Assembly (NCBI GenBank): GCA_031264865.1
Contig: JAISDJ010000238.1
Span: forward strand, 1 to 42,757
DNA: 42,757 bases
Reading direction: 5' to 3'
Origin: Tannerellaceae bacterium
Lineage (GTDB): Bacteria > Bacteroidota > Bacteroidia > Bacteroidales > Tannerellaceae
Each line of letters starts with the position of its first letter. Positions within the stretch are counted from its first letter, which is position 1. This document shows, in pieces, positions 1 to 42,757 of this stretch. The notes beneath the pieces are model-generated. The model had not been told where the DNA came from. It saw only the letters and a list, made by a program, of their open reading frames with translations, and searched no databases. Made by a program: the position numbers and the translations under genes.

Positions 1-1
1 G

Positions 2-1672
2 GAAGAATCGGCAGGCGGGCGTTTCAAGTTAGACTGGCGGATAAAACCCAATTTCTTTGCCGCATATACTTTATCGTACGATTATGTAGGGCAGGGCGCC
101 TTTCCTTATGGGCTTTACCATAAAGAGACGGGGGTTACAGACCCGATAAACATAAACGATTCCTGCCATTATACACGCAATGTACTTACAAGCAGCCTGT
201 TTTTAGAATACCGGACAAACCGGTTTATACTAAGCAGCACTACTGGTTTTCAATATTTTAAAGACGACATGTTAATGGATCAGGACTTTTCTCCCAAATC
301 GATTTTCACGTTAAATCAAAAACAAAAACAAAAAGCGGTCAGTGAAGAAATCGCCATTAAAAGCAATACACCCCGTAATTACCAATGGTCTTTCGGATTG
401 TACGGTTTCTATAACGACTTTCATACCGAAGGGCCTGTAACCTTTAAGGAAGATGGCATTAAAGAGATACTGCAACGGGTATTCATCAATCTAAAAAAGA
501 ACAATCCTTCCATGCCGTTCTACCTCCGGGTGATGGACAAACAGCTTTATATACCCGGTTCCTTTGATACGCCCAACTATGGATTTGCCCTTTATCATCA
601 ATCCACATATAATAATTTGTTTACAAAAGGATTATCACTCACCGCCGGTATTCGTTTAGATTACGAAAAGCAGGAAATGACTTATCAGTCAAACGCCGTG
701 ATGCATATGGGAATGAGTAAAGACAGCGTAGGCGGCAATGTTGCAGAAATTCCAGGTATTAACCCTACGGTGATAGACGAATTTACTTCGCAGGATTTCT
801 GGCAAGTATTACCTAAAGTATCCTTGAAATACGAATGTTCACCAAGAACGTTCACCTATCTGTCCGTTGCCAAAGGGTATAAAACAGGAGGATACAACGT
901 ACAAATGTCGGCGGATTTGATGCAAAACCAGATGCAATACGACATGATGTCGCAATTTGTGGGAGAAGCCAAAGCCGAAAAATACAAACCGGAGCCTATT
1001 GACAAAGTAACAGCTTACAAACCGGAGAAAAGCTGGAATTACGAATTGGGTATACGGAGCGAACTGATCAGCGATCGCCTCCACAGTGAGTTAACCCTGT
1101 TCTATATGGACATAAAAGACATGCAGCTTACCAAATTTGTAGACAGTGGAAACGGACGTTATCTTACCAACGCAGGAAAAGCAAGCAGCTTTGGGGCCGA
1201 GTTATCATTACGTACAAAAATAACAAACCATCTGTCGGCGGATGTTAACTATGGATTTACCCATGCTACCTTCCGTGATTATATATACGAAGAAAAAAAC
1301 GACGCCAATGAAGTAGTTAAAACCGATTGTAAAGGAAATCACATCCCTTATACTCCCCGGCATACATTAAATATTGGCATGCAATACAATAAGCTTCTGC
1401 GTAATTGTTGGTTAGATCAATTTACCACCTCTCTCCAATTTAGCGGCATCGGCAATATATACTGGACAGAATTAAATGACATCGGCCAAAAATTCTACGG
1501 ATTATTAAATGCTAAAGCAGGAGTACGTAAAGGCATTGTAAAACTGGATATTTGGAGCCGGAATATGACAAATACCCAATATGCTGCATTCTATTTCGAA
1601 TCATTAAAACAACCGTATATTCAAAAAGGCAAACCTTTCCAAATCGGCGCAGAAATATCCGTTACATTCTAA
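2..1672 (+). CDS. TonB-dependent outer-membrane receptor, 3' part (5' end outside window)
   Basis: The reading frame is open from the second base of the window, well upstream of the first ATG at 269, so this is the C-terminal part of a longer protein whose start lies outside. The translation has the alternating aromatic/polar strands of a TonB-dependent receptor beta-barrel. It carries the conserved stretch with YLSVAKGYKTGGYN typical of siderophore-type receptors and ends in an aromatic residue (VTF), as outer-membrane barrels do. The plug domain and TonB box are not in the window. The substrate cannot be told; siderophore or other iron-complex uptake is the usual role of this subfamily, but that is inference. 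It is probably the last gene of its transcript, since a promoter for the next gene starts just after the stop. Confidence 0.88.
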   Translation, partial: EESAGGRFKLDWRIKPNFFAAYTLSYDYVGQGAFPYGLYHKETGVTDPININDSCHYTRNVLTSSLFLEYRTNRFILSSTTGFQYFKDDMLMDQDFSPKSIFTLNQKQKQKAVSEEIAIKSNTPRNYQWSFGLYGFYNDFHTEGPVTFKEDGIKEILQRVFINLKKNNPSMPFYLRVMDKQLYIPGSFDTPNYGFALYHQSTYNNLFTKGLSLTAGIRLDYEKQEMTYQSNAVMHMGMSKDSVGGNVAEIPGINPTVIDEFTSQDFWQVLPKVSLKYECSPRTFTYLSVAKGYKTGGYNVQMSADLMQNQMQYDMMSQFVGEAKAEKYKPEPIDKVTAYKPEKSWNYELGIRSELISDRLHSELTLFYMDIKDMQLTKFVDSGNGRYLTNAGKASSFGAELSLRTKITNHLSADVNYGFTHATFRDYIYEEKNDANEVVKTDCKGNHIPYTPRHTLNIGMQYNKLLRNCWLDQFTTSLQFSGIGNIYWTELNDIGQKFYGLLNAKAGVRKGIVKLDIWSRNMTNTQYAAFYFESLKQPYIQKGKPFQIGAEISVTF

Positions 1673-1680
1673 CACCATAA

Positions 1681-1711
1681 TTTGTTTAGAGATTAAATGT
1701 CTCTATCTTTG
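1681..1711 (+). promoter_or_regulatory. Bacteroidota-type promoter for the DUF2007-like gene
   Basis: TTTG at 1681-1684, a 19-base spacer and TATCTTTG at 1704-1711 match the Bacteroidota -33/-7 pattern (TTTG, then TAnnTTTG). The -7 box lies downstream of the in-frame ATG at 1697. That ATG would therefore be untranscribed, and translation should start at 1736 or 1748. Confidence 0.6.
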
Positions 1712-1735
1712 TCCGTGACAATAAATAATACGGTT

Positions 1736-2131
1736 ATGGACGACAAAATGGTAGAAATAGCCCGTTTTCAGTACCCTGCCGAAGCGCAGACATTGATTGC
1801 CCTGCTGAAATCGGAAGGTATTGATTGCTATATCAGAAATGAACTATCCACACAAGTAATGGGAGGTTACGTAGATATGGGCGGAGTCAGAGTGGAATTA
1901 TTGGAAAGCGAGGCGCCGCATGCACTTGAAGTAATGGTAGCTAACGGTTATGAGATCCCTGATGAGAATGAAGAACCCGAGCAAATCAAAACGGTTGTAG
2001 GATGGGCGCGTCACATTCCTTTCCTAAGGAATCTTTCATTGGAAAAACAGATACTTTTTTTGTTCATAATTATTGCTGTATGCATCGGGTTACTTATCTT
2101 TTTTGGTTCGCTACTCTCTTCACACAAATAA
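1736..2131 (+). CDS. DUF2007-type putative signal-transducing membrane protein
   Basis: Residues 1-70 resemble the DUF2007 fold: an opening of the type MVEIARFQYPAEAQTLIALL, then a G-I-D-C-Y-x-R-N segment, and a strand VRVELLESEAPHALEVM. Proteins of this family bind no known ligand. Here the domain is followed by an acidic linker (PDENEEPEQ) and one C-terminal transmembrane helix (ILFLFIIIAVCIGLLIFFGSLL), so the domain should be membrane-anchored. I chose the ATG at 1736 (MDDKMVE) because a promoter box covers the longer start at 1697; the ATG at 1748 is also possible. The next small membrane gene follows after 9 bases, suggesting one transcript. The function is unknown. Confidence 0.75.
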   Translation: MDDKMVEIARFQYPAEAQTLIALLKSEGIDCYIRNELSTQVMGGYVDMGGVRVELLESEAPHALEVMVANGYEIPDENEEPEQIKTVVGWARHIPFLRNLSLEKQILFLFIIIAVCIGLLIFFGSLLSSHK

Positions 2132-2140
2132 AATAACGCC

Positions 2141-2323
2141 ATGGCACGAAGAAAACTAACAAACAGTCAAATTATATGCATTACGTTACTATGGGGGTTT
2201 TTATGCTATCTATTACTTACTTACAGTGAAAAAATAGACTTTCAGGTTGTTTTTGCCTTAATAGCTTCCGGCATCATTGTATTCGTAACGATCTATAAGA
2301 ACATCAAAAACCGAAATAAATAA
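2141..2323 (+). CDS. Small two-helix membrane protein, function unknown
   Basis: A 60-residue protein with a basic N-terminus (MARRKLTNSQ), a hydrophobic helix around residues 10-27, a short loop with SEKIDF, a second helix around 33-51 and a basic tail (KNIKNRNK). This is a hairpin membrane protein with both ends probably cytoplasmic. It starts 9 bases after the DUF2007-like gene and is probably co-transcribed with it. I do not recognise a family. Its reality is supported by the tight spacing and the coherent membrane topology. Confidence 0.6.
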   Translation: MARRKLTNSQIICITLLWGFLCYLLLTYSEKIDFQVVFALIASGIIVFVTIYKNIKNRNK

Positions 2324-2391
2324 TAAATCGAAACATTTAGGAGAAAATCATGTCTAAATGATATTTTTTTAGCTTTTCTGCTTTCAATTGT

Positions 2392-2421
2392 TTTGTTTCT
2401 TTAAAATTTAACTTATCTTCG
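2392..2421 (+). promoter_or_regulatory. Promoter of gdhA
   Basis: TTTG at 2392-2395, an 18-base spacer and TATCTTCG at 2414-2421 (one base off TAnnTTTG). This predicts a 5' leader of about 60 bases before the gdhA start. The upstream AT-rich stretch (2330-2400) holds no gene. Confidence 0.5.
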
Positions 2422-2486
2422 CACCGTCATAAAAAGATGGGATACAGATAACAATTTGATATAATATTTAAACAAACAATGAATTT

Positions 2487-3821
2487 ATGAAAGCAAAAGA
2501 AGTTTTAAGCGATTTGAAAAGAAGGTTCCCGAACGAATCGGAGTATCATCAGGCAGTTGAAGAAGTATTAGGGTCAATTGAAGAAGTTTATAATCAACAT
2601 CCTGAATTTGAAAAAAACAACCTGATTGAACGTCTGTGTATCCCCGATCGTATATTTACTTTCCGTATTTCTTGGACGGATGATAAAGGACAGGTACATA
2701 CAAATATGGCCTATCGTATTCAGCATAACAATGCCATTGGCCCATACAAAGGCGGAATGCGTTTCCATGCATCGGTAAATCCTTCTATCCTTAAATTTCT
2801 TGCTTTCGAACAAACATTTAAAAATTCATTAACTACACTTCCGATGGGTGGCGGTAAAGGCGGTTCGGATTTCAATCCTAAAGGAAAGTCCAATGCCGAA
2901 ATTATGCGTTTCTGCCAGGCATTTATGTTAGAATTGTGGCGTCATATCGGCCCCGATACGGATGTTCCTGCCGGCGATATTGGGGTTGGAGGCCGTGAAG
3001 TATCTTATATGTATGGTATGTATAAGAAAATGGCTCGTGAAAATACCGGTACATTTACCGGCAAAGGATTGGAATTTGGCGGCTCTTTAATTCGTCCGGA
3101 AGCAACAGGGTATGGAAATGTTTACTTCCTGTTGGAAATGTTGAAAACACGCAACATTGACCTTAAAGGGAAAGTGGTGGCTGTTTCCGGTTCCGGGAAT
3201 GTAGCTCAATACACCGTCGAAAAACTGATTGAACTAGGCGCAAAACCGATTACATTATCCGATTCAAACGGCTATATCTACGATCCGGACGGTATCGACA
3301 GCGAAAAGCTTGCCTATATAATGGAACTTAAGAATCTGTATCGCGGACGTATCAAGGAATATGCAGAAAAGTACAACTGTAAATATGTTGAAGGAGCCCG
3401 TCCATGGGGTGAAAAATGCGACATCGCATTACCAAGCGCCACACAGAATGAATTGACAGGTGATGATGCTAAAACATTATTAGCCAATGGATGTATAGCT
3501 GTTTCGGAAGGAGCCAATATGCCTTCTACACCGGAAGCCATCGATGCTTTCCTCGAAGCAAAAATACTATATGCCCCAGGTAAAGCAGCGAACGCAGGAG
3601 GCGTAGCTGTTTCAGGTTTGGAAATGACACAAAATGCGATGAAACTTAGTTGGACACGCGAAGAAGTAGACAATAAACTTAAAAGCATCATGAATTCAAT
3701 CCATACGCAATGTTCCCAATATGGAACACGTCCCGATGGTTTTGTCGATTATGTAAAGGGTGCTAATATTGCAGGTTTCATGAAGGTTGCCAAAGCAATG
3801 ATGGCACAAGGGATACTTTGA
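2487..3821 (+). CDS. gdhA: NADP-type glutamate dehydrogenase
   Basis: Catalyses reductive amination of 2-oxoglutarate with ammonium to glutamate in the cytoplasm. At 444 residues it has the length of the hexameric small-subunit enzymes. Visible motifs are the substrate-binding GPYKGGMRFH (residues 85-94), the catalytic-lysine segment LPMGGGKGGSDFNPKG (118-133, with Lys124), PAGDIGVGGRE (161-171) and the dinucleotide-binding loop VSGSGNVAQ (233-241). The Rossmann-fold SGSGN type is usual for NADPH-preferring assimilatory enzymes, but cofactor preference is inference. It is a monocistronic unit, with its own promoter upstream and a long terminator hairpin directly downstream. Confidence 0.96.
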   Translation: MKAKEVLSDLKRRFPNESEYHQAVEEVLGSIEEVYNQHPEFEKNNLIERLCIPDRIFTFRISWTDDKGQVHTNMAYRIQHNNAIGPYKGGMRFHASVNPSILKFLAFEQTFKNSLTTLPMGGGKGGSDFNPKGKSNAEIMRFCQAFMLELWRHIGPDTDVPAGDIGVGGREVSYMYGMYKKMARENTGTFTGKGLEFGGSLIRPEATGYGNVYFLLEMLKTRNIDLKGKVVAVSGSGNVAQYTVEKLIELGAKPITLSDSNGYIYDPDGIDSEKLAYIMELKNLYRGRIKEYAEKYNCKYVEGARPWGEKCDIALPSATQNELTGDDAKTLLANGCIAVSEGANMPSTPEAIDAFLEAKILYAPGKAANAGGVAVSGLEMTQNAMKLSWTREEVDNKLKSIMNSIHTQCSQYGTRPDGFVDYVKGANIAGFMKVAKAMMAQGIL

Positions 3822-3831
3822 TTAATTAAGT

Positions 3832-3917
3832 AGTCAAGTAGTTAAAGTAGTTAGAGTAGTCAGGGAGTCTTAACAAAAAACTCCTTAGCTACTTAACTCC
3901 TTTGACTATTTTTTTTT
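3832..3917 (+). terminator. Rho-independent terminator of gdhA with tandem AAGTAGTY repeats
   Basis: The left arm contains four near-copies of an AAGTAGTY octamer. The right arm (actccttagctac through tttgact) pairs imperfectly with it: the blocks AGTCAA, AGTTAA, GTAGxTA and GGAGT are all matched. A run of T residues follows. The length and repeat content make this an unusually long hairpin. It sits against the promoter box of the next gene. Confidence 0.7.
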
Positions 3918-3927
3918 AGTATCTTTG
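3901..3927 (+). promoter_or_regulatory. Probable promoter of the amgK-like/murU operon
   Basis: TATCTTTG at 3920-3927 matches the -7 consensus. A TTTG at 3901-3904 is only 15 bases away, shorter than usual, so the -33 assignment is weak. The box covers the alternative TTG start at 3925, arguing for translation from the ATG at 3946. Confidence 0.45.
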
Positions 3928-3945
3928 CCTCCACAAAAAAGGAGA

Positions 3946-5376
3946 ATGATCATAGACGAATTACATAAAATCTACTATTCTTATACCGGTAGCCAAGCCA
4001 AAGAAATAAATGAGCTACCATCATCAGGTTCTAACCGCCGTTACTTCCGCATAACAGGAAACAAAACGTTAATAGGGGTAAGCGGTACATCGCAAGAAGA
4101 AAACAACGCCTTTATCTATATGGCTAATCATTTTCGCCAAAAAGGGATACATGTCCCCGAAGTATATTATTGGACCGATGATAAATCCTTTTATTTACAG
4201 GAAGATTTAGGAGATACTCTTTTATTCCATGCCATTGAAAAAGGACGCAAAAGTTGCGTATTCGATGAAAACGAACGTCTGTTATTACGTAAAACAATAT
4301 CGCAATTACCGTCTATCCAGGTAACCGGAGCGCATAATTTTGATTTTTCATACTGTTATCCTCAGCCAGAGTTTAACCAACGTTCGATTCTCTGGGATCT
4401 AAATTACTTTAAATACTGTTTCCTGAAAGCTACCGGTATGGATTTTCAGGAAAACAAGCTGGAAGATGATTTTCAAAAACTAAGTGATGTGCTATTATGT
4501 ACTATTCCCGATACATTTCTTTATCGTGATTTCCAATCGCGGAATGTAATGATTAAAGACGGAGAACCGTGGTTTATTGATTTTCAAGGCGGACGAAAAG
4601 GCCCTGTTTATTATGATGTAGCCTCTTTTTTATGGCAAGCCAAAGCTAATTTTCCCGAAGATCTAAAGAAAGAATTACTCACCGAATATATGACATCCCT
4701 AAGTCGACACATACCTGTTAATGAAACAGATTTCCTTAATCAATTACGTCATTTTGTCCTCTTTCGTACTTTACAGGTATTAGGTGCTTATGGATTCCGG
4801 GGCTATTTTGAGAAGAAACCTCATTTTATACAAAGTGTTCCTTTCGCGATTGAAAATCTACGCCGGCTATTACGAGAAGATTTTCCCGAATATCCATACC
4901 TTTGTTCTGTTCTTCGCGCATTAACCAATCTTAAACAGTTTTCGGATGATATTCAGAGACGAATGTTGGAGATAAAAATTGTCAGTTTCGCTTACAAAAA
5001 GGGAATACCAAACGATCCTACCGGAAATGGAGGAGGTTTCGTTTTCGATTGTCGGGCTATTAATAATCCGGGCAAATATGAACGATATAACCATTTTACG
5101 GGACTGGACGAACCAGTTGTCCGCTTTCTTGAAGACGACGGTGAAATAACCCGTTTTCTTGAGCATGTGCATACGATTGTAGATGCTTCCGTAAAACGCT
5201 ATTTAGATCGTGGATTTACAAACCTGATGGTTAGTTTCGGATGTACGGGAGGCCAACACCGTTCGGTGTATTCGGCGCAACATCTGGCAGAACATCTGCA
5301 TGCTAAATTTGGAGTAAAAATACACCTGACACACAGGGAACAGAATATAGAACAAATTTTCGACGCCGTACAATGA
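3946..5376 (+). CDS. AmgK-like cell-wall amino-sugar kinase fused to a RapZ C-terminal domain
   Basis: A two-domain cytoplasmic protein of 476 residues. Residues 1 to about 340 form an APH-type phosphotransferase, with the catalytic loop YRDFQSRN (Asp195, Asn200) and the metal-binding IDFQGGRKGPVYYDVAS (Asp212). Residues about 350-476 match the C-terminal domain of RapZ: SFAYKKGIPND, FDCRAINNP, TGLDEPV, and the signature GCTGGQHRSV (432-441), which in E. coli RapZ belongs to the glucosamine-6-phosphate-binding and RNA-adaptor half. The gene overlaps the next one, a MurU-like nucleotidyltransferase, by ATGA. An AmgK-MurU pair phosphorylates MurNAc/GlcNAc at C1 and then makes the UDP-sugar, as known from Pseudomonas. 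I infer peptidoglycan-sugar salvage. The start ATG follows a GGAG ribosome site. The exact sugar is not shown by the sequence. Confidence 0.82.
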   Translation: MIIDELHKIYYSYTGSQAKEINELPSSGSNRRYFRITGNKTLIGVSGTSQEENNAFIYMANHFRQKGIHVPEVYYWTDDKSFYLQEDLGDTLLFHAIEKGRKSCVFDENERLLLRKTISQLPSIQVTGAHNFDFSYCYPQPEFNQRSILWDLNYFKYCFLKATGMDFQENKLEDDFQKLSDVLLCTIPDTFLYRDFQSRNVMIKDGEPWFIDFQGGRKGPVYYDVASFLWQAKANFPEDLKKELLTEYMTSLSRHIPVNETDFLNQLRHFVLFRTLQVLGAYGFRGYFEKKPHFIQSVPFAIENLRRLLREDFPEYPYLCSVLRALTNLKQFSDDIQRRMLEIKIVSFAYKKGIPNDPTGNGGGFVFDCRAINNPGKYERYNHFTGLDEPVVRFLEDDGEITRFLEHVHTIVDASVKRYLDRGFTNLMVSFGCTGGQHRSVYSAQHLAEHLHAKFGVKIHLTHREQNIEQIFDAVQ

Positions 5377-6110
5377 AAGCCATGATTCTTGCTGCAGGTT
5401 TGGGCACACGCCTTAAATCAATGACTGATAACACGCCAAAAGCATTAATACCGGTTAATGGTAAACCTATGCTAGAACACCTGATTCTGAAATTAAAGGC
5501 TGCCGGCTTCCGCGAGATTGTTATAAATATACATCATTTGGGAGAACAAATTATCGACTTTTTGGCTGCAAACGATAATTTCGACATCAAAATCAAAATT
5601 TCCGATGAACGTGATTATTTATTAGATACAGGAGGAGGTATCAAACACGCCGCCAAATTCTTTGCAGAAAGTAATGAACCTTTCTTAGTACATAATGTAG
5701 ATATCGTATCGAATGTAGATTTAAAGGCTTTTTACAATCATCATTTAGAAACAAATCCACTTGCAACCCTGTTAGTAAGTAAAAGAAACACATCACGCTA
5801 TCTATTATTTGATAAAGACAACAAACTATGCGCCTGGCGTAATCGCGATACCGGAGAAGTCAAGTCTTTCTTTCCCAATTTCGACCTGCAGAAATACACC
5901 GAATATGCTTTTGGCGGCATACATGTTATCTCGCCCCAACTATTTGAATGGATGGAAGAATGGACAGGTAAGTTTTCCATCATAAACTTCTATCTGTCGG
6001 TTTGTGTTAAAACAAATATCCAGGCTTATTCTCCTAAAAACATCCGTCTGATAGATGTAGGGAAACCGGAAGCTATCAGGCTAATCAATAATCATCCTCC
6101 AGCCCTCTAA
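5373..6110 (+). CDS. murU: MurU-like sugar-1-phosphate nucleotidyltransferase
   Basis: A 245-residue cytoplasmic NTP-transferase. The N-terminal nucleotide-binding signature is LAAGLGTRLKSMTDNTPKAL, followed by the lysine-bearing IPVNGKPMLEHL. DTGGGIKHA and a VHNVDIVSN metal/nucleotide loop come later. Length and motifs fit the short N-acetylmuramate-1-phosphate uridylyltransferase class rather than the longer GlmU or RmlA enzymes. It is translationally coupled to the upstream kinase (4-base overlap), supporting a kinase-uridylyltransferase pair that feeds recycled amino sugar into UDP-MurNAc. Mannose-1-phosphate guanylyltransferase-like activity is the main alternative for this family. Confidence 0.8.
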   Translation: MKAMILAAGLGTRLKSMTDNTPKALIPVNGKPMLEHLILKLKAAGFREIVINIHHLGEQIIDFLAANDNFDIKIKISDERDYLLDTGGGIKHAAKFFAESNEPFLVHNVDIVSNVDLKAFYNHHLETNPLATLLVSKRNTSRYLLFDKDNKLCAWRNRDTGEVKSFFPNFDLQKYTEYAFGGIHVISPQLFEWMEEWTGKFSIINFYLSVCVKTNIQAYSPKNIRLIDVGKPEAIRLINNHPPAL

Positions 6111-6112
6111 AA

Positions 6113-6174
6113 GATAGATACCAGTAGCTTGATAGTCCGATTAAAGGTAGTAAAGCAAAAATAATACAAATCAC
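6113..6174 (-). pseudogene. Fragment of a cobS gene (duplicate of an internal part of the intact cobS)
   Basis: Bases 6137-6174 match 7747-7784, inside intact cobS, at 37 of 38 positions. Weaker, colinear similarity continues down to about 6113. Read on the minus strand it encodes ICIIFALLPLIGL, identical to an internal CobS helix, then drifts and has no start. It lies between murU and the propeller gene, about 1.6 kb from intact cobS and in the same orientation. It looks like a footprint of a duplication or of unequal recombination. Confidence 0.7.
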
Positions 6175-6196
6175 TATTTCTTCAATAATTCATCGT

Positions 6197-7303
6197 TTAT
6201 TTTAAATTTGCTATCACTATAATAGGATTATCATCCTCATTAATCTCTTTGTCAAGACAGTTTTTCAATTCTGAAAAACAATCGGGATATACAATGGATA
6301 CAAGTATGTTTCGCTCTGATCCGTTATTTGGTACCGGCGTAAAGACAGGTCCGTTTTTTAAATCTTCCTCAAATCCCTGTTTGGATTTAGTATCCGTAAC
6401 ATTTGAAAGCGCCCCGGTTTGTTTATCTACAAACAAATAGTTAAACTCATTCTTATATATGTATGTTATAAGGAGAAAACCGTCATTCTCAAAAATAGTT
6501 CTTACCCCTACCTTCTCACCGTATTTCATCATATCTTTGAAATCATTTTCTTCATGTTTGTTTTTGTCTTTACATACAATTTCATAATGAGGCACCATAT
6601 TTCCTTTGTCGTTAATTTTATAGACAAAATCATGGACAGCATTTTTGTAATAGACAGCTGATTTGTAATAGTAAAAGAAAGGAAAGTCGAATAATAGCAT
6701 ATCGTCTTTTTCCGATTTGACACTTGTCGGAGTCTTGTTTATTACTTTCCCGTTCTTATCGGCCTTGTATAATTCAAATCTGTTTTTGTCTTTTTTAATT
6801 CGGTTGTAGAAACTGTTGTAATAGTAGATGTTATCATTTTGTATGGCGATCGTCCAACTGCTCTCTTCTATTGGAATCTTTTTCAGGAATTGTCCGTCGT
6901 ATGTGTACTTGTATAAACTATGGTTAGGCACACTAACTATATAAACCGATTTCTCTGCTTCGTCTACATGGAAAAACATTGCTCCTGAGTATTCGCCCGG
7001 ACCACCGCCCCTTTTACCGATTTGATTAAGTAATTTTCCGTCAAGATCAAACCTGAAAAACAATTGTGTCTTTTGATCTCCTATAAAAATATACTCTCCG
7101 CAATACACTTGTAGTTCATTACTTAACAGGCATTCATTCGTGGTTTCCAAAGGAATATACGTAATACTTTTAGCGATGCTGCTAATTGCTTTAACTCTTT
7201 TATTTGACAGATTAGAGGCTAAGTCAATTTTCTTCTGTGCTGATATTCCTATCGAAAATAAGATCGAGAAAGCCCATATAGCTATTTTGCGTGTGTGTAA
7301 CAT
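6197..7303 (-). CDS. 6-bladed beta-propeller protein, exported
   Basis: A 368-residue protein with a signal peptide (residues 1-22, ending IGISAQ) and no lipobox cysteine, so it should be periplasmic or surface-exposed. The body repeats propeller-blade patterns. One has the diagnostic FFRFDLDGKLLNQIGKRGGG with PGEY after it, and another has LYKYTYDGQFLKKIPI. These match the Bacteroidota 6-bladed beta-propeller family (PF17170 type) found near SusCD and regulatory loci. Its function is not established. It lies alone between a cobS fragment and the cobalamin operon. Its lower GC content and unrelated role suggest it is an insertion between murU and cobS. No -7 box is obvious upstream. Confidence 0.75.
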   Translation of the reverse strand: MLHTRKIAIWAFSILFSIGISAQKKIDLASNLSNKRVKAISSIAKSITYIPLETTNECLLSNELQVYCGEYIFIGDQKTQLFFRFDLDGKLLNQIGKRGGGPGEYSGAMFFHVDEAEKSVYIVSVPNHSLYKYTYDGQFLKKIPIEESSWTIAIQNDNIYYYNSFYNRIKKDKNRFELYKADKNGKVINKTPTSVKSEKDDMLLFDFPFFYYYKSAVYYKNAVHDFVYKINDKGNMVPHYEIVCKDKNKHEENDFKDMMKYGEKVGVRTIFENDGFLLITYIYKNEFNYLFVDKQTGALSNVTDTKSKQGFEEDLKNGPVFTPVPNNGSERNILVSIVYPDCFSELKNCLDKEINEDDNPIIVIANLK

Positions 7304-7372
7304 ATTGTATATGATTTAACTATTATTCTCCATCTAAGAAATTATATTTAATGCATAATTAACGATTAAACA

Positions 7373-7400
7373 ATTTCACACCTCCAATATAATGTGAAAT
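7373..7400. repeat. 8-bp inverted repeat upstream of the propeller gene
   Basis: ATTTCACA at 7373-7380 and TGTGAAAT at 7393-7400 are perfect inverted repeats with a 12-base spacer, about 70 bases upstream of the propeller start. The dyad resembles a binding site for a dimeric regulator of CRP/FNR shape, but no regulator is assigned. The rest of the gap between the propeller gene and cobS (7401-7562) shows no clear gene. Confidence 0.35.
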
Positions 7401-7562
7401 CATCCAATAGGTAAATAAAAAAAGTTAATATTTTACGGTTTTCACAAAAAAACATTCGCATCCTATTTCTTGCAATAATTGATGAAGTGGGGTTTGGTCG
7501 GGTCTTTAAGCATTGTCCGGTAAACTATTCTGCTATGATCGCATCAATTATCCGTCTGATGG

Positions 7563-8318
7563 TTATGAAAAAGGGAAATTAGCAATTACAAGGATACTCA
7601 AATAAAAACTCATTTCACAGAGGAGAAACAAGGCTCCACAGCAGTCGCCCGTATAACCCTGTATTTTCTTTTTCATTAATGAAGTTAGAAAATACCATCC
7701 TATAATCGGTAATAGGGTAGCCAATAGATAACGAGGGTTCGGCAGCCCGATTAAAGGCAGTAAAGCAAAAATAATACAAATCACATAATCTCCGATGTTC
7801 ATTTTAGTATAGACTACCCCACTTTTTGCTTTTTCTTCACTCCGCACATAGGGTAAACGATTTACAATCATAGATGATACACCTTTTGCAAATGGGTCGC
7901 CGGCAAGAATAGCTGCGCATGTCAATTCTACAGGAAGATGGATCAGCAGAGTATAAAACAAGGCAAAATAAAACAGAAGTCCTACCACGCCATATGTACC
8001 GATATGCGAATCCTTCATTATTGCAAGAATGTGTTCGCGCGAGGTACCGCCGCCAAAACCATCAATGAAATCGGCCAATCCGTCTTCGTGCAAACAACCT
8101 GTTAGTAACAAGCGGGTGATCATAGCAAAAAGTAAAGCAATGCCATACGGTAAAATCAATACAGTTGTATATAAAACAAGTACCGAACATCCGGAGGTAA
8201 GCCATCCTGTCAGCGGCCAGTAAGGAATAATACGTTTGAAATTTTCAGCCGGAATATTTGCTAACCGCCAAAACGGTAACCGGGTAAAGAATACAAGAGC
8301 TGCCAATACCTGTCGCAT
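7563..8318 (-). CDS. cobS: Adenosylcobinamide-GDP ribazoletransferase (cobalamin synthase)
   Basis: An integral membrane enzyme joining adenosylcobinamide-GDP to alpha-ribazole(-phosphate), the last step of coenzyme B12 assembly. The 251 residues include several hydrophobic helices and the conserved acidic signature HEDGLADFIDGFGGG followed by KDSHIGTYG. N-terminal FFTRLPFW is also typical. It is the last gene of the cbiB-cobU-cobT-cobS operon, starting 1 base after the cobT stop. No cobC-type alpha-ribazole phosphatase follows, although one often does in relatives. An internal 38-base stretch is duplicated near murU. Confidence 0.93.
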   Translation of the reverse strand: MRQVLAALVFFTRLPFWRLANIPAENFKRIIPYWPLTGWLTSGCSVLVLYTTVLILPYGIALLFAMITRLLLTGCLHEDGLADFIDGFGGGTSREHILAIMKDSHIGTYGVVGLLFYFALFYTLLIHLPVELTCAAILAGDPFAKGVSSMIVNRLPYVRSEEKAKSGVVYTKMNIGDYVICIIFALLPLIGLPNPRYLLATLLPIIGWYFLTSLMKKKIQGYTGDCCGALFLLCEMSFYLSILVIANFPFS

Positions 8319-8319
8319 C

Positions 8320-9357
8320 TTAAAAATATTTAGTAACGGAAGCTTTTGAAAAACTATGCATCCTATTGATCATCCTGACGGCAGAGTCTACAATCGGATA
8401 AGCACAAATAGCGCCAGTCCCCTCGCCTAACCGAAGCCCTAAATGTAATAACGGCGTTGCATGAAGTATCTCAAGCAGCTTTTTATGGCCGGATTCGTCT
8501 CCACAATGCCCATAAATACAATACGACAAGACTTCCGGATATAATTTAGAGGCTGCCAATACACAGTTTGTCATAATAAAACCATCTACTAAAATTACCA
8601 TTTTCAATTCAGCCGCCCGAAGCATACCACCTACCGCCATTACCATTTCATAACCGCCAAAATAACGCATTACATTTAATACGCTATGGTCACCTTTATA
8701 ATTATCCAAAGCGGCTTGCAATACTTGTTGTTTATGCCTTACACCTTCATCATCCAATCCGCTTCCGGCTCCAACACAATCCGGAAGAGGTATATCCGTC
8801 AGACAAGTCATCCACATACTTGAAGCAGCTGTATTGGCAATTCCCATTTCTCCGAAACTAATTATATTGGAACCGTTGTGATGGCATTCCGTTACAAGAT
8901 CCGCTCCATATTGAAGCGCCAATTCCATCTCGCTAATCGTCATTGCCGATTCATGTAAAAAATTCCGTGTCCCTTTACGTATCTTATGATTTATAATCCG
9001 GGGATCAGGAGAAAAAACATAATCTACTCCGGCGTCTACAACTTTCAGCTGAAAGCCATGTTGGCGCGCCAGAAAACAAATCCCAGCTCCCCCATCGAGA
9101 AAATTAGAAATCATCTGGCGGGTTACTTCTTTTGGTGATTTACTTACGCCTTCATCGGCAATTCCATGATCGGCAGCAAATATTATATTTACCGGTTTCC
9201 GTAAAGAAGGCGAAAGCGTCTGCTGAATCAATCCTATTTGCATGGCTAAAGTTTCCAGTGTTCCCAATGAACCTTTGGGTTTGGTGAGGTTATCTATTTT
9301 TTGTTGCAACTCACAGGTTATACCGGTATCCGGCGATGTGATATTAAAAACAATCAT
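8320..9357 (-). CDS. cobT: Nicotinate-nucleotide--dimethylbenzimidazole phosphoribosyltransferase
   Basis: Makes alpha-ribazole-5'-phosphate from nicotinate mononucleotide and the lower-ligand base in the cytoplasm. The 345-residue length is usual. The N-terminus has [12 protein letters not shown] and the middle has FAADHGI. The C-terminus has LRLGEGTGA with Glu312, the equivalent of the catalytic base. The start overlaps the end of cobU by ATGA. CobT partners CobS, which lies immediately downstream. Confidence 0.95.
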
Positions 9358-9866
9358 GATTTTATTTTAAAAGGGATTCCACTTACCATCAAGATTACTT
9401 CGTCGGCACAGGAAGCGATGTATTGGTTTAGCCATCCTTGCATATCGGTAAACTTCCGTTGCAATTCATTCGCAGATGTTCCTCCCATGCCTATTTCATT
9501 TGTTACAAAGATAAAATAGGCTTCTTGATCCGTCAGGAGATTAAATTCATCTTTTATAAGGGATAAGGCTTTTTCAACATTCCCGTCATTATCATAAAAA
9601 AAGTTTGTTGCCCAAAGGGTTACGCAGTCTATTACAATTACTCTTCCCTGTAAGGGATGCCGACTCAGGTTTTTATCTTCTTCAATGTTTGTCCATTCGG
9701 AACCTCTATCTTTTTTGTGCCGTTCGATACGCTGCCTGTGTTCGTCGTCCCACACACGGGAAGTTGCCAGGTAAACAGGATGCGCTGTTTGTTGTAAGGC
9801 AAGTTGCTGGGCATAGCCGCTTTTGTTAGAACGTTGTCCGCCGGTGATCAGAATAATCCGTTTCAT
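9354..9866 (-). CDS. cobU: Bifunctional adenosylcobinamide kinase / adenosylcobinamide-phosphate guanylyltransferase
   Basis: Phosphorylates adenosylcobinamide and activates it with GTP. The 170-residue protein has the N-terminal nucleotide loop [14 protein letters not shown], the downstream histidine region [25 protein letters not shown] and TNEIGMGGT, all in CobU order. Odd: the P-loop reads GGQRSNKS, with Asn14 where GGxRSGKS has Gly. Catalytic Lys and Ser are kept, so activity is plausible. It shares one base with the cbiB stop and overlaps cobT by four. Confidence 0.92.
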
Positions 9867-10840
9867 TAGATGCTAATATAAGGAAAGCCGGTTAGCAAAA
9901 GTAATATCACAAAAATACCCATGATGAGTTCCGTATTATTATTCACCTGAATAGCACGTTGTAGATCGTTCCACGAAAAAGGGCGCTCATTCACACCGAT
10001 GTATGGTTTTTCTACCGGGTGGCCGAAATAATCATGCGTTCCTCCGAAACGGCAATCCAATATAGCAGCCAAAGCAGCTTCGGGATAGCCTGCGTTCGGG
10101 CTTTCATGTGCTGGGCCGAAGCGGTGTACAAATCCTCGCCTGTCCCAATTGCCCGAGACAAACAGCATCAGGTAAGCCGTCAGCCGGGCAGGAATATAAT
10201 TCGCTATATCATCAATCTTCGCCGCCGCCTGTCCAAATTCATAATATCGATCCGTTTTATAACCAATCATCGAATCGAGTGTATTGATCATCTTATATGC
10301 CATCATTCCGGGTAATCCTAATAAGGCAAACCAAAACATCGGAGCAACAACTCCATCGCTCAAATTCTCGGCCAAGGATTCCAATGCCGCCGTTTTAATT
10401 TCGTGTAAAGAAAGGTTAGACGTATCGCGCCCTACAATACGAGAAAGCCGCTCGCGGCCTTCCTCTACGCTTCGCCCGGCAGCTTCAAACACACCCTGTA
10501 CTTCACGGATTAGCGTCTTACCTGCCAGACAATAAAAAACGCCGATCCCTACCAATAAGGCTTCTATATGAGGATGAAGCAAGAAGGTAAAAGCAAGCAA
10601 ACCATGACAAATGAGGTAAACGCCGACAATCAATAAAAAAGAAAACAGGCTTCCCTTTAGATAACGATTCTTCCCCTTATTAAGGATACGTTCGCCGGCG
10701 TTAATCATTTTACCAAACAATACCACAGGATGAGGCCATCCTTCCGGGTCTCCCAATAAACGATCGGCCATCCATCCGCCGATAAAAGGAATTATTCGAA
10801 ACAATACGATAGAATGGTAAATCCAGAGCATATTATTCAT
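9866..10840 (-). CDS. cbiB: Adenosylcobinamide-phosphate synthase CbiB/CobD
   Basis: A membrane protein that attaches the aminopropanol (phosphate) arm to adenosylcobyric acid. Visible signatures are DRLLGDPEGWPHPVVLFG near the N-terminus, SLAENLSDGVVAPMFW and MINTLDSMIGYKTDRY. It has several hydrophobic helices and 324 residues, as usual. It is the first gene of the cobalamin operon. The candidate promoter box ends only 12 bases before this ATG, so either the transcript has a very short leader or translation starts at the second ATG (10831, MLWIYHS). I see no cobalamin riboswitch upstream. Confidence 0.93.
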   Translation of the reverse strand: MNNMLWIYHSIVLFRIIPFIGGWMADRLLGDPEGWPHPVVLFGKMINAGERILNKGKNRYLKGSLFSFLLIVGVYLICHGLLAFTFLLHPHIEALLVGIGVFYCLAGKTLIREVQGVFEAAGRSVEEGRERLSRIVGRDTSNLSLHEIKTAALESLAENLSDGVVAPMFWFALLGLPGMMAYKMINTLDSMIGYKTDRYYEFGQAAAKIDDIANYIPARLTAYLMLFVSGNWDRRGFVHRFGPAHESPNAGYPEAALAAILDCRFGGTHDYFGHPVEKPYIGVNERPFSWNDLQRAIQVNNNTELIMGIFVILLLLTGFPYISI

Positions 10841-10852
10841 TTATATAGGCAA

Positions 10853-10860
10853 CAAAGATA
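10853..10860 (-). promoter_or_regulatory. -7 box of the cobalamin operon
   Basis: On the minus strand this reads TATCTTTG, a full TAnnTTTG match. No TTG/TTTG lies at the usual distance upstream. The box is squeezed into the 63-base gap between the beta-barrel gene and cbiB. Confidence 0.45.
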
Positions 10861-10903
10861 ATGTTCCTAAATGAATATCCCCGGATTAGGTACAAAACAA
10901 ATG

Positions 10904-13741
10904 CTAAAATCGTGGAGGACCACCCGGACCGCCTGGCCCTCTCGGACCACGAGGCCCGCGATTTCCATTCATTGTATCAGATGCCGTTGCCCCTCCTTTA
11001 AATATACTAAAACGATATACGAAGTGAACCATAAAGTAACGTCCCAACGTATTATACTTTGAATAAGAAGAGCCTTCCGTATTAATCTGTTGGGTAATGC
11101 CATTACGCTGCGCCAGGATATCATACATCTTGATACGTAGGGTAGCTTGGTTGCCTTTAAGGAACGATTTAGACAGGGAGGCATTCCAAATTGTTTCATC
11201 CTGCTGGTATCCGGTGTCATATCCTGAAGTAGTAGACCAGTCGATTTCGCTCTCTATTTTGAAGTCGGATGGAAGATAAATAATGGTAGTTCCTCCTACC
11301 CCATAATTAAATGTATTCAGATTATTATCCGGCTGGAGGGAATAATCGGCTTTATTGTAACGGATATTTCCATTCACGCCTATATCAATGATCGTAGAAC
11401 GGAAATCAATTCCTGCCCGCTCCATTAACGTAAGCGTTTTATTCGTATTCTCTTTGCTATCAATAAAAGAATTGCTGTTTGCATAACCTGCCATCGACAT
11501 GGTGTTTACCGTAAGTTTCTTGTTTTTCAAAGGAGAATTGAAAATAAACCGGAAATTCCCCCGGAAATTCCCGTTTGTATTTCTGTATGTAGTCTGTCTT
11601 CTTCCACTACCAAGATTAGTTTGCTCCGATACGATGGCATTCACTACATAATTTCCATCGGCCATGAGGATAATAGCCGTTTGCTTTTCAGGCAGGAATT
11701 TCTGGAAACGTACAACGAGGTTATTAGTATAATACGGCTTCAGGTCTGGATTACCAATAATCGTATTATTGGGATTCGACACGTTTGCTACAGGTTGCAA
11801 TTGTGTTATGCTTGGCTGGCTTGTTCGCCCGTTATAATCGATCCGCAGGTTTGTTTGCTTATTATATATGTAGTTGAACTGCGCCATTGGCGAAAGATTA
11901 AGTACATTTCTTGAGATAGATGAAAGGATCGTATCTCCAATAAACGTTTCACTTTTATTATACGAAGGGTCTAGGTTTAAACCGATTGTATAATTAAATT
12001 TCTGTCGTTGTGATTTAAAACTCAGACTGGCACGTTGGCTGATGAAATCATTGCGGTAGCTCTGGCTATAAGCTGTGTCGAGCACCGTATAATCCCCCAT
12101 CTCGTCTTTAGCATAGGTATATTTAAGCGCTTCCTGCCTCCGCTGGCTAAAGCTGTACGTTGCCTGAAGAAAATTATTCCATCCTAAAGGTTCCACCCAC
12201 GAAAGGTACGCCCGGTAGTTATATCCTTTATTGTCGTATTGATACTGCTGGTCTATCAACTTATTACTCATGGCCTCCCTGTCACCAAAATAATAAGTAT
12301 TGGAGTATTCTGTACCGTCTTCATCCGAGTCGCTGTATCCTCCTGAGAAAGAAGCGCTCAATACACGTCCTTTCGTATTAAGTTTACGACTTATTTCCAG
12401 GCGAGCATCCAGATTATATCCACTCCCATTATCCGCCGTATAAGAATCTCCTCTATTAAGTGAATCCATCAGGGCTTCGTCCATATCTTTTAATCCTTGC
12501 AAGGTAACGTATTCTTCAGATGAAACATTTTCACTTTTACTATAACTGAAATTAGGGCGGAAAATGATATTCGTCATCGTGTCGGGTTTCCATTCCAGAC
12601 GGAAATTCACACCCCAATTATCCGATTTCCGATTCCGGTAACTTTCGCTCTCTTGATGCTGAAGACTATCACCAGGCTGAATCTTACGGTCTCTACTGTT
12701 TCCAAAAAGATCATTGTCCGAATGGTTGTAACGGATATTTCCATTTAATGCCAGTTTTTCATTAAATTCTTTCGTGAAATTCATCCCTATATTTCCAGAC
12801 TGGGTGATACCGCTACTATTGCCTCCTCGGAAACCCAGCCCACCACCGCCTCCCATCCCTTGAAACATAGTAGATGCGAGGTCCGAAAATCCCATGTTAT
12901 TCGTATTATTCAATCCTCCCATGATAGTGAACTGATCGTTGTTATAAAAACGATTTACCATGAAATTTCCTTCGTATCGTTCGTCGCTGCCATATCCTGC
13001 AAAAGCATTGCCAAACCATCCTTGCTTCATACCTGGCTTGACAGTCAGATTTATCACCGTTTCTTCTTCACCATCATCAAAGCCGGTCATCAATGTCATA
13101 TCACTTTTTTTATCTAACACTTGTAGTTTGTCAATCATTTGGGCGGGAAGGTTTTTGGAAGCTACTTTCGGATCGTCCGAGAAGAATTCTTTCCCGTCCA
13201 CCATCACCTTTTTTACTTCTTTTCCATTCACCGTAATTTTCCCTTCACTATCAACTTCCACTCCGGGCATCTTTTTTAATAAGTCTTCCAACACCGAGCC
13301 TTCCGTTACTTTATACGAATCAGCATTGTATTCTATCGTATCATTACGTACAACCATTTCGGGAGCTTTAGCTACAACAATGGCTTCACCTAAAAGAATA
13401 GCTCCATCGCTAAGCCCTAATTTTCCAACATCAACGGGATGGATTCTTCCGGTAATTTGCAAAGGTTGGTATAAGGGTTCAAACCCAATAAAAGAAACAT
13501 GTAACAGGTAATTCCCCGGTTTTATATTTTTCAAAGAGAAACTTCCATTACGCGAACTCGCTACTCCGTTTATCATGGTACTATCCTTCACATTCAACAG
13601 ACGGATGGTTGCTTGTTCTACCGGAGTGTTTGTCCCCTCCTCTACAATAATTCCTTTTACTTCTACATTAGACCGTTGTGCAAACGCAGGTAATGAAAAG
13701 AAACATACAATCAACAGACAATAAAAAATCTCAACTTTCAT
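10904..13741 (-). CDS. Outer-membrane beta-barrel protein with CarboxypepD-like and plug domains (TonB-receptor-like)
   Basis: A 945-residue protein with a signal peptide (1-21, ending PAFAQ) and a carboxypeptidase-regulatory-like beta-sandwich (about 27-105). A plug-like domain (about 125-230) includes LLKKMPGVEVDSEGKITVNG and KKVMVDGKEFFSDDPK. A long barrel follows, rich in YxxNLDARLEI-type strands; this matches the outer-membrane beta-barrel family common in Bacteroidota (OMP_b-brl_3 type). The last predicted barrel strand ends at FVYRFSIF. A flexible tail of Gly-Pro-Arg repeats (GPRGPRGPGGPGGPP) follows, so the chain does not end in the usual barrel signature. It lies downstream of the ECF sigma gene on the same strand. 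The substrate is unknown. Confidence 0.85.
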   Translation of the reverse strand: MKVEIFYCLLIVCFFSLPAFAQRSNVEVKGIIVEEGTNTPVEQATIRLLNVKDSTMINGVASSRNGSFSLKNIKPGNYLLHVSFIGFEPLYQPLQITGRIHPVDVGKLGLSDGAILLGEAIVVAKAPEMVVRNDTIEYNADSYKVTEGSVLEDLLKKMPGVEVDSEGKITVNGKEVKKVMVDGKEFFSDDPKVASKNLPAQMIDKLQVLDKKSDMTLMTGFDDGEEETVINLTVKPGMKQGWFGNAFAGYGSDERYEGNFMVNRFYNNDQFTIMGGLNNTNNMGFSDLASTMFQGMGGGGGLGFRGGNSSGITQSGNIGMNFTKEFNEKLALNGNIRYNHSDNDLFGNSRDRKIQPGDSLQHQESESYRNRKSDNWGVNFRLEWKPDTMTNIIFRPNFSYSKSENVSSEEYVTLQGLKDMDEALMDSLNRGDSYTADNGSGYNLDARLEISRKLNTKGRVLSASFSGGYSDSDEDGTEYSNTYYFGDREAMSNKLIDQQYQYDNKGYNYRAYLSWVEPLGWNNFLQATYSFSQRRQEALKYTYAKDEMGDYTVLDTAYSQSYRNDFISQRASLSFKSQRQKFNYTIGLNLDPSYNKSETFIGDTILSSISRNVLNLSPMAQFNYIYNKQTNLRIDYNGRTSQPSITQLQPVANVSNPNNTIIGNPDLKPYYTNNLVVRFQKFLPEKQTAIILMADGNYVVNAIVSEQTNLGSGRRQTTYRNTNGNFRGNFRFIFNSPLKNKKLTVNTMSMAGYANSNSFIDSKENTNKTLTLMERAGIDFRSTIIDIGVNGNIRYNKADYSLQPDNNLNTFNYGVGGTTIIYLPSDFKIESEIDWSTTSGYDTGYQQDETIWNASLSKSFLKGNQATLRIKMYDILAQRNGITQQINTEGSSYSKYNTLGRYFMVHFVYRFSIFKGGATASDTMNGNRGPRGPRGPGGPGGPPRF

Positions 13742-13925
13742 AAGTAATGATTAACTTCTTTTACTACAAAGACTATCAAATTCGTGTAAAATAGATCGAT
13801 GAAAAAATAATTAGTTTAACAACCCTTATAGAGATTTGTATTTATTAACAAATTCAAGTATTGAATAAGATTCTCCCGTTCTTTCATTTCAATTGTTTAT
13901 CTTTATACTAGAGAAGGGGGCCGTC

Positions 13926-14480
13926 TCACGACAAAAAGGTTAGGAGAAGCGGCAGATAATCTTTCAGTTTAACACGGAGAATTTTCAATGATTGCCTAAT
14001 CCGGTACTCTACAGTTTTAACAGAGACACCAAGTTCTTCGGCTATTTGTACATTCGTGCAATCTCCAAAACGGCTGCGAATAAACGTTTCTCTGAAAACA
14101 TCCGGCAATTCATTCACGGCTTTTTCTATATTCTCGGCTAATTCATTGATAAGATAGTAGTCAGGGTCGTTAAACTGATCTTTTATCTTCTCATAGATCA
14201 TCGTATGTACCCGTTCCCGGTACTGTTGTTTTTTGATAGCATTCAGGCATCGGAACTTTGTAGCAGTAAAAAGATAGGATTTAACAGAAGACTCTATAAT
14301 CACGCTCTCTCGGTTCTCCCAAATGAACAACATCAAATCCTGAACCAACTCCTCCGCATCATCATCGGATACATAGTGAGAAGCAAATTCACACAGAGGA
14401 GAATAGTACTTAACAAACAATTGTTTGTAAGCCTCTTTATTGCCGGCATATAGCAAAGTCAAAAGTTCGTGGTCGCTCAT
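13926..14480 (-). CDS. ECF-family RNA polymerase sigma factor
   Basis: A 184-residue sigma-70 family protein. Region 2 (about 22-90) carries DAEELVQDLMLFIWENR and SYLFTATKFRCLNAIKK. Region 4 (about 125-175) carries LPDVFRETFIRSRFGDCTNVQIAEELGVSVKTVEYRIRQSL, split here only by reading order. It is the usual Bacteroidota ECF class, paired with a FecR anti-sigma factor and a SusC-type transducer. No FecR gene is adjacent. The only one in the window is 3.6 kb away on the other strand, beyond the GH106 gene. I infer that they are partners. Confidence 0.9.
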   Translation of the reverse strand: MSDHELLTLLYAGNKEAYKQLFVKYYSPLCEFASHYVSDDDAEELVQDLMLFIWENRESVIIESSVKSYLFTATKFRCLNAIKKQQYRERVHTMIYEKIKDQFNDPDYYLINELAENIEKAVNELPDVFRETFIRSRFGDCTNVQIAEELGVSVKTVEYRIRQSLKILRVKLKDYLPLLLTFLS

Positions 14481-14511
14481 ACTATCCTTTCTGTTTTATT
14501 CCAAGGCATCC

Positions 14512-14571
14512 TCGACAAAGATATTATTAAAATTGATGTCGTTGACAAAGATATTACTAAAATCAATGCCG
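14512..14571 (-). promoter_or_regulatory. 30-bp tandem repeat carrying duplicated -7 boxes upstream of the ECF sigma gene
   Basis: Two adjacent 30-base units (14512-14541 and 14542-14571) agree at 25 of 30 positions. Each holds TATCTTTG on the minus strand (14516-14523 and 14546-14553). The TTTG of the distal copy lies 22 bases upstream of the proximal -7 box and can serve as its -33 element. The proximal promoter would give a leader of roughly 30 bases before the sigma-factor ATG. The rest of this gap up to the GH106 stop shows nothing else. Confidence 0.55.
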
Positions 14572-14599
14572 TTTAGTTAAGGAAATCGCCCAAATTAAA

Positions 14600-17500
14600 T
14601 TACAAGGATCGCAGAATGACCGGTCCCAGCAACCCGCTATCTTTCAATGCTGTCTCTTTCTTCGGCCCCGCAATGGTCCATGTCTTGCGTTGCTCTTCGG
14701 GTTGATTGGCATCATAGACAAGCCGATTGAACCATGTGCTTGTTACTTCCACTTGCAATATGTTTTTTCCTAACTTCAGGGCATTCGTGACGTCAAGACG
14801 ATAGGGCGGCGCCCACAGCGTACGTAGCTTTTTTCCGTTCAGTGTTATTACGGCAATCATTTCCACGCGACCGAGGTCAAGCGAATAAACCGTACCCTTC
14901 TTTATTTTTCCGGCATCAAACGTTGTCGTATAAGTCACCGTTCCCGAAAACGCCTTAGCTTCGGGCGACAGGTCAAGGTCTTTCCAGGCTTTCAGTTCGG
15001 ACACCTTGAAAGAGGAGGGAGTGCCCCACCCGGACGGAAATGCCAGCGTCCACGAATCGGAAAGCGTTTGAATGTCCACAGCAGTATTGCTCGATGTGGT
15101 TTGTGCGGCGGTAGCAGTTGTACCTGTCCTAAAAACGACAAAACAGGAGCCGGCGCGTTCAAAGTCTAAGCGAACGGAAGTACGTCCGCCGTCGTGTCCA
15201 GCGATGTCGGCTGACGTGATTTCGCCGCTCACCGGATCCCACACTTCGGCGTTCCCTGCGTGATTAAAACTGAGCTCGCCCTGAAAACCGCATTCGTAAG
15301 GCGCACAAACGTAATACCAGTCGGCACCTTCCGTCTGGCGGTGTAGCCACAGGGCGTCGCCACCCGTTACATCGGGAGCGATCGCCAGTTTTTCCAAAGC
15401 GTCGCCGATGCTTGTCTCGGAAATTATTTTCCCCTTGCCGACAGCGCGTATATTTTCCCCGCAGGCATCACTACCCCACAGTTCATGTACGGCTGCATCG
15501 AAACAGCGTTGTGTCTCCTCGCCGCCGATAAGTGTTGCAAGTCCCCGCGGTGCATTGCCTACAACAATAGCACCTTCGCGAACTAACTCCAGCAGTTTCT
15601 CAAGCGTTTCAGGCAACATGCGTTCGTTGTCCGGCAACCACATCACGCGGTAGGAGACGCCTTCCGGCGTGACAATGTTTCCGTCACGAACGGCAAGCCG
15701 GGTCAGCAAGACATCCGGGTTGCAGTAATCATATTTATAGCCTTTGGGGAACGGTGCGTTCTGGTCGGGCTTGTGGTCAATTTCGTCGCCGAGATACCAG
15801 AGTACGTCAGAAACGGGTTTACCTCGCTCTAACAGATAGTTAAGACGCGACAGATAGCCGGTAAATGCCGGAACATGCTTCCACCACGTCTGTCCACGCA
15901 GGAAAGGCGTACCAATCCCAGAGCCGAATGCCGTTCCGGGTGGCAACCAGTCCGTACGCGGATTGTGTGTGTATGTATGAAATACCGGATGCGTTACTCC
16001 TTCGATGAAATTGAGGTTGGCGATTTCTTTCAACATACTTAAATGTTCATCCCACGTGAGATTAAATGAGGTGAACGATTCGGCGGCGATGCGCGGCTTG
16101 CCGTAGAGACGTGCTGCGGAAACCGTCGGCTTAATAGATTTGAAGTTGACGGAACCGACGTAAGATTCGGCATGTGGATGCCAGAACTCACACATCGGCA
16201 CGTCGGCGTATTTATAATATTCCATAATATCGGCGGGAAAAACATCCCCGGCTGCCGTCTCGTACATCACATTCAATTCGTTTTCTTTTGCCAGTTCGGT
16301 CATTTGTCCGAAAAACTTGTCGGCAAACAAATCTCCGATGACGCCGCGCCAGTCGCGCAGAAAACGTCCGGTCGTTTCATGATCTCCAACCACATATCCA
16401 AACACCGCTGGCAGCCATTTGCGGAGCTGATACCCCGTCCGTTGTCCGAATTCAGATTCCATGCGTGGCGTCCAGGTCTGGGTTTTACATTCCCAACTGT
16501 CCATCAGCATCCCGTTCAGTAATCCACCGGCGAGCGGGCCATTAGCAAGGCGACCGATATAATTTGCAAAATGAACATCCGGGCCTGCTTCCGACAGCTT
16601 GTCGCACTCCCAGCCGGTACCTTCCGGTGGAGCGGGGCCATTCTTCATGCCAGTATTCACGTGACCTATTCGTAGAATCGTCCATTGACCAGCCGGCACA
16701 TCCCAGTTCAAGACACCGGAGGGAGACATGGCTGGGGTAATGTCAATGATTTGTTCAGGACTGACGAATGTTTCCAGCGATTGTTTCGGATGATCGCTGG
16801 TACGCACAATGCTGCGCAATGTCCATCCGGCCGCCGATTCCCTGTTGTTTTTCCGGGCGGCAGTATACAGGCGAAGCGAGCGAATATTCATTTCATGCTG
16901 ATTGGCAATCGTAATACGATAAGTAGACGATCCACCGGTACTGCCCAACGATTCGTTACAAGCTAATGAAATTGGACGATCGTCCTGCCAGTTGGCCTGC
17001 GGCAACGGCGTATGCAGTATTTCCTGCATTTTCCTGCCGGGAAACATCGCCTGCACACTCACCGTTATGCCGGGATCATAACACCATGCATGATTGAATC
17101 CCCGAACACTCGAAAATTCAACGGTACGGATCGTCACAGCATTGGGAAACGTTACTTCTATCCAATGCGGATTATCGCCCGAAACAGGAGGAAACACAAT
17201 AGCTTTTTGAGTATCACCCGACAAAAAGTCTTTCCAGTCAAAGTCACTGTCGCTCTTTACCGACTGCGGCACAAGCGGTTCGCCGGTATCGTCATAGGGC
17301 GTAGGAAATGCAAGGATGGCGATATCTCTGTAGTCATGCCATGCTTCACCACCCGGTTGCGGCAGTGGCAATGTCATAGTAACCGGCCCGGCGCCGCTTA
17401 CATCCGTCCGGCTCCACGCAAGGTGGCGCATGGCATTGGATGGTTCTATCCATGGGCCGCCGGACATCGCCCAACCGGGACAGTTCTGCATCGTGAAACG

Positions 17501-17884
17501 CAGTCCCAGGCGGCGACATTCTTCTGCCGTATAGCGCACGGCGTCGTCCCACGGTTCGCTGAGGCAGGTAATCTGCGGTTCCACACCCGGCCACGGACCT
17601 CCAAACTGCCCGTGAAAAAATTGTATGCCGGAAAATCCGGCATCGGCAATAGCTTCCAAATCGGCCGTAATACCCTTTTTTGCCACGTTCCCACCAATAA
17701 AATGAAACCATGTCTCCGGATGATAGACCATCGGCGGTGACTGGAATGCATCCCTGTCAGCGTTGTCGAAAGAGCGAGCAAGTTCCTGCGCAGAAGGAAC
17801 TATCGGCGTCTGTGCCTGTAACGAAGTTGTAACAGACACTGTAATTAAAATCGCCATCGTAATGAGTTGTTCTGATTTTTTCAT
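14600..17884 (-). CDS. Glycoside hydrolase, GH106-type alpha-L-rhamnosidase
   Basis: A secreted 1094-residue enzyme; the signal peptide covers residues 1-25 (SLQAQ). The N-terminal catalytic part has the GH106 hallmarks PETWFHFIGGNVAKKGI, ADAGFSGIQFFHGQFGG and NCPGWAMSGGPWIEPSNAMR. The middle holds AAESFTSFNLTWDEHL and LWYLGDEIDHKP. The C-terminal about 170 residues look like a beta-sandwich of the galactose-binding type (RVEMIAVITLNGKKL, WAPPYRLDVTNALKLGKN). Known GH106 enzymes release alpha-L-rhamnose. It is transcribed away from the FecR-SusCD-sulfatase genes across a shared gap. Its coding sequence is visibly richer in G and C than the AT-rich neighbours, suggesting separate acquisition. 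Confidence 0.85.
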   Translation of the reverse strand: MKKSEQLITMAILITVSVTTSLQAQTPIVPSAQELARSFDNADRDAFQSPPMVYHPETWFHFIGGNVAKKGITADLEAIADAGFSGIQFFHGQFGGPWPGVEPQITCLSEPWDDAVRYTAEECRRLGLRFTMQNCPGWAMSGGPWIEPSNAMRHLAWSRTDVSGAGPVTMTLPLPQPGGEAWHDYRDIAILAFPTPYDDTGEPLVPQSVKSDSDFDWKDFLSGDTQKAIVFPPVSGDNPHWIEVTFPNAVTIRTVEFSSVRGFNHAWCYDPGITVSVQAMFPGRKMQEILHTPLPQANWQDDRPISLACNESLGSTGGSSTYRITIANQHEMNIRSLRLYTAARKNNRESAAGWTLRSIVRTSDHPKQSLETFVSPEQIIDITPAMSPSGVLNWDVPAGQWTILRIGHVNTGMKNGPAPPEGTGWECDKLSEAGPDVHFANYIGRLANGPLAGGLLNGMLMDSWECKTQTWTPRMESEFGQRTGYQLRKWLPAVFGYVVGDHETTGRFLRDWRGVIGDLFADKFFGQMTELAKENELNVMYETAAGDVFPADIMEYYKYADVPMCEFWHPHAESYVGSVNFKSIKPTVSAARLYGKPRIAAESFTSFNLTWDEHLSMLKEIANLNFIEGVTHPVFHTYTHNPRTDWLPPGTAFGSGIGTPFLRGQTWWKHVPAFTGYLSRLNYLLERGKPVSDVLWYLGDEIDHKPDQNAPFPKGYKYDYCNPDVLLTRLAVRDGNIVTPEGVSYRVMWLPDNERMLPETLEKLLELVREGAIVVGNAPRGLATLIGGEETQRCFDAAVHELWGSDACGENIRAVGKGKIISETSIGDALEKLAIAPDVTGGDALWLHRQTEGADWYYVCAPYECGFQGELSFNHAGNAEVWDPVSGEITSADIAGHDGGRTSVRLDFERAGSCFVVFRTGTTATAAQTTSSNTAVDIQTLSDSWTLAFPSGWGTPSSFKVSELKAWKDLDLSPEAKAFSGTVTYTTTFDAGKIKKGTVYSLDLGRVEMIAVITLNGKKLRTLWAPPYRLDVTNALKLGKNILQVEVTSTWFNRLVYDANQPEEQRKTWTIAGPKKETALKDSGLLGPVILRSL

Positions 17885-17926
17885 CTAATCCGAAATATTC
17901 ATACCGTATAATATATACCTAAAATC

Positions 17927-17952
17927 AACTTTAAAGTTAGTGTTTATTTTTG
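17927..17952 (+). promoter_or_regulatory. Palindrome and candidate -7 box in the divergent GH106/FecR gap
   Basis: AACTTTAAAGTT (17927-17938) is a perfect 12-base palindrome. TATTTTTG (17945-17952) is a full TAnnTTTG match on the + strand, about 150 bases before the FecR-like start. No clear -33 element was found, and no -7 box for the GH106 gene was seen. This gap is where a locus regulator or ECF-sigma promoter would act. Confidence 0.35.
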
Positions 17953-18100
17953 AATATGCTGGATATTGATTGAATTTATATTTATTTACCAATAGGACGA
18001 TTTTTGATAAACTGGGATGAATGTGTTAAAGTAGAATTAAAAACAAAAAAAATATTTTTTGATTAGGGTACCCGTCAGGTGGAATTGTCGTATAGATAGA

Positions 18101-19159
18101 ATGAAAGAAAATAGTGAACATACAACAGAAGAAATTCCCGATGTAACCATAGCACTTCGATACATCAAAGGAACAACCTCGGCAGAAGAAAAAACAGCCG
18201 TAGATAAATGGCTTGCCGAAGATGAATCCCATGAAAAAGAGTTACAACAGATTGCCCGTATCTACTACGCCCAACAGACTAAAAAGCGCATCCTGGCGCG
18301 TGATTCGTTCAAAGCTTTCGATATCGTAGAAAAACAGATCAAACGGAAAGCACAGATTATTCGGATGAGAAAAATGGCTCTAGCAGCCGCTTGTTTTATC
18401 GGCGTGCTTCTACTATCCACTACTCTCAGCTATTACATAAGCAAAACGATGGAACCGGTTCCTCAAACCGTCACCATAACATCCAATCCGGGCATGCGCA
18501 CCCAATTCGCCTTGCCGGACGGAACAGTTGTACACCTCAACTCAGGTAGTACCTTTACGTACCCTATGCCCTACAATAAAAAGGAACGGAAAGTAACACT
18601 CTCCGGCGAAGCCTACTTTACAGTCGCCCATAAAGAAGATCAACCATTTATAGTAAATGTCCTCAATGGCGGTTTTAATGTAAAAGTAACAGGAACCGAA
18701 TTTAATATACAAGCCTATGAAAATGACGAAGAAATAAACACGACGTTACTATCCGGTTCTGTCATGCTTGAATATATAAACCGAAAAGGAAATACAGACA
18801 GAGCTATGCTGGCTCCTTTCGAAAAAGCAACATATAACCCGCTCACAAAGTATTTCAACAAAACGGGAGTAAACGCACAAATCGAAACATCCTGGATAGA
18901 AGGAAAACTAATCTTCAGAAACACACCCATACCGGAAGTCTTAAAAAGGCTATCTCACTATTACAATGTGAAATTTGATATAAAGAATCCGGAAATAGAG
19001 CACTATCACTTTACAGGAACCTTTATAAATAAGCAGTTATCGCAAGTACTGGACTATTTAAAGATATCGTCCAACATAAACTATAAAATTAATTCTACGG
19101 TAGAAGATGATAGTTTCGGAATGAAATACTCCACCATCGTCTTATGGAAAAACAACTAA
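18101..19159 (+). CDS. FecR-family anti-sigma factor
   Basis: An inner-membrane regulator of 352 residues. The N-terminal cytoplasmic part (1-90) includes IALRYIKGTTSAEEKTAVDKWLAED, the anti-sigma region. One transmembrane helix lies at about 92-113 (ALAAACFIGVLLLSTTLSYY). The periplasmic FecR domain (about 125-215) has FALPDGTVVHLNSGSTFTYP and VTLSGEAYFTVAH. A C-terminal DUF4974-like domain (about 275-350) has PIPEVLKRLSHYYNVKFDI. I chose the ATG at 18101 over a TTG at 18059 because the longer N-terminus has no family counterpart. It precedes the STN-containing SusC, its expected signalling partner, but no sigma gene precedes it. Confidence 0.9.
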   Translation: MKENSEHTTEEIPDVTIALRYIKGTTSAEEKTAVDKWLAEDESHEKELQQIARIYYAQQTKKRILARDSFKAFDIVEKQIKRKAQIIRMRKMALAAACFIGVLLLSTTLSYYISKTMEPVPQTVTITSNPGMRTQFALPDGTVVHLNSGSTFTYPMPYNKKERKVTLSGEAYFTVAHKEDQPFIVNVLNGGFNVKVTGTEFNIQAYENDEEINTTLLSGSVMLEYINRKGNTDRAMLAPFEKATYNPLTKYFNKTGVNAQIETSWIEGKLIFRNTPIPEVLKRLSHYYNVKFDIKNPEIEHYHFTGTFINKQLSQVLDYLKISSNINYKINSTVEDDSFGMKYSTIVLWKNN

Positions 19160-19226
19160 AATGTCGAACTTAAAAAACTAATGCCTATGATTGAAACAAA
19201 ATAGAAACAAAAGGCCTGCATAAAAA

Positions 19227-19260
19227 CATACGGAAAAATGCTGTAACACTTTCCCGTATG
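19227..19260 (+). other. Stem-loop in the FecR-SusC gap
   Basis: CATACGG (19227-19233) pairs with CCGTATG (19254-19260), and the stem extends by AAA/TTT with a one-base bulge. There is no T-run after it, so it is not a standard terminator. It may be a processing or regulatory hairpin in the 171-base gap, where expression of SusC is often uncoupled from the anti-sigma gene. This role is inference. Confidence 0.35.
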
Positions 19261-19330
19261 AAACATCGGCAAGACCATTTAAACGAGTTAAAGAATCAAT
19301 GTTTTTTAAATCTTAAATCATTACAAAGAT

Positions 19331-22300
19331 ATGATAAATAATCGTTATTCCCAATCCGAAAGGGATACTAATAAAAGATTTCCCCTTACACTTAAATATA
19401 AGCGAATTATGAAACTAACCGGTTTATTTTTATTCCTGTCTATAAGCGCCGTATTTGCCATTCATTCATATGCACAAGAAACGGCGCTGAACATTAGTAC
19501 GTCTGAAAAAACAGTTTCTGATGTTCTTGACGCCATAGAAGAGCAATCGGATTTCCATTTTTTCTACAACAATAAATTAGTAGACATCAATAGGGAAGTC
19601 TCCCTACATGCTGTAGATAAAGATGTATTTTCAATATTGAACCAACTGTTTGCCGATTCCAATATTCGTTACAAAGTCATCGACAAAGATATTATCCTGA
19701 CTGTTAACGAATCAAACGGGATAACACAAAACAAGAAGATCCTTACCGGAATAGTTACCGACCTCCATGGCGAACCGATCATAGGAGCCAATGTAGTAGA
19801 AAAAGGAACAACTAACGGAACAGTTACCGATATGGATGGAAAATATTCCCTTGATATTACTGCAAATGCCACCCTTGTAATCAGTTATATCGGTTACATA
19901 ACGAAAGAGATACTCACAGATAGTCGCACCAACTACAACATCGAGCTGATAGAAGATAGTCAAGCTCTTGACGAAGTAGTTGTAGTAGGTTACGGAACGA
20001 TGAAAAAAAGTGACCTTACCGGATCGATTTCCAATGTAAAAGCTGAAAAACTATTAGATAAACCTTCCGTTAATATAGGTCAAGCACTATCAGGCAAAGC
20101 AGCCGGCGTTGAGATATTCGAAAACGGAGGCGACCCGGACGGGAAGATACGTATCCGCATCAGGGGAGATAATTCTATCAACTCATCAAATGATCCGTTA
20201 TATGTTGTAGACGGTATTATCGGAGTATCCGGAATCAATTTGCTTAACCCTGGTGATATTGAATCACTCGAAGTATTAAAAGATGCATCAGCTACTGCTA
20301 TTTATGGCGCACGCGGAGCAAACGGTGTTATAATGATTACAACAAAAAGAGGATTTAAGTCGGATAAACCGGTAATTTCCTATGATGGATACCTCTCTGT
20401 CGGACATATGGCACGTAAACTTCCGTTGATGAACGCTTCCGAATGGTGGCAAACCTATAATACGACAATGGATAATGCTGCTAAATACAATCCGGAAGGA
20501 TATGCACAAGGTAAATACGAAAAAATTTCAACAGCCAGTTTGCCTAAACTATTCGATTCATCAGGCAACCCCATTTACGACACAGATTGGCAGGATGAAG
20601 CCTATAGGACAACAACATCTCATAATCATCAGGTAAGTGCAAGAGGAGGAGGAGAAAAACTTCTATATAGCGCTCACCTCAGCTACATGCACAAAGAAGC
20701 CTTATTAAAGAACAATTACCTCGACAGATTCAGTGGAAGATTAAATATGGATAGTGAATTACGTTCCTGGTTAAAGATGGGAATAAATATGTCTTACAAC
20801 CATAGTAGCGGAAATAATTTATACAACCATTACGGAATCAAACGATTAATACAAGAAGCCATTCCTATCATACCGGTAAAATATCCTGATGGAAGCTGGG
20901 GTAGTAACAGAGACTTTCCCGGAGCCGTGCAAGATACACCGTCGCGATATCTTGAAGAAATGACAAAGGAAACAACGAATTCTCATATCCTTTCCGATAT
21001 ATATCTTGATTTTATCCTTACAAAAGAGCTGAATTTCAAATCTACGTTTGCGATTGATGTGCTAAGCAGGAAGACAAATGAATATTCGGGAAAAGAACTA
21101 ATCCAATACAGCAAAACGCAAGGAGGTATAGCTAATATTAACACGTCTAATCAGCTTTATTGGCAAAATGAGAATTACCTGAACTGGAACAAGCAACTAA
21201 ATCCTTCGAACAGGCTGAATGTTATGGTAGGGCTTAGCTGGCAAAAGAAAACAGTTGAAAATGTAGGTAATGAGGTACGTAACTTTAGCGACGATTTCTA
21301 CCAGTGGCATAATTTAGGAGCAGGTACAGTGGTAATACCACCTACTTCCGAAGACTCCCAATGGGCTATTAATTCTTATTTTGCTCGATTTAATTATAAT
21401 TTGCTGGAAAGATATTTGTTTACGGCTACCGGACGTTACGACGGGTCGTCCAAATTTGGGAAAAATAATAAATATGCCTTCTTTCCTTCCTTTGCATTCG
21501 CATGGAGAGCGTCCGAAGAAAACTTTTTAAAGAATAATGAGATTATCAACAACTTAAAATTCAGAGCCAGTATCGGATTAACAGGGAATCAGGAAATCGG
21601 AAATTATAAATTCCTTCAAAACCTGGCTTCAGGAAACGTTATATTTGGCGATAATTACTATTCGGCACTATATAGAAGTACATTTGGAAATCCGGATTTG
21701 AAATGGGAAAAAACAATGCAATCGGATATGGGATTTGATATCAGCATTCTGAATCAACGGATAGAATTAACCGCCGACTATTATTTCAAAAACACAAGTG
21801 ACCTATTACTGAATGCTCCTATACCTAACACATCCGGACTAAGCACAATTATGAGAAATATTGGTTCCGTAAGAAACCAGGGGATTGATTTAACGCTTCA
21901 TACACATAATATTAAAACCAATGATTTCAATTGGATGTCTACTATTTTGTTCAATAAAAACAAAAACAAAGTAACAAAACTGGGAGCAAATGATGAGGAT
22001 ATCTTCCCTGGGCCAAACCATCCGCAAGGACAATTTACCATTTTAAGAGTCGGTGAACCTGTAGGAGCGCTCTGGGGATTAACAAGATTAGGAACCTGGA
22101 GTGAAAATGAAGCAGAAGAAGCTGCTAAATACGGGCGGCTTCCCGGAGACATTAAATTTGCAGACCTGAACAACGATGGAAAAATAAATAACGACGACAA
22201 TAGTATCATCGGATATTCTTCTCCTAAATGGACATTGAGTTTCTCAAATACATTTGTTTGGAAAAACCTCGATTTTTCTTTCGATATACGGATAGTACAA

Positions 22301-22723
22301 GGACACAACGTAGTAAATGCCTCTACTCATAATGCAGAAGACCGCTCAGGCGTTGCTAATGGCTTCAAAACCAATTTAGACGCATGGACTCCTTCAAATC
22401 AAAATACAATGGTGGCTGAAAGAAGGCCAATGTCTTCTTACTATGATTCTTATCCCGACACACATTGGATGCAGGATGGCTCATTTATACGCGGACAAAA
22501 CTTTATGTTGGGATATAACTTCAATCAGGATATCCTGCGTAAACTGAAAATAGAGAACTTGCGTATTTATATGAGTGCACAAAATTTATTTTGTATTACT
22601 AAATACAAAGGATATGACCCGGAAGTTACAACAAACGAAGGTGCTGCTTTTGGACAAGGGATAGATGACTTCAGCGAACCGAAAGCAAGAACATACACGA
22701 TCGGCTTAAATATTAAATTTTAA
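19331..22723 (+). CDS. SusC-family TonB-dependent transporter with STN signalling domain
   Basis: An outer-membrane glycan importer and transducer of 1130 residues. A long N-terminal extension precedes the signal sequence (about 27-49, ending HSYAQ). An STN domain (about 52-124) has TVSDVLDAIEEQSDFHFFYNN. A carboxypeptidase-regulatory-like domain (about 137-207) has TGIVTDLHGEPIIGANVVEKG. The TonB-box region DEVVVVGYGTMKKSDLTG lies at 214-231, the plug has ATAIYGARGANGVIMITTKRG, and the barrel ends in an aromatic residue (LNIKF). STN domains touch the FecR periplasmic domain, so this protein should report substrate arrival to the upstream anti-sigma factor. The SusD partner starts 12 bases after the stop. 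The long N-terminus is common in this subclass; M27 is an alternative start. Confidence 0.95.
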   Translation: MINNRYSQSERDTNKRFPLTLKYKRIMKLTGLFLFLSISAVFAIHSYAQETALNISTSEKTVSDVLDAIEEQSDFHFFYNNKLVDINREVSLHAVDKDVFSILNQLFADSNIRYKVIDKDIILTVNESNGITQNKKILTGIVTDLHGEPIIGANVVEKGTTNGTVTDMDGKYSLDITANATLVISYIGYITKEILTDSRTNYNIELIEDSQALDEVVVVGYGTMKKSDLTGSISNVKAEKLLDKPSVNIGQALSGKAAGVEIFENGGDPDGKIRIRIRGDNSINSSNDPLYVVDGIIGVSGINLLNPGDIESLEVLKDASATAIYGARGANGVIMITTKRGFKSDKPVISYDGYLSVGHMARKLPLMNASEWWQTYNTTMDNAAKYNPEGYAQGKYEKISTASLPKLFDSSGNPIYDTDWQDEAYRTTTSHNHQVSARGGGEKLLYSAHLSYMHKEALLKNNYLDRFSGRLNMDSELRSWLKMGINMSYNHSSGNNLYNHYGIKRLIQEAIPIIPVKYPDGSWGSNRDFPGAVQDTPSRYLEEMTKETTNSHILSDIYLDFILTKELNFKSTFAIDVLSRKTNEYSGKELIQYSKTQGGIANINTSNQLYWQNENYLNWNKQLNPSNRLNVMVGLSWQKKTVENVGNEVRNFSDDFYQWHNLGAGTVVIPPTSEDSQWAINSYFARFNYNLLERYLFTATGRYDGSSKFGKNNKYAFFPSFAFAWRASEENFLKNNEIINNLKFRASIGLTGNQEIGNYKFLQNLASGNVIFGDNYYSALYRSTFGNPDLKWEKTMQSDMGFDISILNQRIELTADYYFKNTSDLLLNAPIPNTSGLSTIMRNIGSVRNQGIDLTLHTHNIKTNDFNWMSTILFNKNKNKVTKLGANDEDIFPGPNHPQGQFTILRVGEPVGALWGLTRLGTWSENEAEEAAKYGRLPGDIKFADLNNDGKINNDDNSIIGYSSPKWTLSFSNTFVWKNLDFSFDIRIVQGHNVVNASTHNAEDRSGVANGFKTNLDAWTPSNQNTMVAERRPMSSYYDSYPDTHWMQDGSFIRGQNFMLGYNFNQDILRKLKIENLRIYMSAQNLFCITKYKGYDPEVTTNEGAAFGQGIDDFSEPKARTYTIGLNIKF

Positions 22724-22735
22724 AACAGATATATC

Positions 22736-24256
22736 ATGAACTATAAAGCAATTATATATTGTCTACTTTTTTGTTTCTGCCTCATTTCCTGCAATGACTT
22801 TTTAGATATAATGCCAACAGGAACAATGACTACCGATTCGGAATTAAAAAGTAATGAATCAGCATTGGCGCTGGCCAATAGCGCATATCGGAATTCAAAT
22901 GTAGTCAACAGAATGGTTTCTGGTTGGGGAGCCAATTCTATCTTATTATTAGAGTATATGACAGACAAGGCAACTTCTGAAAACTCACAATCTAATTATA
23001 AAGATTTTCAAGATTTAACAGTGAGTTCACGCACAACTTACCTTGAAGATTGGTGGAAATACAGCTATGAAGGGATCAATGATTGTAATCTGGCCTTAGC
23101 TAAGATAAAAGAGTTTCCTTCATTAAATGAGAATCTTCTGTCTCAATATGAAGGAGAAATTAAGTTTATGCGTGCCTTCTTTTACTTTTATCTGGTACGT
23201 ATTTTTGGCGATGTCCCTAAAATTACATCTGTCCAGTCGGAATTAGGGGAGTTACAGATTACCCGTTCCCCGGTAAAAGAGATTTATGACGAAATAATTA
23301 TTCCGGACTTATTAGATGCCGAAAAGGCTAAATTACCATTTAAAGAAGAAACAGGCAGAATATCGATGGGAGCAGTAAAATCATTATTAGCAGATGTTTA
23401 TCTTACATATGCCGGATTTCCTATACAGGGTGGTAATCAATATTATACAGAATCTGCCAAACGTTCGTTGGAGATTATTAACTCAAACCAATATACCCTA
23501 TTCGATCAGTACGAAGATTTATGGAACCCTGAAAATAATAATAAAAAGGAATTTATCTTCCAAATACAATATTCGCTAAACAAACGATCAAATGAAGTAG
23601 TATGTGTAGTATTACCTACACGATCAGGAATGTCGGCGTTCGTATTAGAATATGGAAGTCTGACGCCAACAAAGGAATTCGTTGAAAGTTATCCTGAAAA
23701 TGATAAACGCACAGAAGAAAAACAATTCTTCTTTACTAATTACAAAGGGCATCCCAACAAATTCTCACCCGGAGTTCCGGAATTAGAATTTATGGACTTT
23801 AAAGGTTATTATATACATAAGTTTTTCGACAAAAAGGCTATCGATGCTTTAGGACAGTCTAACCTGAACTGGACAATTTACAGATATGCCGATATTCTGT
23901 TAATGTATGCAGAAGCACAAGCCAATGCGGATAACTCACCTGATCAAACGGCAATAGATGCTATCAATAAGATAAGAGCAAGAGCCGGACTGGAAGCTTT
24001 TAATGATACGAATAAGGAAAAATTCATAAAAGAAGTTTGGGATCAAAGGTATTTTGAATTATGCTACGAAAACAAAACATGGTTCGATATACTACGGACA
24101 AGGCTGATACGAGATGACAAGACTGGGAATTACACCTCTTTTGCAGGCTATAAAACACGTGCCGGCAAAACGTATACAGAAACACAATTATTATTTCCTC
24201 TACCATTAAGGGAAATTCAAACGAATCCGAATCTGAAACAAAATCCGGGTTATTAA
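22736..24256 (+). CDS. SusD/RagB-family surface glycan-binding lipoprotein
   Basis: A lipoprotein of 506 residues with signal MNYKAIIYCLLFCFCLISC, lipidated at Cys19, followed by NDFLD as in most SusD proteins. The body has the family's helical repeats. Characteristic C-terminal motifs are RYADILLMYAEAQAN, INKIRARAGL and a YFELCYENKTWFDILR-type segment, ending NPGY. It caps the adjacent SusC barrel and captures oligosaccharide at the cell surface. The first sulfatase gene starts 13 bases downstream, implying one transcript. Confidence 0.95.
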   Translation: MNYKAIIYCLLFCFCLISCNDFLDIMPTGTMTTDSELKSNESALALANSAYRNSNVVNRMVSGWGANSILLLEYMTDKATSENSQSNYKDFQDLTVSSRTTYLEDWWKYSYEGINDCNLALAKIKEFPSLNENLLSQYEGEIKFMRAFFYFYLVRIFGDVPKITSVQSELGELQITRSPVKEIYDEIIIPDLLDAEKAKLPFKEETGRISMGAVKSLLADVYLTYAGFPIQGGNQYYTESAKRSLEIINSNQYTLFDQYEDLWNPENNNKKEFIFQIQYSLNKRSNEVVCVVLPTRSGMSAFVLEYGSLTPTKEFVESYPENDKRTEEKQFFFTNYKGHPNKFSPGVPELEFMDFKGYYIHKFFDKKAIDALGQSNLNWTIYRYADILLMYAEAQANADNSPDQTAIDAINKIRARAGLEAFNDTNKEKFIKEVWDQRYFELCYENKTWFDILRTRLIRDDKTGNYTSFAGYKTRAGKTYTETQLLFPLPLREIQTNPNLKQNPGY

Positions 24257-24269
24257 AAGAATCATACAT

Positions 24270-25838
24270 ATGGATAAATTTATATATAAAAGGTTTACCT
24301 CTTTATTAGGCATTGTGTCTTGCTATTCACTTATACCCGGTTATTCATTTGCTCAGGAAAAACCGAATGTAGTAATCATCTTGGCAGATGATATGGGATA
24401 CGGTGACGTTGTCTTCAATAACCCGTTAGCACGAACAAAAACACCTAATATAGATAAATTGGCAGAATCGGGTCTTTGTTTTTCTGATGCCCATGCCGGT
24501 GGTGCTGTCAGCATTCCCTCAAGATACGGATTGATGACCGGCCGGTATTTCTTTCGTGTAGAAAAGAAAGATTCATACTGGGGGTACTTATCTCCGTTAA
24601 TCGAACAAGACCGGGAAACAATAGGTTCCATTATGCAAAAGGCAGGTTATGCGACTGCTTGCATCGGGAAATGGCATCTTGGCCTCGATTGGGTAAAAAC
24701 AGATACATCAAAGCCTCTCATATTAAACAGAAAAATGTTGGGGTATACAAACATTGATTTTTCCCAACCCGTAGGCAGCAGCCCAAATGAACGAGGGTTT
24801 GACTACTCTTTCATACTGCCGGCTTCTCTAGATATGCCTCCTTATACCTTCTTAAAAAATGGAAAATCAATCGATTCTGATATTATTCTCACAGCAGAAG
24901 CATACCCAAAGTTGTTAAACAATACGGAAAAAGCATGGGATAACAAGCATGTAAACGAAAACGATATTTATTGGGATAGAGGCGTTTGGTGGAGAAACGG
25001 AGAAATGTCTAAAACATTTAAAGTAGAAGAATGTCTAGACAATATCGTTGATGAAGGTGTTTCCTTTATAGAAAATCATATCGTCAACAACAAAGAAAAG
25101 CCTTTCATGCTCTATTTACCTCTTACCGGCCCTCATACACCATGGATGCCCGGCAATAGTTTTAAAAACACGACAGAATTAGGTGTTTACGGCGATTTTA
25201 TCGCACAAATAGATCATACGGTTTTTCGCATCAATGAGGTATTGGAAAGATTCGGTATCAAGGAAAATACAATGATCATATTTGCCAGCGACAATGGATC
25301 GGCATGGGAAGAAACAGACAATTTACAATATGGGCATTTAAGTAACGGACAATGGAGAGGACAAAAAGGGGACGCCTGGGAAGGAGGACACCATATACCT
25401 TTATTTATCAAATGGCCTGCAAAAATAAAAAAAGCACAAACCTATCCACATACTGTCAGCCTGATCGATATATTAGCTACGTTTGCTGAAATGACCGAAC
25501 AAGCGATTGAAGAGAAATATGCAGAAGATAGTTTCAGCTTTTACAAGGTTATTAATGGAAAATGGACAAAACCTATCCGGGATCATCTTATTTATATCTC
25601 TTCATCCGGAAAACTGGCAATAACTAAAGGAGACTGGAAGTTTATTGATTGCATAGGCTCCGGAGGGTTCACGGCTCCATCTAATCCGAAGCCCTATCCG
25701 AATAGTCCTAAGGGACAATTATACAATCTGAGAAATGATCCTGCCGAATTTTTCAATCTTTATTTCAAAAATAAAGAAAAAGCTGAAGAACTATCCATAC
25801 TTCTACAAACAATCGTAAAACAAGAATCTAGTAAATGA
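24270..25838 (+). CDS. S1-family sulfatase, Ser-type (locus sulfatase 1)
   Basis: An exported sulfatase of 522 residues with a signal peptide ending near residue 28 (GYSFAQ). Metal-site acids are in LADDMGYGD (Asp40, Asp41). The formylglycine motif is SIPSRYGLMTGR, with Ser81 as the residue to be converted, so it needs a radical-SAM anSME maturase rather than the Cys-specific aerobic enzyme. IGKWHLG, GPHTPWMPG and ASDNGSAWEETD complete the active site. It follows SusD closely and overlaps the next sulfatase by ATGA. It should remove sulfate from the glycan imported by the neighbouring SusCD. The S1 subfamily cannot be assigned by eye. Confidence 0.92.
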   Translation: MDKFIYKRFTSLLGIVSCYSLIPGYSFAQEKPNVVIILADDMGYGDVVFNNPLARTKTPNIDKLAESGLCFSDAHAGGAVSIPSRYGLMTGRYFFRVEKKDSYWGYLSPLIEQDRETIGSIMQKAGYATACIGKWHLGLDWVKTDTSKPLILNRKMLGYTNIDFSQPVGSSPNERGFDYSFILPASLDMPPYTFLKNGKSIDSDIILTAEAYPKLLNNTEKAWDNKHVNENDIYWDRGVWWRNGEMSKTFKVEECLDNIVDEGVSFIENHIVNNKEKPFMLYLPLTGPHTPWMPGNSFKNTTELGVYGDFIAQIDHTVFRINEVLERFGIKENTMIIFASDNGSAWEETDNLQYGHLSNGQWRGQKGDAWEGGHHIPLFIKWPAKIKKAQTYPHTVSLIDILATFAEMTEQAIEEKYAEDSFSFYKVINGKWTKPIRDHLIYISSSGKLAITKGDWKFIDCIGSGGFTAPSNPKPYPNSPKGQLYNLRNDPAEFFNLYFKNKEKAEELSILLQTIVKQESSK

Positions 25839-27613
25839 CAAACATGAAACACCTGAAACAAGAATCAAAAGTCATACTTTCCAACTGTATTATGTTTTGT
25901 GGAATATTCATGCAAACCATACATGCACAGAACGAACAGCCGAATATTATCGTTATTATGGCTGATGATCAAGGGTGGGGTGATTTATCATTTAATAATA
26001 ATCAATCTGTATGTACGCCAAATATTGATCGAATAGCAAAAGAAGGTGTACATTTTACCAATTTTTATGTTTGTCCCGTATCTTCTCCTTCCCGGGCGGA
26101 ATTTTTAACAGGCAGATATGCCGCTCGCGGAGGAGTCAGCGATGTTTCAAGAGGAGGTGAACGGTTGAATCTGAATGAGATCACAATTGCAGATTATCTT
26201 AAACAAGCAGGATATGCTACCGCCGCTTTCGGTAAATGGCATAACGGAACTCAGTATCCATATCACCCCAATGCCAGAGGATTTGATACCTTTTTTGGTT
26301 TCTGTTCCGGGCATTGGGGTAATTACTGGAATCCGATGTTGGAATATAACGGAGAAATAGTAGAAGGAAAAGGATTCATCATAGATGAACTGACAAACAA
26401 AGCGATAAACTATATTAAAAAAAACAAAAACAATCCTTTTTTTGTATTCATACCTTTCAACACACCCCATAGTCCGATGCAAATCCCTGATAAATGGTGG
26501 AACAAGGTCAAAGATCGTCCGATTCGACAACAAGGTGATAAAGAAGATACCAGTTTCACAAAAGCTGCGCTCGCCCTCACGGAAAATATAGATTGGAATG
26601 TAGGAAGAATCATGAATTCTATACAACAATTGGGGATAGAGAACAAAACGATTATCATTTATTTATCAGACAATGGGCCTAATAGTAATCGATGGAATGG
26701 AGATATGAAGGGAATAAAAGGCTCAACGGATGAAGGTGGTGTAAAATCTCCGCTTTTTATTAAATGGCCGGATAAAATAAAGAATGCTAAATCCATAGAA
26801 CAACTTAGTGGAATCGTTGACTTGATGCCAACCTTATTGGATTTAACAGGCATCAAGATAGAATACAAAAATAGAATTGACGGAATAAGTTTAAAAGAAT
26901 TTCTTATAGAAAGGCATCCTACAATAGAAAGAACATTGTTTAGCCATTGGAATCAAAAAACAGCTGTTCGTACACAAGACTATTTGTTAAATTCGGAAGA
27001 TAAGCTATTTAATACCAGCAAAGACCGGTCTCAACAAATTGATTTAACGGATCAACACAAAGAAATATTCGATAAATTAAAATCACTAAAAGAAATGTAT
27101 AAAACAGAAATTTTATCAGAATTACAGAATAAAGACACAAGGCCATTTATAATTGCTCACCCTGATGAACGTTTTTCAAAATTACCGGCTCGCGACGGTA
27201 TACCATACGGAAATATTCAACGGTCGAACAAATACCCAAACAGCTCTTATTTTATAAACTGGATAGATACCTCCGACAGTATATCCTGGAATGTAAAAGT
27301 AGAAGAACCCGGAACATTTGAAGCAATGATTTACTATATATGTACCCATGAGAATATCGGTTCAACGCTCCGGTTGTCGGTTGGAAATAGTGAATTGACT
27401 TCCCAATTAACCAAAGTCAATGATACACCGATGCTAGGCGCTGAACTCGACAGAGTTCCTCGTACGGAATCATACTCAAAAGGATTTAAACCTTATTCCT
27501 TAGGAACAATTATTCTTGAAAAAGGAGAAATGTCCGTTTCCTTAAAAGCCTTACAAATTCCGGGCGAAGAAGTAATGTATTTACAAATGTTGGTATTCAG
27601 ACGGATTAATTAG
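25835..27613 (+). CDS. S1-family sulfatase, Ser-type, with C-terminal accessory domain (locus sulfatase 2)
   Basis: A 592-residue sulfatase. An uncleaved-looking hydrophobic stretch ends near residue 32 (QTIHAQ), suggesting export. MADDQGWGD holds the metal acids, and SSPSRAEFLTGR gives Ser83 as the formylglycine site. FGKWHNG and LSDNGPNSNRWNG follow. Beyond about residue 430 it has an extra region of roughly 160 residues, with short beta-strand patterns (WNVKVEEPGTFEAMIYY, STLRLSVGNSEL, GTIILEKGEMSVSLKAL). This resembles a carbohydrate-binding or DUF5077-like beta-sandwich, unlike its two sister sulfatases. It overlaps the previous gene by four bases; Met4 is an alternative start. A stem-loop follows, ending the tightly packed part of the operon. 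Confidence 0.9.
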   Translation: MTNMKHLKQESKVILSNCIMFCGIFMQTIHAQNEQPNIIVIMADDQGWGDLSFNNNQSVCTPNIDRIAKEGVHFTNFYVCPVSSPSRAEFLTGRYAARGGVSDVSRGGERLNLNEITIADYLKQAGYATAAFGKWHNGTQYPYHPNARGFDTFFGFCSGHWGNYWNPMLEYNGEIVEGKGFIIDELTNKAINYIKKNKNNPFFVFIPFNTPHSPMQIPDKWWNKVKDRPIRQQGDKEDTSFTKAALALTENIDWNVGRIMNSIQQLGIENKTIIIYLSDNGPNSNRWNGDMKGIKGSTDEGGVKSPLFIKWPDKIKNAKSIEQLSGIVDLMPTLLDLTGIKIEYKNRIDGISLKEFLIERHPTIERTLFSHWNQKTAVRTQDYLLNSEDKLFNTSKDRSQQIDLTDQHKEIFDKLKSLKEMYKTEILSELQNKDTRPFIIAHPDERFSKLPARDGIPYGNIQRSNKYPNSSYFINWIDTSDSISWNVKVEEPGTFEAMIYYICTHENIGSTLRLSVGNSELTSQLTKVNDTPMLGAELDRVPRTESYSKGFKPYSLGTIILEKGEMSVSLKALQIPGEEVMYLQMLVFRRIN

Positions 27614-27637
27614 TGTCTGTTTATAAACTCCATTTCA

Positions 27638-27665
27638 TGCCTACCTTTTTGAAAAAAGATAGGCA
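27638..27665 (+). terminator. Strong stem-loop after sulfatase 2
   Basis: TGCCTA-C-CTTTTT pairs with AAAAAG-A-TAGGCA around a two-base loop: 12 pairs and one mismatch. No T-run follows, so it may act as a weak terminator or as an mRNA 3'-end stabiliser between sulfatases 2 and 3. A second, weaker hairpin sits just behind it (from about 27665). The rest of the gap to sulfatase 3 shows no clear promoter. Confidence 0.45.
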
Positions 27666-27824
27666 CCTCTTGAGAAAAGGTTTATCATGTTGCTGAGACA
27701 TTATTCCCCGGTATATAAGGATTTGTCAAGGTTTTTCGACGCTGATAAACATTATTTGTTCCCGGTTCCACAAAAAGAAATAAAATTAAATCCTATTTTT
27801 ACGCAAAATCTCAAATAATAATCT

Positions 27825-29234
27825 ATGATCCATATGAATGTAAAACAACTATTATTGGCAGCAGGTATGCTGCCAATGCCTGCCCTGTCGCAACAACATA
27901 CTAATTTTATCATCATCTTTATGGATGATATGGGGTATGGCGATTTGGGTTGTAACGGAGCCATCGGCTACGAAACACCTAACATCGACAAAATGGCTAC
28001 CGAAGGAATGCGTTTCACCCGTTTCTACTCGGCACAAGCCGTAAGCGGCGCTTCCAGAGCCGGACTGTTAACCGGCTGTTATCCCAACCGGATCAGTATG
28101 CACGGAGCACCTTCACATGTAACGAAAACAGGTATTCACGACGAAGAAGAAACTATTGCCGAAGTATTAAAAAAGAAAGGATATGCCACCGCCGCTTACG
28201 GAAAATGGCATTTGGGGCATCACAAGCAATTCCTGCCCATTCATCATGGTTTCGACGAATACTATGGTATTCCTTATTCCAATGATATGTGGCCCAATCA
28301 CCCGACAGCTAAATTCCCCAGCCTGCCGTTAATCGAAGGTGACGAAACTATCGAATTAGACCCCGATCAGACAAAATTTACTACAGATTTTACAAACAGA
28401 GCTCTGAATTTCATCGATAAGAATAAAAAGAATCCTTTCTTCATCTACCTGGCTCACCCAATGCCGCACGTCCCTCTTTTCGTCTCCGATAAATTCAAAG
28501 GGAAAAGCAAACAGGGACTTTATGGCGACGTAATCATGGAAATCGATTGGAGTGTAGGGCAAATACTGGCTAAACTCGAGAAAGAAGGGTTAGACAAAAA
28601 CACTTTAGTAATAGTAACATCCGACAATGGGCCTTGGCTGAACTATGGCAACCACGCCGGAACAACCGGAGGCCTCCGTGAAGGGAAAGGTACTAGCTTT
28701 GAAGGCGGTCAACGGGTTCCCTGCATCATGCAATGGAAAGGCACAATACCCCAGGGCATTATCTGCAATAAGCTATCGTCGGCCATCGATTTATTGCCTA
28801 CTTTCGCCCATATAGCAGGCGCCCCATTGCCTAAACTGAAAATAGACGGCGTAAACATCTTCTCTTTACTTAAAAACGAAAAAGACGCAAATCCGAGGGA
28901 AAGTTTCTGCTATTATTACAGGCGAAACAGCCTCGAAGCTGTTTCCGACGGCAACTTCAAACTGATATTTCCCCACCCTCACCGGACATATGAAGACTTT
29001 CTACCCGGTTTAGACGGAGCGCCAGGCAACGTAAACGAATCCCATATGCTGGAAGAAACCTTATTGATAGACTTGCGCCGCGATCCGGGAGAGCGTTACA
29101 ATGTGATAAACATGTATCCCGAAGTATTGGTAAAATTAGAAAAAATAGCCAATGATATAAGAGATGATTTGGGAGATGATTTAAAGGAGATAAAAGGGAA
29201 AAACACCCGTCCAAGCGGTATTGTAAAAGAATGA
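27825..29234 (+). CDS. S1-family sulfatase, Ser-type (locus sulfatase 3)
   Basis: A 469-residue exported sulfatase with a short signal (1-22, ending ALSQQ). Metal-site acids lie in FMDDMGYGD. The formylglycine motif is SGASRAGLLTGCYPNR with Ser74, a variant with Ala instead of Pro two places on, which is tolerated in sulfatases. YGKWHLGHH, HPMPHVPLF and TSDNGPWLNYGNHAG follow, an arylsulfatase A-like arrangement. It is set apart from the first two sulfatases by 211 bases and is richer in C and G, so it may have its own transcription or origin. It probably acts on a different sulfate ester of the same glycan. Confidence 0.92.
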   Translation: MIHMNVKQLLLAAGMLPMPALSQQHTNFIIIFMDDMGYGDLGCNGAIGYETPNIDKMATEGMRFTRFYSAQAVSGASRAGLLTGCYPNRISMHGAPSHVTKTGIHDEEETIAEVLKKKGYATAAYGKWHLGHHKQFLPIHHGFDEYYGIPYSNDMWPNHPTAKFPSLPLIEGDETIELDPDQTKFTTDFTNRALNFIDKNKKNPFFIYLAHPMPHVPLFVSDKFKGKSKQGLYGDVIMEIDWSVGQILAKLEKEGLDKNTLVIVTSDNGPWLNYGNHAGTTGGLREGKGTSFEGGQRVPCIMQWKGTIPQGIICNKLSSAIDLLPTFAHIAGAPLPKLKIDGVNIFSLLKNEKDANPRESFCYYYRRNSLEAVSDGNFKLIFPHPHRTYEDFLPGLDGAPGNVNESHMLEETLLIDLRRDPGERYNVINMYPEVLVKLEKIANDIRDDLGDDLKEIKGKNTRPSGIVKE

Positions 29235-29288
29235 AACGAATTGGCTGTTACGGGCAACGACAATTATCCGTCTTTTCATTATTTTTAG

Positions 29289-29296
29289 TATCTTTC
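29289..29296 (+). promoter_or_regulatory. Candidate -7 box for the PH-like membrane protein gene
   Basis: TATCTTTC is one base off TAnnTTTG and lies 16 bases before the ATG. No good -33 element is seen, so confidence is modest. It marks the end of the polysaccharide locus and the start of housekeeping genes. Confidence 0.35.
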
Positions 29297-29312
29297 GCGA
29301 AAAATAAAAAGG

Positions 29313-29735
29313 ATGGATAGAGTTTTTAAATCAAAAGTAGATTGGTGGTATCACCTGCTGCTTTTTATCTTAATCGTTATTTGCTTTGTAGTAGTTATTA
29401 ACGGTAACATAGCGGCTATAGCAATTATATTATTGATTACAGCATTGGCTGTACATGTGATGCTTAGTACGTATTATATTGTCACGGCCAATGGCAAACT
29501 AATTGCTCATTGTAGTATTTTTCCTAAAAAAGAAATCGAGATCAGTTCGATTGAAGGATTGGAACGTACGATTATTCCAGTGTCTAGTTATGCTTTGTCG
29601 TTAAACCGTATCGGTATCTGGTCTGGTAAGAAATTATGGATGATGGTATCTCCTCAAAATGAAAAAGATTTTATCAAACTACTCAAACAGTTCAATCCGA
29701 ATATCAAATTAATAAACGATACAAACTTTCTATAA
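29313..29735 (+). CDS. Membrane protein with a bacterial PH-like domain
   Basis: A 140-residue protein with two hydrophobic helices (about 11-30 and 32-50) followed by a soluble domain. That domain has YYIVTANGKLIAHCSIFPKK and SSIEGLERTIIPVSSYALSLNRIGI, then a closing SPQNEKDFIKLLKQFNP. This order matches the short bPH/DUF304-like family of membrane-anchored pleckstrin-homology domains, which have no defined reaction. It lies 37 bases upstream of lpdA and may be co-transcribed with it. Confidence 0.75.
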   Translation: MDRVFKSKVDWWYHLLLFILIVICFVVVINGNIAAIAIILLITALAVHVMLSTYYIVTANGKLIAHCSIFPKKEIEISSIEGLERTIIPVSSYALSLNRIGIWSGKKLWMMVSPQNEKDFIKLLKQFNPNIKLINDTNFL

Positions 29736-29772
29736 ACATAAAAATCCCAATATAAACTTAAACAAAAAATAA

Positions 29773-31125
29773 ATGATAACGTATGATGTAGCCATTATTG
29801 GCGGCGGCCCAGCCGGATATACAGCCGCAGAAAGAGCAGGAGCTGCCGGGCTTTCAACCGTCTTATTTGAAAAAAATGCCTTGGGCGGCGTTTGCCTGAA
29901 TGAAGGATGTATACCGACAAAAACACTACTCTATTCGGCAAAAGTACTCGATACAATTAAAAATGCTTCCAAATATGCTGTCGGAGCAGAAAATGCTTCC
30001 GCAGACCTCCCGAAGATTATCGCACGGAAGAATAAAGTGGTGAAGAAGCTGGTAGCAGGCATCCGGATGAAGATGAAAGAACACAATGTTGTAACCATAG
30101 AAGGAACTGCCGAAATAAAAGGACACGCCTCAAACGGAACAATTACCCTTACCTGCGCCGGCGAAAACTATGAAGCCAAACACCTGATTATATGCACCGG
30201 TTCGGAAACCATCATTCCTCCCATCCCCGGATTAGATAAAACCGGATACTGGACAAGCCGTGAAGCTCTTCAGGCAAAAGAACTACCGGAATCATTAGTT
30301 ATTATCGGCGGAGGTGTGATAGGAATGGAATTTGCTTCATTCTTTAATAGTATGGGAACGAAAGTACAGGTAGTTGAGATGCTAGATGAAATCCTTACAG
30401 GAATGGATAAAGAGCTGGCAGCCCAGCTACGCGCCGAATACATTAAGAGAGGTGTAACATTTTACGTAGGTCACAAAGTAACGGAAGTAAACGAAACGGA
30501 AGTCGCAATAGAAAAAGATGGCGAAACATTCATCCTCCAAGGAGAGAAAGTATTGTTGAGCGTAGGCCGCCGTCCGGTAACACAAGGATTCGGGTTGGAA
30601 ACATTATCGGTTGAAAAGTTCCGTAATGGCGTTAAGGTAAACGAATTTATGCAGACTTCTCTTCCCAACGTTTATGCCTGTGGAGATATCACCGGCTATT
30701 CGCTATTAGCCCATACAGCCGTTAGCGAAGCTGAAGTAGCAGTAAAGCATATCGCAGGAAAATCCACCCCGGGAATGAGCTATAAGGCGATACCGGGAGT
30801 TGTTTATACCAATCCCGAATTGGCAGGCGTAGGGGCCACGGAAGAACAATTGCAAGCCGAAGGGAAAGCCTACTCGGTGAAGAAAATCCCAATGGCTTTC
30901 TCCGGTCGTTTTGTGGCGGAAAATGAAATGGGCAACGGAACCTGTAAAATTATCCTTTCGGAAGATGAGACGATCATCGGCGCCCATTTACTGGGAAACC
31001 CGTCTTCGGAGTTGGTTGTAATTGCCGGCATCGCTATCGAAAAAGGCTTTAAAGCACACGAGTTGGCTTCCATTGTTTTCCCCCATCCCACCGTTGGCGA
31101 AATTTTTAAGGAAGCTTTGATCTAA
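29773..31125 (+). CDS. lpdA: Dihydrolipoyl dehydrogenase
   Basis: The E3 flavoprotein that reoxidises lipoyl groups of 2-oxoacid dehydrogenase or glycine-cleavage complexes with NAD+. Its 450 residues include the FAD loop GGGPAGYTAAERA (10-22) and the redox disulfide GGVCLNEGCIPTK (Cys41/Cys46). An NAD loop IIGGGVIGMEFASF and the C-terminal catalytic FPHPTVGE (His438, Glu443) complete the enzyme. No E1/E2 or glycine-cleavage genes lie next to it, so which complex it serves is not shown here. Confidence 0.95.
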   Translation: MITYDVAIIGGGPAGYTAAERAGAAGLSTVLFEKNALGGVCLNEGCIPTKTLLYSAKVLDTIKNASKYAVGAENASADLPKIIARKNKVVKKLVAGIRMKMKEHNVVTIEGTAEIKGHASNGTITLTCAGENYEAKHLIICTGSETIIPPIPGLDKTGYWTSREALQAKELPESLVIIGGGVIGMEFASFFNSMGTKVQVVEMLDEILTGMDKELAAQLRAEYIKRGVTFYVGHKVTEVNETEVAIEKDGETFILQGEKVLLSVGRRPVTQGFGLETLSVEKFRNGVKVNEFMQTSLPNVYACGDITGYSLLAHTAVSEAEVAVKHIAGKSTPGMSYKAIPGVVYTNPELAGVGATEEQLQAEGKAYSVKKIPMAFSGRFVAENEMGNGTCKIILSEDETIIGAHLLGNPSSELVVIAGIAIEKGFKAHELASIVFPHPTVGEIFKEALI

Positions 31126-31158
31126 GGGAAAGTAACATTATAATATCAGAGCAGGTAG

Positions 31159-31189
31159 TTGCATCTTTTTTAGAGAAATTGTATTTTTG
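31159..31189 (+). promoter_or_regulatory. Promoter of efp
   Basis: TTG at 31159-31161, a 20-base spacer and TATTTTTG at 31182-31189 (a full TAnnTTTG match) lie 44 bases before the efp ATG. Confidence 0.6.
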
Positions 31190-31232
31190 CAATCTATTTC
31201 AATGAATTATTAATCATACAGACAAATTTTAT

Positions 31233-31799
31233 ATGGCAACTACTGCTGATTTTAGAAACGGAATGTGCCTCGATATGGATGGCCAATACTATTTTATTGT
31301 TGAATTTCTCCACGTAAAACCAGGGAAAGGTCCGGCTTTTGTGCGTACTAAACTGAAAAACGTTACTACCGGACGTGTAATCGATAAAACCTGGAACTCC
31401 GGAGTAAAAGTAGAAGAAGTACGCATCGAGCGTCGTCCTTACCAATTCTTATATCAAGACGACATGGGGTACAACTTTATGCATCCTGAAACATTCGAAC
31501 AGATTTCAATCCCGGGCGACGGTATCAGCGGCGTTCAGTTCCTGAAAGAAGGCGATATGGTAGAAGCAATGGTACATGCCGCCAGTGAAACGGTTCTTAC
31601 TTGCGAACTTCCCGCCCATGTGATATTGGAAGTTACCTATACCGAACCAGGTGTAAAAGGCGATACCGCCACCAACACATTGAAACCGGCAACGGTTGAG
31701 ACAGGCGCCGAAGTCCGCGTTCCCTTGTTTATCAATGAAGGAGAAAAAATCGAAATTGACACACGCGACGGTTCTTACGTCGGACGCGTACGCGAATAA
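31233..31799 (+). CDS. efp: Translation elongation factor P
   Basis: Relieves ribosome stalling at polyproline stretches. It has the usual 188 residues and the three-domain order. The N-terminal KOW-like domain carries the loop [17 protein letters not shown] with Lys32 at its tip, the residue often modified in EF-P. The middle domain has [12 protein letters not shown] and the C-terminal OB domain ends in [13 protein letters not shown]. It has its own promoter and a strong terminator, so it is a single-gene unit. No modification enzyme is nearby. Confidence 0.97.
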
Positions 31800-31819
31800 T
31801 CGTATCCTGCAACGACATG

Positions 31820-31873
31820 GAAGTACGGTGATCTTTCTATTTTAAACAACATCTCCGTACTTCTGTGTTTTTT
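31820..31873 (+). terminator. Rho-independent terminator of efp
   Basis: GAAGTACGGTGAT (31820-31832) pairs with ATCTCCGTACTTC (31851-31863): 13 positions with one mismatch. TGTGTTTTTT follows. It lies 20 bases after the efp stop. Confidence 0.8.
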
Positions 31874-31894
31874 CAAAAAACACTTCCTTAATTT

Positions 31895-32584
31895 ATGAAT
31901 AAACTTACCATCAAAGATTGGGCTGTAGAAGACCGCCCACGTGAAAAAATGCTCCACAAAGGAGTTTCTTCATTAAGCGACGCCGAACTATTAGCTATCC
32001 TTATCGGTTCGGGAAACAGCAAAGAATCAGCCGTACAGCTTTCTCAACGTATCCTCCATTTTGCAGACAACAATCTCAACAGCTTAGGTAAACTCACTAT
32101 TAAAGAGCTGACAAACGAATTTAAAGGCATCGGAGAAGCTAAAGCCGTAACGATTGCCGCTGCGTTAGAACTTGGGCGTCGTCGTAACGATAGCGAACGC
32201 CCCAGGCAGGAGAAAATCCTTTGCAGTAACGACGCTTATCTCCTGTTTAAACCATTCATTTGCGATTTACATCACGAAGAATTGTGGATAGCCCTGATAA
32301 GCCGGTCGGGAAAAGTAATAGAAAAAATGAAAGTTAGCCAGGGAGGTGTCAACGAAACCTCCGTCGACATCCGTCTGATCATGAAAGCAGCTATCAACGC
32401 CCTTGCCTCTGGTATCATTCTTTGCCACAACCATCCTTCGGGAAACTTATCTCCCAGTCATAATGACGATACGCTGACCATCCGCCTCCAAAGTGCCGCT
32501 AAGCTAATGGAAATAAAACTCCTCGACCATATCATCATAGCCGATAATACTTATTACAGTTACGCCGACGAAGGAAAAATATAA
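31895..32584 (+). CDS. radC: RadC-family JAB/MPN metalloprotein
   Basis: A 229-residue protein. The N-terminal helix-hairpin-helix-like part has SDAELLAILIGSG and FKGIGEAKAVTIAAALELGRR. The C-terminal JAB domain carries the zinc-binding JAMM motif CHNHPSGNLSPSHNDD (His178, His180, Asp191). Once called a DNA-repair protein, its cellular role remains unsettled. It starts shortly after the efp terminator, with no clear promoter of its own. Confidence 0.93.
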   Translation: MNKLTIKDWAVEDRPREKMLHKGVSSLSDAELLAILIGSGNSKESAVQLSQRILHFADNNLNSLGKLTIKELTNEFKGIGEAKAVTIAAALELGRRRNDSERPRQEKILCSNDAYLLFKPFICDLHHEELWIALISRSGKVIEKMKVSQGGVNETSVDIRLIMKAAINALASGIILCHNHPSGNLSPSHNDDTLTIRLQSAAKLMEIKLLDHIIIADNTYYSYADEGKI

Positions 32585-32612
32585 CAGTCGTCAACGGGTA
32601 AACTATCAACTA

Positions 32613-32643
32613 AATCATGTACTTTTGCAAAAAGTACATGATT
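32613..32643 (+). promoter_or_regulatory. Perfect 14-bp stem-loop overlapping a -7 box before the SufT-like gene
   Basis: AATCATGTACTTTT and AAAAGTACATGATT are perfect complements around a GCA loop. TACTTTTG at 32620-32627 inside it is a full TAnnTTTG match. The stem ends 5 bases before the next ATG and there is no T-run. It could be the radC 3' end, a promoter for the next gene, or a hairpin that occludes the ribosome site. Confidence 0.5.
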
Positions 32644-32648
32644 AAATA

Positions 32649-32969
32649 ATGAGCAACAACGAATTTCTTCAAACAGAAGAGGCCATTGCAGCAATGCTTA
32701 AAACTGTTTACGACCCGGAAATACCGGTCAACATATACGATCTGGGGTTGATTTATAAGGTGGATATCGACGATGAAAAGAACGTACGCATTGATATGAC
32801 GCTTACAGCCCCCAACTGTCCGGCTGCCGACTTTATCCTGGAAGACGTACGTATGAAGGTAGAATCTGTAAAAGGGGTAAACAATGTAGAGATCAACCTC
32901 GTATTCGACCCGGTGTGGGACAAGGATATGATGTCGGAAGAAGCTAAACTGGAACTGGGTTTTCTCTAA
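32649..32969 (+). CDS. SufT/MIP18-family (DUF59) iron-sulfur assembly protein
   Basis: A 106-residue single-domain protein with the family signature VYDPEIPVNIYDLGLIY and the cysteine-bearing LTAPNCPAADFI (Cys around residue 56). It continues VNNVEINLVFDPVWDKDMMS. Members help mature or transfer Fe-S clusters in the SUF system, and are related to PaaD. No other suf genes adjoin. lpxH follows after 13 bases and is probably co-transcribed. In Bacteroidota this gene is often found as a stand-alone Fe-S factor. Confidence 0.88.
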   Translation: MSNNEFLQTEEAIAAMLKTVYDPEIPVNIYDLGLIYKVDIDDEKNVRIDMTLTAPNCPAADFILEDVRMKVESVKGVNNVEINLVFDPVWDKDMMSEEAKLELGFL

Positions 32970-32982
32970 ACGCCGACAGCAA

Positions 32983-33768
32983 ATGGAGACATCCCGTAAG
33001 AAGATATATTTCGCTTCCGACTCTCATTTGGGGGCTCGCTTCCACACAGATCCGCTAGCCGTTGAAAAGAAAATGGTACGTTGGCTCGACCATATCAAAG
33101 ATGATGCTTCGGCTGTATGGCTGTTAGGAGACGTCTTCGATTATTGGTACGAGTATAAATATGTCGTACCAAAAGGCTTTGTACGTCTCTTAGGCAAACT
33201 GGCCGAACTTTCCGACGCCGGGATTGAAATTCATATCTTCATCGGGAATCACGACATTTGGATGTTCGATTACCTACCAAAGGAAATTGGCGCCATTATC
33301 CACCGCGATGTAATAACGGTAGACCTACTGGGCAAACGTTTCTTCCTGGGGCATGGCGACGAAGTAGATTATCGCAGCAAAGGATTCCGCTTTCTCCGGG
33401 CATTCTTCCGCAACCGTTTTTGTCAATGGCTTTATGCCTCTATCCATCCCCGTTGGACATTCGGTTTTGCACTCGGCTGGTCGTTAAGCAGCCGTAAAGG
33501 CGGATTAAAAAAAGAAGCTGAACAGGAATATCAGGGAGAGGACTACGAATACCTCGCCGATTTCGCCAAAAAATACCTTAAAAGCCATCCTGATATCAAT
33601 TTCTTCATTTTCGGACACCGCCATATCATGCTCGACCTGATGCTCAGCCGCACCTGCAGGTTAATTATCGACGGCGACTTCATGACACATTTCTCATACG
33701 TGGAATGGGACGGAAACAATCTCTTTCTCAAACAATTTGAGGCGGAAGGTTATTCATTACTAAGATAA
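32983..33768 (+). CDS. lpxH: UDP-2,3-diacylglucosamine diphosphatase (lipid A synthesis)
   Basis: A calcineurin-like metallophosphatase that cleaves UDP-2,3-diacylglucosamine to lipid X at the inner face of the membrane. Its 261 residues carry the metal motifs in order: ASDSHLG (Asp13, His15), LLGDVFDYW (Asp50), FIGNHDIWMFDYL (Asn89, His90), FLGHGDE (His124) and FGHRHIM near residue 213. These identify the LpxH rather than the LpxI type. The ATG at 32983 follows the SufT-like stop by 13 bases; METSRKK before the first strand is a usual extension. Confidence 0.92.
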   Translation: METSRKKIYFASDSHLGARFHTDPLAVEKKMVRWLDHIKDDASAVWLLGDVFDYWYEYKYVVPKGFVRLLGKLAELSDAGIEIHIFIGNHDIWMFDYLPKEIGAIIHRDVITVDLLGKRFFLGHGDEVDYRSKGFRFLRAFFRNRFCQWLYASIHPRWTFGFALGWSLSSRKGGLKKEAEQEYQGEDYEYLADFAKKYLKSHPDINFFIFGHRHIMLDLMLSRTCRLIIDGDFMTHFSYVEWDGNNLFLKQFEAEGYSLLR

Positions 33769-33772
33769 TTTT

Positions 33773-33886
33773 GATTTTATCTCCTGATTCTTCGTATATT
33801 GACAGTGCCTTAATCCAATACTTAAGGGCGTCGGTGTACTTGTTTTGAATCGCGAAAACGACACCTATGTCGGCATACGACGGCAC
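33773..33886 (-). pseudogene. Remnant of a tetratricopeptide-repeat (TPR) protein
   Basis: The minus strand encodes one nearly full TPR unit: YADIGVVFAIQNKYTDALKY, then WIKALSIYEESGDKI. It matches the 34-residue TPR pattern with conserved Gly, Tyr, Ala and Pro-less second helix. No start codon, second repeat or long frame surrounds it, and it runs into the 3' end of lpxH on the other strand. It is a decayed fragment. Confidence 0.65.
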
Positions 33887-33904
33887 ATGGCCTGCGGATG
33901 ATAA

Positions 33905-34117
33905 TCATGCCACGCAGGTAGTGAAAGGCGGTCAATTTCGGAATTGAAATCGTGGCTGGCAAACCAATCAAACATTACTTTACCCGAAGGATTGAAAAGC
34001 CTTGGAGGAGATGCTTTCACACGAAGCGGACTGACAACTATAACCGTACCGGGGTCTGTAAGCGAATGGGGAGCCGGGGTATTCATGTATTGCGAATCTT
34101 TGAATAGTTTTATATAA
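33905..34117 (+). pseudogene. Remnant of a BspA-like leucine-rich-repeat (LRR_5) protein
   Basis: After an in-frame TAA at 33902, the + strand encodes a stretch with two LRR_5 repeats. They run NITLPEGLKSLGGDAFTRSG, then LTTITVPGSVSEWGAGVFMY and CESLNSFI before a stop. This is the ITIP-x-SVTSIGxxAF-type repeat of BspA surface proteins. There is no usable start codon or signal peptide. The minus-strand 73-residue reading frame here is its antisense. It is a gene relic of about 70 codons. Confidence 0.68.
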
Positions 34118-34148
34118 GAGCATTGATTGTTTAGTCAACTATATTTTG

Positions 34149-34236
34149 ACCGATCACCCAGGTGGCCGGCTCCGATCACCTAGGTGAACGAGCCCGATTA
34201 CACTTGTGATCGGATTCAGTCACCTGGGTGATCGGT
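34149..34236. repeat. Array of four dyad sites phased at exactly 22 bp, forming one large inverted repeat
   Basis: Four 12-base dyads with the pattern TCACCyrGGTGA occur at 34154-34165 (TCACCCAGGTGG), 34176-34187 (TCACCTAGGTGA, perfect palindrome), 34198-34209 (TTACACTTGTGA) and 34220-34231 (TCACCTGGGTGA). Their centres are 22 bases apart each time. The outermost 16 bases (ACCGATCACCCAGGTG) are exactly inverted at 34221-34236. TCCGATCAC (34171-34179) is inverted at 34206-34214 about the same centre, so the whole could fold as a long stem. It lies between the LRR remnant and dapB. Bases 34237-34334 hold nothing I recognise. Confidence 0.85.
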
Positions 34237-34334
34237 TAAAAATGATGAGAAAAAATACACGAAACTATCCATACAGAAACTTATTTGTCGTACACCCGAA
34301 ATTGAATATATAAGTGTTTACCGGAAAAAATAAT

Positions 34335-34342
34335 TACATTTG
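34335..34342 (+). promoter_or_regulatory. -7 box of the dapB-lepB operon
   Basis: TACATTTG is a full TAnnTTTG match, 55 bases before the dapB ATG. No clear TTG/TTTG lies 19-22 bases upstream. The dyad array ends about 100 bases upstream. Confidence 0.5.
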
Positions 34343-34397
34343 TAGCTTTAAATCCAATGGTTTGGAGAGTCGTTACTAATTAATAGCAAAAAAGGTT

Positions 34398-35114
34398 ATG
34401 AATATTGCACTTATCGGTTATGGGAAGATGGGGAAGGCTATCGAGCAGTTTGCTCTTAGCAGAGGACATAAGATAGTATCCATTATTGATATTACGAATC
34501 GGGATGATTTTGATTCGCCTGCATTTAGGAGTGCGGATGTAGCGATTGAGTTCACAACGCCTGATACAGCATTCGATAATTTCATGCGGTGTTTTGCCGC
34601 AAATGTACCGGTTGTATCGGGTACTACCGGATGGTTAAATCGTTTAGACGACATAAAGCGGATGTGTGAGGAAGAAGGGAAAACGTTTTTCTATGCTTCG
34701 AATTTCAGTATTGGGGCAAATATTCTCTTCGCACTGAATGAATATCTGGCAAAGATTATGAATAAGTTTTCGGCATACGACGTAAGTATCACGGAAACGC
34801 ATCATATTCATAAATTGGATGCACCCAGCGGAACGGCTATTACGTTGGCCGAAGGTATCCTTAATCATGTGGAACGTAAAAAACGTTGGACATTAGATAA
34901 AGAAGAACAACCCACAGACTTGCCTATCCATGCCATCAGAGAAGGAGAGATTCCGGGGATTCATGAAATTGATTACGAGTCGGACGTCGACTTTGTCAGT
35001 ATCAGGCATGATGCGAAAAGCCGGGCCGGTTTGGCCTTGGGAGCTGTTGTCGCCGCCGAATTTACTGCCGGAAAGAAAGGTTTTCTGGGAATGAATGATA
35101 TGCTTACATTTTAA
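34398..35114 (+). CDS. dapB: 4-hydroxy-tetrahydrodipicolinate reductase
   Basis: A step of the diaminopimelate/lysine pathway feeding peptidoglycan. Its 238 residues include the NAD(P) loop LIGYGKMGKAI (5-15), FTTPDTAFDN and VSGTTGW. The substrate-binding motif ETHHIHKLDAPSGTA lies at about 133-147, with His135/His136 and Lys139. It is the first gene of a compact operon with lepB, a lepB-like gene and a WbqC-family gene. Confidence 0.96.
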   Translation: MNIALIGYGKMGKAIEQFALSRGHKIVSIIDITNRDDFDSPAFRSADVAIEFTTPDTAFDNFMRCFAANVPVVSGTTGWLNRLDDIKRMCEEEGKTFFYASNFSIGANILFALNEYLAKIMNKFSAYDVSITETHHIHKLDAPSGTAITLAEGILNHVERKKRWTLDKEEQPTDLPIHAIREGEIPGIHEIDYESDVDFVSIRHDAKSRAGLALGAVVAAEFTAGKKGFLGMNDMLTF

Positions 35115-35138
35115 AATTGCGACTAATAATATTTATTT

Positions 35139-36533
35139 ATGATCAAGTTAAAAGAAATTCCTAAAAAACAGTGGATTAAGTTCGGTATATGGACGTTGAT
35201 ATATATATTGTTTACCTGTTGGATGCAGAACGCATGGCTGCTGTTGGGACTCATCGTATTGGCCGATATATTCCTGATAAAAAGTATTCCCTGGGGAGGA
35301 TGGAAGAAATCTAAGAATCCTTCCGTTCGGCATGCATTGGAATGGGTAGACGATATACTGTTTGCTTTGATAGCCGTTTATTTTATTAATCTGTTTGTTT
35401 TTCAGAATTATCAGATACCCAGTCCTTCATTGGAGAAAACGTTGTTAGTAGGCGATTATTTATTTGTAAGCAAACTGAGCTATGGGCCGAGAGTTCCTAA
35501 TACACCCTTCTCTTTTCCGTTGGTACAGAATACATTTCCTATTATCAACACGAAATCATATCTTGATTGGCCTGAATGGGGTTACAAACGAGTAGCCGGA
35601 TTGGGAGAGGTAAAGCGGAATGACATCGTTGTATTTAATTTCCCCGCCGGAGATACCATTGCTTTAAAAGTCCAAAATCCGGATTATTACACATTGGTAG
35701 AAATGTATGGCAGAGAGCGCATCATTTTAGATAAGGCTACATATGGGGATGTCCTTTATCGTCCGGTAGACAAACGGGAAAATTATGTGAAACGCTGCGT
35801 GGGAATGCCGGGAGACACTTTGTTAATTGTGAATAATCAATTGTATATTGATGGCGTAGCCTCTAAAAATCCGGAGAAGATGCAGCTCAATTACTTTGTG
35901 GAGACGGATGGTTCTGTTATTACGGAAGAGCAATTCCGGTTAATGGATGTAAGCAAAGACGACCGTAAAATGGCATCGGGACAGGTATTATCCTTCCTAG
36001 GTTTTATGCCTAATGCCTCGGGACAATATAATCCGGTGTACCATTTTCCACTGACGCAAAAAGGAGTAGAAATTGCCGAGAAGCTTCCTTCTATAAAGAA
36101 AGTATTGGTTGAGCCGGACGTATTCGGCGGAGGCGATTATACGTATCCGGTAGATTACCAGACAGGTTGGTCGCGAGATAACTACGGTCCTTTATGGATC
36201 CCGAAAAAAGGGGCAACCATCGAGCTTAACGAGCAAAATGTAGGCCTTTATAGCCGTTGTATCCGGAATTATGAAAATAACACATTCGAGGAAAAAGACG
36301 GGAAGATACTCATTAACGGAAAGGAAGAGACCACCTATACATTCAAGTATGATTATTACTGGATGATGGGAGATAATCGCCACAATAGCGCCGACAGTCG
36401 TTCGTGGGGATTTGTTCCCGAAGATCATATAGTAGGCAAACCTATCCTTATATGGCTTTCGATAGATAAAGACCGGGGTTGGTTCGACGGAAAAATCCGC
36501 TGGAACCGCTTGTTTACGATGGTACATAACTAA
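35139..36533 (+). CDS. lepB: Signal peptidase I
   Basis: Cleaves signal peptides at the outer face of the inner membrane. Its 464 residues are long for the family, as usual in Bacteroidota. N-terminal hydrophobic helices (about 14-47 and 71-90) come first. The nucleophile box YQIPSPSLEKTLLVGDY has Ser97 aligned with the catalytic Ser of E. coli LepB. The lysine box YVKRCVGMPGD has Lys218. The closing box MMGDNRHNSADSRSWGFVP is intact. A large insert lies between the lysine box and the end. It shares one base with the next gene, a degenerate paralog. Confidence 0.94.
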   Translation: MIKLKEIPKKQWIKFGIWTLIYILFTCWMQNAWLLLGLIVLADIFLIKSIPWGGWKKSKNPSVRHALEWVDDILFALIAVYFINLFVFQNYQIPSPSLEKTLLVGDYLFVSKLSYGPRVPNTPFSFPLVQNTFPIINTKSYLDWPEWGYKRVAGLGEVKRNDIVVFNFPAGDTIALKVQNPDYYTLVEMYGRERIILDKATYGDVLYRPVDKRENYVKRCVGMPGDTLLIVNNQLYIDGVASKNPEKMQLNYFVETDGSVITEEQFRLMDVSKDDRKMASGQVLSFLGFMPNASGQYNPVYHFPLTQKGVEIAEKLPSIKKVLVEPDVFGGGDYTYPVDYQTGWSRDNYGPLWIPKKGATIELNEQNVGLYSRCIRNYENNTFEEKDGKILINGKEETTYTFKYDYYWMMGDNRHNSADSRSWGFVPEDHIVGKPILIWLSIDKDRGWFDGKIRWNRLFTMVHN

Positions 36534-37390
36534 TGCCGGATAGTAGTCATATAAAGAAATATTCTTTAATGCCTCTAAAAAGGAACCGGGGGGTATGGAT
36601 AATCATTTTTGCCATTGTGGTTTTCGTTTTACTTATTCGTCATTTCTGTATGGGTTCGTACCGTATTTCCACGCATGCAATGGAAGAAGCGCTGCATAAG
36701 GGTGATTATGTATTAGTGAACAAACTATCTGCAAAAAAACAGCTAAACAGAAATGAGATCATTCTCTTTAAAAGTCCTTTACAACGTGATAGGGATCACA
36801 CTCCCCTTATTGCCAGCCGTTGTGTAGCGCTTCCTGGTGATACGATACACGTTGGTAGCGCCGGATATACGATCAATGGCGTATTATATCCTCGTTCGCC
36901 ACAAAGCCTTGCTTCTTATATGGTATCTCAGGATATCAGAGAACCTTTTGTAAAGTTGCTTACTAAAATGAATATTCCCGTCAGGGAATCACAGGAACCC
37001 GGAAAAAGTTCTACATTTACCTTGACTCTTTTTGAAGAATACCAAATCAGGGAAGAGATGAATGAGAAAGCAAACAAATTATTCGTGAAGGAAAAAGTGG
37101 AAAATTACATGCTCGTTGTTCCTCGAAAGGGAGAGACATATAATCTGAATCAAGGTTTTCTTACAGCCGGAAGAGAAGTGATCATTGCCGAATCGGCACA
37201 AGAAGCGACATTCGCAAACAAGCGGCTTTATCTGGATGGGAAAGAGATTAAAACATTTACGTTCGGCAGAGATTATTATTGGGTGCTTTCAGATAATACG
37301 GAAGATGCCGTAGATTCGCGTCATGTAGGCTTTATTCCGGCTGATCATATCATTGGTAAAGTCTGGTTTCGTTGGTTTAAGGCTTTATGA
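36533..37390 (+). CDS. Signal-peptidase-I-like paralog lacking the catalytic dyad
   Basis: An S26-like protein of 285 residues with one N-terminal membrane helix (about 21-40). Aligned to lepB, the nucleophile box reads YRISTHAMEEALHKGDY with Ala49 where Ser is needed. The lysine box reads IASRCVALPGDT with Ser95 where Lys is needed. The structural boxes remain: GDYVLVNK, LPGD and VLSDNTEDAVDSRHVGFIP. Loss of both dyad residues predicts no peptidase activity, while the fold is kept. It sits tightly between lepB and the WbqC-family gene (overlaps of 1 and 4 bases), so it is expressed with them. A regulatory or scaffolding role for LepB is inference. Confidence 0.85.
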   Translation: MPDSSHIKKYSLMPLKRNRGVWIIIFAIVVFVLLIRHFCMGSYRISTHAMEEALHKGDYVLVNKLSAKKQLNRNEIILFKSPLQRDRDHTPLIASRCVALPGDTIHVGSAGYTINGVLYPRSPQSLASYMVSQDIREPFVKLLTKMNIPVRESQEPGKSSTFTLTLFEEYQIREEMNEKANKLFVKEKVENYMLVVPRKGETYNLNQGFLTAGREVIIAESAQEATFANKRLYLDGKEIKTFTFGRDYYWVLSDNTEDAVDSRHVGFIPADHIIGKVWFRWFKAL

Positions 37391-38004
37391 TTTATCTTTC
37401 CACCACCTATTTAGGGCCCGTGCAGCAATACTGCAAGATCTATCAATTTGTAGATGTCTGCATAGAAACTGCCGAAAATTACCAAAAGCAAACATACCGT
37501 AATCGTTGTATTATTGCGGGAGCGAATGGCCCATTATCATTATCTATTCCTTTGGAAAAACCAGAAACACTCAAATGCTTGACGAAAGATATCCGTATAT
37601 CCGATCATGGAAATTGGCGGCATTTACATTGGAATGCTATCATATCCGCCTATAATATGAGTCCTTTTTTTGAGTATTACCAAGACGACTTTGTTCCTTT
37701 CTATGAAAAGAAATATGATTACCTTCTCGATTTTAACGAGCAATTACGTGAACTTATATGCCATTTGTTGGATTTACAGCCAACCATACATCATACACAA
37801 ACCTATCAGCTTGAAGTAGAAAATGACTTTCGCGAACGAATCCGCCCCAGGCATCCGGGAAAAGATGATTCCTTCCGTCCTATACCTTATTATCAGGTTT
37901 TCAGCCGGAAATTAGGATTTCTGCCTAATTTAAGCATCATTGATTTATTGTTTAATATGGGACCGGAAGGAATCCTCATACTGAAAGATTCCATTTCCGG
38001 TTAA
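37387..38004 (+). CDS. WbqC-family protein
   Basis: A 205-residue protein whose opening STTYLGPVQQYCKIYQF and the later SIPLEKP, HGNWRHLHWNAI and YNMSPFFEYYQDD follow the WbqC-like family. Its members lie in surface-polysaccharide clusters or, in Bacteroidota, behind lepB. The reaction is unknown. It overlaps the degenerate signal-peptidase gene by ATGA. It is tail-to-tail with the phosphate transporter gene, with a single base between the stops and no room for a terminator outside the genes. Confidence 0.85.
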   Translation: MIYLSTTYLGPVQQYCKIYQFVDVCIETAENYQKQTYRNRCIIAGANGPLSLSIPLEKPETLKCLTKDIRISDHGNWRHLHWNAIISAYNMSPFFEYYQDDFVPFYEKKYDYLLDFNEQLRELICHLLDLQPTIHHTQTYQLEVENDFRERIRPRHPGKDDSFRPIPYYQVFSRKLGFLPNLSIIDLLFNMGPEGILILKDSISG

Positions 38005-38005
38005 T

Positions 38006-40261
38006 TTATTCTTTCTGGAATTTGCGGCTTACTTTCAACAAATTTGTTGTAAAGGAAACAACATTTTGCGATTCGTGTATCATATTCAGGTAAACCATAC
38101 TTGTTTTTGTACTGCTGTCTTGTCCTTGTATACGTTTCAATTCTCTTTTCTTTAGTGCTATTAACTGATTGAGTAAAGAAGCAGATTCTGTTATTAATAT
38201 ATCGAATCCTAAATAATCATTCTTTTGAATCATTTCGGCACAACGATCCAGGTATGACACGATGGCCGGAAGTATTTTACCGAAGTCTTCTTTCTGAATG
38301 TCGCTAAGCGGGTTAAAGTTATTGTCGATATGTTCTTTGATGGGCTCTGCTAACCTGCGTACGCTAAATAAAGTTTCGCTGGCAAAATCATTACCCTGGT
38401 AATAATAAAGTCCTTTTTCGATCGCAATATTGTGGTCGAGCTGCGTTACCCCTAATGTTCCTACGCGTTTGACTTGTTTGAGGTGGGTTTTCATATCTTC
38501 AATATCGTTTAATACCTTGCGTTCATCTTTCAGGTTTTCATGTATAAACCCATTGACCGCCGTTTCGAAGGCTTGCGAAATAAACGATAGATCTTTATAT
38601 AATTCTTCACGACTATGCTTACGGAATAAAGCTAAGGCTTCGCGGCTATCTGTCGTGTCGCGAAGTTGGGCAACAGTTGTATTGACTTCTTCTCGCAGCG
38701 CATCTTTCTTCATTTTCTTCTTATAAATAAGATGACTGCGGACAAGCATATAAACAGCCAAAGCAACCATACTGGCCATTCCCACGATTCCGCCTAAATA
38801 AATAAGCAGGGCAACAACAAAACAGATCGTAAATGCCGCACCGGCAGTGATAAACCAACCGCCGATAACCGAGATAACACCTGTAATACGGTATACAGCT
38901 GTTTCCCGTCCCCAGGCACGGTCGGCCAGCGAACTGCCCATCGCTACCATAAATGTAACATAGGTTGTAGAAAGCGGAAGCTTCAAGGATGTACCCATAG
39001 CAATCAACAAACCGGATAACACCACATTGACAGACGCACGTACAAGATCAAAACTTGCCTGGTTCTCCATTGTGATACCATCTTTATTAAACCGGCTGTT
39101 TATCCATTTCTTTGCACTGATAGGTACGAAACTCAATACAGAAGTAGCAGCGCCGCTAAACGTACGGACTAATACACGGGCAACGGGAGAGGTTCCAAAA
39201 TTTTCTTCGCCTTCCGATTGACGGGATAGGTCTAACGATGTTTTAATAACTTGCTTGGCCTTTTTAGAAGTGAATAAAGCAATCACCATAATTAAACCGG
39301 CTCCTATAAGAAAATACCAAGGGGTTTGTGCGGATTCCAATAAGGACGACATTAAAAACTCATTGGGGGCTACCGTACCATTTTGTGCCAATAAATCCAT
39401 ATAAGATGAATACCCAACTAAAGGAACCCCAATAAAGTTTACCAAATCATTTCCGGCAAAAGCTAATGCTAAAGAGAAGGTTCCCATTAATACAACTACC
39501 TTGAATATATTTACTTTCAGCCAATATAAAATTTGCATCAGTATAGTGAAACCAATAAAGCTCCACCAAACAATCGTACTTGTATGACCATAAATGTACT
39601 CTTTTATTGTTCCGGTCATAAAAGCGCTCTCTTTAAGACCTTTTATGAGCATGAAGTAAAGGATGGCCGTTGCCGCCAAACCACCAAAAAGAGCCGCAAA
39701 ATATTTCATCCTTTTCTTATAATCGAATGTAAATATGATGCGGGAAACATACTGTACCAGTGTGCCAAATAAAAAGGCTATCACCACAGAAAGGAAGATA
39801 GCCAAGATCATTGTAAATGCTTTATCCGTATTTATTAATGTGGCAAACTCAAGCCCTTCGTCCGACTTTATTACTTTAATTAAAGCCAACGCAACCGTAC
39901 CACCTAATAATTCGAAAACCAACGACACGGTAGTAGATGTAGGCATCCCAAGAGAGTTAAAAACATCAAGTAATACTATGTCGGTGAGCATAACAGCCAG
40001 CAGGATATACATAATATCGGTAAAATAGAAATATTGTGGCTGGAAAACGCCATGTCGCGCAACATCCATCATACCATTGGAAAGAGAAGCGCCAATGAAT
40101 ATTCCTACTGCCGCAATGCCCATGATCACCCTGAAGGAAGCAGCTTTAGAGCCTATAGCGGAATTTAAAAAGTTTACGGCATCATTACTCACGCCGACAG
40201 ATAAGTCGAATATAGCAAGTATAAAAATAAAAATGACTAAAAAGAGATAGAATGTCTCCAT
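38006..40261 (-). CDS. PiT-family inorganic phosphate transporter with C-terminal PhoU-like domain
   Basis: An inner-membrane phosphate/cation symporter of 751 residues. The N-terminal half has FDLSVGVSNDAVNFLNSAIGS, the PiT signature, and a repeat of it (LIAMGTSLKLPLSTTYVTFMVAMGSS). Many hydrophobic helices reach to about residue 520. The rest (about 530-751) is soluble and helical with HxxE/D-rich stretches, resembling PhoU. A fused PhoU-like regulator is a known Bacteroidota arrangement. Which metal-phosphate complex it carries is not shown. Confidence 0.93.
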   Translation of the reverse strand: METFYLFLVIFIFILAIFDLSVGVSNDAVNFLNSAIGSKAASFRVIMGIAAVGIFIGASLSNGMMDVARHGVFQPQYFYFTDIMYILLAVMLTDIVLLDVFNSLGMPTSTTVSLVFELLGGTVALALIKVIKSDEGLEFATLINTDKAFTMILAIFLSVVIAFLFGTLVQYVSRIIFTFDYKKRMKYFAALFGGLAATAILYFMLIKGLKESAFMTGTIKEYIYGHTSTIVWWSFIGFTILMQILYWLKVNIFKVVVLMGTFSLALAFAGNDLVNFIGVPLVGYSSYMDLLAQNGTVAPNEFLMSSLLESAQTPWYFLIGAGLIMVIALFTSKKAKQVIKTSLDLSRQSEGEENFGTSPVARVLVRTFSGAATSVLSFVPISAKKWINSRFNKDGITMENQASFDLVRASVNVVLSGLLIAMGTSLKLPLSTTYVTFMVAMGSSLADRAWGRETAVYRITGVISVIGGWFITAGAAFTICFVVALLIYLGGIVGMASMVALAVYMLVRSHLIYKKKMKKDALREEVNTTVAQLRDTTDSREALALFRKHSREELYKDLSFISQAFETAVNGFIHENLKDERKVLNDIEDMKTHLKQVKRVGTLGVTQLDHNIAIEKGLYYYQGNDFASETLFSVRRLAEPIKEHIDNNFNPLSDIQKEDFGKILPAIVSYLDRCAEMIQKNDYLGFDILITESASLLNQLIALKKRELKRIQGQDSSTKTSMVYLNMIHESQNVVSFTTNLLKVSRKFQKE

Positions 40262-40282
40262 ATGTTATATCAATTCGTCGTG

Positions 40283-40339
40283 CAAAAGTATGTAACATTT
40301 ACTTAACTATATAACAATCTCTGTTACGAAAATGTTACA
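40283..40339 (-). promoter_or_regulatory. Promoter box and inverted repeat before the phosphate transporter gene
   Basis: Minus-strand TACTTTTG (40290-40283) is a full TAnnTTTG match, about 22 bases before the transporter ATG. TGTAACATTT (40291-40300) is exactly inverted at 40330-40339, with smaller TGTTAC/GTAACA elements between the arms. The dyad could be a regulator site or the 3' hairpin of the LuxR-type gene, whose stop lies inside the right arm. Confidence 0.45.
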
Positions 40340-40943
40340 ATTTCCCAATATCGCTTAATTCGACCAGCTTATTTACAATGGCGTAAACCGTTAAACCACT
40401 GGCACTGTGGATTTGAAGTTTCCGGGCAATATTCCGGCGATGGGTAATTACAGTGTGAGCAGATAAGTACAAAAGGTCGGCAATTTCCCGGTTTGTCATC
40501 CCTTTTACTACACAAACGACGATTTCTTTCTCACGGACACTTAGTGTTTGTTGTTCGTCATCCTCTTTATCATCCTCTGTTTCTTGCAGGCTAAACTGTT
40601 CCAATTTTTGTTTCAGTACGTCGAGGGTATCATAGATAGTAATTTGTTCGTCGTAATAACGGAGATGGTTCTTGTCTATCAAACTGTATAGAAGAGCAAT
40701 ATATTTCATCGAAAGATTTCCTGTTTCTTCTCTTAATTGATGAAGTATTTGCCCCGTCACCATAGAAGGATTTATAATTAGTATATCAGGTTTATTCAAA
40801 CGTACAGCTTCATATAGTCGCTCGCTACTATCAATTTCTATAATCTGAAAATGGAACCCGGCTAGTTTTCGTAATTGTACTTCCATGCCCGAACGGATCA
40901 TACCGGAGATTTCGGCAATCGCTATTTTTAGATTGACATTCAT
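40335..40943 (-). CDS. LuxR/NarL-type regulator with a degenerate receiver domain
   Basis: A 202-residue DNA-binding protein. Residues 1-120 look like a response-regulator receiver, but the phosphoacceptor strand reads KPDILIINPSM, with Asn58 where Asp is expected. The C-terminal LuxR helix-turn-helix is intact (LSVREKEIVVCVVKGMTNRE, then IADLLYLSAHTVITHRRNI). Phosphorylation at the usual place is therefore unlikely, and control by partner or ligand binding is inferred. It starts 3 bases after the hemerythrin gene, so the pair form an operon. It probably controls that operon or NO-stress genes. Confidence 0.85.
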   Translation of the reverse strand: MNVNLKIAIAEISGMIRSGMEVQLRKLAGFHFQIIEIDSSERLYEAVRLNKPDILIINPSMVTGQILHQLREETGNLSMKYIALLYSLIDKNHLRYYDEQITIYDTLDVLKQKLEQFSLQETEDDKEDDEQQTLSVREKEIVVCVVKGMTNREIADLLYLSAHTVITHRRNIARKLQIHSASGLTVYAIVNKLVELSDIGKL

Positions 40944-40946
40944 TGG

Positions 40947-41639
40947 TTATATCTGTTTTTCCAGTTCCAAAATGGCAGGTGTAAAAAGATTATTCTCTAT
41001 TTGATTATGAGTGGTTAAATCTTTTTCCGTGCTAAAGATATCAAATAAGACACTGTTGAATAAATTACTTCCTTTCCCTGGATAATATTTTAGCAGAAGA
41101 TATTTTAGTTCTGTAATCTTTGATTCTATCTGGTCGTGCCTTCTGTGGAAAATAGAAATATTGTATTTCGGATTTTTTTTGCCTTTCAAAAGGTTGCGTA
41201 CATAGGGAAATACGATTTTTTCTTCATACATCATATGTTTATCTACCTCGCAGGCATATTCGTCAAAGAATTTGGTGATAGCAAATGCTACGTCTTCCGG
41301 ACAATTATCCTTAGTGGCTTCCGTCAATTTACGCCGGAGATGAGGCAAACGAAACTTTAAGAAATAGTCGTGTGCATTATGAAGATAAACTATTATATGT
41401 TCTAATGAAATACATTTATTTATATCCTCTACCGGCGTATTTCTTTTTTGAATAAGAAAATTAACTACCGTTAGAAAGGTGCAGCAGTCTACTTTGTCTT
41501 GCCGGCAAACTTCCCCGATTGTCTTTTCACCGAAACCCGGTTCAATTCCAAACCGACTCATTACCAGTAGCATGGAATAATTATTGGATATCAGGTCAAA
41601 CATCTTGTCAGTTTCCCGATATGCTTCTTTTTTATACAT
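40947..41639 (-). CDS. Hemerythrin-domain protein of the RIC/YtfE/ScdA type
   Basis: A 230-residue cytoplasmic di-iron protein. An N-terminal ScdA-like region ends in a Cys pair (DKVDCCTFLTVVNFL; Cys52, Cys53). A four-helix hemerythrin domain follows with the ligand set His87/His90 (LHNAHDYF), His135 and Glu139 (DKHMMYEE), His168 (HRRHDQIE), and His211 and Glu215 (THNQIENN). This pattern fits the proteins that repair Fe-S clusters after nitric-oxide or oxidative damage. It is coupled to a LuxR-type regulator. Regulation by NO is a family expectation, not seen. Confidence 0.88.
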   Translation of the reverse strand: MYKKEAYRETDKMFDLISNNYSMLLVMSRFGIEPGFGEKTIGEVCRQDKVDCCTFLTVVNFLIQKRNTPVEDINKCISLEHIIVYLHNAHDYFLKFRLPHLRRKLTEATKDNCPEDVAFAITKFFDEYACEVDKHMMYEEKIVFPYVRNLLKGKKNPKYNISIFHRRHDQIESKITELKYLLLKYYPGKGSNLFNSVLFDIFSTEKDLTTHNQIENNLFTPAILELEKQI

Positions 41640-41675
41640 AATTATATGATTTCAATTTCGATTTTTTACTTTTGT

Positions 41676-41683
41676 CAAAGTTA
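41676..41683 (-). promoter_or_regulatory. -7 box of the hemerythrin-LuxR operon
   Basis: Minus-strand TAACTTTG is a full TAnnTTTG match, 37 bases before the hemerythrin ATG. No -33 element lies at the usual spacing, which would fit an activator-dependent promoter. Confidence 0.45.
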
Positions 41684-41793
41684 CATCTTTTTACGATATA
41701 TTTTCGTAACATTCAACAAATCATTGACATCTATTGATGAATCCCTATTTTTAGGTATCAACAAGTTCGCAATTATACATATATATAGGTATT

Positions 41794-41822
41794 GCAGACG
41801 TTTACCGATAAGTATACCTTTG
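41794..41822 (+). promoter_or_regulatory. Promoter of a candidate small RNA
   Basis: TTG at 41792-41794, a 20-base spacer and TACCTTTG at 41815-41822 (a full TAnnTTTG match) point rightward. No protein gene lies downstream on this strand, only the hairpin described next. Confidence 0.5.
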
Positions 41823-41828
41823 CAACAG

Positions 41829-41949
41829 ACTAACAAAGTAACACTATTAGTATAATCGCTATATCAAAACCTCGTGCTAATTATGTAAGCATATAAGATG
41901 ATTATTGCAAAAGAAGTCTCCCTGTGAAGAGAGACTTCTTTTGCTTTTA
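41829..41949 (+). ncRNA. Candidate small noncoding RNA (about 120 nt) ending in a terminator hairpin
   Basis: The predicted start follows the promoter box by about 6 bases. The 3' end is a perfect 14-bp stem (GCAAAAGAAGTCTC, 41907-41920, with GAGACTTCTTTTGC, 41931-41944) and a 10-base loop. TTTTA follows at 41945-41949. The only ORF in it is 9 codons (41898). The hairpin has no T-run in the other direction, so it should end + strand transcripts. The stretch from 41950 to 42105 holds nothing I recognise. Confidence 0.45.
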
Positions 41950-42105
41950 GAGAAACAGCATATAAATTAAAAGTTAAATCATTCATGGGGCAAATGGTGA
42001 TATTAAAAAAAATCAGCAACCAAATACATCCGCTATATAATAATTTTCCTGACAGAAAAGGTGAAATTTGAATCCGGAACGGATTGCAAGATGTGCTTAT
42101 CATAC

Positions 42106-42132
42106 AAAAAAAGAGCTGATAAAATCAGCTCT
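42106..42132 (-). terminator. Rho-independent terminator of tRNA-Gln
   Basis: On the minus strand AGAGCTGA and TCAGCTCT form an 8-bp stem with a 5-base loop (TTTTA), followed directly by TTTTTTT. It starts 6 bases after the tRNA. Confidence 0.85.
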
Positions 42133-42137
42133 ACTCG

Positions 42138-42208
42138 TTGTCTCATCAAGATTCGAACTTGAACAAACAGAACCAAAACCTGTTGTGCTACCATTACACC
42201 ATGAGACA
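42138..42208 (-). tRNA. tRNA-Gln (anticodon TTG)
   Basis: On the minus strand the 71-base molecule folds as a cloverleaf. The acceptor TGTCTCA pairs with TGAGACA, with discriminator A. The anticodon stem ACAGG/TCTGT carries loop TTTTGGT (anticodon TTG, reading CAA). The T stem TCAAG/CTTGA carries loop TTCGAAT. CCA is not encoded. It is a single-gene unit with its own promoter and terminator. Confidence 0.95.
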
Positions 42209-42234
42209 ATCTGATGCTTTATTCAAAAGCGATG

Positions 42235-42265
42235 CAAAGGTAAAGAATTTCTTTTGCTATACAAA
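42235..42265 (-). promoter_or_regulatory. Promoter of tRNA-Gln
   Basis: On the minus strand TTTG (42265-42262), a 19-base spacer and TACCTTTG (42242-42235) form a near-ideal Bacteroidota promoter 26 bases before the tRNA. Confidence 0.65.
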
Positions 42266-42308
42266 TATTTCGCTGCTTTTCTTTTCGCAGGCTGGAAATA
42301 TAGGGGGA

Positions 42309-42757
42309 TCAGAACAACAGCATAAGGGTGGAGAGGATCGTTACTATAATAATAAAGGTACGGTAGCTTTTTTCGGGGACTTTCTTTACGAAATAAATGC
42401 CTGCTATGGCGCCGGTTATCATAAAGGGGATGGTGAGGGCGTTGAGGGCTACGGTTGTCAGGGTGATATTGTCCCATACAAAGATCTGGAGAGGGAGTTT
42501 GAGGTAATTGACGACAAGGAAAAACCAGGCGCTTGTTCCTACAAAACTATATTTGGGCAGGCGCATGGAAAGCAGGTAGACCGACATGACCGGGCCGGCG
42601 GCATTTCCTATCATCGTGGTAAAACCGCCCATTAACCCAAACAAAGGTGCATACCACCAGGCTGTATACATTTTATTATCTATGCCTTTCTTCTCCGTCC
42701 AGAACATAACGGCTAAGCCTGAAAATATACAAAAGGCCATTAACCGGCGGAATTCAT
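42309..42757 (-). CDS. TauE/SafE-family sulfite exporter-like permease, 3' part (5' end outside window)
   Basis: The frame is open from the right edge (EFRRL precedes the first ATG at 42740), so the gene starts outside the window and only its C-terminal part is seen. The translation is a series of hydrophobic helices. It includes the family signature GLMGGFTTMIGNAAGPVMSVYLLSM and closes with ALTIPFMITGAIAGIYFVKKVPEK. TauE/SafE proteins are thought to export sulfite or organosulfonates. Link to the sulfatases is tempting but unsupported, since they are 13 kb away on the other strand. Confidence 0.88.
   Translation of the reverse strand, partial: EFRRLMAFCIFSGLAVMFWTEKKGIDNKMYTAWWYAPLFGLMGGFTTMIGNAAGPVMSVYLLSMRLPKYSFVGTSAWFFLVVNYLKLPLQIFVWDNITLTTVALNALTIPFMITGAIAGIYFVKKVPEKSYRTFIIIVTILSTLMLLF

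Follow-up and report, generated by a model that had tools for sequence, protein, structure and literature searches.

Background

Dispersed palindromes that are read by a DNA-binding protein are familiar from the ParB-parS system. Intergenic palindromic repeats scattered over bacterial chromosomes are also represented by the REP/REPIN sequences and their RAYT partners, which, in the accessible parts of the reports, form several families per genome and include repeat-specific genes with the repeat beside them (PMC3116915, PMC3733652). The BrickBuilt MITE of P. gingivalis and P. gulae consists, as far as the accessible text describes it, of 1 to 22.8 copies of a 23-nt unit and carries IS5-like terminal repeats (PMC4596501). 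Additionally, the accessible text on the capsule locus of P. gingivalis places a 77-bp inverted repeat near the gene of the HU protein PG0121 and reports binding by HU in vitro (PMC3969353, PMC8757827).

Four-dyad array in the window and its surroundings

The window, i.e. the whole stretch of DNA that was analysed, comprises 42,757 nucleotides of a Tannerellaceae bacterium (assembly GCA_031264865.1, contig JAISDJ010000238.1, positions 1-42,757, forward strand). It contains an array of four dyads with the following features and neighbours, where HU-HIG denotes proteins that combine an HU domain with a C-terminal winged helix:

34149..34236, no strand: the whole array, composed of four dyad units of 22 bp each and exactly inverted over its outer 16 bases
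34154..34165, no strand: dyad 1, TCACCCAGGTGG, 7 of 8 matches at the TCAC/GTGA positions
34176..34187, no strand: dyad 2, TCACCTAGGTGA, 8 of 8 matches at these positions
34198..34209, no strand: dyad 3, TTACACTTGTGA, 7 of 8 matches
34220..34231, no strand: dyad 4, TCACCTGGGTGA, 8 of 8 matches
34144..34179, plus strand: left-hand arm of the surrounding inverted repeat (36 nt, with 86% complementarity between the arms)
34206..34241, minus strand: right-hand arm of this inverted repeat, likewise 36 nt, with 26 nt between the arms
34099..34148, minus strand: left flank, resembling the leader that connects the array to the start codon of HU-HIG at the copy C365:28.2 kb
34232..34257, plus strand: right flank, matching in sequence and common to other copies
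33935..34117, plus strand: remnant of a BspA-type leucine-rich-repeat gene (LRR_5, 34.7 bits), context outside the array
34398..35114, plus strand: next gene to the right of the array, named dapB from its sequence

The TCAC-N4-GTGA dyads of the window follow each other in steps of 22, 22 and 22 bp, and the exact phasing proposed in the first-pass annotation was confirmed by a joint score of 30 out of 32 positions, compared with a best score of 22 in 200 dinucleotide shuffles of the whole window. All other periods from 14 to 35 bp yielded scores of at most 21 in the real window, with 18 at the 23-nt period of the BrickBuilt unit. Single TCACCNNGGTGA-like sites are not unusual in the window, where 12 were counted with up to two mismatches and 11.1 were expected; the improbable feature is the four-fold phase. 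The inversion of the outer 16 bases and the second perfect 9-bp pair (34171-34179 and 34206-34214) sharing its centre, both noticed previously, were also verified within 34149-34236.

The array is located about 160 bp upstream of dapB, with dapB and lepB to its right, and the leucine-rich-repeat remnant stops inside its left flank. Beside this remnant, a short TPR-like stretch was observed by eye on the minus strand of window positions 33770-33890, adding to the gene debris left of the array.

With respect to the described repeat families, neither of the REPIN tags GTAG and CGTC was read on either strand of positions 34140-34245, and the IS5-like terminal repeat GAGACCTTTGCA of BrickBuilt is absent in its exact form from positions 34090-34300. 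When set against the 77-bp capsule repeat, the window element has arms of 36 nt separated by 26 nt, and its neighbours are dapB-lepB and gene remnants.

Dispersal of the arrays in Bacteroidales genomes

A sequence-only array model built from nine copies detected 18 full-length arrays in the 4.69-Mb draft genome to which the window belongs. These arrays account for 36 of the 45 model rows on both strands, the remaining nine rows being weaker or partial and in some cases located at contig ends. Two contigs of the draft genome were seen to end inside arrays (C346:5-65 and C301:6641-6678), and such repeats may break assemblies. The arrays of this genome fall into three main dialects, CCGATCAC, which is the window's own, ATCGTATCAC and CCACCGCTCAC. 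The same model matched 44 out of 118 genomes of the family, and a search of the genome collection with the exact four-dyad pattern yielded at least 118 stretches, of which, among the matches listed, 116 presumably belong to Bacteroidales and 2 to a Treponema MAG. The 118 merged arrays among these matches contain four dyads in 95 cases, five in 15, six in seven and eight in a single case; the query demanded at least four dyads. Their spacers, again among the matches listed, vary from genome to genome and thereby form genome-specific dialects. The first-pass suggestion of a Bacteroidota intergenic repeat element is borne out by the 18 full-length copies of this genome along with the copies in other Bacteroidales. 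Moreover, the 22-bp spacing is conserved among the copies, so that the phased role, against which freely varying spacing would have counted, is not refuted.

The two 22-bp phased arrays on contigs titled Treponema sp. RUI307 (L197:5482-5559 and L207:3559-3636) carry GTCACGNNCGTGAC with GTTTTGC-like spacers, and the other genes of these contigs do not look Bacteroidales-like by eye; transfer, convergence and CGTC-type REPs are candidate origins. The sole match on a viral contig (L222:977-1032) lies just upstream of a vapE-like gene and may belong to a mobile element and not to a virus.

Individual genomes were also searched with a three-dyad pattern allowing up to three mismatches, with the reversed pattern as control and with each four-dyad array counting twice. 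The forward matches amounted to 40 in Phocaeicola vulgatus ATCC 8482 (control 1), 21 in Parabacteroides bouchesdurhonensis (0), 14 in Bacteroides ilei (0), 22 and 16 in two Prevotella species (0 and 0), 19 in genome G085 (0) and 1 in genome G002 (2). The richest genome seen was that of Phocaeicola oris (G137), with 145 matches in 3 Mb (control 0). A phylum-wide sample of 395 genomes contained five matching ones, namely three of the six from the window's order and two of the 389 others, each of the latter with a single match at two to three mismatches. Among 247 genomes sampled across the order, five matched, two of them richly (24 and 42 matches) and three with one match each, including genome G008, which also gave one control match. 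According to these searches, the TCAC dialect occurs commonly in some families, and in most it was not found.

The gene calls underlying the genomic placement of the arrays and the neighbour families were obtained by a simple longest-ORF procedure. According to these calls, the 118 listed arrays are located in tandem gaps (43), convergent gaps (27), divergent gaps (23) or at a locus edge (22), and three overlap an open reading frame. Convergent gaps are over-represented among the listed arrays, as they hold 27 of 93 arrays but only 11.6% of the placeable length (p 4.5e-6).

The dapB gene was detected in 37 of 40 genomes, counting the window's own, and 30 dapB loci, i.e. the window's own and those of 29 relatives, were scanned with the array model and the 4x22 score. 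A TCAC-type array was present at only one of the 30 loci, the window's own, where one relative (L247) is uninformative because just 88 bp upstream of its dapB gene are covered. The copy-number check proposed earlier thus revealed many copies in the genome and its relatives and none at the dapB genes of these 29 relatives; a conserved operator of dapB already appears unlikely from these sequences. The lepB gene adjoins dapB in 27 of the 29 relatives, whereas the left-hand gene of the window was found at none of the 29 loci within the up to 1.5 kb examined. Since lepB is kept and the left-hand gene was not found there, the array is positioned at a synteny break.

HU-HIG and vapE-like genes adjacent to the arrays

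Two gene families recur as close neighbours with an array at the 5' end of the gene: HU-HIG (seven arrays in six genomes), assigned by Pfam PF18291, and vapE-like/DUF3874 (five arrays in four genomes). The array is located between divergent HU-HIG and vapE-like genes in seven loci (L142, L262, L281, L297, L277, L304 and L286, the last with a weak vapE match).

A HU-HIG profile seeded with six proteins, five of them array-adjacent, provided 76 distinct matches. The first test of the upstream regions included 52 of them, leaving aside 22 mostly weaker matches without a locus, L268, which is cut by a contig end, and the partial L276; the final test comprised 50, omitting two weak partial matches of genome G377 (L293 and L302) that had been array-negative in the first test. 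An upstream region was regarded as array-positive when its score exceeded those of all 100 shuffles, which kept base composition only. The control pool, drawn from the window and the dapB loci, was cut at random to 110 genes, of which 96 remained after skipping those with less than 300 bp upstream or with the window array.

A phased 22-bp dyad array was present upstream of 42 of the 50 HU-HIG genes, at 21 to 211 bp from the start codon, compared with one of the 96 control genes, many of which are orthologs of the same few genes owing to their origin. The proportion was 21 out of 23 for HU-HIG genes from the order-wide sample, which was not chosen for arrays, and 21 out of 27 for those from genomes chosen for having arrays. 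In Phocaeicola vulgatus ATCC 8482, a HU-HIG gene occupies positions 2282440-2283042 and has its array some 75-80 bp upstream. Moreover, 22 bp was the best upstream period in 39 of 50 HU-HIG genes and in none of the 96 controls, which strongly, if indirectly, supports the earlier proposal of a phased candidate protein-binding array. The dyads vary between HU-HIG genes and include GTYYGAC-N4-GTCRRAC, GCTGTCANNTGACAGC, TACCACTNNAGTGGTA, TTTACGACCNNGGTCGTAAA and others, and the array-bearing Bacteroidales genomes examined contain several HU-HIG genes each, with three to nine matches in nine genomes.

Several observations speak against a link between array and HU-HIG protein, among them the seeding of the profile mainly with array-adjacent proteins and the orthology among the control genes. 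No upstream array was detected at eight of the 50 HU-HIG genes, and only seven of 156 array entries are located within 400 bp of a HU-HIG gene, leaving 149 that are not. The best HU-HIG gene of genome G489 is without an array in a genome with 34 TCAC matches, and genome G377 has a single strong HU-HIG gene, whose upstream array differs, by eye, from the dispersed dialect of that genome. Strong HU-HIG matches were obtained in nine of 247 genomes, of which only three have a TCAC-type match, one of them a single match accompanied by a control match. The occurrence of HU-HIG without TCAC in the other six is consistent with a link between array and protein only if these genomes use other dialects; five of them have at least one HU-HIG gene with a 22-bp array, the exception being G128.

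In the window's genome, the first codons of HU-HIG, mostly as remnants, are located 56-58 bp from eight of the 18 arrays, whereas in other genomes the start motif was found at five of 119 arrays, one of these hits being spurious, and at six of 2169 random sites. The window array has the dialect of the copy at C365:28.2 kb and agrees with it at 53 of 78 positions (E 1.6e-9); the HU-HIG gene next to that copy is truncated (profile positions 1-83 of 125). The match between the two loci spans window positions 34099-34246 with 72.7% identity, and the start codon is not kept in the window. Neither a HU-HIG gene nor a remnant was detected within 220 bp of the window copy by the motif or anywhere in the window by the profile, and it is therefore referred to as an orphan copy.

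Some further copies of this genome carry partial genes. The array at L070:5746-7098 (contig C108) has a vapE-like gene at a distance of about 97 bp, and its flank contains, by eye, a short HU-HIG-like start, MSLRYDYHSPEV; it is perhaps a decayed copy of a full module. Three other copies (L069, L065 and L062 on contigs C337, C10 and C21) have a HU-HIG start in common (FYENSCFEG-like) in which a stop follows after about 15 codons, as would be expected if copying had begun from a form that was already truncated.

Correspondence between array dialects and winged helices

In five genomes, the spacers of the HU-adjacent array resemble those of the remaining arrays in that genome much more closely than those of arrays in other genomes, with AUC values of 0.994, 0.998, 1.0, 1.0 and 1.0 for 8, 12, 4, 1 and 1 other arrays, respectively. 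A TTYGAC pattern drawn from two HU-adjacent arrays (genomes G014 and G136) was applied to 12 genomes and gave seven matches in G014, eight in G136 and ten in G008, with no match in the other nine genomes and no control match in any of the 12. Beyond the array at the gene, these matches represent four more arrays in G014 and five in G136; six of the nine (two in G014 and four in G136) were examined and have no HU-HIG gene within 1.5 kb.

A comparison across HU-HIG genes indicated that array distance tracks the distance between winged helices and not that between HU domains, with a modest correlation; the comparison was repeated leaving out six of the 42 genes (L305, L290, L291, L264, L266 and L275), whose array consensus was poor by eye. 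Three of the top four residues in an uncorrected column scan, 169, 172 and 186, fall into the modelled recognition helix and wing, and the fourth, residue 72, into the HU domain. The structural model of one HU-HIG protein (four sequences, mean pLDDT 69.5) predicts an HU fold followed by a C-terminal winged helix, with pLDDT values of 82-91 for residues 141-200.

From these sequence comparisons, the window array is probably an orphan, dispersed copy of the cognate candidate binding site of a HU-HIG protein. The best reading is that the home site is located upstream of the HU-HIG gene and would have been copied from there around the chromosome, in the window's genome as discrete units of about 240 bp. 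The window copy would belong to an older dialect group, in which hardly any positions other than the dyads remain well conserved.

Alternative explanations

The arrays might also belong to a MITE- or REPIN-like selfish repeat of about 240 bp that is moved in trans by some enzyme, in which case HU-HIG and vapE-like genes would mark the parent element and the orphan arrays would be idle. In the dialect groups T and A, homology extends about 100 bp to the left and about 70 bp to the right of the array and then ends; these fixed limits indicate that units of about 240 bp were copied, some of them with 5' remnants of HU-HIG. The 20 arrays of P. oris show 250 flank-to-flank matches beyond the array, 138 of which connect opposite sides and thus point to partly inverted repeats. 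The position of the window copy at a synteny break beside gene remnants, its absence from the dapB loci scanned in relatives, the general avoidance of coding regions and the preference for convergent gaps among the listed arrays are likewise in line with a mobile repeat. On the other hand, inspection by eye of the 30 listed neighbour families with the highest recurrence revealed no transposase, the 13 arrays of RUG12482 have a common dialect but no flank match, and the dialect follows the winged helix of the protein. An array in P. vulgatus and P. sartorii at a seemingly orthologous place (L161:5185-5262 and L156:5790-5867) keeps TCAC/GTGA by eye while N4 and spacers change, a comparison that is biased since both were selected as perfect. 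A selfish repeat is a rather unlikely account of the arrays, although it is compatible with the HU-HIG reading and the two are not mutually exclusive.

Sequence conservation was evaluated by dialect group, omitting the C301 copy, which is cut by a contig end, and the ungrouped copies C108 and C97. In the window's group, conservation is 93% at the dyad positions, 54-55% in the flanks and 36% at N4. For the younger groups A and T, dyad conservation (87% and 83%) is little above that of the nearest flanks (70-84% and 75-77%). In all groups, the apparent constraint on the dyads is inflated because the copies were found with models that reward dyads.

A transcribed RNA element, in which the long hairpin would act as leader, terminator or RNase III substrate, is highly improbable. 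The long hairpin or cruciform suggested by the first-pass annotation does correspond to a very stable predicted RNA fold of the 34149-34236 element (-64.2 kcal/mol, z -9.9), and TAnnTTTG-like promoter motifs, as judged by eye, aim into some arrays. In 119 arrays of 33 genomes, none of them at a locus edge, pairing of the outer 10-bp flanks amounts to 0.636. The variable N4 positions, however, pair across the big hairpin at 0.424, compared with 0.434 for shuffles within arrays and 0.494 between arrays of one genome, and spacers 1 and 3 pair at 0.559, slightly above the within-array null of 0.531 and below the between-array null of 0.642. Additionally, positions 33700-34700 lack an intrinsic terminator (hairpin plus T run), Rfam at its gathering threshold gave no match to the array and only a tRNA in the window, and divergent, tandem and convergent gaps all hold arrays. 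Since N4 pairing does not exceed that of the shuffles, the long hairpin is probably a side effect of palindromes lying end to end, and the arrays conform to direct repetition of a palindromic 22-bp unit.

In spite of the position of the array upstream of dapB, the proposed cooperative operator of a dapB-lepB operon is not supported and deserves hardly any credence, given the single TCAC-type array among the dapB loci scanned and the median distances of the arrays listed across genomes, which are 202 bp to start codons and 125 bp to stop codons.

Proposed role of the arrays

If the window array is a dispersed copy of a HU-HIG binding site, we infer that the array family would work like a multi-dimer operator and architectural site for a HU/winged-helix protein, with REPIN-like dispersal. 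A HU-HIG dimer would read each dyad through its winged helices, with the half-sites flanking N4, and the 22-bp step of two helical turns would place all four dimers on the same side of the double helix. Bending or wrapping of the array by the HU domains could then produce a compact complex. At its own gene, the array may exert feedback on the expression of HU-HIG and of the vapE-like gene, and at orphan sites, including that of the window, the same complex might serve as a stationary intergenic site that has an architectural role or blocks transcription.

Tentatively, the dialects may be extended to a set of parallel 'address' systems in Bacteroidales, in which each HU-HIG protein, at some loci together with a vapE-like partner, would read a private 4x22-bp dialect as part of an autoregulated module and, through the scattered arrays of that dialect, would shape the chromosome or silence insertion sites. 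The dialects would diverge together with the winged helix, so that paralogous systems would be insulated from each other. The arrays represent a predicted DNA address for each HU-HIG protein. They would also account for one class of the intergenic repeats that are dispersed in common gut species, Phocaeicola vulgatus and Parabacteroides among them. Should binding be confirmed, the arrays would constitute a set of naturally insulated protein-DNA pairs that could help to understand nucleoid organisation in Bacteroidales and be usable as orthogonal parts.

Comparison with known systems

The unit of the P. oris arrays, TGTTTCAC-N4-GTGAAACA, resembles split parS half-sites, but the arrays differ from the ParB-parS system in their 4-bp gap, their tandem 22-bp units and their differing dialects. 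With respect to the features given in the accessible parts of the publications, the arrays are similar to REPIN/RAYT systems in being dispersed intergenic palindromes that occur as several families per genome and flank a partner gene. The RAYT partner is a tyrosine transposase, whereas the arrays described here are associated with a HU/winged-helix protein and consist of four abutting 22-bp dyads. On the same basis, BrickBuilt likewise consists of short tandem repeats within an intergenic element that is dispersed in a Bacteroidales genome (Porphyromonas gingivalis), but its unit has 23 nt, whereas the unit found here has 22, is palindromic, is usually present in four copies and occurs in many genera. 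The 77-bp repeat is, in the accessible text, likewise inverted and located close to the gene of an HU protein; it differs in being a single locus with 77-bp arms around a loop and a plain HU protein, compared with the dispersed 4x22 array.

The array-adjacent proteins are members of the HU-HIG family, for which the Pfam description line of PF18291, as far as it is accessible, names no binding site. Literature searches found neither a described DNA target of this family nor a description of a HU-HIG protein-and-address system. On the features tested, the window array appears to be distinct from BrickBuilt, REPIN and the 77-bp repeat and to be a member of the four-dyad array family defined here.
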